From a virus, in IMG/VR virus record IMGVR_UViG_3300017963_000404, positions 1 to 43,007 of that record: a stretch of 43,007 nucleotides of DNA, one strand, 5' to 3'. Position 1 is the first letter of the stretch. Every line of letters begins with the position of its first letter. The translations under genes and the position numbers were made by a program. Below, in pieces: positions 1 through 43,007 of this stretch. The notes below the pieces were generated by a model. The model did not search any database. It was not told where the DNA came from and worked only from the letters and a program-made list of their open reading frames with translations.

Positions 1-101
1 GATTGTCCGCTGGATGTCCGCTGGAAAACGCGATTGTCCGCTGGACAATCATCCTGGATGTCCGCTGGAAAACGCGATTGTCCGCTGGATGTCCGCTGGA
101 A
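1..101. repeat. Terminal direct repeat identical to 42907-43007
   Basis: The first 101 bases match the last 101 bases exactly. Either a circular or circularly permuted genome was written out with an assembly overlap, or the phage has a short direct terminal repeat. The overlap falls in the repeated origin region, where assemblers break and close graphs. The initiator reading frame also continues correctly across the join, so I favour circular closure. Confidence 0.9.
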
Positions 102-145
102 AACGCGATTGTCCGCTGGACAAACATCATTGTCCGCTGGACAAT
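1..145. repeat. Iteron-like array, left part (candidate replication origin)
   Basis: The 9-bp core TCCGCTGGA occurs perfectly at 6, 17, 37, 61, 81, 92, 112 and 133, and two more copies lie before the junction at the right end of the window. Distances between cores are 11, 20, 24, 20, 11, 20 and 21 bp, close to one or two helical turns. Several copies sit in a longer palindrome: GATTGTCCGCTGGACAATC at 32-50 is perfect with 8-bp arms, and 109-123 and 129-145 are shorter versions. The array lies inside the coding sequence of the putative replication initiator. By analogy with the lambda origin inside gene O, I infer that the initiator binds here. The repeats are seen directly; the origin function is inference. 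Confidence 0.75.
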
Positions 146-527
146 CATCTTCACTGCGAAGTTTGCGCTTTCTCTCGCGGTCAGCCACCCGGCGCTCAAT
201 GACTTTGCCGCCATATTTTCCCCAAGTCGGCATTACGAGCCCATCATCAGTCTCGGTGAGGTATTCTGCCGAAATCAGCCCGCGCAGAAATAAATCAGGG
301 TCGCCAGGCCATTGCGCCATATCGGCGATGTCTTCGGGATCTAATTGACCCAGCAGACCATCAGGGTACTGCTTGGCTATTTCCAAGAACAATTCAATCA
401 CATACCAATAGACCGGTACCGAGGCCTGATGGCCGATCATCCGCTTCAATCTTCGAGTTTTCTTGTGCGCCTGGATCGATAAATGCAGCGGTATGTAATC
501 GAGCGGACGTTCTTTGAGTTTCGCCAC
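1..527 (-). CDS. Replication initiator protein, N-terminal part (gene continues at the right end)
   Basis: The gene starts with GTG at 527, about 7 bases after an AGGGGGGGG tract that can serve as ribosome binding site, and stays open to base 1. After removal of the 101-bp overlap it continues in the same frame at 42906 and stops at 42438, giving about 331 residues. Residues 1 to about 125 look like a winged-helix replication-protein N-terminus (motifs DYIPLHLSIQAHKK and VPVYWYVIELFLEIAKQ, as in Lin1244/DUF4373-like or replisome-organiser proteins). Residues from about 125 to 200 are a linker translated from the DNA repeats, giving peptides such as CPADN, VFQRTSSGQS and RFPADIQ as the same DNA is read in different frames. 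The DnaB-type helicase gene follows. The role in origin binding and helicase loading is inferred from domain look and context. Confidence 0.75.
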   Translation of the reverse strand, partial: MAKLKERPLDYIPLHLSIQAHKKTRRLKRMIGHQASVPVYWYVIELFLEIAKQYPDGLLGQLDPEDIADMAQWPGDPDLFLRGLISAEYLTETDDGLVMPTWGKYGGKVIERRVADRERKRKLRSEDDCPADNDVCPADNRVFQRTSSGQSRFPADIQDDCPADNRVFQRTSSGQ

Positions 528-540
528 CGACAACCCCCCC

Positions 541-576
541 CTAGGATTTTTTGATGATCTCGAAAACGTCAGGCAT
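541..576 (-). CDS. Possible 11-residue leader peptide
   Basis: ATG at 576 opens an 11-codon frame (MPDVFEIIKKS) that stops at 541, just before the initiator gene. It is preceded by a run of eight G residues, as is the initiator start at 527. It may be a coupling leader or simply chance; only position and spacing support it. Confidence 0.25.
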   Translation of the reverse strand: MPDVFEIIKKS

Positions 577-792
577 ATCCCCCCCCGCGTTTTGGGACCC
601 GACCCAACTGCGACGCGTGTCAACGCACTCAAGGTGTGAACGCCGCAGCGGGCCGGACTATGTGTGGTGTCAGTACGTTGACGGCCGGTAGACTTGCAAA
701 GGTCGGTGGTCGGTTCAAGGAAAATCCGCGCCTTGCAATCGCCATCGAGGAGGGGGTATTTGGGTCGCGACGCGCAACCCGCGGGGCTTACA

Positions 793-868
793 TGCGTATT
801 AGCTCACCTGGTAGAGCAACTGACCTGTAATCAGTGGGTAGCTGGTTCGAATCCAGCATACACAGCCA
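793..868 (+). tRNA. tRNA-Thr (anticodon UGU)
   Basis: A full cloverleaf can be drawn. The acceptor is TGCGTAT with ATACACA (one C-A mismatch), the D-arm is GCTC/GAGC with GG in the loop, the anticodon stem is ACTGA/TCAGT, the T-arm is GCTGG TTCGAAT CCAGC, and the CCA end is encoded at 866-868. The anticodon is TGT at 34-36, which reads ACA codons. Position 33 is C where T is nearly universal, so the loop reads CCTGTAA. It is the only canonical tRNA here and lies alone between the replication leader region and two leftward small genes. It may supplement host tRNA, or be partly decayed because of the C33 and the acceptor mismatch. Confidence 0.85.
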
Positions 869-881
869 AAAAACCGCCCTG

Positions 882-1076
882 TCACTCGCGCGTCATCCCA
901 TCCCAACACCGCCAGCAAAGACCAGATTTGAATTGAATCTCATCCGAACCGACCTTGCTCGAGCAGTTGGTGCATTGCTTGGTGACCAATAGCCTGGTGA
1001 GGAGCTGTTGCCGAGCCATATCCCGGAGTTGGATTCGAAACGAGTCGCGTAGTTCCAATAGGCTAATGGATTTCAT
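882..1076 (-). CDS. Small zinc-ribbon protein
   Basis: This 64-residue protein carries two CxxC pairs, CTNC and CWRC, separated by about 16 residues near the C-terminus, which is a typical zinc-ribbon layout. The first half is helical and charged. The start ATG at 1076 overlaps the stop of the upstream gene as ATGA, so the two are translationally coupled. The function is unknown; such proteins in phages are often nucleic-acid or host-protein binders. Confidence 0.6.
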   Translation of the reverse strand: MKSISLLELRDSFRIQLRDMARQQLLTRLLVTKQCTNCSSKVGSDEIQFKSGLCWRCWDGMTRE

Positions 1077-1294
1077 GGCAATTCAGTCACCATCAGCTCG
1101 ACGCTCAGGTCGGTACAAGGCCCGTTTGGTTGATTTTTGTCCTTGGGTACGATCAGCCACTCTTGCGACAGTACCCTGAAATGCTTGTCGGGGGGGCCGA
1201 CCAAATGAAATAGCGCGCCATCGCGAGGCACCGAAATCGAATTGAAATCGAACAACGTCTTACCATTTCGGTCGACCACGTAAATGTGATGCAT
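1073..1294 (-). CDS. Hypothetical small phage protein
   Basis: A 73-residue protein beginning MHHIYVVDRNGKTLFDF. I chose ATG 1294 because GGGAGA lies six bases upstream; the frame stays open further upstream without a better site. It is the first gene of a two-gene leftward unit divergent from the rightward early genes, so 1295-1498 should hold promoters for both directions. The sequence looks like a small mixed alpha/beta domain, and no motif lets me name it. Confidence 0.6.
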   Translation of the reverse strand: MHHIYVVDRNGKTLFDFNSISVPRDGALFHLVGPPDKHFRVLSQEWLIVPKDKNQPNGPCTDLSVELMVTELP

Positions 1295-1438
1295 TTGATT
1301 CTCCCAAGAATGACCCGACCCCCACGCATCTGCTTGGCGTGAGATGGACATGCTCACGTACGCAGGGGCCGGGAGCCTGATTTACCGTTTGAGTTTTGTC
1401 ACGCCAAGCGCGGCGAACGTACATTATATTGGCGCTCT

Positions 1439-1468
1439 ATTGCAATTTTCTTCGACCGAGGCTACGTT
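1439..1468 (+). promoter_or_regulatory. Candidate early promoter/operator with ATTGCAATTTTC
   Basis: ATTGCAATTTTC at 1439-1450 is identical to a 12-mer at 4522-4533, also upstream of rightward genes. Read as a sigma70-type promoter, TTGCAA would be the -35 box and TACGTT, 17 bases later, a weak -10 box, placed 31 bases before the first rightward ATG at 1499. An alternative pair, TTGTCA at 1396 and TACATT at 1420 (18-bp spacing), lies just upstream. Confidence 0.35.
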
Positions 1469-1498
1469 GCCGAAATTCGCCCACCCTTGGGAGGGAAC

Positions 1499-1621
1499 AT
1501 GCGAAAAAACGACGGAAAGACGGACCTCGGTCCAGTCGAGGATTGGTTTTTTGTTTGGGCTCCACGGCTGATGTTTGTTGCCGCCATGGTGCTCTTGTTT
1601 TTGGCGAGGGTCGCGCAATGA
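1499..1621 (+). CDS. Small single-pass membrane protein
   Basis: A 40-residue frame starts with ATG at 1499 after a strong GGGAGGG ribosome binding site and ends in TGA overlapping the ATG of the exonuclease gene (ATGA at 1618-1621). The C-terminal half is hydrophobic (LMFVAAMVLLFLARVAQ), consistent with one transmembrane segment, and the N-terminal half is charged. The good ribosome binding site and exact coupling to the next gene make it a real gene rather than a chance frame. Its function is unknown. Confidence 0.6.
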   Translation: MRKNDGKTDLGPVEDWFFVWAPRLMFVAAMVLLFLARVAQ

Positions 1622-2604
1622 ATCTCCACGACCTGGCCAAGGAAATCGAAGCCGCTCAACGGAAGAAACGTCTCGAAGCAAGGGGGAAACTTTGGCGCCC
1701 GGCTGCCACGACGGCTACAGACCTCGGGTATCGCTGTCTGCGACGAATCGTCTATCACCGGACGGTACCCGAGCGGGCAGCCCCAATCAGCGAAGGCCTG
1801 GCAAGCATCTTCGAGGAGGGCAATCTCCACGAGAGGGATATCCGGCGCGAGCTGTCGGAGCTCGGCTGGGAGGTTGTCGAGTCTGACGTCCATTTCCGGG
1901 ACGATCGTCTCGAAATCAGCGGCGTCATCGATGGCATGATCAAGGCTGCCGACCCGACTTCGCGCTTCGGATGGCGCAAGGTTCCGGTGGAGATCAAATC
2001 CTGCGGGGGTGACCCGCCGAAGACCGAGGAGGCGCTGGCTGGCCACTGGGGCCTCTATGGACGCTATTATTGCCAGATGCAGAGCTATCTGTTTCTGCTC
2101 GAGCAGTGGGAGGGGTTGTTCCTTTTCAAATCGAAACAAACTGGGCTGTGGACTGTGGTCCCGGTCCAACTCAATCTGGAGCTGATGGAGGCCTTGGCTC
2201 AAAAAGCCGAGCAGGTCCGCGACTGCATCAAGGCCAAGACGTTGCCAAAGCGCATACCGGACCGAAGCGAATGCCCAAATTGCCCATGGAAGGATACCAC
2301 TTGCCATCCCGAGGAATCGGCACCGGACCCGCTGCTCGTGGCTGTGGACCGCGAACTCGAGGGGCAAATAGTGCGCCGCGAAGAGCTGAATCCGTGGCGC
2401 AAGGAATTTGCGAAATTGGACAAGCAATTGAAAGAGAGATTCAAACTCACGAAGGGCGATCGATTTATGTGCGGCGACTTCGTGATTGAAAAGAAGCCCC
2501 ACGGACGTGGTGTTCGTGTGGATTTCAAACGGGTGGCAGAGAAGGCTGCCGAGGACGAGGGGGTTGCGCTTGAAACGGCATCACCGCTCGAGGACCAGCT
2601 ATGA
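1618..2604 (+). CDS. PD-(D/E)XK exonuclease, RecB/Cas4-like with Fe-S cysteines
   Basis: This 328-residue protein has the layout of RecB/Cas4-family exonucleases. The visible motifs are H71, D105 in GVID, E125 and K127 in VEIKS, and Q153/Q155 in YYCQMQSY. Four cysteines, C40 near the N-terminus and C219, C222 and C229 near the C-terminus, match the split arrangement that holds a 4Fe-4S cluster in AddB/Cas4-type nucleases. It most likely resects double-stranded DNA ends for phage recombination. The start at 1618 was chosen for the GAGGG site and the ATGA overlap with the small membrane protein; the frame extends upstream without support. The stop overlaps the next start as ATGA, tying it to the putative annealing protein. 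Confidence 0.8.
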   Translation: MNLHDLAKEIEAAQRKKRLEARGKLWRPAATTATDLGYRCLRRIVYHRTVPERAAPISEGLASIFEEGNLHERDIRRELSELGWEVVESDVHFRDDRLEISGVIDGMIKAADPTSRFGWRKVPVEIKSCGGDPPKTEEALAGHWGLYGRYYCQMQSYLFLLEQWEGLFLFKSKQTGLWTVVPVQLNLELMEALAQKAEQVRDCIKAKTLPKRIPDRSECPNCPWKDTTCHPEESAPDPLLVAVDRELEGQIVRREELNPWRKEFAKLDKQLKERFKLTKGDRFMCGDFVIEKKPHGRGVRVDFKRVAEKAAEDEGVALETASPLEDQL

Positions 2605-3512
2605 GGACAGAGGGTGAAGTAGTTGAAGTTGATGGCGAGGACGTGGAGGTCATCCGGACGCAGAAAATGTCCGTGGTACCGGAGAAACGGGATTTGCTCG
2701 CCACCGGTCAAACTAATCAGGGGGTCGCCCTATTCGAAGAGCGGGCGAAAAACAGCAAGCGGCTACTTGCCGCGGCGCTCAAGTTGACGACGCCCAGCCA
2801 ATGGATGGTTTACGGCAACGGCGAGAACCGCGCCCCGTATGCCACCGGGGGCGCTGCCGATCGCATCCTGCGCCACGGTTTCGGCATGAAGTGGGGCAAA
2901 AAGGAAATCGAAATCTCAAGCGACGATGAGGCGCTGGTCGTCAAATGCATCGCCAAGCTGCTCAATCCGGACGGCAGTGTCTATGAGCAATTCATTGGCA
3001 CACGACGCGGCGAACGGCGTGACGATGGGGGCATCAAGGGTTACCTCAAGCACGAGCAGGACCTAATCAAGGGCGCTATTCAAAATATGAAACATGTCGC
3101 AGTCACGGACATTCTCGGGCTGCGATTCATGTCGCCAAAGGATTTCAAAGAGGTCGGCCTCGACCTCGATCGTCTCGATCGCAAAGTCGAATTCCAGGAC
3201 CACACCAACCACGTCGACACTAGCGAACTCACCGTCCCGTTCGGCAAGAACAAGGGCAAGCGGCCGAGCGAGCTCAACGACAAGCAACTCGATTGGTACA
3301 TCGAAGCCGCCGAGAAGGGAGTCAACGATCCCGCCAAGGCGAAATGGAAGGACAAGAATCAACTCTGGCTCGACGCCCTCCTCGCCGATAAAGCACGGCG
3401 CGCGAACAGCGACCAACCGCAATCGGAGCCGGTCAAGGAGGAGCCGGCAACGAACGGTGACACAGCCGACGAAATGCCGAAATGGGATGACCTCGACGAA
3501 ACGGGCAGTTAA
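2601..3512 (+). CDS. Putative recombination/annealing protein with ExoX-C-like domain
   Basis: A 303-residue protein coupled by ATGA to the exonuclease. The central part (about residues 50-190) is conserved-looking but not a family I can name with certainty. Near residue 210 the segment VPFGKNKGKRPSELNDKQLD resembles the small domain found at the C-terminus of ExoX-like proteins and in several phage recombination proteins. The last 40 residues are acidic and probably disordered, as in single-strand annealing and SSB proteins. Exonuclease and annealing-protein pairs are standard in phage recombination (Red-type), so I infer a single-strand annealing or DNA-binding role. The inference rests mainly on context. 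Confidence 0.55.
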   Translation: MRTEGEVVEVDGEDVEVIRTQKMSVVPEKRDLLATGQTNQGVALFEERAKNSKRLLAAALKLTTPSQWMVYGNGENRAPYATGGAADRILRHGFGMKWGKKEIEISSDDEALVVKCIAKLLNPDGSVYEQFIGTRRGERRDDGGIKGYLKHEQDLIKGAIQNMKHVAVTDILGLRFMSPKDFKEVGLDLDRLDRKVEFQDHTNHVDTSELTVPFGKNKGKRPSELNDKQLDWYIEAAEKGVNDPAKAKWKDKNQLWLDALLADKARRANSDQPQSEPVKEEPATNGDTADEMPKWDDLDETGS

Positions 3513-3533
3513 GTGCTAGATTTCTAGCGCTTA
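3510..3533 (+). other. RNA stem-loop after the annealing-protein gene
   Basis: AAGTGCTAG at 3511-3519 pairs with CTAGCGCTT at 3524-3532 (one G-U pair, 4-nt loop), overlapping the stop codon at 3510. No U-run follows, so it is not a clear terminator. It may protect the 3' end of the upstream message or act with the next hairpin. Confidence 0.5.
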
Positions 3534-3541
3534 TTGCTCGG

Positions 3542-3601
3542 CCCGGCCCCAGCGGTTGCCCACAAATTCCTCCCAAGATTTACCCGGCTGCTGGGGCCGG
3601 G
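3542..3601 (+). promoter_or_regulatory. Long perfect 12-bp inverted repeat before the Fis-like gene
   Basis: CCCGGCCCCAGC at 3542-3553 pairs perfectly with GCTGGGGCCGGG at 3590-3601, enclosing 36 bases. It ends four bases before the GGAG ribosome binding site (3605-3608) of the next gene. CTCCCAA in the loop could pair with TTGGAG at the ribosome binding site, so a translational switch is possible. The pairing is seen; the regulation is inference. Confidence 0.5.
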
Positions 3602-3614
3602 TTTGGAGCAAATC

Positions 3615-3821
3615 ATGACACTTCTCGAGTTTAGGGCGCAGGCAGCACGCAGGGAGGCTGATTTCGTGCGTCGTGCATTGGCGCGCAACGAATGGTCCCT
3701 GTCAAAGGCAGCCAACGAATTGGCAATCAACCCAAGTACACTGCGCGCCATGATCAAAACATTTGGATTGAGCACAGAGTATCAACGCAACAATCCGGGA
3801 CGCGGGAGACCCAAAAAGTGA
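3615..3821 (+). CDS. Fis-type helix-turn-helix DNA-binding protein
   Basis: This 68-residue protein has a C-terminal helix-turn-helix of the Fis/HTH_8 kind, with motifs RRALARNEWSLSKAANELAI and NPSTLRAMIKTFGL, followed by a basic tail (GRGRPKK). Fis-type domains bind DNA as dimers and are found in bacterial activators and nucleoid proteins. ATG 3615 is preceded by GGAG with six bases spacing; the frame extends upstream across the hairpin but has no support there. It is the only obvious transcription regulator in the window and could control the early-to-late switch. Its stop overlaps the next start as GTGA. Confidence 0.65.
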   Translation: MTLLEFRAQAARREADFVRRALARNEWSLSKAANELAINPSTLRAMIKTFGLSTEYQRNNPGRGRPKK

Positions 3822-4096
3822 CCCAAGTCTTCGGCGTATTGCGCTGGCGAGTATACGGAAGCGAATTCGATTTCGGCCTCGCCGCGGTATTCGGCACCCA
3901 TGAAGCTGCCGAACAATACGCCCTCGCTTGCATTCTGGGCGAGAAGGTCAAGCCTGAGCACGAGCGTTACAAATACGCAGTCCGCGGCCCCTACCTCGTG
4001 AGCGATGCAATGCGGGACAACTCGACGCCGCTACCCTACGGAAATCTGCTTGGCGTCTGCGAAAAATGCGGGCTTGCAGTGCCAATTCTTGGATAG
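3818..4096 (+). CDS. Hypothetical protein with GTG start
   Basis: A 92-residue protein that begins with GTG at 3818, overlapping the TGA of the Fis-like gene and preceded by GGGAG. It contains aromatic N-terminal residues (VFGVLRWRVYGSEFDFG) and ends with a CEKC pair. I do not recognise a family. Tight coupling to the HTH gene suggests co-expression. Confidence 0.55.
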   Translation: MTQVFGVLRWRVYGSEFDFGLAAVFGTHEAAEQYALACILGEKVKPEHERYKYAVRGPYLVSDAMRDNSTPLPYGNLLGVCEKCGLAVPILG

Positions 4097-4135
4097 TAGG
4101 GTTTCGCCCGACATCCCAAAAGCCCGTTGTTAGCG

Positions 4136-4188
4136 TGCTCGGATGGTCCGAGCATTGGTCCCACGTTGCGATTCCGCAGCGTGGGGCC
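4136..4188 (+). other. Two adjacent RNA hairpins
   Basis: TGCTCGGA at 4136-4143 pairs with TCCGAGCA at 4147-4154 with a 3-nt loop. Next, 4157-4170 pairs with 4175-4188, a 14-bp stem with one mismatch and one wobble and a 4-nt loop (ATTC), built around CCCACGTTGCG and CGCAGCGTGGG. Neither is followed by a T-run. They separate the 3818 and 4244 genes. Confidence 0.55.
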
Positions 4189-4243
4189 TAGCGGGATTGT
4201 CCTGACTTGCAACGCCCAGGGAATCTGGTAGGCAGCGGCCACC

Positions 4244-4471
4244 ATGCCAGATTTCGTTTTTGCTGACTCTGTCGAGACTGTATCCGGGACCGACCGTATC
4301 CTTACAATCACCGATGGCCTCGAGAAACGGGAGCTGTTTGCGCTGACGCTTTTAGGCGCGCTGCTGACTCACCCGGTCTATCTGCGCCGAGTCCAAAATG
4401 ATGGGGATAGAATCGCCCAGGTGGCCTGCAAAATGGCCGACCACCTGGAGACCGCGCTAGCCTCGCCGTAA
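4244..4471 (+). CDS. Hypothetical small protein
   Basis: A 75-residue protein starting MPDFVFADSVETVSG. The middle is helical and moderately hydrophobic (ELFALTLLGALLTHPVYL), too amphipathic for a confident membrane segment. It lies between the double hairpin and the palindromic promoter at 4518. I do not recognise the family; the only support is an isolated frame with phage-like spacing and a weak ribosome binding site. Confidence 0.5.
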   Translation: MPDFVFADSVETVSGTDRILTITDGLEKRELFALTLLGALLTHPVYLRRVQNDGDRIAQVACKMADHLETALASP

Positions 4472-4517
4472 CCCCCCGTTTTTGGCCGATTTTATCGACG
4501 CCCCTGCCCCCTCGCCC

Positions 4518-4551
4518 GAAAATTGCAATTTTCTGCCTATTTCGCTATTAC
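4518..4551 (+). promoter_or_regulatory. 16-bp perfect palindrome over a candidate promoter
   Basis: GAAAATTGCAATTTTC at 4518-4533 is a perfect palindrome and shares ATTGCAATTTTC with 1439-1450. TTGCAA at 4523-4528 and TATTAC at 4546-4551 are 17 bases apart, a plausible sigma70 promoter, followed by AAGGAGG and then GGGGAGAG before the ATG at 4587. A palindrome centred on a -35 box is a common operator layout. Confidence 0.45.
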
Positions 4552-4586
4552 AAGGAGGTCAACAACAAAACTCTGGGGAGAGTCAC

Positions 4587-5072
4587 ATGACAATCGCAAG
4601 CGAAATCGCCGACAAATTTGGCAACGACGGACTGTGCTGGACCACCGATGATGGTGTCGATCTGGTCGAATTTTGTAATGCGCAGCCGTGCCAAAAAACA
4701 AAATCTCCGGACCACGAGCATACCGCCTACATATTCACGGACGACTCGTGTCTCGTGACCTCGGGCGGGGGCTGGGACCTGCGGGCAAAGGGCTGCACGC
4801 GTTGGTGCTGGGACGGCAATGGCTGCCAGTGCTCGACGAAATATCTGGTCGCCTATCAGCTCGGTGGCAGAGGCGCACCGCACGATACGCTGGAGGCCGC
4901 AGTCAAGGACCTCCGCGAATCGATTGCCATCGCCACCGAGGACGGTGACTGCCAGGCGATACGGCTAAAGGCGATAGAATATCCCAGCGATGGCTCGGAC
5001 CCATACGGCATCGAGCGCAATTTGACCGAGGCCGAGGTCGAGGCAATCGCCCGCGAAATCAACGCACAATAA
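4587..5072 (+). CDS. Hypothetical cysteine-containing early protein
   Basis: A 161-residue protein starting MTIASEIADKFGNDGLCW. ATG 4587 follows GGGGAGAG and the palindromic promoter; upstream in-frame codons lack support. The middle holds several cysteines and tryptophans (GCTRWCWDGNGCQCS), possibly a metal site. The C-terminus is acidic and helical. Abundant-transcript signals suggest an early host-directed protein, but I do not recognise it. Confidence 0.6.
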   Translation: MTIASEIADKFGNDGLCWTTDDGVDLVEFCNAQPCQKTKSPDHEHTAYIFTDDSCLVTSGGGWDLRAKGCTRWCWDGNGCQCSTKYLVAYQLGGRGAPHDTLEAAVKDLRESIAIATEDGDCQAIRLKAIEYPSDGSDPYGIERNLTEAEVEAIAREINAQ

Positions 5073-5101
5073 ATCCCAGCTAATCTCCCCAGGCTGGGCC
5101 G

Positions 5102-5138
5102 CCCAGCGGCACCGGATATCAGGGCCGGTGTCGCTGGG
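5102..5138 (+). other. Strong RNA hairpin before the 5176 gene
   Basis: 5102-5115 pairs with 5125-5138: CCCAGCG and CACCGG on the left match CCGGTG and CGCTGGG on the right, with one internal G-T and a 9-nt loop. It lies 38 bases before the next ATG. It repeats the pattern of the hairpin at 3542. Confidence 0.55.
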
Positions 5139-5175
5139 TTTCAAACGGGGAGACCACCGAACAAGGGGAGAAACC

Positions 5176-5415
5176 ATGTTCACAACGGAAAAGAATTTTC
5201 GCCGCGGGCTTGCGCGCCTCAGCGCCAGCCTACACTCATCACAGGACGAGCAGTTTTTGATTGTCCCGGAGCCGCAAATCAGCTGGGGCGAGTATCTGCA
5301 CCTAGTATGCTCGCTCAAAATCGCGCAGGACAACCTCGATCAATTGGTCAGCAACACGAACCTCCTTGCGGCCGAGTTGTGCCGAGCCGTGAAAACGGAG
5401 GGGCAAGATGTCTGA
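5176..5415 (+). CDS. Hypothetical small protein
   Basis: A 79-residue protein starting MFTTEKNFRRGLARLSASL. ATG 5176 follows AGGGGAG with seven bases spacing; the upstream in-frame extension crosses the hairpin and is unlikely. It is mostly helical with a conserved-looking centre (ISWGEYLHLVCSLKIAQDNL). Its last eight bases overlap the next gene, so the two are coupled. The function is unknown. Confidence 0.55.
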   Translation: MFTTEKNFRRGLARLSASLHSSQDEQFLIVPEPQISWGEYLHLVCSLKIAQDNLDQLVSNTNLLAAELCRAVKTEGQDV

Positions 5416-5659
5416 AATGACATGTCCCAATTGCGCACACACCGAAGATGAATCGGATTTCGCCTTTGGCCTCGAGGTCATCGATGGCGTCGTGATTGAT
5501 GCGAACCGAGGGTGCCCGAACTGCGAATCTCGATTCGAAACCGAAGAGACCCTGCGGCTTATCGGCGGGCCCGTGCCTTGCCCGAGCTGCTCCGAATTGC
5601 GACACGGAATTGACTCTTTGACACTTGAGCTGGCGGCAGCGTTTGCGTTGCCCGGCTGA
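5408..5659 (+). CDS. Small zinc-ribbon protein with three CPxC motifs
   Basis: An 83-residue protein starting MSEMTCPNCAHTEDESDF. It has CPNC near the N-terminus, CPNC near residue 40 and CPSC near residue 60. The first two pairs form a plausible zinc ribbon and the third may add a second half-site. GGAGGGG precedes ATG 5408. It overlaps the upstream gene by eight bases. A regulatory or protein-binding role is possible, but nothing specific is visible. Confidence 0.55.
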   Translation: MSEMTCPNCAHTEDESDFAFGLEVIDGVVIDANRGCPNCESRFETEETLRLIGGPVPCPSCSELRHGIDSLTLELAAAFALPG

Positions 5660-5669
5660 GGAGACAACT

Positions 5670-5996
5670 ATGGATTTCGAAGATTGGAAAATTTGCGAAC
5701 GAGAGACGGTTTGCCGGAGTATCGAGGATTGCTGCGACTGGTGCAGATTGCAACGGGTGACGTCAGGCTTGGCGGGCCAGGTTTTGCTCAACGATTTGGA
5801 CGCAATCTCAATGGGCATCATTCTTCTTGGTAGGGTTTACAACGACAAACTGCCTGAGGCTAAGACTTGCACGGCGGCCCGTCGTGACTTGCTTGCCCTA
5901 GCATCGATGGTACTCAAGACCGCAGCGGTCAATCTTAAATTCTTGGAAACGCGCTGCGACTGTCCTGATTGTACGTCGGGCGCGCAAGCACACTGA
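5670..5996 (+). CDS. Hypothetical cysteine-rich protein
   Basis: A 108-residue protein starting MDFEDWKICERETVCRS. Cysteines cluster at the N-terminus (CCDWC) and at the C-terminus (CDCPDC), which could pair to hold zinc around a helical core (AISMGIILLGRVYNDKL). ATG 5670 is preceded by GAGGAG. The family is unknown; it sits in the run of small early genes. Confidence 0.5.
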   Translation: MDFEDWKICERETVCRSIEDCCDWCRLQRVTSGLAGQVLLNDLDAISMGIILLGRVYNDKLPEAKTCTAARRDLLALASMVLKTAAVNLKFLETRCDCPDCTSGAQAH

Positions 5997-6007
5997 GGGA
6001 GAAACAC

Positions 6008-6037
6008 ATGGGACGCGAAGTCAAACGGGTATGGTGA
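6008..6037 (+). CDS. Possible 9-residue leader peptide
   Basis: ATG 6008 follows a strong GAGGGAG site and encodes MGREVKRVW before TGA at 6035-6037, three bases before the ATG of the next gene. The next gene has no ribosome binding site of its own, so reinitiation after this leader is plausible. It is too short for any homology support. Confidence 0.4.
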   Translation: MGREVKRVW

Positions 6038-6040
6038 AAC

Positions 6041-6382
6041 ATGAATTACTGGTGGCTATCATTTGCAACCGAAGAGGGCTGCAGGGGCGTCGCGATTGTC
6101 CGCGGTGCGAACATACTTGACGCTGCAAAACGAGCGCACGAATTGCGCATCAACCCTGGTGGGGAAATCCAGGGCTTTGAAATACCGCCAGACGATCCGG
6201 AGGCGATTGCCGAGATCAACGAGCTGGGCGTTGATCGGCTCATATGCCCAGACGAGCTATGGGCTCGTGGGTACAGGAAGCGGTCAGAGCTGCCCGAGAA
6301 TGAAGTCAATGCACATGGTGAGAAGCTTGGGGATTATCTTGATAGCACGACCGAAGTTATCGAGGAAAAAGACAATGAATGA
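6041..6382 (+). CDS. Conserved-looking hypothetical phage protein
   Basis: A 113-residue protein starting MNYWWLSFATEEGCRG. The N-terminal half resembles a small phage protein that I have seen in many genomes without a known function (WWLSF, a GVAIV strand, NPGGEIQGFEIP). The C-terminus is acidic and charged. It lies just after a 9-codon leader and overlaps the following membrane-protein gene by eight bases. Confidence 0.6.
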   Translation: MNYWWLSFATEEGCRGVAIVRGANILDAAKRAHELRINPGGEIQGFEIPPDDPEAIAEINELGVDRLICPDELWARGYRKRSELPENEVNAHGEKLGDYLDSTTEVIEEKDNE

Positions 6383-6509
6383 TCCATGGGCCCCTCTTCG
6401 GCGAGAAGTTAGGCGTGCCGAGATCGGCTGTTCAATCGTGGTGCTTTTCTACATGATCATTCTCGCCTGCGTTACCTGGCAAATTATCCAACTCACCTTT
6501 TGCGGCTGA
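6375..6509 (+). CDS. Small membrane protein, 44 residues
   Basis: ATG 6375 follows GAGG and overlaps the end of the previous gene. The product has a basic N-terminus (PLRREVRRAE) and one hydrophobic segment (SIVVLFYMIILACVTWQII), so a single-pass membrane protein is likely. It closes the rightward block and overlaps the convergent leftward gene by 78 bases. Its function is unknown. Confidence 0.5.
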   Translation: MNDPWAPLRREVRRAEIGCSIVVLFYMIILACVTWQIIQLTFCG

Positions 6510-6650
6510 CGCCCGCTGGCGTTCACGGTCCCGCTTCGCGAGCGCGATGACATCGTCGTGCTCGCGGATAAACTTCTCGAATACGAGCGCAATGCCGACT
6601 AGCGCGATTGACGCAAAAACGAACACGATGATTCCGATGAACTGTGACAT
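6432..6650 (-). CDS. Membrane-anchored small protein, lysis-region candidate
   Basis: A 72-residue protein with an N-terminal transmembrane segment (FIGIIVFVFASIALVGIALV) followed by a charged helical tail. GAGAGG lies nine bases before ATG 6650. It is the last gene of the leftward late unit, after the holin-like gene. The topology, anchor plus charged helix, would fit an inner-membrane spanin, but it is short and I see no matching outer-membrane lipoprotein next to it. It overlaps the rightward gene at 6375-6509 tail to tail. Confidence 0.5.
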   Translation of the reverse strand: MSQFIGIIVFVFASIALVGIALVFEKFIREHDDVIALAKRDRERQRASAAKGELDNLPGNAGENDHVEKHHD

Positions 6651-6853
6651 TAGAATTCGCCTCTCAGGACGGCGAATATAGACCCATCTAGTTTGTGTCG
6701 TCTAGGGCCGGCTAGCCCATACGTGGCGCGGCCTTCAATGCCGCCATAGAGCGTCTCGTTGAAGCGGCGTAGCAAACGGGCTTGCCCATAGGCGCCCAGC
6801 GATGTGTCGATCCCCAGACCGAGGTCGATTGAATTCCGTCCTGGCTTGAGCAA
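6650..6853 (-). CDS. Hypothetical late protein, start uncertain
   Basis: The frame ending at 6650 looks coding near its C-terminus (LGAYGQARLLRRFNETLYGG, then RATYGLAG and a terminal RGEF), with alternating hydrophobic and glycine residues as in beta-strands. The best usable start after the holin-like stop is TTG at 6853 (67 residues), but its ribosome binding site is poor. The same frame is open upstream through the holin-like gene, in the -1 frame relative to it, so a frameshifted product or an overlapping start is also possible. The stop overlaps the next ATG. No function is assigned. Confidence 0.4.
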   Translation of the reverse strand: MLKPGRNSIDLGLGIDTSLGAYGQARLLRRFNETLYGGIEGRATYGLAGPRRHKLDGSIFAVLRGEF

Positions 6854-6876
6854 CGACGCATCGAGGGCGAGGGCAT

Positions 6877-7206
6877 CTAGCTGCCTGTTTGCTTCAGCGT
6901 AGGGTTTTCGGTGTCCTGATTTGCTGCTGCCGCAATTTGTTGCATCTTGAGCTGCGTTCGCCTGGTCGTGTAGTTGCGGGTGGCCGCAACCTTGCCAGTG
7001 ATCGTCGCAGCTGCGCCAGCAACGAGCGTCAATATCACGGTCCATGGCCCACCAGGAATCTGGCCAGTATCGAGCAGTGCAGTCGCGATGCCACCGAGGA
7101 TAGTGATTGCGAAAACCACCCAAATCTCCGCTTGGGTTTTCGCGTTCATTTCGAGTTCAGATGTTTCCTTGCCTGTCCTGGTCGGGTCGTTGGGTTCATT
7201 CGCCAT
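6877..7206 (-). CDS. Holin-like protein with two membrane segments
   Basis: A 109-residue protein with a short charged N-terminus, two hydrophobic segments (EIWVVFAITILGGIATALL and WTVILTLVAGAAATITGKV) separated by a short turn, and a charged C-terminal tail. This is the layout of class II holins, which form the inner-membrane lesion that starts lysis. ATG 7206 has AAAGGA seven bases upstream; the longer frame starts with TTG and lacks a site. It lies in a cluster of membrane genes at the end of the late unit. Holin is inferred from topology and position only. Confidence 0.55.
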   Translation of the reverse strand: MANEPNDPTRTGKETSELEMNAKTQAEIWVVFAITILGGIATALLDTGQIPGGPWTVILTLVAGAAATITGKVAATRNYTTRRTQLKMQQIAAAANQDTENPTLKQTGS

Positions 7207-7220
7207 GTGGTGTCCTTTCG

Positions 7221-7586
7221 TCAACTAGAGCCTGTGTAACCTCTCGCGTCAGTCATTTTATCGAATCTATCGTGTAGCTTATCTACCGAACGTTGCAAAT
7301 GTGACTGCTCATGGGACAGCATCCGAAGGTCTGACCGTATCGAGCTTAGTTCCTTTTCGATACCCTTCATCGTCTCGAGTTGCCGGCCCGTCAGGTCGAC
7401 AATCTGTTTCAATGCATCCGTGGACGATCCTTCAGATTCCATGCTTGCCTTGAGCAAATCCGCAAGGCGAGCGAAGTCCTTGCCATCACCGTTTTTGATC
7501 GCCGCTACTTTTCTGATTGCTAGCTCAGCCAATTTCACAACGGCCAATGCTACCAAGAGCGCCGTGGCATTCTCAACGCTACTCAT
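7221..7586 (-). CDS. Membrane-anchored coiled-coil protein
   Basis: A 121-residue protein starting MSSVENATALLVALAVVKL. An N-terminal hydrophobic segment (about residues 8-28) is followed by a long predicted helix rich in heptad-like charged residues (IEKELSSIRSDLRMLSHEQS, LQRSVDKLHDRF). The layout suits an inner-membrane spanin or another lysis accessory protein. It precedes the holin-like gene with a 14-base gap. The upstream frame extension before ATG 7586 is less likely. Confidence 0.5.
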   Translation of the reverse strand: MSSVENATALLVALAVVKLAELAIRKVAAIKNGDGKDFARLADLLKASMESEGSSTDALKQIVDLTGRQLETMKGIEKELSSIRSDLRMLSHEQSHLQRSVDKLHDRFDKMTDARGYTGSS

Positions 7587-7663
7587 GTCTTTGTGTGTCT
7601 CTAACTGGGGCAGATGGTTGAAAAACAAGTACGCGCATATCCGCTATTGTCCGCGAGTATCTG

Positions 7664-8233
7664 TCAGATTCCAGGGTCAGGCGGGTTTGGATCGACCGGG
7701 GGCGCCATGGTGCAAAAGACAGGCGTCTCCAAATTGACGATTGTTCTCGGCAGGCCGCCAGTGCGGATGAATCGGAGCCTGTAATCAATCGAAGCACCGT
7801 CGCACACCGAACCGCCATAGCGAGCGTTGACTCGCTGGCAATATACCGAATCGAGCTTGCCATCGATCCAACTTGCTACAATCGGCTCGGTTGGCTCACG
7901 TTCCGCATAGTCAGCTAGTTGCGGATAGCGGCGTACCACACTCTCAACGCCATTCTTGCGCCGATAGACGATGTCGTAGTCCATCAATTCTGGCGCGCAT
8001 GTTGAGACACCAAAAGTCGCATCGATTGCGCCGCACGATTGGCTTGCAATCCGATTCTGCAATTGCGTCACTATGCCAGGCGGAGTTGGTCTGATGATTT
8101 GCTCAATGGGTAGCGTTTGATGGTAACCAGCCAAAGCGGTGTCCGAAAAAACGACATCATCACCCATTGCACCTGCGACGGCGCCAATCGTGGTTGCCGT
8201 GGCCAACAAAAAGTAGAGTTTCTTTGGTTCCAT
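7664..8233 (-). CDS. Exported protein with signal peptide, unknown function
   Basis: A 189-residue protein starting MEPKKLYFLLATATTIGAVA, a clear signal sequence or membrane anchor. The mature part has five cysteines (SCGA, STCA, VYCQ, SVCD, VFCT), consistent with disulfides outside the cytoplasm, and ends in a proline-rich tail. ATG 8233 follows GAGGGA and lies eight bases after the upstream stop; an earlier ATG at 8257 is possible. It lies between the LamG gene and the lysis-type genes. I see no endolysin motif in it. Confidence 0.55.
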   Translation of the reverse strand: MEPKKLYFLLATATTIGAVAGAMGDDVVFSDTALAGYHQTLPIEQIIRPTPPGIVTQLQNRIASQSCGAIDATFGVSTCAPELMDYDIVYRRKNGVESVVRRYPQLADYAEREPTEPIVASWIDGKLDSVYCQRVNARYGGSVCDGASIDYRLRFIRTGGLPRTIVNLETPVFCTMAPPVDPNPPDPGI

Positions 8234-8240
8234 TCGTCCC

Positions 8241-10358
8241 TCATCGGCCTTGTTCATAAAGCTTGAGTTTCTCTGCAGCTGTTAGGGCGCGGTCATATAC
8301 TCTACCGTGTTTGACATAACCGTCTAGGTATTGGACCACTGAAGTAAACTCGACCGCTCCAAAAGTTATGCTGTCCCGGTTCGCTATTTGGCCTAACCAA
8401 TCGCCATCAACACCCGAAATAACCTCACTCAGAGTGCACGGTTGTCCATCCAGATCGATATAATAATTGGAATCATCACTAGAAAATGTGACCATATGCC
8501 AGGCCCCTGTAGTGACTGTACCTGCGGCGCAGGATGCAACATCGATACTGTTTTGCAAAGTGGATACCCTAACCCGTGCAAACGGTAGCGATGTAGACGA
8601 CTCAATAGACATGTATAATATATGAGCAGTACTTGCGTGGTCAGCTGAGCCAAAGACGGCAGAATCGCCTGTGAGGGTATCTAGGTAAATCCATGCGTTT
8701 ATCGTTCCGGCCGAATCGCCACTGCGCCAGTCTGATACAGTGTATTTCGCATAGTCACTATTGCCGTCCAAGGACATTCCGGTAGCATCGAGCGCCGCAG
8801 TACCCTGCAGCGTCATCGTTGGAACGCCGTCTGGTACCCTGTCATTGGGGTAGGTACCGTCGGTGTAGGCGGAGGTGAACGGCATATCCAGCACCAGGCC
8901 TTTGTGAAGCGAATCAGTGCTTGCGGCGATGACTCGGCTGCCTTGGGTGTATGCCTGTGCAAACTCAGCTGCCGATACTACCCTGTTGTAAAGTTTTGGC
9001 CCGAAAAACGAACCGCTACACCATCCGCCAGATCCAGGTATTGTTCCTAATACCAGTGGTTCCGTACCATTGACCACGCCTGTGTAAGATCCAGTTGAAT
9101 CAGTTAAGCAGGAGATATCTTGACCGTTAATATATATTGTAATGCCGCTGGGAGATTCGCTGCCATCGTAGGCAAAGCCGAAATGGGTCCATGATCCCTC
9201 ATAAGCTGTTATTGCAGTATCACTGTAACAAAGGATACGGTTTGACGCCGTATTCGTGAACAAGAAGAGTGCTAATACATCCGATGAATTCGCGCCAAAG
9301 GCCCATTCTCGAATACCTGCAGTGTCATCCTTCACGATCATCCAACAACTAGTGGCGTCAGTCATATTGGCCCATACGCTACCCGAGAACGGCTTGTCGT
9401 TACCCGCTCCATCTGTTGGACTAAACACATCTGCGTCGCCAAAGTCGATATAGTCGGATGTACCATTTAGAGTCACGCCGTCGGCACCAAACGTTGGTGG
9501 AGTTCCCGTTGCAGTACCATGGTTACTGTACGGTGTTCGATCACTCGCTACCGTTGCGCTTTGCAGGTATCCGCTAATCAATGGTGCATCAAGCACCAGG
9601 CCCTTGTAAAGCGACCCAGTGCTTGCGGCGATGACTCGGCGGCCTTGCTCATACGCCTGAGCAAACTCGGTAGCAGTCCACTCCCAATCATTGACTCGAA
9701 CGCCTTGTATTTTCCCAGACAGATTATACTGCTCGCCAGCGGCCCTTATGAGGGCGCCAACTGCGATGTTGTCCCGATTCGCTGCATCGGCGAAAAAATC
9801 TCCATTGTCAGATCCATTGACGACTGAGTGAGCCGCGAGCGCCCCGTTGATATAAAGGAGCCATCTAGATCCATTGGTTGTTACACCTATGTGGTAAAAT
9901 GTCGCCGTGCTCAGGGTGCTATCGGTACAGACAGTGGAAAAAACGCCAGCTGCTTTTTTGACGTTAAAACATGCATTTCCAGTACTGCTAATATAAAACA
10001 TAACCACATAGTCGTCGGTAGCTGTATCTGCAGAGGTAAAAACCGCAGCAATGAGACCAGGCAACGAATCAAGATAAACCCAGGCTGATATTGAACCGCT
10101 CGAAAGTGCACCGCTCCAATCTGATACAGCCAAAGAAAACGATTCTGATCCGTCTAGTGTAACGCCGTCCGAGCCTAATACTGGTGTACCTGTTTTGGAC
10201 GTTAAGTGGTAGCCGTATGGCGTTCGGTCGCTAGGTACGTCGCTCGCTTGCAGATACCCGCTGGTCAGTGGTGCATCAAGCACAAGGCCTTTGTGAAGCG
10301 AACCAGGGCCAAATTGAGCCCCAAGCAAAAACGGCAGTAGCAAAATGAAACGTTTCAT
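8241..10358 (-). CDS. Exported protein with three LamG/concanavalin-like domains
   Basis: A 705-residue protein with a signal peptide (MKRFILLLPFLLGAQFG) and three tandem copies of a roughly 220-residue LamG-type lectin domain. Each copy opens with a version of SLHKGLVLDAPLTSGYL, has a DRTPY-like motif soon after, a GVTLDG strand, an ISAWVYLD-type strand, and ends near TATEFAQAYEQGRRVIAAST. LamG domains bind glycans or proteins, so this is a candidate receptor-binding or surface adhesin. ATG 10358 follows AGGTG; upstream codons are not supported. A signal peptide on a fibre-region protein is unusual. The DNA is visibly AT-richer than neighbouring tail genes, which suggests separate acquisition. 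Confidence 0.75.
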   Translation of the reverse strand: MKRFILLLPFLLGAQFGPGSLHKGLVLDAPLTSGYLQASDVPSDRTPYGYHLTSKTGTPVLGSDGVTLDGSESFSLAVSDWSGALSSGSISAWVYLDSLPGLIAAVFTSADTATDDYVVMFYISSTGNACFNVKKAAGVFSTVCTDSTLSTATFYHIGVTTNGSRWLLYINGALAAHSVVNGSDNGDFFADAANRDNIAVGALIRAAGEQYNLSGKIQGVRVNDWEWTATEFAQAYEQGRRVIAASTGSLYKGLVLDAPLISGYLQSATVASDRTPYSNHGTATGTPPTFGADGVTLNGTSDYIDFGDADVFSPTDGAGNDKPFSGSVWANMTDATSCWMIVKDDTAGIREWAFGANSSDVLALFLFTNTASNRILCYSDTAITAYEGSWTHFGFAYDGSESPSGITIYINGQDISCLTDSTGSYTGVVNGTEPLVLGTIPGSGGWCSGSFFGPKLYNRVVSAAEFAQAYTQGSRVIAASTDSLHKGLVLDMPFTSAYTDGTYPNDRVPDGVPTMTLQGTAALDATGMSLDGNSDYAKYTVSDWRSGDSAGTINAWIYLDTLTGDSAVFGSADHASTAHILYMSIESSTSLPFARVRVSTLQNSIDVASCAAGTVTTGAWHMVTFSSDDSNYYIDLDGQPCTLSEVISGVDGDWLGQIANRDSITFGAVEFTSVVQYLDGYVKHGRVYDRALTAAEKLKLYEQGR

Positions 10359-10366
10359 CGTGGCAC

Positions 10367-10852
10367 CTAGTTGAAATGTACCGAGCAGAGAACTAGGCCA
10401 GGGCTCAGGGTGGTCTCTAAACAATGGCCGCACTCTTGGAAGTGCTTTTGGGTCGTAAATGGCGCCGCTGGCAAAGTCTCAGCGACTGCCATACCGACAG
10501 CACCAACCGAGTCTGCAGCGACCGGTGATCGGATAAACCACTCACGAGTGGCCGCTGTGGCTGAGTAGATATAGGCCACCAGATATTTGACGATCCAGCA
10601 ATCAGCACCGTCTCCAACTTGATTGCCGTCATCGTCTCCAAAGACCACACCGATTATATCAGGCTCATCGTTGCCGACGTACGTGAACGCATAGTCAACA
10701 GCCGATGACGGGTGGACGATATAGCCCTTTGTCGTCGTGCCACCGGTCTTATTCGCCATCTTGTAGGCGAGGCCGCCATCAGCCGTAATACCGACCTTGC
10801 CACCAGGAGCAATGGCCACCATGCCGCTCGTTGTCCGCCCAGTGGGTATCAT
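10367..10852 (-). CDS. Hypothetical fibre-region structural protein
   Basis: A 161-residue protein starting MIPTGRTTSGMVAIAPGGKV. Short glycine-rich strands (GGLAYKMANKTGGTTTKGYI) and many beta-prone segments suggest a virion surface protein. Two cysteines lie at ECGHC near the C-terminus. It is coupled to the upstream gene by ATGA at 10849-10852. I do not recognise a named family. Confidence 0.55.
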   Translation of the reverse strand: MIPTGRTTSGMVAIAPGGKVGITADGGLAYKMANKTGGTTTKGYIVHPSSAVDYAFTYVGNDEPDIIGVVFGDDDGNQVGDGADCWIVKYLVAYIYSATAATREWFIRSPVAADSVGAVGMAVAETLPAAPFTTQKHFQECGHCLETTLSPGLVLCSVHFN

Positions 10853-11808
10853 GGCGTGCTCCGTCCGGTTTCGTACCAGACTGCGTCAGCGGAGTTCCAC
10901 TGGACAGTCAGACTGTGCCCCTTGTCGAGCTGAATATTGACCCCGCCGTCGAGTTCGACATTGGTACCGTCGTTGATCGTCACGTGATTGGTGTCATCGG
11001 TGCCAGTCACGATGCACACTTGCCCATCGAGGTCACCATCGTTGATTGATGGGTCAGCGCTGAGGGTCACTGCGCCGCCATTGCCAACGACGCGCGTGAC
11101 CCCCTTGTCACAATCGAAATTCCCATCGGCAGACAGCGATTTGGCCGTTGATGGAATCCACACGGGCGAGTGCGCCTCCACCGTGTGGCAATCCTCGCCA
11201 GTGCCAGAGCCATCAGCCTCACAATAGAATTTCGTGTGGAGGTTGCTATCGAGCTGGACAGATAGCGATTCCTCCACTCCGGCAGCTGGCGTTGCGCTGA
11301 TTTCCATATTGAGAAATCCAGCCGCCCCAGAATCTGCATAGTATTCGTATGGACCGACCTCGATTGACGCATCAAAGACAATATTTCCCGAGCTATTCAT
11401 CCTGGTGTTGGTTCCGTCAAAGTAGGCCTTGAAATCCACAGCCCCAGCGGCACCGAGAGTAAGATTTACCCCATCGGCATTGATTGCCAGGCCATCGGTG
11501 GCGGTTAGCTTCCCGCTCCACACGCAATCGTTGGTGCCGTCCGAACAAATCGAGACCTCACAGGGTGACCCTCCCCCGCAGTCGGTGTGCCACAGTTCGA
11601 ATTGGGTACTCACCGAATTGTAAACGTAATACCAGGGACAACCGGCCCCAAAGCAGGCCTTCACACCATTGCCGAGTTCGAATCCGTTTGCGCTCGTGTT
11701 CTCGGGAATCGCGATGTCGCCACTCGGGTCGTCAGGCCCCCATGCCGAAGCGTCGGGTGGCAGAATGAAAAACGCCGCGCAAGCGGCTAGAACGAAGATC
11801 CATCGCAT
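10849..11808 (-). CDS. Exported fibre-like protein
   Basis: A 319-residue protein with a signal peptide (MRWIFVLAACAAFFILPPDA, likely cleavage after DASA). The mature chain is beta-rich with cysteines and strands typical of fibre or decoration proteins (for example GLAINADGVNLTLGAAGAVD and GGVNIQLDKGHSLTVQWN). The C-terminal part resembles trimeric fibre ends that carry a repeated NDG-turn. The start shares a base with the stop of the upstream gene. It is probably a virion surface or secreted protein; the target is unknown. Confidence 0.6.
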   Translation of the reverse strand: MRWIFVLAACAAFFILPPDASAWGPDDPSGDIAIPENTSANGFELGNGVKACFGAGCPWYYVYNSVSTQFELWHTDCGGGSPCEVSICSDGTNDCVWSGKLTATDGLAINADGVNLTLGAAGAVDFKAYFDGTNTRMNSSGNIVFDASIEVGPYEYYADSGAAGFLNMEISATPAAGVEESLSVQLDSNLHTKFYCEADGSGTGEDCHTVEAHSPVWIPSTAKSLSADGNFDCDKGVTRVVGNGGAVTLSADPSINDGDLDGQVCIVTGTDDTNHVTINDGTNVELDGGVNIQLDKGHSLTVQWNSADAVWYETGRSTP

Positions 11809-12293
11809 CAGAGAACCCCCAGCCTAGTCTTTACCGTGCCCAGGACATCGTCAGCAGTGACTACCCCTGTGCTACCCACGACGCAGGAGAGATAGTCATC
11901 GTTCAGGGGTGTCACAATGAATCGAATCTCATCCGATGCCGAGACCGCCCAGCTCCAGGTATGCTGACCAGCCTGGCTTGTGTGCGCCGTCGCGGTTTGC
12001 TCGAGCGAGGCGACCTTGTAGTTGACATCACCGGTCGGACCGGCAAGGCAGCTCATCGTGATTGTCGTTGCCGCCCCCGTACCACCGCGGTTGTAATCGA
12101 TGTAGACAGTCGCCTGGCTGTAGCCTTTGGTCGGGATGCTGAACGTCCTCGAGCCTGCTGCGGCAGTGAGCGCGACGTTCGTGATTTCGGCAGTGTCCCG
12201 GTTTACCTGTTGGGTCTCGATTGGATAGACGGCGCCGAGAGTGAAAAGCGAAAGACCGATCAAAATCGGCAAGTAGTTGGTGAATTTGCGCAT
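11808..12293 (-). CDS. Exported beta-rich protein
   Basis: A 161-residue protein with an N-terminal signal sequence (MRKFTNYLPILIGLSLFTLG). The mature part has strands and two cysteines (MSCLAG, LSCVVG) and looks like one beta-sandwich domain. AGGAG lies nine bases before ATG 12293. It is the first of the signal-peptide genes after the glycine-rich fibre. Confidence 0.6.
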   Translation of the reverse strand: MRKFTNYLPILIGLSLFTLGAVYPIETQQVNRDTAEITNVALTAAAGSRTFSIPTKGYSQATVYIDYNRGGTGAATTITMSCLAGPTGDVNYKVASLEQTATAHTSQAGQHTWSWAVSASDEIRFIVTPLNDDYLSCVVGSTGVVTADDVLGTVKTRLGVL

Positions 12294-12344
12294 GAGTGTG
12301 GGCTCCTTGCCCTGAATGTATCAATCTGTCGGGATTTTGGAAAT

Positions 12345-13571
12345 CTAGCCGGCGATATCAACGGTGAAGTTGAATAGCTGGGCAGAGTTTCCGCCAGCGG
12401 ATATTGAAAACTGGACGGTGACAACGAGGTCCAATGATGTTGTTGTGTCTACCGTTACACCAGCTGTTGTCACATAAGGGACAACGAGTGGCGTTGCGCC
12501 AAGATAGGCGTACGACATTACGCCACTGGCATACTGGACCCCAGCTCCACCAATCGAATTGACCCGATGATGAAGATCGATCACAAAAAAACCATCATCG
12601 GCAGCGGCAATATTAGCCCTGGAGAAAATGACCGGGCCGCTTAGACCACCAAGCCTGACTCTCAAATCGTAGGTACCACTGACCACGCTCGCGTTACCGC
12701 CAGCCTTGAGGCGGATACTGTCACCAACTTTGAGCGAATTGGCTGGGATTGTGTACGAGCCAGTACTGAACACAGTCTCGGTGGTCGTCGTGTTGATCGA
12801 TGCCGACACTCCATTGTTCGCCACATTATGGACAAGGCCAGTCCAACCGTTGCCATCGTAGGCACGAAAACGCCCTCCGGTGCTGTGCGGATACAGCCCG
12901 CCTTTCTCTGGCGAACTGGCGTCACTGTTCTGCGGATGTACATAAAGACTGGTCCTCACCGGGCTGGCTGCTTTACCAAATGCCATGACCCCGTAACCAT
13001 CTTCAAAGCTTAGGCCGCTAACCCCAGCGCCAGTGCCATCTCCGGTGCCCTGGACACCGATTCCGTTAGAGGCTCCGCCAGTGCCTTTGACACCGATCCC
13101 ATTGGACGAGCCGCCAGTGCCGCTGACCCCATCGCCGATACCGTCGCCAAGACCGACAACACCAGCCCCGTTGCTACCGCCACCAGTACCCTTGACGCCA
13201 GGTTCACTCCCGCCACCCTCTCCCTCAACACCTATTGCGTTGGCCGCGCTATCTCCGACACCCTTGACTCCCGTACCAGTGCCCTCGCCAAATCCCTCGA
13301 CACCCTTGCCATTCGTTGCGCCACCGGTGCCCTTGAGACCTGTGCCATTCGTTGCGCCACCGGTTGCATCGATACCCGCTCCGGCGCCCGTCCCAACGGG
13401 AGTCTGGAGATATTGCATCCAGGTGTAGATGTTGTTGAGCAACCAGTTGAGCTTGCGGGCTGCCGGCCTGGTCGCGACGGCGTAGCCGGCGGCCTTTTCG
13501 CCAGGCGCAGGTTCGACTGTCGTATCAACGTTTGTTGCCCACTGGGGTAGTTTCGTTGGTTGTTCGGCCAT
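12345..13571 (-). CDS. Tail fibre with glycine-rich repeats
   Basis: A 408-residue protein starting MAEQPTKLPQWATNVDTTVE, an N-terminus typical of phage fibres that attach to the baseplate. Residues about 60-180 are imperfect 11-12-residue repeats of the type GVKGTGGASNGIG, expected to form an extended triple helix or beta-helix stem. A C-terminal domain from about 185 has beta-sandwich-like strands and a GGLYPHSTGGRFRAYDGNGW region. It likely forms the distal adhesin stem. Confidence 0.75.
   Translation of the reverse strand: MAEQPTKLPQWATNVDTTVEPAPGEKAAGYAVATRPAARKLNWLLNNIYTWMQYLQTPVGTGAGAGIDATGGATNGTGLKGTGGATNGKGVEGFGEGTGTGVKGVGDSAANAIGVEGEGGGSEPGVKGTGGGSNGAGVVGLGDGIGDGVSGTGGSSNGIGVKGTGGASNGIGVQGTGDGTGAGVSGLSFEDGYGVMAFGKAASPVRTSLYVHPQNSDASSPEKGGLYPHSTGGRFRAYDGNGWTGLVHNVANNGVSASINTTTTETVFSTGSYTIPANSLKVGDSIRLKAGGNASVVSGTYDLRVRLGGLSGPVIFSRANIAAADDGFFVIDLHHRVNSIGGAGVQYASGVMSYAYLGATPLVVPYVTTAGVTVDTTTSLDLVVTVQFSISAGGNSAQLFNFTVDIAG
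13030..13390 (-). repeat. Imperfect DNA repeats coding for the fibre's Gly-rich stem
   Basis: Units of about 33-36 bases recur with variation, reading GCCAGTGCC, GATCCC/GATTCC and GTTGGA-like blocks on the plus strand. They encode the GTGGxxNGxGV peptide repeats. Such arrays can expand or contract by slippage and change stem length. Confidence 0.6.
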
Positions 13572-13578
13572 GGTGTTC

Positions 13579-15105
13579 CTACCTAATCAAGATTGCGTCA
13601 GCCCAATAGCCCCCTGCGAACTGACCATTGGACGCTGCTACGCCACGGAGGGAAGGATTGTTTGGAGTCGTCTGTAAAGTCCAGGTTGTACCGGTTGGAC
13701 TCGTGACAACATAGGCGCTAGCCCCATCGTTTTCGCCGGCTGCACAGAATAGGGTCAACTCATCAGACCAAACGACATTCGAAAGGAATCGATTTTTTGG
13801 GTTGCTTCTTTGGGTCCAAAAAAATCCGCTCGAGCTGGTGATGATGTACGCGTAAGACGTGCCCTTGTCTCCGACCGCGCAGAATCGCCCGACAGACTCG
13901 GACCAATCTATGCCCAAAAGACCATCATTCGTCGGATTGCTACGCTCGCTCCAATTGATGGCATTCGCGCTGCTTAGCATGTAGGAATCTCCACCGCCAT
14001 CATCGTCACCAACCGCGATCAGCAGAGATAGGCTACTACTCCATGCGATACCATTGAGATTGACATTTTTCGGATTGGTTTGCTCCGACCAGTCTTCACC
14101 ATTTGGGCTCGTGATGATCAGTGCGTCACTGCCATCTGCATCGCCAACGGCGATATATAGACCTAGCGAATCGGCCCAAGTTATATCGTTGAGATTTACG
14201 GCTTTTGGGCTGGTTCTTTGCGTCCAGCTCAACCCATCTGGGCTCGTAATGATGGTGCCATTGTTGCCGACTACGCACCAGAGCAATAGTTCTGGAGACC
14301 AGGCGGCGCCATTGAGCGAGGTATTGACTGGATTGGATTGCTCGTCCCAGTCGAGTCCATTGAAGCTCGATAGGATGTAGCTATCTGCACCGTCAGGACC
14401 ACCAACCGCAAGATACTGCCCACGTTCCTCCGAATAGGCCACGTCATAAAGCGCAACCGCCTTGGGGTTGGTTCGCTCGTTCCAAGATGAGCCATCGTTG
14501 CTGCTAACGACATGGGCGTCAGTAGCATCTTGACTGCCAACGGCAACAAGCGACTCAGGCACACCAGCGAATCCCTGCTCGACACTGAATTGATCGACAT
14601 CAGCATCGGCAAAGGTAAACGTCTCGTCATCATCGTACAGACTGTATTCAAGCGAAGCGCGGACACCTGCAGCCTTCGAGAGGTTGCGGGCAATCTGCTC
14701 AGGGTCCTCAGACAATGCATCGTAGATGACAATTTTCAGACCAGCCGGGAAAAACTCCTCGAGTGTGAAAACGTTATCTGTCAGCAGGGCAAGAATCTCG
14801 AGGATTTCGTCACCCGTTCCAGACATCACGTTGCGCTTGATTCGCGCAGTGATGGCGAGGCGATAGTCGTCATCGCTCCGCCCTAGCCGCTCCTCGCCGA
14901 CGATTTCGCCAAGGCCATCGAGTTGCGCGCCAATCGCGGTAGACAAGGCGCGCTCGAGCAGCAAATCCCAAAAAACGTCCTCGTCGTCTTGGGTTTGCTC
15001 GGTATACGCGTTGATCAACGCGGCGATATTGGGCAGCTCCTTGAACTGCTCGATGAGGCGCGCAAGCGCCTCGGTGTCGTGGGTTGTCTTGTAGGCGAGC
15101 GTCAT
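13579..15105 (-). CDS. DUF2612-type tail protein fused to a seven-repeat beta-propeller
   Basis: A 508-residue protein. Residues 1 to about 170 match phage tail proteins of the DUF2612/gpI-like type (LIEQFKELPNIAALINAYTE, then GAQLDGLGEIVGE), which dock on the J-like baseplate wedge. Residues from about 185 hold seven repeats of about 45 residues with the pattern YxAVGDxDG...IITSPNGxxWSEQTNPK...LNGIAWS, ending in a closing strand (FAGGYWADAILIR). This is the look of a BNR/WD-like seven-bladed propeller, a plausible glycan- or receptor-binding head. In relatives the DUF2612 protein is usually about 200 residues, so the propeller is an added domain. Confidence 0.75.
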   Translation of the reverse strand: MTLAYKTTHDTEALARLIEQFKELPNIAALINAYTEQTQDDEDVFWDLLLERALSTAIGAQLDGLGEIVGEERLGRSDDDYRLAITARIKRNVMSGTGDEILEILALLTDNVFTLEEFFPAGLKIVIYDALSEDPEQIARNLSKAAGVRASLEYSLYDDDETFTFADADVDQFSVEQGFAGVPESLVAVGSQDATDAHVVSSNDGSSWNERTNPKAVALYDVAYSEERGQYLAVGGPDGADSYILSSFNGLDWDEQSNPVNTSLNGAAWSPELLLWCVVGNNGTIITSPDGLSWTQRTSPKAVNLNDITWADSLGLYIAVGDADGSDALIITSPNGEDWSEQTNPKNVNLNGIAWSSSLSLLIAVGDDDGGGDSYMLSSANAINWSERSNPTNDGLLGIDWSESVGRFCAVGDKGTSYAYIITSSSGFFWTQRSNPKNRFLSNVVWSDELTLFCAAGENDGASAYVVTSPTGTTWTLQTTPNNPSLRGVAASNGQFAGGYWADAILIR

Positions 15106-15114
15106 CGGTCAACC

Positions 15115-16455
15115 TCAGGTAGACGTGACATCGATATTGGCGGTGTCGAAATCAGCAAGCTCGTCACGGTCAATAGAAATGTTCGCCGCCCCCGTTGGCG
15201 GGTCTACCAGGCCGATCCAAATCTTGGTCACATCGACAACACCAGATACCGAGAAAACCGGGTCATAGAGCTGGCTCGTGATGACGTCATCACCGATCAG
15301 CAGAGCATTGCCGAAGGCCACGATGGCCGCCTTCACCTGGTCATCGCCGTTCGTTGGGTAGTCGTCATTTTTGGTCAGCTCAACGATGACATGAATCGTT
15401 TGTTCGCTTGGCCGATCAAATTTGACCGTGTGCGGGTTGCCGATTGAGTCGATCGCGATGCCGCTCTCAGAGCCGTAGGATTCGATACCAGCCGCTTTCG
15501 TCTCCCAGATGGTGTCCCAGATGTCTTGATCGTCTCCGCCTTGGACAACGCATTGGAACGAATGGGGCGGCAGACCATAGATGTCAGTTGCGTCGGTCGT
15601 ATTCTCGAACGCGATTGACTGGGTCACATCATCAACCTCGGCAATGTTGTCAATCAGGGCATCAAGCGTGGCATTGCCTGTGGACGAAAGCAGCGCCTCG
15701 CGCCGAATCCTGAATTCCTCGTCAGTCTCAAGGTCACGCCCTGGCGTACCATCTTCGAGGTTGCGCGCATCGTTCCAACCGGAGACGGGCGTCTCGATGG
15801 CGCCCTTGCTGTCCTCGGTATCGATGCTTCCCGTGGGACAAGCGAGCGGTCCGGTCTCCTCTGCCGTGAAATCGCCCGACACCGTCCCGGTGCCATCGCC
15901 AACGAAATTCCAAACGACGGTGTTGTCCGCGATCGCGTCACCCGTACCAGTCGGACCACCAGCTCCCGCCGAAGTGCCCGCGGTGGTACACACATAGATA
16001 TTCGAATCGTTGGTTACCAGATCGCCGACGTTGTAGGAGGTCGTTGCGGCCCACGCAACTGCAGCGGCAATCGTAACATCTGCATCAAGAGCAAAGCGGA
16101 TACCCTGGTCATTGGAAACCACCTTACCCGCGGTTACCACTGTCGTTGGCGTACCAGTCAGCTGGACGTCAACGATTGTACCAGTCGCCTCGAGCCTGAT
16201 GATGCCGGTGAGCGACCCTACGTTGTCGAGGCTCTGGCCGCTGGCGCTCGGATACTGGGATGCATAGACCTCCGCAGCCAGGTCCCAAATCTCTGATTCG
16301 CGTTCCGCGATTATGCCGACGATCTGACCAAAAACCGCATCCGAAAGCAGGTTGATACCATCGCCAAGTTTTGCCCGTAGCGAGGCCTCGAGTTCACCTT
16401 TGATATCCTCGAGCGTTTTCTTGACGAACCCTTCTGATGTGACACCGAAAGCCAT
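15115..16455 (-). CDS. Baseplate J-like wedge protein
   Basis: A 446-residue protein of the baseplate J family (Mu gp47/P2 gpJ-like), with a typical start (GFVKKTLEDIKGELEASLRA), the SGQSLDNVGSLTGIIRLEAT segment and the C-terminal region with DDVITSQLYDPVF. Residues about 130-190 contain an inserted carbohydrate-binding-like module (WAATTSYNVGDLVTNDSNIY, then W at VVWNFVG), as in several phage J proteins. The gene overlaps the gp25-like stop by one base (TAATG). It forms the wedge ring that opens on contraction. Confidence 0.85.
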   Translation of the reverse strand: MAFGVTSEGFVKKTLEDIKGELEASLRAKLGDGINLLSDAVFGQIVGIIAERESEIWDLAAEVYASQYPSASGQSLDNVGSLTGIIRLEATGTIVDVQLTGTPTTVVTAGKVVSNDQGIRFALDADVTIAAAVAWAATTSYNVGDLVTNDSNIYVCTTAGTSAGAGGPTGTGDAIADNTVVWNFVGDGTGTVSGDFTAEETGPLACPTGSIDTEDSKGAIETPVSGWNDARNLEDGTPGRDLETDEEFRIRREALLSSTGNATLDALIDNIAEVDDVTQSIAFENTTDATDIYGLPPHSFQCVVQGGDDQDIWDTIWETKAAGIESYGSESGIAIDSIGNPHTVKFDRPSEQTIHVIVELTKNDDYPTNGDDQVKAAIVAFGNALLIGDDVITSQLYDPVFSVSGVVDVTKIWIGLVDPPTGAANISIDRDELADFDTANIDVTST

Positions 16456-16811
16456 TAGATTATGAACTCCTCGTCAAATACGAGCGGCCCATCAGTGGTA
16501 TCCGCCTTGAATGTCAATCTGGCTGCCCTATTTTCGGACAGCGTGAAATCGAATTGATTGAGGCTTGTTACTGCTTTGTCGCTCAGGATGGCCTTGCGAA
16601 ATATCGACCTGACCACGGCAAGATTTGGGTTTTTGACGAAGATACTCTCCCAGTAAGGGATCCCGACGCTTTCATTCAGGAACCATTCTCCGAGGAAAAA
16701 CCGCAGTTTGATTTTGAGACGCTGGGCCGTCGCATCGAGGCCTGTGTAGATGACCAAATCGCCATCGACAATCTGAAGGTCATGCGTGATTTCGTCGAGC
16801 GCGAGGTCCAT
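16455..16811 (-). CDS. Baseplate wedge protein, gp25/gpW-like
   Basis: A 118-residue protein with the gp25-like pattern: IVDGDLVIYTGLDATAQRLK, then FFLGEWFLNESVGIPYWESI, characteristic of the lysozyme-like fold of T4 gp25 and P2 gpW relatives. It links sheath initiation to the wedge. The position between spike and J genes is standard. Confidence 0.85.
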   Translation of the reverse strand: MDLALDEITHDLQIVDGDLVIYTGLDATAQRLKIKLRFFLGEWFLNESVGIPYWESIFVKNPNLAVVRSIFRKAILSDKAVTSLNQFDFTLSENRAARLTFKADTTDGPLVFDEEFII

Positions 16812-16812
16812 G

Positions 16813-17502
16813 TCAATCCGCCTTGAGCTTGCTTGCTGCCATCGAATTTACCGCGGCGGGAGGTACTTGCAGGGGAGGCGTTGGCGGACTACCAAAACTC
16901 GGATGCCCGTGGGTATTGAATACTATGACGGCATTGTTGAAACTGTCGCGAAGTGCAGTCAACTCAGTCAACACCTTTTGGGCGAGCGCAACGAAGTCTG
17001 CGGCATTCTCGGACCCGGCATGAATCTCCCCGTTTGGCTTGATGTGGATGACTGACCCACCGTCCTTGCCCAGGATCATATCGGTCGAGTTCACGGCCCC
17101 AATCGGATTCTTCGAATCGTGGAGGCCAGGATAGAAGACCGGTGAGGTCAGCGAATGGGTCCGCAGGTCTAGCGGGTCGACCGGTTTATTGCCTCCCTTG
17201 GCGCGCCATTGATCGATCGGGAAATCGGTGAATACGAGCAGTCCAGTATCTCCGCGCTCAATTGGCATGTGGACGAAGAAACCACCGGAGCGCGGCCACG
17301 CAATTGGAACGGTTGGCAGAACTGGCAATTCCTCAGGCGAGGCCGCGCCGGAGTCGTCAACGAATCGATTCAAAATCAACGGCCGAACATCAGCTGTCTG
17401 TGCCTCGATATCAACCTTTTCGACAACGCCAGGCAACGACACGCGCAGCTCGGCTGTTGCCGATTCGATTGCCGCCCGTATTAGCTCTGCTCGTCTGGTC
17501 AT
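16813..17502 (-). CDS. Baseplate spike/hub protein, Gp138-N-like
   Basis: A 229-residue protein. The N-terminal OB-like region with LPGVVEKVDIEAQTADVRPL and the segment RGDTGLLVFTDFPIDQW match the Gp138/gpV-type spike assembly proteins. The C-terminal part has GGSVIHIKPNGEIHAGSENA, a short beta-prism repeat, then a helical tail. It likely forms the central membrane-piercing spike. The start overlaps the hub gene stop as ATGA. Confidence 0.8.
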   Translation of the reverse strand: MTRRAELIRAAIESATAELRVSLPGVVEKVDIEAQTADVRPLILNRFVDDSGAASPEELPVLPTVPIAWPRSGGFFVHMPIERGDTGLLVFTDFPIDQWRAKGGNKPVDPLDLRTHSLTSPVFYPGLHDSKNPIGAVNSTDMILGKDGGSVIHIKPNGEIHAGSENAADFVALAQKVLTELTALRDSFNNAVIVFNTHGHPSFGSPPTPPLQVPPAAVNSMAASKLKAD

Positions 17503-18320
17503 ATTTGCGTCGCCTCAATCTCCGAATACCACGATTGGCCGTGGGTATCGCCAGTATGCAGTACCCGACGTGCAACGTAAAATCCCTGAAGTTCGACCGT
17601 GCTCAATTGCAACTTGCGGCGAGGCCTGATTATCGGCTGGAGAAGGCTCCGAATCTTGGTGAGCCCCTTGGCGCCTGGCTCTGGCGAGCCGATGAGGCCA
17701 GTTGCGGCGCTCAACAAAACCGCGGTTTGGTCGGTTGCTTGGCCAATGTTTGTGACCTGCAGCTGGCCATCCTGAACCGAATAATCGTAGCCAACCGAGC
17801 GGAACAGCCGCTCCATCTCCCTCGAGTTGCGACCGGACAGAGTAACACCCTCGGTGAATTCGGTGAGCGCCCCAGTTGGATCACCTGCCGCAAGCTTCGT
17901 GAGTGCATTGCCAATGCCGACGCCAGCGGATTTGGCTAGCTTCTTGAGCACCGGGCCTAGCTTGGTGCCAGCCTTGAACGATTCCTGAATTCGCGATTCG
18001 ATAAACGCCTGGCCCCCATCTAGCGATTTGAAGGTCGTGATCCAATCCGGCCCGGACCTGGCCGAGGAAACTCCGTCCTTGCGGATGTCACCAGAGAAAA
18101 TCTGCGCGATGTTGTCCTCGTAGCCTGCCTCGAGGATCACCGGAAGCGTTTGGTCTTGAATTTTCCCCCGGGTGGTCTCGGACAGATTGTAGACCGATAT
18201 CTCAGAGCCATTCGGCTCGGGCTTATCGCTTTGGTTGATTTTGAAAACGACGCGGAGCCCATCTATCTGGGTCGTGCCCACGGTGAGCACGGCGCGGCGC
18301 CCAAAGAGATTGATTCCCAT
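17499..18320 (-). CDS. Baseplate hub protein
   Basis: A 273-residue protein starting MGINLFGRRAVLTVGTTQID. The N-terminal domain (EISVYNLSETTRGKIQ, VILEAGYEDNIAQIFSGDIR) is characteristic of hub proteins related to gp27/gp44 and Pam3-like hubs, and the centre has the SGRNSREMERLFRSVGYDYS region. It links the tube to the spike. Confidence 0.8.
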   Translation of the reverse strand: MGINLFGRRAVLTVGTTQIDGLRVVFKINQSDKPEPNGSEISVYNLSETTRGKIQDQTLPVILEAGYEDNIAQIFSGDIRKDGVSSARSGPDWITTFKSLDGGQAFIESRIQESFKAGTKLGPVLKKLAKSAGVGIGNALTKLAAGDPTGALTEFTEGVTLSGRNSREMERLFRSVGYDYSVQDGQLQVTNIGQATDQTAVLLSAATGLIGSPEPGAKGLTKIRSLLQPIIRPRRKLQLSTVELQGFYVARRVLHTGDTHGQSWYSEIEATQI

Positions 18321-18322
18321 TG

Positions 18323-18640
18323 CTACGTCCCATCGTAAAACAGCAAAACACGGTCACCGAGGTCCTCTAGCCCAGCCTCCAGGCCAGCGTTCGTCGTATC
18401 AACGGCAATCAACTCGCCAGCCGGTTTGTCGGTGCCAGGGACTGTGCGCAGGAGGGGCATCCCAACGACGACTTTTAGATTGCCGGCGACAACGATGCGG
18501 TCGGCATCGGAGATGGTCAGGTACCAATATTCAGACCGATAGTTCCACGTGAAACGTAGAAAAAATGAAACGCCCGACAGCTCGACCTCGATCTCGTAGT
18601 CCTCCGAATCCTGGCGCGTTGGGATAATGAAATCGGCCAT
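18323..18640 (-). CDS. Baseplate plug protein
   Basis: A 105-residue protein with the pattern of the small baseplate plug family described for cyanophage Pam3 (VELSGVSFFLRFTWNYRSEY, WYLTISDADRIVVAGNLKVV). It lies between Dit-like and hub genes, its normal place, and probably seals the tube end. Confidence 0.8.
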   Translation of the reverse strand: MADFIIPTRQDSEDYEIEVELSGVSFFLRFTWNYRSEYWYLTISDADRIVVAGNLKVVVGMPLLRTVPGTDKPAGELIAVDTTNAGLEAGLEDLGDRVLLFYDGT

Positions 18641-18643
18641 GGG

Positions 18644-19210
18644 TCAATTGTTCCATAGGTTCAAAAGGACGCTGCTCGATTCCTTTTGGGCGTCATTGGC
18701 GGCCTTCTTCGGACGTTTGCCTTGGTCCCGCTTCGGATTCTTGCGCTGGCGGGTTGGTGGCGCTGCCACGACTTGGGACGTTGCGATTTTGATCTGTTTG
18801 AAATCGATGGTGACCGTAACGCCATCACCATCGGCCCTGGTCCGCGGCCGGCCGATACGCTCGATCACCATGTTGGTGTATTCGCGACGAGAGGTGAACA
18901 CGGACAGAGGCTCACCGATACCCTGCAACGTCAGCAGTGCATCAAAGAGGTCCTCGGCTCTGGTCTCGGCCGCTGCGTTTTGATCGTCGGCATTGGCGAG
19001 CGATTGGGCAAAGAACGCGGTCAGCTGGAGTGTATCGGGTTGGTCCTGCAGATTGTCACTGACCTGGCTCCCATCTTCTACCGGATGCTCTGTTGCCTTT
19101 TTGGTCCTGGTGAAAGTGTCACTCTCGAGGACATCAATCTGCACGGCGCTCGAGCCTTGGCCGATCTGGGTCCGAATCTCGCCATAGACTGGTGAAACGA
19201 GGCTAGACAT
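18644..19210 (-). CDS. Dit-like distal tail protein
   Basis: A 188-residue protein starting MSSLVSPVYGEIRTQIGQGS. The segment VDVL..TRTKKATEHPVEDGSQVSDN and later SVFTSRREYTNMVIERI match Dit-like N-terminal domains of myovirus baseplates. The C-terminal 35 residues are basic (RQRKNPKRDQGKRPKK). It follows the tape measure gene directly. Confidence 0.75.
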   Translation of the reverse strand: MSSLVSPVYGEIRTQIGQGSSAVQIDVLESDTFTRTKKATEHPVEDGSQVSDNLQDQPDTLQLTAFFAQSLANADDQNAAAETRAEDLFDALLTLQGIGEPLSVFTSRREYTNMVIERIGRPRTRADGDGVTVTIDFKQIKIATSQVVAAPPTRQRKNPKRDQGKRPKKAANDAQKESSSVLLNLWNN

Positions 19211-20677
19211 TTACCGTACAACTCCTGCTTGCGACGGTATCAGAATCTGTTCGTCCTCTGCGTCCCGATCGTCAAAAAACCCGAGGAGCGTGTTCTTGAT
19301 TGATTCAGCGATGCCGACCTCGTCTTGCCCGGCCGCAGCATTTACCGTGATTTCGCTCACGTTGACTGATTTGTTGCTCGTGCCACCGACTGCGCTCGTC
19401 GTTGTCACGGTTTCGGTCACTCCACCTGGCCTCGTGGCAACGCCGAGCCCCAGGAACTCGAGGGCGTCCTCGCCCACTGTCTTAAGTCCTGACAGATCAC
19501 CGGTGGCAGCCATGCCGACAGCAAAAATGGCATTCTTGAGGAGTATGGTTCCCTCGAGCGCCCTTTGCAGGAAGCGGATGAACGGGTTATCGGTTTCGAA
19601 CGTGAGGAATTTATCGGTGATGTCCGAAATTGCCTCGGATATCTTTTTGCCTAGTGTCTCGCCACCGGTGAGCGCCGTGGCAATCTCGTCGGCGAGCAGG
19701 GCAATCAACCCAATCAGGGCGATGAACAAACCACCGAGCAAGATGGCCTTTGCTTGCACGAGCAGGAGTTGGAGGTTGAATCCTGCCGCGGCACCCTTGG
19801 CGGCAATCGTTGCGGTAGCCACGGCGCCCAATGCAGCGACCAACTTGCTGATCAAAATCAGCGCTGTGACTGCTGCGGCAGTCCCGATCGCACCAATGAT
19901 GAGCGGAATGATTTTGCTCTCGCGCAGGAACCGACCCACGGTGGCGATCACTGGCGCCATCACATTGAGAAACTTGGTCAATGTGGGCAGCAAGAATGAT
20001 GCGATGACATTCCGCACGCCATCAACGGCCCGGCCCCATCGAGCTTGCGAATCAATCATCGCTTCGCTTTGGGCCAGCAGCTCCTCGGACATGACTCCAC
20101 CGAGGGCAATCGCCTCCTTGCGTTGCTCGTTGATGGCCGCGGAACCCTGCTCCAGGAATGGAATCAGCCGCTTGCCTGTGCGCCCCATCAGCGTGAGCGC
20201 TACGCCAGTACGCTCGGTGCTGTCAGTCATCATCGACATGCCATCAGAGATCTCGCCGATCAGAACTTCGGCGCTCTTCAGGGTGCCGTCAGCGTTTTTG
20301 ACGTTGACGCCAACGGTCTTGAAGGCCTCGGCCATGGTCTTGGATCCCATGGACGCATCGCGGGCGTTCTTTTGTAGGACACCGAGGCCTTGGGAGAATG
20401 CCGCCCCATCAACGCCAGCGAGGTCAGCGGCATGGCGCAGCTCTTGAAGCGCCTGGGCATTGATGCCGAGCTGCTTGGACGTCTTGGCGATTTCGTCCCC
20501 AGCTTGGGCAGCTGAGGTCGCGATGTTGATGAATCCCTTTGCGACGGCTGCGCTGGCAAGGAATCCGGCTAGGGCTTTGGCAGCAGCCTTGACCTTGTTG
20601 ACAGTGTCATCGGCTTTTTTGGCGGAGGCATCGTCGACCTTGAATCCGAGCCTGGCGAAAAGTTCTTTGACGATCAT
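19211..20677 (-). CDS. Tape measure protein
   Basis: A 488-residue protein starting MIVKELFARLGFKVDDASAK. It has long helical stretches and two hydrophobic segments around residues 265-330 (IIPLIIGAIGTAAAVTALIL, LLGGLFIALIGLIALLADEI), as is usual for tape measure proteins that cross the host membrane. Its length implies a short tail. Its ATG overlaps the stop of the frameshifted chaperone as ATGA. Confidence 0.9.
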   Translation of the reverse strand: MIVKELFARLGFKVDDASAKKADDTVNKVKAAAKALAGFLASAAVAKGFINIATSAAQAGDEIAKTSKQLGINAQALQELRHAADLAGVDGAAFSQGLGVLQKNARDASMGSKTMAEAFKTVGVNVKNADGTLKSAEVLIGEISDGMSMMTDSTERTGVALTLMGRTGKRLIPFLEQGSAAINEQRKEAIALGGVMSEELLAQSEAMIDSQARWGRAVDGVRNVIASFLLPTLTKFLNVMAPVIATVGRFLRESKIIPLIIGAIGTAAAVTALILISKLVAALGAVATATIAAKGAAAGFNLQLLLVQAKAILLGGLFIALIGLIALLADEIATALTGGETLGKKISEAISDITDKFLTFETDNPFIRFLQRALEGTILLKNAIFAVGMAATGDLSGLKTVGEDALEFLGLGVATRPGGVTETVTTTSAVGGTSNKSVNVSEITVNAAAGQDEVGIAESIKNTLLGFFDDRDAEDEQILIPSQAGVVR

Positions 20678-21299
20678 TGTTGCTTCATTGCCTCCGCGTT
20701 GGCAGCCATCTGTGCGTGGTAGGCACGGCTGGCATCGTCAAGATCGTATATACTCCAGTGTGTTTCAATCTCCTGTAACGTTGCGACCCTGTTGACGACG
20801 AGTTCCCAGATTCTCCAATTGAGCCCTGACGGGACTTCTATGGTTCCTTTTCGTCCTCGGTATCGGGCTGCAGAAGGCCGCTGTTCTTTAGCCCTTCGAA
20901 GAAATTTCCGTAGTTGACCCTCAGGGCGAATGCCAGCCAGGCCACCAGTTCGCCATAGCGGCCGGCGAAATGATCCTCGAGATGGACATCAAGGGGCGCC
21001 CCAGCATCGCCAAAGCCCTCGCCAAAAATCGAAGTCATCTTGGCCAGCGTTTTGACAATCTTCTGGACCTTTGCGGAGTCGATGGCCATGGCCAGCTTGG
21101 TCGCCGCAGTGGCGAACTGCTCGCCCCCTACGTCGGATTTCAGGATTGAACCAATGCCGCCCGAGGCGAAACCACCCATGCCTGGCAACAGCATCTTAGC
21201 CAGCTCGGCCATGATCTCGAGCCCAGGCGTAACGCCGAGCTGAGTGACCCGGTAAGTGTAGCCCCCGATTGGGGGAGATGTTTCGGAATGTCTTGCCAT
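20674..21299 (-). CDS. Tail assembly chaperone with predicted -1 frameshift extension
   Basis: The zero-frame product (stop at 20838) has 153 residues, starting MARHSETSPPIGGYTYRVTQ, with the helical core of phage tail chaperones. The region 20837-20674 has no gene of its own, yet the -1 frame is open and reads IEVPSGLNWRIWELVVNRVA, then ETHWSIYDLDDASRAYHAQM, the signature HWS..D..DA of chaperone extensions. It contains no ATG, GTG or TTG until 12 codons before its end, so it needs frameshifting. AAAAG at 20847-20851, four codons before the zero-frame stop, is a plausible slip site. The long form has about 208 residues and binds the tape measure; its stop overlaps the tape measure start. Confidence 0.75.
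20847..20851 (-). other. Candidate -1 frameshift site AAAAG
   Basis: On the minus strand the zero-frame codons are GAA AAG GAA CCA TAG. A shift of AAG to AAA in the A site gives the open -1 frame. The context lacks the full X XXY YYZ heptamer, so the exact site is a best guess. Confidence 0.45.
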
Positions 21300-21324
21300 T
21301 TATTTGCCCGTGGAAAGTGTGAGG

Positions 21325-21768
21325 CTACAGGTTGCCACCGTCGTAGTTGCGCAAGCTGGCGGTTCCGAAGACCCACGTCCGATCGCCAGCCTCTTTTGCA
21401 TACTCCGATGCGGGTGTCTTCTGGATCCACGCATTAGCGGCATGGTGGAGGCTGAAGCCGTTGAGGTCTTTGACGGTTAGGGGCTGAGGGGGCAGCGGGA
21501 TCGCCGAGTCATCGTCAAGCTGCGCCTTGGTAGACAGCTCGCCATTGGTCAGGGAGGTTTGGAGCAGAGTGACTTCAACTGTGCCAGACCGGTTGTTGTT
21601 GCGGGTCCTGGCCCCCTCGCCATCGAGCCCAACTTTTGTCGAATAACGGTCCTCTGCCCGCTCGACCTTGATGGCAGTGCCATCGGTAAAACCCTCCAAT
21701 CGGAGTTCCCCCCAAGTCACGACCACCAGGGCGGGATCGTAAGTACTTGTTCGCTCTTTGTACGCCAC
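21325..21768 (-). CDS. Tail tube protein (DUF3277-like)
   Basis: A 147-residue protein starting with GTG at 21768 after AGGAG. The pattern TYDPALVVVTWGELRLEGFT, then GTVEVTLLQTSLTNGELS and GNL at the end matches the phage tube family DUF3277 found next to DUF3383 sheaths. It builds the inner tube. Confidence 0.8.
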   Translation of the reverse strand: MAYKERTSTYDPALVVVTWGELRLEGFTDGTAIKVERAEDRYSTKVGLDGEGARTRNNNRSGTVEVTLLQTSLTNGELSTKAQLDDDSAIPLPPQPLTVKDLNGFSLHHAANAWIQKTPASEYAKEAGDRTWVFGTASLRNYDGGNL

Positions 21769-21784
21769 TTGCTTCTCCTAGCGG

Positions 21785-23110
21785 TTAAGCGGTTACGAAA
21801 CCGTCAATGTCTAGAGTGTGGATTGCGCCAGCCAACCGCCCGTTGAATTTGATTCCCGGGAAGTAGCGAGCATCACGATCGGCAACCAGTTGGTCAGCAA
21901 CCTTTGGGATCGTGGTGTAGGGCGCTGGGCTTTGAGCAAGGACGCCCTGGCCAATGGCAATCCGCAGGCGCGCGAGGATTTTGCCATCGATGATGGCTGC
22001 CCCCTCATCCGTGTAGGGGATTTTCTCGGCTTCTGCCAACGCCCCGAAGACGTCCTCTTGGATGCGCACACGCAACCAATCGAGGCCCCGAGTCACATCG
22101 ATGAACTCGCCGGCCGACGTCCAACCGTTGATGATGACATTCTTGCCGGATTGAGCGACGTAGTAGTTGCCTTTTTTGGCCGTGATTTGGGCGCGCTCGG
22201 CAGTGGTCAGCGTGCTCGTGGTGACTCCGCTGATTTCCTTGTAGGCCCAAGTTCTCGAGCCAGGATCGTATGGGAACGACTCGCCCATCTGGCCGGCCGC
22301 CAAAAACGACCCCTCGCTATCGTGGTACGAGAGATAGGTCCGCGCGTATGCCGAGCTTGCGGCTACCGACATGACATCCGTGGTCGTGACCGAATCCAGA
22401 ATCTCGGTATCGCTCACCGTCGCGCCGAACAATTTGACCTTGGTCTCGACCCAAGCCGCAGCGGCCAGGACCTCGGCTGGGCTGTTGCTGTCGAGCAGCA
22501 GGCCGTACCAGTCATCGTCAAAAGCGGATACGGCGGCAAGGTCGGTGGCGATTCCCGGGTCAGCGGTCTTGTTCTCGATCCACATGTGGCGACCGTCAAC
22601 CTCATCGGTGACTTCGACAGTGAAATAATCGCCAGCATTGTCCGCAGTGAGCGTCAGCGTGTCAGTGAGGTCGTCAACGACAGTGATCGAGAGCCCAAGC
22701 AAATCGATTGCCGATTTGAGGCCAGCCGTGATTTCGTCCTTGGTCGCCGTGGCGTCCGAGGTGAACTCGGCAGCAGTGCCGTTGATCGTTACCGCGTATC
22801 TGACGCTGTTCGCCGCGGTTTTGACGATGATGTCCCAGATTTGCGTGAACGGTAGCGCGCGCTTCCCGACCTTGAACGTTGCCACTTGGGGGTTTTGTGA
22901 CAGCAGCGCCTGGGCCGCCTTGTAGACCGGATCGGTCGTAGCAAATCCGTCCGTAACCAAATCGGTCAGACCCGTGGAGCCTGAATACAGCTTGGTCAGC
23001 GGAGCAAAGTTGTCGTGGTAACCAAGAATGAGGGCCGTGCCAAAACCGGTCCTACTGAGCGCCGAGCTCTGCTTGGTGATCGTGACATTGACCAGCGTGT
23101 CGAGTGACAT
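21785..23110 (-). CDS. Tail sheath protein (DUF3383-like)
   Basis: A 441-residue protein with the N-terminus MSLDTLVNVTITKQSSALSR, the central inserted domain (VTINGTAAEFTSDATATKDE) and the C-terminal core with GLDWLRVRIQEDVFGALAEA typical of contractile sheaths of the DUF3383 type. It proves the contractile tail morphology. AGGAG precedes ATG 23110. Confidence 0.9.
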   Translation of the reverse strand: MSLDTLVNVTITKQSSALSRTGFGTALILGYHDNFAPLTKLYSGSTGLTDLVTDGFATTDPVYKAAQALLSQNPQVATFKVGKRALPFTQIWDIIVKTAANSVRYAVTINGTAAEFTSDATATKDEITAGLKSAIDLLGLSITVVDDLTDTLTLTADNAGDYFTVEVTDEVDGRHMWIENKTADPGIATDLAAVSAFDDDWYGLLLDSNSPAEVLAAAAWVETKVKLFGATVSDTEILDSVTTTDVMSVAASSAYARTYLSYHDSEGSFLAAGQMGESFPYDPGSRTWAYKEISGVTTSTLTTAERAQITAKKGNYYVAQSGKNVIINGWTSAGEFIDVTRGLDWLRVRIQEDVFGALAEAEKIPYTDEGAAIIDGKILARLRIAIGQGVLAQSPAPYTTIPKVADQLVADRDARYFPGIKFNGRLAGAIHTLDIDGFVTA

Positions 23111-23127
23111 GGCTTCTCCTCAATCCC

Positions 23128-23715
23128 TTATTCTGGGATGTCCTCAGTGTAGTTGACCACAGTGGCTCCGGCAACGTTGGTGAACGTGCCCTCCACTCCG
23201 ACCTTGGCGATGTAGCCAGTCTTTTCCGTTACCGTTGCGAGTGTCCTAAACCGTACATCCATAGACGCACCGCTCGTCCACTCCTCGCCGAGCACTTCAT
23301 CAAGATCCAGGACGGGTTCCGACTCGACAAGGATTGCCCCAGCGCCACGCAAGGCCTCCCGCACGGATGGCAGCGTGAGCTGGTACTTGGCACTCTCAAG
23401 GTACGAGTTTGAATCAGATCCTGGGGCATCGTCAGATGTCCTGCATTGGCAAGACAGAAAAAATTCGACATCCCTGACAACCGTTTGCTCGATTTCTTCG
23501 CCGGCCGGATTTCCGAGTTCCGTGTTCTCGATTTTTTCTCCTCGAGGAGCACCGAGGCCGAAACCGCTATCTGACCGTTTGAGTGTGATGTACGGATATG
23601 GCGGCTCCGGGCGATCTTGAGTGACCCAGTTGACCGTGATTCCGGTCGCCGCAAACATCCAATTGTAGATGGCGCTTTCGATTGTTGACCAATCTATGGG
23701 AGTCTGGAGCGCCAT
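23128..23715 (-). CDS. Neck/tail terminator-like protein
   Basis: A 195-residue protein starting MALQTPIDWSTIESAIYNWM. The pattern VNWVTQDRPEPPYPYITLKR, then a C-terminal VRFRTLATVTEKTGYIAKVG, fits the neck terminator (gp12-like, LIC_12616) family upstream of sheath genes. It likely caps the tail tube at the head end. Confidence 0.7.
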   Translation of the reverse strand: MALQTPIDWSTIESAIYNWMFAATGITVNWVTQDRPEPPYPYITLKRSDSGFGLGAPRGEKIENTELGNPAGEEIEQTVVRDVEFFLSCQCRTSDDAPGSDSNSYLESAKYQLTLPSVREALRGAGAILVESEPVLDLDEVLGEEWTSGASMDVRFRTLATVTEKTGYIAKVGVEGTFTNVAGATVVNYTEDIPE

Positions 23716-24077
23716 CAGCCCTGACCAATCCTCGCAATCATCGCTTTGTAGTACGTGCCCCAGGTATGTTTTTCAACGGAAACGACTTCCCAGGTTTCGC
23801 CATCCCAGAGGATCAAATCTGCTGGTGTCCCGGTTGATGTGTTTTTTTGCAGCAGTTCAGTCTCTGTGTACAGTTTTGCCGGCCGCCTACTCCGAAGCCC
23901 TTCGGGAAGTGTCTCGGCCTCATCTCCAGTGATTGGCTGGACGCTGGCCACCACGCCTGTGATGTCGTTGGTCGCGCCAGGTGTGTAACGTCCCTCAATA
24001 TCGCTACCGGCCGACCCTCGACGGATGGTTATCCCGCCAGGCACGTTGAATATGGCGATGGTGGCCGCGAACATCAC
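23715..24077 (-). CDS. Head closure (stopper)-like protein
   Basis: A 120-residue beta-rich protein starting at GTG 24077 or ATG 24074, overlapping the upstream stop. Position between the gp10-like and terminator genes, and the end DLILWDGETWEVVSVEKHTW, resemble head-completion stoppers of the SPP1 gp16 kind. The function is mostly from gene order. Confidence 0.6.
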   Translation of the reverse strand: MMFAATIAIFNVPGGITIRRGSAGSDIEGRYTPGATNDITGVVASVQPITGDEAETLPEGLRSRRPAKLYTETELLQKNTSTGTPADLILWDGETWEVVSVEKHTWGTYYKAMIARIGQG

Positions 24078-24556
24078 TTACCCTCGCTCGCCTTGCGCAC
24101 TACCCAAGTGATCGAATTAATGAGCTGCCCAGTGTCGATCAGCTGCTTGCTGCTACCCTTGCGGGCGATCGTAGCGTCAGCCAACGGTGGCGGAATACCC
24201 TTGCGGATGGTGGCCTTGACGTCGTTGGCCGCCTTGAGTCCGACCTTGTCGAGGACCTTGATCGGGGTGTCCTTGCGCTCGTAAATGGCCTTCGCGCCCT
24301 TCGCAAGCATGCCCTCGTATGTCCTTCGCTTTTTCGCCTTGGTCGATCGCAAAAACGAGCGCTCGTCGATGTACTTCGTTCCGAACTCATGCCACGTCGC
24401 AATCTGCACATTGGTGGGGCCGCCGTGGTCTTCGGGTGCTTGCTCGCCGAGAACACCGATATCAACAACGATTTCGCCCTTAGCGATTTTCTTCAGGTCG
24501 AGAAGGATGTCATTCCATCCCTTATCGTGCTCCTCGACTCCACCAAAACTACTCAT
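24074..24556 (-). CDS. Neck protein, HK97 gp10/virion morphogenesis-like
   Basis: A 160-residue protein. ATG 24556 overlaps the preceding stop as ATGA, and the longer in-frame extension is not supported. The motifs VDIGVLGEQAPEDHGGPTNV, ATWHEFGTKYIDERSFLRST and the C-terminal LIDTGQLINSITWVVRK are typical of gp10-like tail completion/neck proteins. Confidence 0.8.
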   Translation of the reverse strand: MSSFGGVEEHDKGWNDILLDLKKIAKGEIVVDIGVLGEQAPEDHGGPTNVQIATWHEFGTKYIDERSFLRSTKAKKRRTYEGMLAKGAKAIYERKDTPIKVLDKVGLKAANDVKATIRKGIPPPLADATIARKGSSKQLIDTGQLINSITWVVRKASEGK

Positions 24557-24942
24557 GACGATGTACTCGTTGCCGTGGTCCGCACGCTGAAGACCTGCGA
24601 GCGGAGGTCCAAATACATCCGGCCCCAAAGGGTCGACGCCAGCGCTTGGTCCGAATAGGGTAGCGACCCGGCTGCACCAGCGCTGTAGGCAACCTGCAGG
24701 TCACCATCCTTTTGCATGACGACCGGCCCGGCTGGCACGCTGCCGCTATTGTTCGCTGCGTCAGCCCAAAACTTGAGCAGGTGAGCGGCCAGATAGATTT
24801 GGCCAAGAAATGCTTTGGTCTCCCCCCAGTTGGTCGTGTTGATTTGATCCAGGGCGTCGGACAACGCGAGGTCAACCGTCGCGTCAGCTGTCGCGGTAAA
24901 CTCGGTACACCGAGCCCTGAGGTCTCCTCGCGTTGCCGACAT
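24553..24942 (-). CDS. Head-tail adaptor, DUF4054-like
   Basis: A 129-residue protein starting MSATRGDLRARCTEFTATAD. Helical segments with KAFLGQIYLAAHLLKFWADA and YSDQALASTLWGRMYLDLRS are characteristic of DUF4054, a connector subunit. GAGGGG precedes ATG 24942. Confidence 0.8.
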   Translation of the reverse strand: MSATRGDLRARCTEFTATADATVDLALSDALDQINTTNWGETKAFLGQIYLAAHLLKFWADAANNSGSVPAGPVVMQKDGDLQVAYSAGAAGSLPYSDQALASTLWGRMYLDLRSQVFSVRTTATSTSS

Positions 24943-24953
24943 TCGCCCCTCTT

Positions 24954-25364
24954 TTAGCTTTTGACTTTCGGTGGTGGAGTCATTTTGGCAATCTTATCAA
25001 GAATCGCCTTGCTCACGCCCTTCCGCGATTCTTGCGCTTGCCAGGCTCGCAGGACGTCCATGTTGTGTGTGCCACGGACCATCTCGATCGCATCATCCGT
25101 TTTGAGATTGGTCAGGTCGTCGAATCCGCCAGTAGATTTCCCGCCCTCCTCGGTTTGATACTCGACGTATTCGATTTCGCCAGTGTCGAGCGCGAGCCAC
25201 CAGCTCGCGTCCTTGGGCGAAGTCTTTTCGATCCAATCGATCATCTCCCGAGGGATTTCATTGAGGCCAGGCATCAAGGTGAGCGCATCGGTTTTGGGAT
25301 CTGGATGCGGCCAGTCCTTGATGTGAGGCTTGTTGTTTTTGACAAGAATTTTTTCGGTTTCCAT
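24954..25364 (-). CDS. Hypothetical head-region protein
   Basis: A 136-residue protein starting METEKILVKNNKPHIKDWPH. The N-terminal third resembles small head-region proteins with a hydrophobic strand and a PGLNEIPREMIDWI helix. The C-terminal half is helical and charged. It lies between capsid and adaptor genes, so it may be a minor head or completion protein, but I cannot name it. Confidence 0.55.
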   Translation of the reverse strand: METEKILVKNNKPHIKDWPHPDPKTDALTLMPGLNEIPREMIDWIEKTSPKDASWWLALDTGEIEYVEYQTEEGGKSTGGFDDLTNLKTDDAIEMVRGTHNMDVLRAWQAQESRKGVSKAILDKIAKMTPPPKVKS

Positions 25365-25378
25365 GTGGTGGCTCCTCG

Positions 25379-25425
25379 GGCCCTAAATTTGTGGAAGGGC
25401 CGTAACCACGGGCCCTGTGGCTACG
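25379..25425 (-). terminator. Stem-loops after the major capsid gene
   Basis: CGTAACCAC at 25401-25409 pairs with GTGGCTACG at 25417-25425 (one mismatch, 7-nt loop), and GGCCCT at 25379-25384 pairs with AGGGCC at 25396-25401. No T-run follows on the minus strand, so these may weaken read-through or protect the capsid message 3' end rather than end transcription fully. Confidence 0.4.
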
Positions 25426-25461
25426 ACCCGGCCACCACCAGCGGCAATAACCGCCAAGCGG

Positions 25462-26412
25462 TCAGTCAATCTTGTCGATGTACCGAGCCGAGAGTGGGTA
25501 GTACCAGATAACCCCACCACATCGGCCATGGGTTGGAGTGATCAGCTCGAGGTTGCGAGCTTGGACAGGCAGTTGCTCGTAGTCCTGCGGGATCTCGAAC
25601 GACACACTCTCTGGATTCCGTGTGTACAAGATTCCGCGACCAACGCCACCGGCCCCAGCCGTGTTGAGCTTCCACCATGGCGCGACCGACTTCAAATCGG
25701 GGAATTGCTTCAGGATGAACTGCAGGATCGTTGTGTCGCTCGTGCTGCTGCGCGGTTTCGTCGAGATATGGGTGTAGGCCCGACTCGGCAGCAACAACGT
25801 ATCCTGACTCTCGACATCATTGGTCGCAAGGTGCGTCGCTTGGTAGGCAGCGCTCAGGTCGTCAATGATTTCGTCTGGAGTCTTGAGGCGCCACTCCTCA
25901 TCGCCACCAGCACCCGCGGTCAAGGTGGTCACCGGGACATTGGCGTTGTTCGCGAATCCGCCCAGCCCGGTTACGGTATCCCCCGAAAAACCAATGAGGT
26001 CGACCTTGGTCTCCCAAGCCCGACGAGCGGAGTTGCTCTTGCGCTGGGCGACTTTGCGCTGCGCCTTGTCACTCGCGCGCATCTCTTGGATGTTCATTCC
26101 CCATGAGCCAGCGACCGACTCCACTGGGGAGGTGAACTTTTTGCCAAAGGCATCGGACCGCGGCAGGTCATCACCGTAGTTAGCGACGATGATGGCGATC
26201 CCAACATCGGTGTACTGGTAGTACGTGATGGACTCGGCACCAGGCCCAGCCTCAAACGACACAGGGATGACCTGCCGAGACAAGAGGCGTGGATATTTTG
26301 TGTCGTAAGTCTTCGCCTTGATCTTCTCGAGTTCCCGGGCGAAGAAGAGCGACTCGGTGGCGTCGCAGTTGATCGCCTGCCGAATGAATCTTGCGACTTC
26401 TTGGGGTTCCAT
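25462..26412 (-). CDS. Major capsid protein (DUF2184-like)
   Basis: A 316-residue protein starting MEPQEVARFIRQAINCDATE. The segments RQVIPVSFEAGPGAESITYY, GWDLIGF-like VDLIGFSGDTVTGLGGFANN and the C-terminal PLSARYIDKID fit the DUF2184 capsid family (HK97 fold, no large N-terminal scaffold domain). The order cement, capsid, adaptor is typical. AAGGAG precedes ATG 26412. Confidence 0.85.
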   Translation of the reverse strand: MEPQEVARFIRQAINCDATESLFFARELEKIKAKTYDTKYPRLLSRQVIPVSFEAGPGAESITYYQYTDVGIAIIVANYGDDLPRSDAFGKKFTSPVESVAGSWGMNIQEMRASDKAQRKVAQRKSNSARRAWETKVDLIGFSGDTVTGLGGFANNANVPVTTLTAGAGGDEEWRLKTPDEIIDDLSAAYQATHLATNDVESQDTLLLPSRAYTHISTKPRSSTSDTTILQFILKQFPDLKSVAPWWKLNTAGAGGVGRGILYTRNPESVSFEIPQDYEQLPVQARNLELITPTHGRCGGVIWYYPLSARYIDKID

Positions 26413-26479
26413 GGGTTGCTCCTTGGGTTGCCTTCGCCTCAGGGCTCGGCCGTCCTTTTTTTAATCGCTTGTTGGTTGG

Positions 26480-27343
26480 TTAGACTAGCTTGCCATAAAG
26501 CACGACCTCGCCGGCCGGCAATGTTGCGGTGTTGGTCTCATCGAGGACCAGATTGACCCGAGTGTCGGGCGGGATGACGAGGTTGGACCCGTTGGTCAGC
26601 CTCACCGGAGTGTCAGCCGCGATGGTGCCCTCCTGGCCAGTCTCGGTGCTCCAATTCGCAACGACGGTTGTGCCGTGCTTGATTTGGATATCGAAAAAAT
26701 TCGCGGCATCTTCGGCCAGACCGGTGGCGTTGTAATACACAACCTCAGTCACGATGAGGCCATGCTCGGCAGGCGTTTCGAAAAAGTACTGCGTCGTGTC
26801 TGCGGTGACCTGGATATGGCTAACCTGGAATGCCGACAAAGCGCCAGCCTGCGGGAGGCCACGAAGCTCGACCTTGGTCGCCACATCCTTGGCGCCATCC
26901 TTGGCCCACCTGGCGCCGGGCAACAGGACGCAGGTCCCGCTGTCATCGATGTTGGTCAATGACCCCTTTTGGGTCTCGGTGGCATCGGCTACGCCGTTGG
27001 CGATCCGATAAAAAACCTTGTCGCCCTTGCTCACCGCGAGCTCAGGCACGCAGTAGACATCGCCCCAGCGCAAGACCGAGGCCATCTTGAGGGTCGGGAT
27101 GTCCTGGTCGGTGGTGATGCCGCGATTGTCCATCGCGTGGCTGTGGACGGTGATGCCCTCGATCTCGTCATCGGCCGCCGTGGGCAACAAAAACTGATTG
27201 TCAGCCGTGCCCTTGGCAACCACGACACCAAATGGGACGTTGACCGTCTCCTCGTTGGCGAGGCTCTGGATAACGTGGGGCGCTGCGTCGGCGAGTAGAC
27301 CAGCAAACGCCGCTGCCGCTTGATCATAACTGGTTTGGGACAT
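26480..27343 (-). CDS. Capsid cement/decoration protein with extra C-terminal domain
   Basis: A 287-residue protein. The N-terminal 175 residues resemble structural cement proteins (FAGLLADAAPHVIQSLANEE, TVHSHAMDNRGITTDQDIPT, VFYRIANGVADAT), which clamp capsid subunits. The last 110 residues form a second beta-rich domain (VSHIQVTADTTQYFFETPAE, VVLYGKLV end) not usual for the family, perhaps an exposed decoration. AGGAG precedes ATG 27343. Confidence 0.75.
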   Translation of the reverse strand: MSQTSYDQAAAAFAGLLADAAPHVIQSLANEETVNVPFGVVVAKGTADNQFLLPTAADDEIEGITVHSHAMDNRGITTDQDIPTLKMASVLRWGDVYCVPELAVSKGDKVFYRIANGVADATETQKGSLTNIDDSGTCVLLPGARWAKDGAKDVATKVELRGLPQAGALSAFQVSHIQVTADTTQYFFETPAEHGLIVTEVVYYNATGLAEDAANFFDIQIKHGTTVVANWSTETGQEGTIAADTPVRLTNGSNLVIPPDTRVNLVLDETNTATLPAGEVVLYGKLV

Positions 27344-27397
27344 CTTGATTGCTCCTAGCTAAGAATTCGAACTGGGTTGTTGCGGGTTTGAGGTTTA

Positions 27398-28660
27398 CTA
27401 CGCTCGGGACTCGCCGATGGTCAGCGGCTTCTGCCAGGCTGCCTCGTCCTCGTCCATTCTCTTTTGACGAGCGGCATCGGCGTTCATCTCTTTCTCGGCG
27501 CCAGCGGCAGCTGCCCGCTGGACGTCGTGGCGACTCTGACGTGCCTTGCCCTCGGCATCCTGATTTGCCGCGGATTTGTCTTGAGCTGCCTCAACCGCGA
27601 GGTCAAAGCGGCACTTGAGATATTCGTCGCTGTGGCCATCAGCGTTGAATTCACTGCAGGCGCCCTTGATGGCCGTCAATCGAATCTCGGAATCGGTCAT
27701 GACGGCAATATTGATCTCCTTGCCATCCTTGTCCTTGTCGGCCTCGTGGGCCCGTAGGACGGTCATGGCGTCGCTGACCAATTTGACCCGCGCCTCAACC
27801 GCATCCTGAACCGCTTTCGGATCGGTTGCCTCTTTGAGTTTGGCCTCGGTGTCCTCGACCTTTTTCTTCTCGGCCTTGAGGGCGTCCTCGGCTGCATCCG
27901 CCCGCGCCTTCTCCTTGTCGAGAGCCTTTTGCAAGGACTCCTTTTCGGTGCGCCCATCAGCGACGTACTTCGCGAACGCCTGAGCGGTTTGCTTGCTAAC
28001 TTCATGATCGACGCCGTCGATGCGGATGGTCTCCATCTTAGATGCTCCGGTTGTGGGTTTGCTTTTGCGTTTATCGTCAACGCTGTCGGTTACCATAAAC
28101 GCGATGTCATCGTCCATTGAGTCGAATCGCGGAATAGCAACCTCAGGCCCAGCGCGGCCATGCGTGGTTGTGGCCACGTGGTTGTAGCGGATGTTGCGCT
28201 GAATCAAATCGTATTTCACACCATCTCGGACGCCCTGGATCCCTTTTGTGACACCAGGGGTCATTTCCTTGTCGCATGTATAACCGCACGACAGGTCGCG
28301 TCGCTTGTTGCTGTCGACGTCGTTGATTGTTTCCCGGTCAGTGATTTGGACTGTGGTTTTGACGAAACGGTCATTCTGCTCCGCACCCTGGCCGGTGGTC
28401 CCGACCTGATAATCGCGTGCGTTGTCATCCGTGACCAATGTCGGAGGGTGCTCTCTTGTGACAGGCACCAGGTCGAGGGTCGCCAATGACTCCGGCGAAA
28501 ACACCTCCTCGGGCAAGCGGAGTTCCCGCCGAATGGAGCCATCGGCGTTGAGATATCGAAATACTCCGATCCTGGTTACAAATGCATCACTGCGCAAAAA
28601 GCCTGCGGCAGTGCGCTCGGGTTTCTTGAGATGTCCAATTCGGTCGAATCTGATGGCCAT
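27398..28660 (-). CDS. DUF2213 prohead protease fused to scaffold
   Basis: A 420-residue protein. Residues 1 to about 200 match DUF2213 (KKPERTAAGFLRSDAFVTRI, VPVTREHPPTLVTDDNARDY, LSCGYTCDKEMTPG, YNHVATTTHGRAGPEVAIPR), a herpes-type protease-like domain with the conserved H of NHVA and the S/T-rich strand. Residues from about 210 are a long coiled coil (KEKARADAAEDALKAEKKKV), which is the scaffold. The fusion replaces separate protease and scaffold genes. Confidence 0.85.
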   Translation of the reverse strand: MAIRFDRIGHLKKPERTAAGFLRSDAFVTRIGVFRYLNADGSIRRELRLPEEVFSPESLATLDLVPVTREHPPTLVTDDNARDYQVGTTGQGAEQNDRFVKTTVQITDRETINDVDSNKRRDLSCGYTCDKEMTPGVTKGIQGVRDGVKYDLIQRNIRYNHVATTTHGRAGPEVAIPRFDSMDDDIAFMVTDSVDDKRKSKPTTGASKMETIRIDGVDHEVSKQTAQAFAKYVADGRTEKESLQKALDKEKARADAAEDALKAEKKKVEDTEAKLKEATDPKAVQDAVEARVKLVSDAMTVLRAHEADKDKDGKEINIAVMTDSEIRLTAIKGACSEFNADGHSDEYLKCRFDLAVEAAQDKSAANQDAEGKARQSRHDVQRAAAAGAEKEMNADAARQKRMDEDEAAWQKPLTIGESRA

Positions 28661-28708
28661 ATTCGCCAGATTGTATCCATCTGTTGGAAAAAGTTCAATG
28701 AATGGAGA

Positions 28709-29581
28709 CTACAAGTTGCGGCGTTCCGTTTTGGTCAGCACCGATTCGATATCTGGTTCCGCGCTACACCGACAATTGATCGGTTCACCAGGATGGCCCT
28801 CTGGCGGCGCAGGCTCGCCCTCCCAAGCGAACGGGTCACCATCGATGGCTTCGTGGGTCGGCCTGACCCGCTCGTCGCCAACGGTCCGCCATATGTACGT
28901 CCGAACCCCGAGGTCGGTCTGCCGCTTCTTGTTCAGCTCGCCGTTGAATTTGTTGGTCTGGTCGCGGGCGATGAGGGCCGCCCGATTCTTGGATATATCG
29001 AAGCGCTTCTGTAGCTCCGGGGCCCACTCAGAGAATCGTTTACCTGAACGGAAGTTGCGTAACGCTGTGGTCTCAATCTCTTTGAAATAGGTCTCGGGCA
29101 ACGATTTAATGAGCGCCACATTGTCCTTGGTGAACGCCTCGATTGCATCGTCGACATCAGCGAACAGCGAGGAGACCGGGACACCAATGGCCGATTCGAA
29201 TGTCCGGTTGACCTGGGTGGCGCTGAACATCTCGACCTGGCGCCCAGCCTTGGCGGCCACAGCCTCGATGGTCTCGTCGGGAATCTCGGTTGTGAATCGG
29301 AGGCGAACCTGCTGCATCGCTTTCTCGATGTCATCACCGTAGCCGTCAACCACGATGCTATCGAGGGCGGTCTTTTGAATCTGCGGCAGTTTCTCGATGA
29401 ACAACGCCCTGGCGATGGCCCTTGCCCGCTGCATGATCTTGATGATCGCCATTCGGTATTCCCGCTCGCGGGCGAGGGGCGGCTTCATCGTGATTTGCTT
29501 CTTGAGCTTGCCGCGGCTCTGTAGCAACTCGGCGGTTGCCGCCTTGACTACGAGGTTCTCTTGTCGACGTCGGCGAGCCAT
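28709..29581 (-). CDS. Head morphogenesis protein (Mu gpF/SPP1 gp7-like)
   Basis: A 290-residue protein with the family signature in its C-terminal third: AALIARDQTNKFNGELNKKR, then TYIWRTVGDERVRPTHEAID, and the terminal HPGEPINCRCSAEP with the conserved Cys-Arg-Cys. It joins the portal in the procapsid. The gene begins right after the portal stop. Confidence 0.9.
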   Translation of the reverse strand: MARRRRQENLVVKAATAELLQSRGKLKKQITMKPPLAREREYRMAIIKIMQRARAIARALFIEKLPQIQKTALDSIVVDGYGDDIEKAMQQVRLRFTTEIPDETIEAVAAKAGRQVEMFSATQVNRTFESAIGVPVSSLFADVDDAIEAFTKDNVALIKSLPETYFKEIETTALRNFRSGKRFSEWAPELQKRFDISKNRAALIARDQTNKFNGELNKKRQTDLGVRTYIWRTVGDERVRPTHEAIDGDPFAWEGEPAPPEGHPGEPINCRCSAEPDIESVLTKTERRNL

Positions 29582-31093
29582 CTATTTTTCTTCGTCTGGT
29601 TCCGGATTGTCCTTTTTGGGTTCATCGCCAGGATTATCCCCTTCCTCGGATTTCTCCTCTGGCTCGGAATTCTTCTCCTCGGGCCCCGATTCCCCCTCCT
29701 CGGGATTTGGCCGCAGCTCCATGCCCGGGATTTCCTCGGCTGGCTTGAGCTTGTCCGCTTCGCGCGCCTCGGTATCTAGCTGGATGTCAACCGAGAACTC
29801 GTCGCCCGCATAATGGCTGTTGGCGGCCTCCTCCGCGGTATAGACATCGCGGTCAATATTCAGGGCATCGGCCTGGGCAACCGCCAGTCGCGTTTTGGCC
29901 TGCTCGCCTTGCGATTCTTGCCACAGGGTATTCCACTTGACGGCCCAGCCCTCGAGTTCCTTGCCCTTGGTCGGTCCGCGTTTCGATTTTTGCAGGTAGC
30001 GGTAGAACCTCTCCACTGGCTCGGTCAGGTCATCCTGGTCGCCTTCCATGGTGTCGTAAAAGATGGCCAGGTCATTCTCACCGGTGGCATTCATTCCGGC
30101 CGGCGATCGGCCCATGAGCACCGTGACTGGCCAGCCGAGCGCGCCGGCGAGGCGAACGTCCCAACGCTCGAGCAGCTCTTTGGCGCCGGACAGCGGGTTG
30201 CCCATTGGCTCCACCGATTCGCCATCGGCATCGAGGGGAATCATGTTCACAGCGGATTTCGCCTGGTTCATCAGCATCAGGCGTTGCAAAACCAGATTGT
30301 CTTTGTCGGCCGCCAGCCGCTTGGACAGCTCTTTGATTTTGTAGAGCATGGTTCCCATGTTGCCGAGCGAAATGGCTGTCCCGGAATACGCCATGCTGAA
30401 ATCACGCACGACATCATAGACGCTCGTGATGGCCGAATCGTTCCAACCCTGGAGGTCGCGCTTGCGCTGCTTGGGCGTCTCGACTCCGTCAAATCGCAGG
30501 ACCCTCGACGCGTGCACAATGGGCTGGGTTTGCAGCTGCATGGCCGCGGATGCGCCCTCCTGGCCGGCGAGCCCAGTGATTGAGGTCGCGGCCGAAAACA
30601 AGATTTGGTAGGTTTCGGGTTTGTTGAAGTTGGCGCCGAATTCCGTATTGACGCTCTCAATTTGGAGGTCCCATCTGTCGAGCACGACCAGGGCTTCGAT
30701 TTCCTGGATTCGCTCCTCGTTCACTGGCTCGTCCATGGGGCGACCGTCGTTGATGACCATGATGACGAGCGCCGAGCCATGCAACCTCGCCCACGTGATC
30801 GCCTGCTTGACCGATTTCTTGATGCCCAATTTGCGACCGGCTTCGAGGATATCGGCAGCTGCCTGCGGGTCGTCGACTCCGTGGATTTGAAGCCATTTCC
30901 TGGTCATGGTCTTGGCCGGCAAGTCGCAAATCCGGCGAATCATGTCGTCGCCTGAATAGAGATTGTCCATCTCCTCGCGGGACCACGTCATTGGCCCACT
31001 GCCATAGGCGCTTTGCCGAGGGTCTTTGCCAACCACCCCGAGCCCCGTCAGCAAATTGACAAAACCATCAGTGACAAATTCGCGCAGGCTCAT
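29582..31093 (-). CDS. Portal protein (DUF1073-type)
   Basis: A 503-residue protein. The N-terminal region (REFVTDGFVNLLTGLGVVGK, ICDLPAKTMTRKWLQI) and the core with SPAGMNATGENDLAIFYDTM match DUF1073 portals. The C-terminal 60 residues are acidic and low complexity (PEEGESGPEEKNSEPEEKSE). ATG 31093 overlaps the terminase stop. Confidence 0.9.
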   Translation of the reverse strand: MSLREFVTDGFVNLLTGLGVVGKDPRQSAYGSGPMTWSREEMDNLYSGDDMIRRICDLPAKTMTRKWLQIHGVDDPQAAADILEAGRKLGIKKSVKQAITWARLHGSALVIMVINDGRPMDEPVNEERIQEIEALVVLDRWDLQIESVNTEFGANFNKPETYQILFSAATSITGLAGQEGASAAMQLQTQPIVHASRVLRFDGVETPKQRKRDLQGWNDSAITSVYDVVRDFSMAYSGTAISLGNMGTMLYKIKELSKRLAADKDNLVLQRLMLMNQAKSAVNMIPLDADGESVEPMGNPLSGAKELLERWDVRLAGALGWPVTVLMGRSPAGMNATGENDLAIFYDTMEGDQDDLTEPVERFYRYLQKSKRGPTKGKELEGWAVKWNTLWQESQGEQAKTRLAVAQADALNIDRDVYTAEEAANSHYAGDEFSVDIQLDTEAREADKLKPAEEIPGMELRPNPEEGESGPEEKNSEPEEKSEEGDNPGDEPKKDNPEPDEEK

Positions 31094-32685
31094 GAGACCA
31101 AACCTTCCAAAAATGACATGCCATCTCCTCCACGGAGATGATTCAAAAGTTGAGTCATTGCGTCAACCTCGTCGTCGTTTGCTGCATTTGGGAACGTCGT
31201 TACCATGTGAATCAAAACCAACACCCACGGGTATATGTCAGGATGCGGCAAATAGACATTCCCGGCCTGAATCAACGGACTCACTGCATGGGCTCGAGCC
31301 TCTTTGCTGCCATGGGGCTCCACCGGAATGAAACCGCCTATATCGTCCTCGAGCGCGGACATCACCGCTGGCCCGTTGGCTTTGTCCTCGACGAGCTTGC
31401 CGTTGCACGATGGGAAATCCACCGACATCGCTCGGACAGCCGCCAGGGTCCCGAGGAAATCCATTCGCCGGCAAACGGCCTGGAGCAAAAAGCGATTCGC
31501 TCGCTGGATGCCCCAGGTCTGCCCCGCGACTCGGTCGGCACGGGTCGTGCCTTTGAAAGCCATATCCCAACTCTGCCAAAGCTCGTCAAAGCGGGTAGGC
31601 AGCTCCCGCTGCTCGTGGAAATGGATCGAACCATCGGGCAGCTTGGTCTGGTATTTGTTTGGCCGCTTGTCGCTGCGCCGATACCAGAATCGGAACCAGT
31701 GCTTTTTGAAAATCCCGCCACCCGGGGGCGCTGGCTTCTGGTTGTGTTGGCCGGCGAAGGCATATTCGCCTAGGTCGACCTTGGCCTCCTCGATGACCGA
31801 CTTCGGGAACTTTTCGGGAAAGAGCAACTCCTGCGGCTCAACCCGAGGGTCCTTGAAAATGGGTGTGACGCACCGGTCGTCAGGGTCAAACTCGGTGGGC
31901 AGGCACAGGTGAACGTAATTGCCACGCCGAATCAGATGGCCGCTGGGGTCGTTCTCATGTAGCCGCTGCATGATGCCAATCCGTCTACCCGTAGCCATGT
32001 CGTTGAGTCGCGAACTCATGCGCTTGTCCCACCACGAGATTGCCTTCTGAAGTTCGATCGCACTCGGGAATTCGTTGACGTTGAGCGGGTCGTCAAAGAC
32101 GACGCAGTCGCCACGGAATCCAGCACCGGCGCCACCGACCGACAGCGCCAACCGGAAGCCCCTGGCCGTGTTCTCGAAAAACTCTTTTCGATTGGCGTCG
32201 CTCTTCAGGTACCACTGAGGCCTGAAGGTGCGCCGATACCAGCCGCTCTTGAGGAGGTCACGGCATCGGATCGAGTCACGTATACTGAGGCTCGCTGCGT
32301 AGGTACAGAACAGGAATCGCCAGGTCGGGTCATGCAGCCAAACCCAACAGGGGAAAAACACGGCCGCGATGAGCGACTTCATGTGGCCGGGCGGTATGTT
32401 GATCAACAGCCGGCGAAACTTGCCGAGGAACACTGCCTCGAGATGAAGGCACACAGCATCTAGATGCCAATTCCACACCAGGGGTGTGCTTGGCTCCAAA
32501 ACGTGCCACGCAAGCTTGGTGAATTCGATCAGACTCCCCCTGGCCGCTTCGGCTGCTGACCCCCGCTCTTTCTCGGCGCGACGTGTAGCCAGGTGGCTAT
32601 CAATCGTCGTTAGCGCTCTCCTCAGCAGCAAGTGTGGATCGGAGATGTTCGAGGATTGTTGTGGGTAGTTTCTTGAGCTGCTCAT
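31090..32685 (-). CDS. terL: Terminase large subunit
   Basis: A 531-residue ATPase-nuclease that pumps DNA into the prohead. Walker A is NIPPGHMKSL at residues 96-105 and Walker B is CVVFDDP at 194-200. The C-terminal nuclease has acidic motifs in QSWDMAFKG, KLVEDKANG and NDDEVDAM. The start used lies 86 bases inside the small-subunit gene; a later TTG near HLLLRRA is an alternative. Confidence 0.92.
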   Translation of the reverse strand: MSSSRNYPQQSSNISDPHLLLRRALTTIDSHLATRRAEKERGSAAEAARGSLIEFTKLAWHVLEPSTPLVWNWHLDAVCLHLEAVFLGKFRRLLINIPPGHMKSLIAAVFFPCWVWLHDPTWRFLFCTYAASLSIRDSIRCRDLLKSGWYRRTFRPQWYLKSDANRKEFFENTARGFRLALSVGGAGAGFRGDCVVFDDPLNVNEFPSAIELQKAISWWDKRMSSRLNDMATGRRIGIMQRLHENDPSGHLIRRGNYVHLCLPTEFDPDDRCVTPIFKDPRVEPQELLFPEKFPKSVIEEAKVDLGEYAFAGQHNQKPAPPGGGIFKKHWFRFWYRRSDKRPNKYQTKLPDGSIHFHEQRELPTRFDELWQSWDMAFKGTTRADRVAGQTWGIQRANRFLLQAVCRRMDFLGTLAAVRAMSVDFPSCNGKLVEDKANGPAVMSALEDDIGGFIPVEPHGSKEARAHAVSPLIQAGNVYLPHPDIYPWVLVLIHMVTTFPNAANDDEVDAMTQLLNHLRGGDGMSFLEGLVS

Positions 32686-33088
32686 CGGTCACCACGATTG
32701 CACCAGCCGGCAACAACGGCTTGCCATCACTCGTCAGGTCAGTTCGACTGGGTGCATCGAGGCCGAGCAGTTTTGCTCGTCGCCTTTGGATTTTGAGGAC
32801 TCGGTCAATTGCCTGCAATCCACCAGTTCTTGCCTTGTCCCAGATGCCCAGAGTCATATCGTCCAGCCGCTCGAGTTCCGTTTTGCGATATTGCTCAATA
32901 TCGATTTCGGCCTTCTGGTGTAGCTGCGCTATTGCGGTGGTCAAATACTTGTGGACGGCCGGAATTGAGACACCAAGCGCTGCCGCAATCGTCTTGAGAT
33001 TCGCTCCGGCCTTGCGCATCTCGAAGGCCTGGGCGCGTCTTTCGGCAACCTTGATGGTTTTCACCGATGTTTTATTTCTGCGTGGCAC
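32600..33088 (-). CDS. terS: Terminase small subunit
   Basis: A 162-residue protein starting with GTG 33088 behind an AGAAGG-type site. Its N-terminal helix-turn-helix (LKTIAAALGVSIPAVHKYLT) recognises DNA, the central helices form the oligomer (IDIEQYRKTELERLDDMTLG), and RVLKIQRRRAKLLGLDAP is a conserved TerS segment. The end overlaps the large subunit. Confidence 0.85.
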   Translation of the reverse strand: MPRRNKTSVKTIKVAERRAQAFEMRKAGANLKTIAAALGVSIPAVHKYLTTAIAQLHQKAEIDIEQYRKTELERLDDMTLGIWDKARTGGLQAIDRVLKIQRRRAKLLGLDAPSRTDLTSDGKPLLPAGAIVVTDEQLKKLPTTILEHLRSTLAAEESANDD

Positions 33089-33108
33089 GATTTACCTTCT
33101 CCATTTGT

Positions 33109-33183
33109 TGGAGCGCAGGGGTAGGATTCGAACCTCCACCTGTTGCCTGGTCAGCAACCGCACAACCGTTGTGCTTCCTGCGC
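33109..33183 (-). tRNA. tRNA-like element, probably degenerate
   Basis: On the minus strand a cloverleaf can be drawn: acceptor GCGCAGG with CCTGCGC, D-arm GCAC/GTGC with GG in the loop, anticodon stem GTTGC/GCAAC, T-arm GGAGG TTCGAAT CCTAC (one mismatch) and an encoded CCA at 33111-33109. Unusual points are an extra C between T-stem and acceptor, no T at position 8, and G at position 33. By position the anticodon is ACC (Gly); if the loop is widened to place T at 33 it reads GAC (Val). The 5' half lies inside the end of the Mom-like gene, whose stop codon falls in the anticodon loop. It may be a decaying tRNA or a tRNA mimic. Confidence 0.55.
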
Positions 33184-33888
33184 GCCTTTGCCCTTATACA
33201 TTGTCGCGCCGATTTCGCGAATTCGTGCGAACGGTATTGGTTCAACAGTCAATCGCTTTTTGGCTTGCTCGTTCAAAAAGTAGATGTACCTGAGCTGGTA
33301 TCCTTCTAGAATTTCTGCACCAACCAATTCAACAAATCGCCTCCAACTCAAGCGCCCACCCGTCACATCGTAATACGATTTACCGTCAAGTTGATCGCGT
33401 CGCAATGTAGGGCTAGTCTCGACGGTCATTTTATGAATGATATCACCATTTTTCAACCGTGCCAAATTGGTGGACTTTTTGATACCAGTCAGAACGAAAC
33501 CCGAGGCGCGGTAAATAGCACCATCTCCGCATTGGGTGGCGTCGGCAAACGAAATAATCCATTCAATATCAGGCCTATTTTTTCGCAAGATACGCATCGC
33601 GATTGCCAAGGCCCTGCTCTCGCTATTCCTGGGCATCGCGTCGGAAAACGCCAATCTGTTGAGCTCAAGGAAACCATCCCATTTTGTCCCAGAGACAAGC
33701 CCGATAATTTTCCGTTTATCAAGGGATGGTCCGAATTGCATAGCGCCTTCAAGTCGGCCACCATAGAAAACGCCGATATGCAGCTGACTGTTTCGCGTGA
33801 CAGAACCGCTATAGTGTTCACGCTTGATTACAGCCTCAGCCTCACTCCTTGTTATCGGTCGCAGAACAATCGTCTTCGCTTGGCCCAT
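33151..33888 (-). CDS. Mom-like adenine modification protein (GNAT fold)
   Basis: A 245-residue protein related to phage Mu Mom, which changes adenines of phage DNA to a methylcarbamoyl form and blocks restriction enzymes. Visible family segments are AVIKREHYSGSVTRNSQLHI, GVFYGGRLEGAMQFGPSLDK, FLELNRLAFSDAMPRNSESR and EWIISFADATQCGDGAIYRA followed by SGFVLTG. ATG 33888 follows GGAGAG; upstream codons in frame are inside the ParB-like gene. The DNA looks AT-richer than its neighbours. The ParB-like gene upstream and overlap of 47 bases suggest joint action. Its stop lies inside the tRNA-like element. Confidence 0.75.
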   Translation of the reverse strand: MGQAKTIVLRPITRSEAEAVIKREHYSGSVTRNSQLHIGVFYGGRLEGAMQFGPSLDKRKIIGLVSGTKWDGFLELNRLAFSDAMPRNSESRALAIAMRILRKNRPDIEWIISFADATQCGDGAIYRASGFVLTGIKKSTNLARLKNGDIIHKMTVETSPTLRRDQLDGKSYYDVTGGRLSWRRFVELVGAEILEGYQLRYIYFLNEQAKKRLTVEPIPFARIREIGATMYKGKGAQEAQRLCGC

Positions 33889-34522
33889 TGAAACTCTCCG
33901 CAATAACCAAGAGTGCACGTCCATTGAGGTTATGGCCGCCATCTAGGTTTTTTTTCGCCTTTTCTATCGCTCGCCGTATAGTCGCTGCCGCAGCGGCAGA
34001 AAGTGAGAAAGTCATCGTCTCGAACTCCGATACCTCGCGCGAGGGAACCGAATCGAATGCCTTGGACCAGTCTGCCTGGGATACGGCCACCCGGTCATAG
34101 AGCAACTTTAGGTTCATTGCCTCATACATATCGTCGCTACGGTCGCGTATTTTCGCGATAATCTCTGCTGTTTCGGGAATCCATCTACCAGCTATTTCCT
34201 CGTTGTTCGCGGCGAGGTTGGCGGCCGCCTCCTTGTCCTCGTCCCACGACACCTTGCGCACGGCGAAGCGGCTACCGTCAGGCAGCTCCACGAAGTCCCG
34301 GTCCCCGTACGACTTCAGCTCGGCCCCCAGCTCCTTGAGCTCATTCAGCCGCTGGTGCCCACAGACGAGATTGCCCGAGCGTTCGTTCCAGACGATTCCA
34401 GATATGTCGCCAAATTGGTCAAGCGAATATCGCAGACCCTTCTTGGCCTGTTCAGATATAGTGCGAGGATTCGTCGGAGATGCCCGTAAATCTTCAAGTT
34501 TTTTTAACTGGTGTGTCTTCAT
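33842..34522 (-). CDS. ParB-like nuclease-domain protein
   Basis: A 226-residue protein. The N-terminal ParB/Srx domain shows LEDLRASPTNPRTISEQAKK, GLRYSLDQFGDISGIVWNER and the box II motif VCGHQRLNELKELG. The rest is charged and helical. Such single-domain ParB proteins are common beside phage DNA methylases and Mom-type genes and are not partition systems here, as no ParA is present. AAGGAGG lies six bases before ATG 34522. Confidence 0.75.
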   Translation of the reverse strand: MKTHQLKKLEDLRASPTNPRTISEQAKKGLRYSLDQFGDISGIVWNERSGNLVCGHQRLNELKELGAELKSYGDRDFVELPDGSRFAVRKVSWDEDKEAAANLAANNEEIAGRWIPETAEIIAKIRDRSDDMYEAMNLKLLYDRVAVSQADWSKAFDSVPSREVSEFETMTFSLSAAAAATIRRAIEKAKKNLDGGHNLNGRALLVIAESFNGPSEDDCSATDNKE

Positions 34523-34797
34523 TCAACGCCTCCTTGTGGAATGTATGGACAAATGAATGCGCTGTTGATCAGTGAACCTGGCACCCAGACCTCCAGAGAT
34601 CTCCATCCGCCAAGAGTCATCCCAAAAACGGATATCCGGAGGATTTTCAAAAACCAGAGCTCTCCTGCATTGCTACAGGAGAGACTCATCAGCCTATGTG
34701 GCGGCTCTGATGGCGGTGGGTTAATCAACCGTACCTCGACCATGTCACCGATCTTAAGCTCTGGTCCCATCACCGCTCTACCATTGATGATTTTCAT
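34519..34797 (-). CDS. Hypothetical small protein
   Basis: A 92-residue protein starting MKIINGRAVMGPELKIGDMV. The first 25 residues look like a small KOW/SH3-like strand pair. The remainder is hydrophobic and aromatic without a clear membrane segment. Both ends overlap neighbours as ATGA. Unknown function. Confidence 0.5.
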   Translation of the reverse strand: MKIINGRAVMGPELKIGDMVEVRLINPPPSEPPHRLMSLSCSNAGELWFLKILRISVFGMTLGGWRSLEVWVPGSLINSAFICPYIPQGGVE

Positions 34798-35024
34798 CTA
34801 GTGCGCCTCGTCACATACGCACGAATGGTGAACCCAGGCATGTATCGATACCCACTCCACCAGCCAGTTAACGGGACAATCCCGATGAGCCAGTAGTGGC
34901 CCACAACTTCATCACCCACACAAACTCGTCCAAGTCGAACAAAGAGCCACTGCAAAAGCAGAAAGTTTAGATAGCCCACCCATGTTTTCGGCATCACTTC
35001 AGCCTCGCCAAGTAATTCAGTCAC
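34794..35024 (-). CDS. Small hydrophobic protein
   Basis: A 76-residue protein rich in W, L and V (WVGYLNFLLLQWLFVRLGRV, then HYWLIGIVPLTGWWSGYRYM), probably membrane-associated with up to two segments and a basic C-terminus. ATGA overlaps at both ends. Unknown function. Confidence 0.45.
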   Translation of the reverse strand: MTELLGEAEVMPKTWVGYLNFLLLQWLFVRLGRVCVGDEVVGHYWLIGIVPLTGWWSGYRYMPGFTIRAYVTRRTR

Positions 35025-35254
35025 TTCACCCTCGTAACGATTTCATACGATGTTTGAATCTGGCACACGGTGGGCAAGGTATCTGCCCCACGGAGCCTGT
35101 TGATAGCTTGGACAATCAAATCAACGTCGAGCCCATTCATGTTTCGGCACAGGTCATTTAGCCGGGCCTGTGTCTCCTTTTGCGTCGGCCTCGCCTTGCA
35201 CGATGCGGCGAGCAAGACCATCGCGTTGCCGATTCGTTTTTGCTCGGGCTTCAT
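35021..35254 (-). CDS. Hypothetical helical protein, loader-like at low confidence
   Basis: A 77-residue protein starting MKPEQKRIGNAMVLLAASCK. The segment RLNDLCRNMNGLDVDLIVQA, then LPTVCQIQTS, is a little like the N-terminal helices of phage helicase loaders, but the gene is far from the helicase. I chose ATG 35254 since it overlaps the upstream stop as ATGA. Function unproven. Confidence 0.45.
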   Translation of the reverse strand: MKPEQKRIGNAMVLLAASCKARPTQKETQARLNDLCRNMNGLDVDLIVQAINRLRGADTLPTVCQIQTSYEIVTRVK

Positions 35255-35496
35255 GGCTGCAGAATCCAATAATGGCGTCGCGGGTAGTAGGATGTTGAAC
35301 GGGACGAAACACACACGACCGAATCAGGCAATGCGGGTCCGACAGTGAACCCGGCAAGAGTCTGCTCGTCAATTCGCACCCTGACAGCGCATGTACTCCC
35401 CACGCACGTGCCGATTTGAATCACCCGGCCACACATCTCTGGATACTGGTCGCAGCCGGAGCAGGACAACAATAGCAGCAAAAGTATCGGCCTCAT
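35251..35496 (-). CDS. Small putative lipoprotein
   Basis: An 81-residue protein with a type II-like signal (MRPILLLLLLSCSGC), where either C of SCSGC could be lipidated, followed by cysteines (MCGRVIQIGTCVGSTCAVRV). ATG 35496 overlaps the previous stop. Small phage lipoproteins act as outer spanins or superinfection-exclusion factors; it lies far from the lysis genes, so exclusion is as likely. Confidence 0.5.
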   Translation of the reverse strand: MRPILLLLLLSCSGCDQYPEMCGRVIQIGTCVGSTCAVRVRIDEQTLAGFTVGPALPDSVVCVSSRSTSYYPRRHYWILQP

Positions 35497-35753
35497 TTGT
35501 CGCACCTGCATCGCGCGTAACCGTCCATGTCCATCCCTGTCGCCAGGAGCCCACAACGGGCACAGACATACGACGCAACATCGTTTATGCACTGTCTGGC
35601 GGCCTCGATATCGCTAACGATTGCAGCATCAATCTGGCCAATGGCGGGCCCATCGACGATCCTGAGACTCTCGACGTCGATGAACCAATTAAACAGCTCG
35701 ATACACCTGTCCCGCTCTTGCAGTATTGCGCGAGCCTTTTCGGTTGCCTTCAT
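35493..35753 (-). CDS. Helical protein with C-terminal zinc ribbon
   Basis: An 86-residue protein. ATG 35753 has an ideal GAGGAGGG site nearby. Helical N-terminus (MKATEKARAILQERDRCIEL) and C-terminal CARC...CRC cysteines around GLLATGMDMDGY form a likely zinc ribbon. Coupled by ATGA to the neighbours. Confidence 0.5.
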   Translation of the reverse strand: MKATEKARAILQERDRCIELFNWFIDVESLRIVDGPAIGQIDAAIVSDIEAARQCINDVASYVCARCGLLATGMDMDGYARCRCDK

Positions 35754-36016
35754 CCACCCACCCTCCTCGCGTGCTTCTGGAGCCATTCAGTGGCGATTTT
35801 ATCGACCTGTTGATTGACCGCCAGATGGCGAATTGTGACAAATGCATTCTTCGCCTCGAGCAACGCCAGATTCGCATCGGTGAGTTCGTCAACCGCCCTC
35901 AGCTGCGAACGTCTGAGGTCCTTGATGTGGTCGTCCATCAGCTCGATTGCTTCAGCGTGGGTTTGGTCGAGTCGTTCGATCCGTTTCGCAAGTTCGTTTA
36001 TTTCCGATGCATTCAT
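35750..36016 (-). CDS. Coiled-coil protein
   Basis: An 88-residue, almost fully helical and charged protein (MNASEINELAKRIERLDQTH). GGAGGG lies eight bases before ATG 36016, and both ends overlap neighbours as ATGA. Nothing identifies the function. Confidence 0.5.
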   Translation of the reverse strand: MNASEINELAKRIERLDQTHAEAIELMDDHIKDLRRSQLRAVDELTDANLALLEAKNAFVTIRHLAVNQQVDKIATEWLQKHARRVGG

Positions 36017-36225
36017 TTTTTGTCACCCTCCTCATCGCCCTCACATGACTTTGGATCCTTGCAACCACACGGAACACCGAGGTCATTGCATCCGCAATCA
36101 GCGACAGGCCTGCCGCAACAATCGCAATACTCAACGCCAGGGAAATCCTCCACATGGTCATTGCACATGGTTGGTCCACCTGCTGACGATCCACAATTGT
36201 CACCCCCACAGATTTGACAGCTCAT
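36013..36225 (-). CDS. Very cysteine-rich small protein
   Basis: A 70-residue protein with 12 cysteines in pairs (SCQIC, YCDCCGRP, DCGC, PCGC, SC), most likely two zinc-binding sites. ATG 36225 has GAGGGAG upstream and overlaps the preceding stop. The high cysteine load is unusual. Function unknown. Confidence 0.55.
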   Translation of the reverse strand: MSCQICGGDNCGSSAGGPTMCNDHVEDFPGVEYCDCCGRPVADCGCNDLGVPCGCKDPKSCEGDEEGDKK

Positions 36226-36425
36226 GACTCCCTCAATGCCGCTTCGATATTGCGGCGAAGTTTTGCTAGTTTTTGCCACATTTCATCTGCGCGCTCGTGT
36301 TGCTCCATCTTGTAGGCAATCTCCCTTGCTCGCCTGATGTGGTAGGCTGTGGCGATTATCCGCCCGTTCTCGAATATTCGATACTCGCCGGTTTCCTCGT
36401 CCAGGCGCCAGGTATACGCGATCAT
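36222..36425 (-). CDS. Hypothetical small helical protein
   Basis: A 67-residue protein starting MIAYTWRLDEETGEYRIFEN: a short beta-hairpin followed by helix. GGAGGG precedes ATG 36425. ATGA overlaps at both ends. No family recognised. Confidence 0.5.
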   Translation of the reverse strand: MIAYTWRLDEETGEYRIFENGRIIATAYHIRRAREIAYKMEQHERADEMWQKLAKLRRNIEAALRES

Positions 36426-36730
36426 GACCCGTCCCTCCGAAGCACCGCCTTGATTTCCTCAAGGGCTTCGTCCATGCGCCTTGCGTCGTCCGTATAGCCG
36501 GCGAGACTCAAGGCGCGCCCATAGTCGTCGCATAAATCGACAGCCTTCCGCAGGGCACGTGACAACGGCATGATTCGCTTCTGGACTGCGTCCCGAATTG
36601 CCTCAGCCTGAATCCGCTTCCTGATTTCAACCTCGATCTTTTGGTCCCGAATGCGCTCCATCGATTTGATGTAGTCGCTTAGGACAGTGAGTTGTTGACC
36701 GATGCTCTGTAGTTCAGCTCGAACTTCCAT
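36422..36730 (-). CDS. Coiled-coil protein
   Basis: A 102-residue, strongly charged, helical protein (MEVRAELQSIGQQLTVLSDY). Its start shares bases with the stop of the zinc-finger gene upstream (TAATG) and its end overlaps the next gene. No family recognised. Confidence 0.5.
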   Translation of the reverse strand: MEVRAELQSIGQQLTVLSDYIKSMERIRDQKIEVEIRKRIQAEAIRDAVQKRIMPLSRALRKAVDLCDDYGRALSLAGYTDDARRMDEALEEIKAVLRRDGS

Positions 36731-36954
36731 TATCGTCGCTCACGTCTGTGATCTTTTGCGTGTGGGCATGTGGCAAAGTGTGACTTATACCGCTCGGCTG
36801 GTGGGTAAAGCGGCGTTATGCGCACTGCTGACGGCGGGTCGCCGAGAACCTCCAAATTGCCGTCCGCTACGGGATCTTTGTCGATCGGTATAGGCCTACC
36901 ATTAGCAGTTACAGCCCAAAAGATTTCTGCTCCGCATGTTCGACATTTCGTCAT
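36730..36954 (-). CDS. Zinc-finger-like phage protein
   Basis: A 74-residue protein starting MTKCRTCGAEIFWAVTANGR. CxxC at the N-terminus and FATCPHAKDH near the C-terminus form a Cys2-Cys-His-type site. This pattern recurs in many phage genomes (CxxCGAxIxWxxTxxGxxxPxD), function unknown. Confidence 0.6.
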   Translation of the reverse strand: MTKCRTCGAEIFWAVTANGRPIPIDKDPVADGNLEVLGDPPSAVRITPLYPPAERYKSHFATCPHAKDHRRERR

Positions 36955-36957
36955 TAG

Positions 36958-37371
36958 CTACCGCACCTTGTAATTGGGGCCCTTGGCGATCACGCCCTCA
37001 TTCGTGCGATAAAATTCGCCGATTTCTGCATGAATTCGATCAGCCACGCCATCGAGTTCACCAAGGGTTGCATATTTGGGCAAGTACTCGTGCAGCAGCT
37101 TGGTTATTGCTTCATGACCGTTTTCGCGCCAATGGTAGATCTCTGAATCAGTGATCGTGCCCTTGAGGGTCTCAACGGTTTTGATTTCGCGTTCCAAAAC
37201 TTCAAGCGCCCAAAGTTTATCGCCCGCATCAAAGACCTGTTCTGCGACTTCTGGTTGTTCGCGCATGCTCTTGATTGCGAGTTTTATATGTTCCTTTTGT
37301 TCGACAATATCCATCACTTCAGCTTTGAGATCGCGGACCCTTTTACCAAATTCTGTCAATGCCTCTGTCAT
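36958..37371 (-). CDS. Helical phage protein
   Basis: A 137-residue helical, charged protein (MTEALTEFGKRVRDLKAEVM). ATG 37371 has GAGGTC upstream and overlaps the preceding stop as ATGA. The centre contains long coiled-coil stretches; the end is ordered (ATLGELDGVADRIHAEIG). Function unknown. Confidence 0.5.
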   Translation of the reverse strand: MTEALTEFGKRVRDLKAEVMDIVEQKEHIKLAIKSMREQPEVAEQVFDAGDKLWALEVLEREIKTVETLKGTITDSEIYHWRENGHEAITKLLHEYLPKYATLGELDGVADRIHAEIGEFYRTNEGVIAKGPNYKVR

Positions 37372-37769
37372 GACCTCACCGTGTTGCCAACTACCGGCCG
37401 CAGCACGGTCAATGGTGGTTGCCCTTTGCACCAACGCGTGAACCGCACGCGAAACATCCGCTTCTGAAGCATGCAGTTGTCACCGCGCTCGAGTGGCTCA
37501 CCATCAACGGTTTTCATGTGAAGGTCTTTGCGCGAAATTGACACAACCTCGAGCTTGGTGTCGCCCACTGTGTAGACCTCGCCGACCTTGAATATTGGCC
37601 AGTCCTTGGGCACCGGGCGCCGGTTGACTTCAAGCACCATGCGCCGATGGTCAGGGTGGAGCGGGTGTTGACCAGTGTACTCTTTTGCTTTGGTCTTTTT
37701 GAGCAGCTCACGAAGAGCCGGCTCGTCTTCTTCTTCAATCAACCTGTGGAAATTACCGTTGGGATCCAT
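37368..37769 (-). CDS. Hypothetical protein with KOW-like strand region
   Basis: A 133-residue protein. N-terminus acidic helical (HRLIEEEDEPALRELLKKTK), followed by beta-rich VPKDWPIFKVGEVYTVGDTK. The C-terminus is basic. GAGG lies seven bases before ATG 37769. Function unknown. Confidence 0.5.
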   Translation of the reverse strand: MDPNGNFHRLIEEEDEPALRELLKKTKAKEYTGQHPLHPDHRRMVLEVNRRPVPKDWPIFKVGEVYTVGDTKLEVVSISRKDLHMKTVDGEPLERGDNCMLQKRMFRVRFTRWCKGQPPLTVLRPVVGNTVRS

Positions 37770-37995
37770 TTGTTTCCTCTTCTGTCTTGATGATTTCGAT
37801 ACACATGCAGTTGATCAGCTGGTCACCCCAGTACTCGCAAACATGCGAATAGACGGGATCGCTTCCGACTTCGAAATCGACCACCCGCACTTCTGGCTTT
37901 TGGTCGGTGCATTGGCTCAACTGGCCATTAACTGCGCCCACGATGGCGACCAAAGTAATCCCAAGAATAACAGCTCGGACATCGTTCATAGTCAT
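37753..37995 (-). CDS. Small exported or membrane protein
   Basis: An 80-residue protein with a hydrophobic N-terminus (VRAVILGITLVAIVGAVNGQ) that may be a signal peptide, and cysteines in the mature part (SQCT, HVCEYW, NCMCI). Overlaps the next gene by 17 bases. Function unknown. Confidence 0.5.
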   Translation of the reverse strand: MTMNDVRAVILGITLVAIVGAVNGQLSQCTDQKPEVRVVDFEVGSDPVYSHVCEYWGDQLINCMCIEIIKTEEETNGSQR

Positions 37996-38351
37996 CGCTT
38001 CTTTTTTTTCGTTGGGAACTTATGCTCAGAGGCTAGGTCACCCATCTTCAGCTCTGTTTCAAATCTGTACCCACAGTAGGCGCAGACCGATGAGTGAATC
38101 TCAGGCAAAAACTCAACCTCGCGATGGCCGTCCTTTTGGTCGCATCTCGGATTGAAAAACGCCCCAAGCATTGCGTTCAATAACCGCTCGATTTGTTTTT
38201 GCTCCATTGCCGCGATAATTGCGAATTCACTCGCGCTCACCCCGAAATCGTCACTGTACCGACCAAATTGCTCCCAAAAATCAGCTGTCAAGCCATGGGT
38301 AGAAGCGCTGTGTGCCAGAATGAAATATGCCTTCTGCGATTTTGTAATCAT
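37992..38351 (-). CDS. Hypothetical zinc-ribbon protein
   Basis: A 119-residue protein starting MITKSQKAYFILAHSASTHG. Helical N-terminus, and a CAYCGYRFETE region near residue 90 plus an earlier C may bind zinc. Lysine tail (PTKKKKR). GGGG lies near ATG 38351. Function unknown. Confidence 0.5.
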   Translation of the reverse strand: MITKSQKAYFILAHSASTHGLTADFWEQFGRYSDDFGVSASEFAIIAAMEQKQIERLLNAMLGAFFNPRCDQKDGHREVEFLPEIHSSVCAYCGYRFETELKMGDLASEHKFPTKKKKR

Positions 38352-38370
38352 GTGATTTCCCCTTTTTTGA

Positions 38371-38400
38371 CTGACTGCCGCGCAAAAACGCGACAGTCAG
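38371..38400 (-). promoter_or_regulatory. Strong hairpin before the 38351 gene
   Basis: CTGACTG at 38371-38377 pairs with CAGTCAG at 38394-38400, and CGCG at 38379-38382 with CGCG at 38389-38392, leaving a six-base loop. Read leftward it is followed by AAAAAAGGGG before the ATG at 38351. No U-run, so regulation of translation or RNA processing is likelier than termination. Confidence 0.5.
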
Positions 38401-38425
38401 CATCGAGGTTAGGTTCCGATCTGTA

Positions 38426-38437
38426 CTATGGTTTCAT
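38426..38437 (-). CDS. Three-codon mini ORF with perfect ribosome binding site
   Basis: AAAGGAGG sits four bases before ATG at 38437, which is followed by AAA CCA TAG (Met-Lys-Pro-stop). Mini ORFs can trap ribosomes and regulate the following gene. It may also be the remnant of a lost gene start. Confidence 0.35.
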   Translation of the reverse strand: MKP

Positions 38438-38451
38438 GGAGCCTCCTTTCG

Positions 38452-38655
38452 CTACCAGTTCCACGTGATGGCGTTCCAAATTTGCATGAATAACTGCATC
38501 TGGGTTTTTTCGGGATTAACCAATCCGTAGCAGAAGAGCGAGAAGACAACATAAAATATGGCGATCGACAAGATCATAACCACGATGTCCTCGCGCAGCG
38601 GCTTTGGCTTCGGGACTCGCACCCTTTTGGTACGAATATATTTCCTGCGTCTCAT
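38452..38655 (-). CDS. Small membrane protein
   Basis: A 67-residue protein with a basic N-terminus (MRRRKYIRTKRVRVPKPKPL) and one hydrophobic segment (IVVMILSIAIFYVVFSLFCY), so cytoplasmic N-terminus is likely. It overlaps the preceding gene as ATGA. Function unknown. Confidence 0.5.
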   Translation of the reverse strand: MRRRKYIRTKRVRVPKPKPLREDIVVMILSIAIFYVVFSLFCYGLVNPEKTQMQLFMQIWNAITWNW

Positions 38656-38873
38656 GGCCGTTCATTTTCCCCATTGTCAATCCGCTTATTCCAACGGGCA
38701 CGGATGAAGCAGTCGCGCGCCTCGAGCATCTTGCGCAAGCCTACGGTGACCTCGGAGCCTTCGCAGTTCTCGACCAAGTAAGCGGCGAGTTCGTGGAAGC
38801 GTCGTTTCAGCTCCTGGTCTTTCCAACCGGATGGGACGAAAAAGACCATCAGTTTCTCGATGCTTTGATGCAT
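38652..38873 (-). CDS. Acb2/Tad1-hairpin-like protein (candidate anti-CBASS sponge)
   Basis: A 73-residue protein. The central helical pair, FHELAAYLVENCEGSEVTVG and RKMLEARDCFIRARW, resembles the hairpin domain of Acb2/Tad1-type proteins (consensus ...hhELcPpSREtSLAlTKLEEAhhWANAAIA...), which bind cyclic nucleotide signals and stop CBASS or Thoeris immunity. The family is small (about 70-100 residues) and usually sits among phage accessory genes, as here. The match is by pattern memory, not by search, and the usual glutamate-alanine spacing is only partly kept. GGGAGAC precedes ATG 38873. Confidence 0.5.
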   Translation of the reverse strand: MHQSIEKLMVFFVPSGWKDQELKRRFHELAAYLVENCEGSEVTVGLRKMLEARDCFIRARWNKRIDNGENERP

Positions 38874-38875
38874 AG

Positions 38876-39313
38876 CTAGTCTCCCTTCCGCATCGCTCGG
38901 CGCACGTGCCGATTGGCGATGAGATGCCCATGCTCGATCGCAGTCACAGATGCCTTTTCAATGTCGAGGAAAACGCCGCATGTTTGGCAGATGCCTCGGA
39001 CGGTCGCCCCATCTTCGACCGGTCTCACAAGGTCAGGGTTTGCAATCGCATTGGCAATCGTTTCGCGTTTGCAAAACCAGCATACAACGCGCATCTCGGT
39101 AACCGTGACAGTTCGAAACATCGGGATGACGCGTTTATGGGGCCGGTCCCATGGTCGATAGCACTTCGTTTCGTACAGTTCGGCCATCGAGCCATCAGCC
39201 TTTTCAACTTGGACCGTGCGCTCATGCTGCGCCAAGCACCATCGGCATTGGCCGCGCTCAGGATCGATTGGACCGCAACAGATTTCGTTTGCGTCGATTT
39301 CTTGTTCGCTCAT
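38876..39313 (-). CDS. Hypothetical zinc-binding protein
   Basis: A 145-residue protein with several CxxC sites (EICCG, CRWCLAQ, VCWFCKRET, GICQTCG), consistent with two zinc sites. Overlaps the RusA-like gene end as ATGA. Function unknown. Confidence 0.5.
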   Translation of the reverse strand: MSEQEIDANEICCGPIDPERGQCRWCLAQHERTVQVEKADGSMAELYETKCYRPWDRPHKRVIPMFRTVTVTEMRVVCWFCKRETIANAIANPDLVRPVEDGATVRGICQTCGVFLDIEKASVTAIEHGHLIANRHVRRAMRKGD

Positions 39314-39852
39314 CGTTTTTTCTTCCAGGGCTTGAGTGTGATTTCGACTCGCGGGCGATTTCGATCCACGAGCCTCTCGCTGTCATTGTGATTTTCGACT
39401 TGAGAATCATCAGACAATATCCCTGCGTGCATTTTGCAGTTATCTGGGCATTTTGGCCGGCAAGTCTGGAGAATATCTTCAGGCCCTTGGTACAGATTTG
39501 ACGCGTCCAACAGTCGGCCGGTCGGGTGGTACGTAAGAACCCGCATTGTCACGTTGACAGTTTTTGGAATCGGCTGTCTAAATATCCACTGTGAGCGCAG
39601 CTGCGACGCAGCGGCAGCTGCCCACTTTTTCGCGTGTGGCGTCAGGCCAATCGAAGTCCGTTGCTGGGAGCCTTGACCGATTTTGATGACCTGACGTCCA
39701 CGCTTCCAAGAGAAAACCGGAGTCACCGTGTAGCTACTGCCCTTCTTCTTGCCGCGCGTGATCTCCACCTTGAACGGCTCGAAGTCGATCACGAGATTGA
39801 CCTCGAAGTCCCGCTCGTTTTTCCAATAGCTATTTCCCCAGTTCTTGCTCAC
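39310..39852 (-). CDS. RusA-like Holliday junction resolvase
   Basis: A 180-residue protein with the RusA pattern: core VTMRVLTYHPTGRLLDASNL, then GPEDILQ, AGILSDDSQVENHNDSERLV and the terminal NRPRVEITLKP. The aspartates of LLDASN and SDDSQ are the expected catalytic metal ligands. A cysteine-rich insert (TCRPKCPDNCKMH) between the motifs is unusual and may bind zinc. The start GTG 39852 overlaps the preceding stop. It resolves branched DNA made in replication and recombination before packaging. Confidence 0.8.
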   Translation of the reverse strand: MSKNWGNSYWKNERDFEVNLVIDFEPFKVEITRGKKKGSSYTVTPVFSWKRGRQVIKIGQGSQQRTSIGLTPHAKKWAAAAASQLRSQWIFRQPIPKTVNVTMRVLTYHPTGRLLDASNLYQGPEDILQTCRPKCPDNCKMHAGILSDDSQVENHNDSERLVDRNRPRVEITLKPWKKKR

Positions 39853-39853
39853 G

Positions 39854-40381
39854 TCAGTTCGCCTGCTTGCTCTTCTTTACGATTTTCGGCTGCTCGCTCA
39901 GGTTCATCGCCGGCGAATCGCCTAGCGGTAGGTTTTGCAAGCTCGGCACTATTTCAAATTCGCACTCGCTGCCCTGCTTTTTGATCAATTTCATCAACAG
40001 CGCTATCTGCGCCTTGCCGATTCTGACGGCAACGACCATCCGAACCTTTTCGGTATCCTTCAGCGTTTCGAAGTGCTTGATCATGGGCTCGGTCGATATG
40101 GCCGGCCCACCGTCAATCGTGATCTTGTGCAACTCGCAACGGGTGGCCGGTCTTGGTTTTTTCAGAACCCACGTCCCGTTACCGTCGCCATTGTCTTCGG
40201 AAGCGACGAAAGACGAGAATATGGCCTGGGCGACTCGATCGCCGACCATCTTGCCGAGCTGATCGTGGGTCGCGTTGATGCCAAAATGGACGGCCCAATT
40301 TGGCTCCTCCTTTTTTTCGCTGAGCTTCAGCGGAATATCCAAGACCTTCGCTTTGGTCCGTGCGTTCAATTCCAGATTCAT
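39854..40381 (-). CDS. Hypothetical protein next to RusA
   Basis: A 175-residue protein starting MNLELNARTKAKVLDIPLKL; I chose ATG 40381 for its AAGGGAAGGG site. It has a mix of strands and helices, with KVRMVVAVRIGKAQIALLMK near the centre, and is not recognised by me. Position suggests a DNA metabolism partner. Confidence 0.55.
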   Translation of the reverse strand: MNLELNARTKAKVLDIPLKLSEKKEEPNWAVHFGINATHDQLGKMVGDRVAQAIFSSFVASEDNGDGNGTWVLKKPRPATRCELHKITIDGGPAISTEPMIKHFETLKDTEKVRMVVAVRIGKAQIALLMKLIKKQGSECEFEIVPSLQNLPLGDSPAMNLSEQPKIVKKSKQAN

Positions 40382-40403
40382 GATGCCCTTCCCTTCTTGG
40401 TTT

Positions 40404-40712
40404 TCATTTTTTTGGTATCCGCACCGGGACCCCCTCGATGCTGTCGATGGCGCGCTCGGTGCACACGAAAATGTTGACGATATGGGTGAGTACCGCCTGC
40501 GGGACCGGTGCCCCAATCAGCGAGTCACCTGCTTTCGGCCCACAAAGCCCCTCCGTGGCGAGCGTCGTGATGCCGCCGGTTTTGGTGTGATATTCAATTA
40601 TTCCGCGGCAGTCCTCGACAACCGCAACCTTGCTCTTTGAGTTGTAGGCAACCACCATGCCGAAATAGAGGCCATAGTGGTCGTTGCCCAGGATGCATTT
40701 TGTTGGCAGCAT
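40404..40712 (-). CDS. Conserved phage protein of DUF6948 type
   Basis: A 102-residue protein (from ATG 40712) with segments DHYGLYFGMVVAYNSKSKVA, VVEDCRGIIEYHTKTGGITT, LATEGLCGPKAGDSLIGAPV and VLTHIVNIFVCTERAIDSIE, matching by eye the common phage DUF6948 pattern. Small beta-rich protein of unknown function. GTG four codons earlier is an alternative start. Confidence 0.6.
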   Translation of the reverse strand: MLPTKCILGNDHYGLYFGMVVAYNSKSKVAVVEDCRGIIEYHTKTGGITTLATEGLCGPKAGDSLIGAPVPQAVLTHIVNIFVCTERAIDSIEGVPVRIPKK

Positions 40713-40720
40713 GCTTTCAA

Positions 40721-40996
40721 TCACCGATTCTGTTTCTTCCACTTCTCGAAATCCCCAAACCCGAATCCGGTGCCCGAGCCTCCCCCAGCACCGAATCCGT
40801 TCGAATGGCCGCAGCCATGGCCTCGCCCGCAGCCGTAACGAGCGCCGAGGCCATATCCGCGGCCGGTTGTAAATCCACAGCCCCAATCCTGGGCCATCCC
40901 GACGTTGCCGACGAGCATGCCGGTGCTCCTCGAGACGCCCAATCCGGATGTGGGGCTGGTAAGACGGCCGCTACCGAATCCTAGATGGTGTTTCAT
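40721..40996 (-). CDS. Glycine-rich protein
   Basis: A 91-residue protein starting MKHHLGFGSGRLTSPTSGLG. Over a third glycine, with repeats like GYGLGARYGCGRGHGCGHSN and an aromatic-charged end (FGDFEKWKKQNR). Likely disordered or low-complexity. GAGGGAGGG lies just before ATG 40996. Coding is moderately likely, function unknown. Confidence 0.45.
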   Translation of the reverse strand: MKHHLGFGSGRLTSPTSGLGVSRSTGMLVGNVGMAQDWGCGFTTGRGYGLGARYGCGRGHGCGHSNGFGAGGGSGTGFGFGDFEKWKKQNR

Positions 40997-41171
40997 TCCC
41001 TCCCTCGCTCTCGTTTTTGATGGGCCCATGGCTCGCCCTGTTTCGATCTGGGGCGTTTTCTGGTGGTGACTGACTACCTACATCCCCTTTTTCGTATCTA
41101 GCCTCCATACTGCCCAGCAATTGATTCAGCGCACGTTTCAAAATTGGCAGAATCGGCTCCAGCTCCCCCAT
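40971..41171 (-). CDS. Hypothetical small protein after the helicase
   Basis: A 66-residue protein starting MGELEPILPILKRALNQLLG, with helical N-terminus and charged, flexible C-terminus. ATG 41171 follows GAGG eight bases after the helicase stop, a better start than the longer frame. Perhaps a helicase accessory; no motif proves it. Confidence 0.5.
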   Translation of the reverse strand: MGELEPILPILKRALNQLLGSMEARYEKGDVGSQSPPENAPDRNRASHGPIKNESEGGNETPSRIR

Positions 41172-41179
41172 CTTCGACC

Positions 41180-42448
41180 TCACCAGTCCAGGAATTGCTG
41201 CGTTTCTTTTATCCATCGAAGTCGTAATACTTTGGTTGGTCCGTTGCGCTGCTTGGCCACATTGAGCTGAGCCTCCTGGGGCTCCGAGTAATCCCGGTCG
41301 TAATACTCCGGTCGGTAGAGCAAAACCGCGTTGTCAGCGTCCTCTTCGAGATTGCCGGAATCGCGAAGGTCGGAAAGTCGCGGCATTGGCGGATTCCGAC
41401 TCTCGACCGACCGATTGAGCTGTGCCAGGGCGATCACATGGCAACCGAACTCCTTTGCCAATGCTTTCAGCTCTTTACCGACGTCGCCAACCGCCAAGTC
41501 TCGCCGCTCGGCCGTCTTGGTTTTGACGAGCTGGAGGTAGTCGACCACCACAAGCTGAACTTTGTTTAATCGGCGCAGGCCTGCCCGCATTGCGTCGACA
41601 TTGAGCTTGGGCCGATCGTCAATTAGCAAGTCGAGGCGAAAAAGCTCGTTGATCGCCTCGGTTATTTCGCCACGGACATGCAGCGCGGCGACCATATGCT
41701 TCTCGGTAGCGGCCTCGGCGCATATCATGCGGCGGAGCAGCGCCGTGTCTTTCATCTCCAGCGAGAAGAACGCGACGCTGCCATGATGGCGTTGCTTTGC
41801 GGCATATCGCGCGAACCTAATAGCGAGAGCCGTTTTACCCATCGATGGCCGGCCGGCGAGAATCGTCAGCTCGCCTTTGTGCAGCTCGAGGAAACGGTCC
41901 AATACCCCGATTTCAGTTTTGACGATTGGGCCAGCCTTCCCTTCGTGCTCGGCCTCTAGTTCTGACAGCGTTTGCGGAATCAATTCTCTGATTGGCTTCA
42001 GCCCGTTGGTCCCAGCCATTGGTTCCATGATTTGCTCGAGCAACTGAAGCTCAGCACGGATTTCGCTAGGCTCCGTCCTGTCAATTTTTTTGAGCAAATC
42101 CGAAGCCCGCTCACGGAATTTACGAATCTGAGCTCGTTCCGCCAGGCGTCGAGCGTGGTGATTGAGATTAGCCGTGGTTGCGCACGATTCCTGGAGTTCG
42201 GCAACCTGTGGGGCCAAACGCACGCCCCAACCGTGTAGCTTGTCTGTCACGGCGATGGCGTCGATGGGCGCCTGAGCGCCTATCAGGTCGTCAACCGCCA
42301 TGGCGATTTGCCGGTGGTTGGCATCGAGGAACATGTCGGCATGGACCCTTTCGGCCCATTCCGGTACCGGTTGATCCTCGAGCCAGAGCATCGATCCAAG
42401 CACCGAACGTTCCAAATCGTAGACGTTTTCGACTGTTTCACTCATCAA
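41180..42448 (-). CDS. dnaB: DnaB-like replicative helicase
   Basis: A 422-residue hexameric helicase. The N-terminal helical domain (residues 1-130) starts YDLERSVLGSMLWLEDQ, a DnaB hallmark. The ATPase domain has Walker A GRPSMGKT at 199-206, the FFSLEM segment, Walker B VVVDYLQL at about residues 295-305, a Q/R-type motif in LAQLNRSVESR and the KQRNGPT arginine finger region. The gene starts inside the end of the initiator gene (42438 versus 42448), so the two are translationally coupled, as in many phages that use an initiator to load DnaB. Confidence 0.9.
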   Translation of the reverse strand: MMSETVENVYDLERSVLGSMLWLEDQPVPEWAERVHADMFLDANHRQIAMAVDDLIGAQAPIDAIAVTDKLHGWGVRLAPQVAELQESCATTANLNHHARRLAERAQIRKFRERASDLLKKIDRTEPSEIRAELQLLEQIMEPMAGTNGLKPIRELIPQTLSELEAEHEGKAGPIVKTEIGVLDRFLELHKGELTILAGRPSMGKTALAIRFARYAAKQRHHGSVAFFSLEMKDTALLRRMICAEAATEKHMVAALHVRGEITEAINELFRLDLLIDDRPKLNVDAMRAGLRRLNKVQLVVVDYLQLVKTKTAERRDLAVGDVGKELKALAKEFGCHVIALAQLNRSVESRNPPMPRLSDLRDSGNLEEDADNAVLLYRPEYYDRDYSEPQEAQLNVAKQRNGPTKVLRLRWIKETQQFLDW

Positions 42449-43007
42449 CAGGCGCCTCCCAAGCGTAGTTCGGTTCTTTTACCGCACTTCCGTTTCTTTT
42501 TGGTGGATTTTTGTAAAATTCTAGCCCTTTTTCGATCTGATCTTCGTCCCTGAGGATAGTTTTTAACCCTAGGTAGGGCGTAGCTCTGTCATTTTCACCG
42601 AGATGGAAAGGACTCTTGTGAAACCCCTCCATCGATTCGATCAAGGTTTTCACGTCGTAACCGTTCATCAGCCATTTCTTGACCAGCGAATACCGACTGT
42701 CCTTGCTTTTGAGGGTCGCTGACATTCGTTGATGGTGCTGCCGGTATGCGCCCCAGTACGTTTGAATCTTCAGCGACAAATCCGAAACCGACATGTCTTT
42801 TATTTTTCTTTTACTCTTACTCTTACTCTTACTCTTACTATGTGCGGACTCTTCTGGAATTCCGTTGGACAATCGCGTTTTCCGCTGGATGTCCGCTGGA
42901 AAACGCGATTGTCCGCTGGATGTCCGCTGGAAAACGCGATTGTCCGCTGGACAATCATCCTGGATGTCCGCTGGAAAACGCGATTGTCCGCTGGATGTCC
43001 GCTGGAA
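42438..43007 (-). CDS. Replication initiator, C-terminal part (continues from the left end)
   Basis: The frame from 43007 to 42438 is open and in the same register as the left-end segment starting at GTG 527 (561 bases between codon starts across the 42906-bp circle). After the repeat-coded linker and an SK-dipeptide run come residues typical of replisome-organiser C-termini: SLKIQTYWGAYRQHHQRMSA, SLVKKWLMNGYDVKTLIESM and TPYLGLKTILRDEDQIEKGL, ending WEAPVDE. These helices probably contact the DnaB helicase encoded next. Neither window end alone shows the entire gene. Confidence 0.75.
   Translation of the reverse strand, partial: FQRTSSGQSRFPADIQDDCPADNRVFQRTSSGQSRFPADIQRKTRLSNGIPEESAHSKSKSKSKSKRKIKDMSVSDLSLKIQTYWGAYRQHHQRMSATLKSKDSRYSLVKKWLMNGYDVKTLIESMEGFHKSPFHLGENDRATPYLGLKTILRDEDQIEKGLEFYKNPPKRNGSAVKEPNYAWEAPVDE
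42797..42840. repeat. AT-rich pyrimidine tract with hexanucleotide repeat, candidate unwinding element
   Basis: The plus strand is nearly all pyrimidine apart from A, with ACTCTT in four tandem copies (about 42813-42838), preceded by TTTTATTTTTCTTTT. The complementary strand is purine-rich. It lies right next to the iteron array, 20 bases away, and codes for the SKSKSKSKRKIK stretch of the initiator. This matches the lambda-origin plan of iterons followed by an AT-rich, strand-asymmetric unwinding region. Confidence 0.6.
42861..43007. repeat. Iteron-like array, right part
   Basis: A degenerate copy TCCGTTGGA at 42861 and perfect TCCGCTGGA cores at 42881, 42892 and 42912 onward; from 42907 on the sequence repeats bases 1-101. 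An inverted pair, CGCGTTTTCC at 42874-42883 and GGAAAACGCG at 42898-42907, brackets two cores. Spacings of 11 and 20 bases continue the rhythm of the left part. Confidence 0.75.

Follow-up and report, generated by a model that had tools for sequence, protein, structure and literature searches.

Replication origins located inside the gene of their own initiator are already known from lambda, the Stx phages, SPP1 (oriL) and plasmid pSK41. In lambda (gene O) and the Stx phages, dyad iterons placed about 20–24 bp apart within the initiator gene are followed by an AT-rich tract with a purine strand and then by the C-terminal part of the gene (PMC7466680). The oriL of SPP1 in gene 38 (gp38, gp39, gp40) likewise combines direct repeats and an AT-rich element in an initiator gene, and the phage helicase is of the DnaB type (PMC6316719). 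RepA_N plasmid initiators such as pSK41 Rep consist of a winged-helix N-terminal domain, a central linker that encodes the origin and a C-terminal effector domain, with the iterons in the center of the gene (PMC5703833). Repeats were also noted in an O-like gene of phage MD8 (PMC8508860). The basal unwinding system of bacterial oriC (DnaA boxes, GC cluster, DnaA-trios) also places double-stranded sites beside a short-period, strand-specific tract; its initiator is a different one and its period is 3 nt, versus 5/6 nt in the genes studied here.

The window, that is, the whole 43,007-nt viral stretch analysed here (positions 1 to 43,007 of record IMGVR_UViG_3300017963_000404), contains a gene with this type of organization. 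Its DNA-binding domain at the N-terminal end is followed by the iterons, then by a strand-biased tract and the C-terminal domain, and the next gene is dnaB. We read this region, with a probability of about 0.85, as a phage replication origin lying within its own initiator gene, in the part that codes for the linker; the N-terminal module of the initiator would read TCC-N3-GGA. The lambda-like origin proposed in the initial annotation is supported as an architecture, while homology to lambda O was not detected: the 331-aa product matched no family in Pfam (E 1) or NCBIfam, and its PHROG matches are to other initiator families. Unlike in lambda, the eleven cores of the window include tandem pairs at 11 bp, the gene that follows is dnaB and not a P-type loader acting on host DnaB, and a basic helix lying beyond the wing is proposed as the reader. 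SPP1, which we compared by layout, differs in that its loader is separate and that it has oriR as a second origin. The fold resemblance to RepA_N initiators is weak (Z about 5), the RepA_N Pfam family (PF06970) is not matched, and pSK41 Rep is reported to read its boxes with the winged helix-turn-helix (HTH), whereas the predictive residues here are in the helix after the wing.

The ends of the record form an exact 101-bp direct repeat, which confirms the 42,906-bp circle of the initial annotation. On this circle, a minus-strand frame that starts with the GTG at 527 runs open across the junction as far as 42438 and encodes 331 aa. The next gene, overlapping the initiator end, is dnaB, as had been claimed (Table 1). 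The minimum of the detrended GC skew, proposed earlier as a check, falls at 630. This is some 100 bp upstream of where the initiator gene starts and favours an origin here, but gene orientation switches at the same place.

Table 1. Positions of the features of the putative origin region in the window.
Feature	Position	Strand	Basis or remark
Terminal direct repeat, left copy	1–101		End identity; record end falls in iteron array
Iteron array, first part	1–141	+	9-bp cores at 6, 17, 37, 61, 81, 92, 112, 133
Initiator N-terminal domain: winged helix, then long basic helix	150–527	-	phrog_9474; start GTG 525–527
Predicted basic helix, residues 102–125, proposed recognition helix	153–224	-	AlphaFold2 and specificity positions
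Lys120 codon, position +4 of the proposed specificity code	168–170	-	Covariation analysis
Asp116 codon, position 0 of the proposed specificity code	180–182	-	Covariation analysis
DnaB-type replicative helicase	41180–42448	-	Pfam: DnaB_C, E 8e-73; DnaB N-terminal, E 1.6e-12
C-terminal domain of the initiator, in the second piece of its gene	42438–42796	-	phrog_16167 over residues 159–308
Strand-biased AT-rich tract, presumed unwinding element	42797–42840	+	AGTAAG hexamers and then an A-rich part on the coding strand
Iteron array, second part, across record end	42861–42906	+	Degenerate core 42861–42869; perfect cores 42881, 42892
Terminal direct repeat, right copy	42907–43007		End identity

Elsewhere in the genome, a tRNA-Thr gene (anticodon TGT; 793–868, plus strand) lies between the initiator and the rightward genes. 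The large terminase subunit (31090–32685, minus strand) is closest to that of Aeromonas phage vB_AsaM-56, at 42% identity, so that by this gene the phage has no close cultured relative. A 730-aa protein (8241–10433, minus strand) with three Laminin_G_3 (concanavalin-like) domains is probably a receptor-binding or tail protein, and a further protein of the tail region (12345–13571, minus strand) contains an internal glycine-rich repeat and had no Pfam match. A Mom-family protein is encoded at 33151–33942 on the minus strand (Pfam PF25680, E 4.2e-53). Mom-type proteins are responsible for the adenine modification of phage Mu DNA, and the DNA of the present phage may be modified.

The word TCCGCTGGA is found 16 times in the linear record, always in the end regions (chance mean 0.51; largest shuffle 3). 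When the duplicated end is removed, ten perfect TCCGCTGGA cores and one TCCGTTGGA at 42861 remain, with spacings of 20-11-20-11-20-24-20-11-20-21 on the circle. This is the number of perfect and degenerate cores reported in the initial annotation across the genome junction in the initiator frame, while the span given there, 1–145, covers only part of the feature. Of the palindromes described at the same time, GATTGTCCGCTGGACAATC is present, but the full outer palindrome occurs at some cores only. The cores occupy all three reading frames of the initiator gene and share a single face of the double helix, indicating that the constraint acts on DNA; the best period is 10.55 bp (R 0.89), a fit equalled by 4 of 20,000 random sets of spacings. 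The copy number depends on assembly across a repeat and, since removal of one or two 31-bp units truncates the initiator protein, the assembled count is supported modulo 3. In a codon-shuffle test, lags of 20 (p 0.012) and 31 (p 0.001) were significant in the window and the 11-bp lag was not (p 0.10).

The strand bias claimed for the adjacent AT tract was also confirmed, as its + strand is devoid of G (T26 C11 A7). At the junction between the last iteron and the tract, GGGGCTACC, GGCGCACGTAACC or GTCCGCACRTAG recurs in many relatives (e.g. L071, L073, L029), with a counterpart in the window near 42838–42852, and this junction may be a separate conserved element. Lambda (L241), phiPSA1 (L236) and epsilon15 (L237) have other N-terminal domains and the same order of repeats and purine-strand tract, the latter being AGAGAAGAGAAG in phiPSA1 and epsilon15. 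The repeat-then-tract layout may extend beyond the initiator family of the window.

Both halves of the protein match PHROG families named 'replication initiation protein', residues 11–129 matching phrog_9474 (E 2.7e-21; E 4.5e-21 for the N-terminal part by itself) and residues 159–308 phrog_16167 (E 5.4e-10), in support of the putative initiator. All members of a set of 28 relatives matched the phrog_9474 profile too. The AlphaFold2 model of the N-terminal domain, obtained with 126 relatives in the alignment (mean pLDDT 78), consists of a winged helix (helices 64–70 and 77–86; hairpin 91–98) followed by a long helix at 102–125. When this model was compared to solved structures with VIA-align, 4pql, 4pt7, 5kbj, 4pta and 2vn2 gave Z scores of 4.4–5.1, no better than those of unrelated winged helices. 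The solved neighbours at Z about 5 are assorted winged helices, among them the N-terminal domains of RepA_N initiators and DnaD, and a family assignment from the fold was dropped. A Foldseek search of BFVD returned 'Primosomal protein 1' and 'Replisome organizer' entries, which fits an initiator and is not decisive.

Searches of viral contigs with the joined protein alone found no relatives, and a profile of relatives was needed. A scan of viral contigs for two tandem cores identified eight contigs. In several, the tandem falls within a gene that is laid out as in the window (N-terminal domain, RxxDxERK, iterons, simple-repeat tract, C-terminal domain). A scan for any three TCC-N3-GGA spaced by 11 bp gave 60 hits, mostly in genes with this layout. 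Because motif scans select for the motif, we repeated the search in genomes and viral contigs using only the protein sequence of the N-terminal domain. The survey comprised 107 non-redundant initiator-type genes, in which the 180 bp after the N-terminal domain were analysed with the codon-shuffle test (p 0.05). An 11-bp periodicity was significant in the linker of 81 of the 107 genes and a 5/6-bp tract in that of 96, compared to 4/98 and 6/98, respectively, in the region of these genes that encodes the C-terminal part, and to 0/5 and 1/5 in HNH-fused copies of the N-terminal domain. In the first 100 bp after this domain, lag 11 was significant in 83/107 genes and every other lag in at most 14. 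The aggregate autocorrelation peaks at 11 and 22 bp, and then at 5, 10 and 15 bp further downstream. The tract is made of NNACC pentamers in 74/107 genes and is purine-rich, like that of the window, in 15/107.

Relatives that have the gene but lack the repeats, which the initial annotation had named as evidence against an origin, do exist, but they are few: leaving apart the HNH-fused copies, which are not initiators, neither array nor tract was found in 3/104 (L100, L110 and L200). In the fused copies (L075, L104, L188, L220 and L223), an HNH nuclease domain replaces the initiator C-terminal domain and the iterons are absent. The array-bearing genomes carry titles of Bacillota, Synergistota, Chloroflexota, Verrucomicrobiota, Acidobacteriota, Actinomycetota, Fibrobacteres and a gammaproteobacterial MAG, host labels that are provisional since many of these genomes are metagenome bins. 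Cultured members are few, with ten INPHARED records, including Paenibacillus phage Harrison, matching one N-terminal domain of the family. The idea that every relative has TCC-N3-GGA proved wrong: only 51/160 have it at 11-bp spacing, and the rest have other cores with the same period.

The cores found among the members are TCC-N3-GGA, GTCAC, GTGC, GTAAC, CGACC and GTACG. The suggestion that the specificity of the window may be new is half right, since tandem TCCGCTGGA recurs in initiator genes of other phages and the family of initiators concerned, which is large and little studied, has at least five specificities, that of the window among them. To relate these classes, which we defined from short words, to the protein, mutual information was scanned over offsets -90 to +9 of the N-terminal domain, with class labels taken only from DNA at least 10 codons downstream. 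The best predictors were helix positions 0, +4 and +7 (excess mutual information 0.79, 0.70 and 0.39; next 0.25), +7 being partly confounded because its codon falls in the first iteron in the GTCAC class. In the TCC-N3-GGA class, position 0 is Asp in 47/48 members and +4 is Lys in 48/48; the GTCAC class has Asn (23/27) and Lys (23/27), the GTGC class Asn (15/15) and Met (13/15), and the CGACC class Glu (8/8) and Ser (8/8). The reverse test, in which members were grouped by residues alone, recovered the same residue-core pairs from the enriched DNA words. The window, with Asp116, Lys120 and TCC cores, follows the code. Applied to 56 new non-redundant members held out, the four-pair rule made 25 calls, of which 24 were correct; the exception is L284, which has Asn/Lys and yet TCC iterons.

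Position +3 is a nearly invariant Arg and most members have Arg at +8. The spacing 0, +3, +4, +7, +8 is that of Asn235, Ala238, Ala239, Ser242 and Arg243, the base-contacting residues of the bZIP protein Gcn4 (PMC6545440). Homology to bZIP proteins was rejected, as a profile of 30 helices found no bZIP chain in the PDB, and the likeness to Gcn4 is probably a convergent analogy. By this analogy, the basic helix probably sits in the major groove and reads a half-site.

The region could also be an origin whose specificity is read by the winged HTH, the helix residues following by shared descent. The N-terminal model does contain both HTH and wing, RepA_N initiators are among the solved folds nearest to it (one of these structures includes DNA), and pSK41 Rep is reported to contact its boxes via the winged HTH (PMC5703833). 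We consider this unlikely, since no N-terminal position, HTH included, reaches half the information of 0 and +4. All fifty disjoint cross-class pairs with at least 50% identity differ at 0 or +4, and so do 99–100% of cross-class pairs matched for identity (100% at 40–60% identity). Same-class pairs differ at 0 in 11–14%, and the neighbouring positions -2, +2 and +6 vary about equally in both types of pairs. The tree needs at least 30 changes of iteron class, so the association is not that of one clade. This tree, built on a short domain, is poorly resolved and provides five independent pairs on supported branches (median p 0.06), of which on average 4.9/5 are concordant and none is opposed. 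An association arising at the DNA level, with the helix codons themselves being part of the array, seems very improbable to us. Codons +7 and +8 (TCA CGC) of the GTCAC class do belong to the first iteron word, but an overlap of iteron words with codon 0 is confined to the TCC class, where 11 of 48 members show it, and the position-0 Asp is encoded by GAT in 16/47, indicating that the link between residue and core is not mere sequence overlap. Relabelling the classes from codon +10 onward gave the same result.

We regard it as improbable that the repeats, instead of being an origin, serve as an operator through which initiator and dnaB expression is autorepressed. One sub-lineage (L024, L040, L041 and L058) has a second TCC-N3-GGA cluster, about 40–110 bp before the initiator start codon, which suggests autoregulation in these members, and some GTCAC and CGACC members also carry their cognate words upstream of the initiator. 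The array of the window, however, is in the middle of the gene and is followed by a conserved strand-biased tract, which is the layout of the lambda origin and SPP1 oriL, and operator and origin roles can coexist. Short-read assemblies often break in repeats, and the contig ends do fall inside the repeats here. A protein-level repeat or an assembly artefact is nevertheless scarcely credible and was rejected, given the cores in all three frames and the truncation of the protein on loss of a repeat unit; in addition, some relatives carry the array in the middle of a contig.

For the origin reading with a helix-borne specificity, our computations show the joined gene, the iteron array and how it is phased on the helix, a layout that is conserved among relatives, and the covariation between helix residues and core. 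Physical binding, oligomer formation, tract melting and helicase recruitment are steps that we infer. The N-terminal module (winged helix plus basic helix) would occupy the TCC-N3-GGA iterons in an ordered array along a single face of the DNA, with Asp116 and Lys120 of the basic helix setting the specificity. The array-bound initiator would then melt the adjacent G-free tract, and the C-terminal domain would recruit the phage DnaB, the product of the next gene, the last two steps being modelled on lambda (PMC7466680) and SPP1 (PMC6316719). In the open-access literature we found no binding, melting or replication data for any family member, nor a description of the family-wide 11-bp array, the pentamer tract or the helix code.

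Taken as a whole, the sequence data make it likely that a large family of phage initiators, present in genomes assigned to several bacterial phyla, reads its origin through a bZIP-like basic helix that follows a winged helix, that a code at 0/+4/+7 sets the half-site, and that the origin switches along with it, initiator and origin specificity co-evolving in one gene. Initiator and origin usually occupy separate loci, which makes their joint change difficult to study. In the family of the window both are in one gene, switches are many and a switch is predictable from two residues. The family would thus offer a natural set of variants with which protein-DNA co-evolution could be tested, as well as orthogonal plasmid replicons and phage incompatibility, and the origins of many uncultured phages and prophages would become readable from sequence alone.
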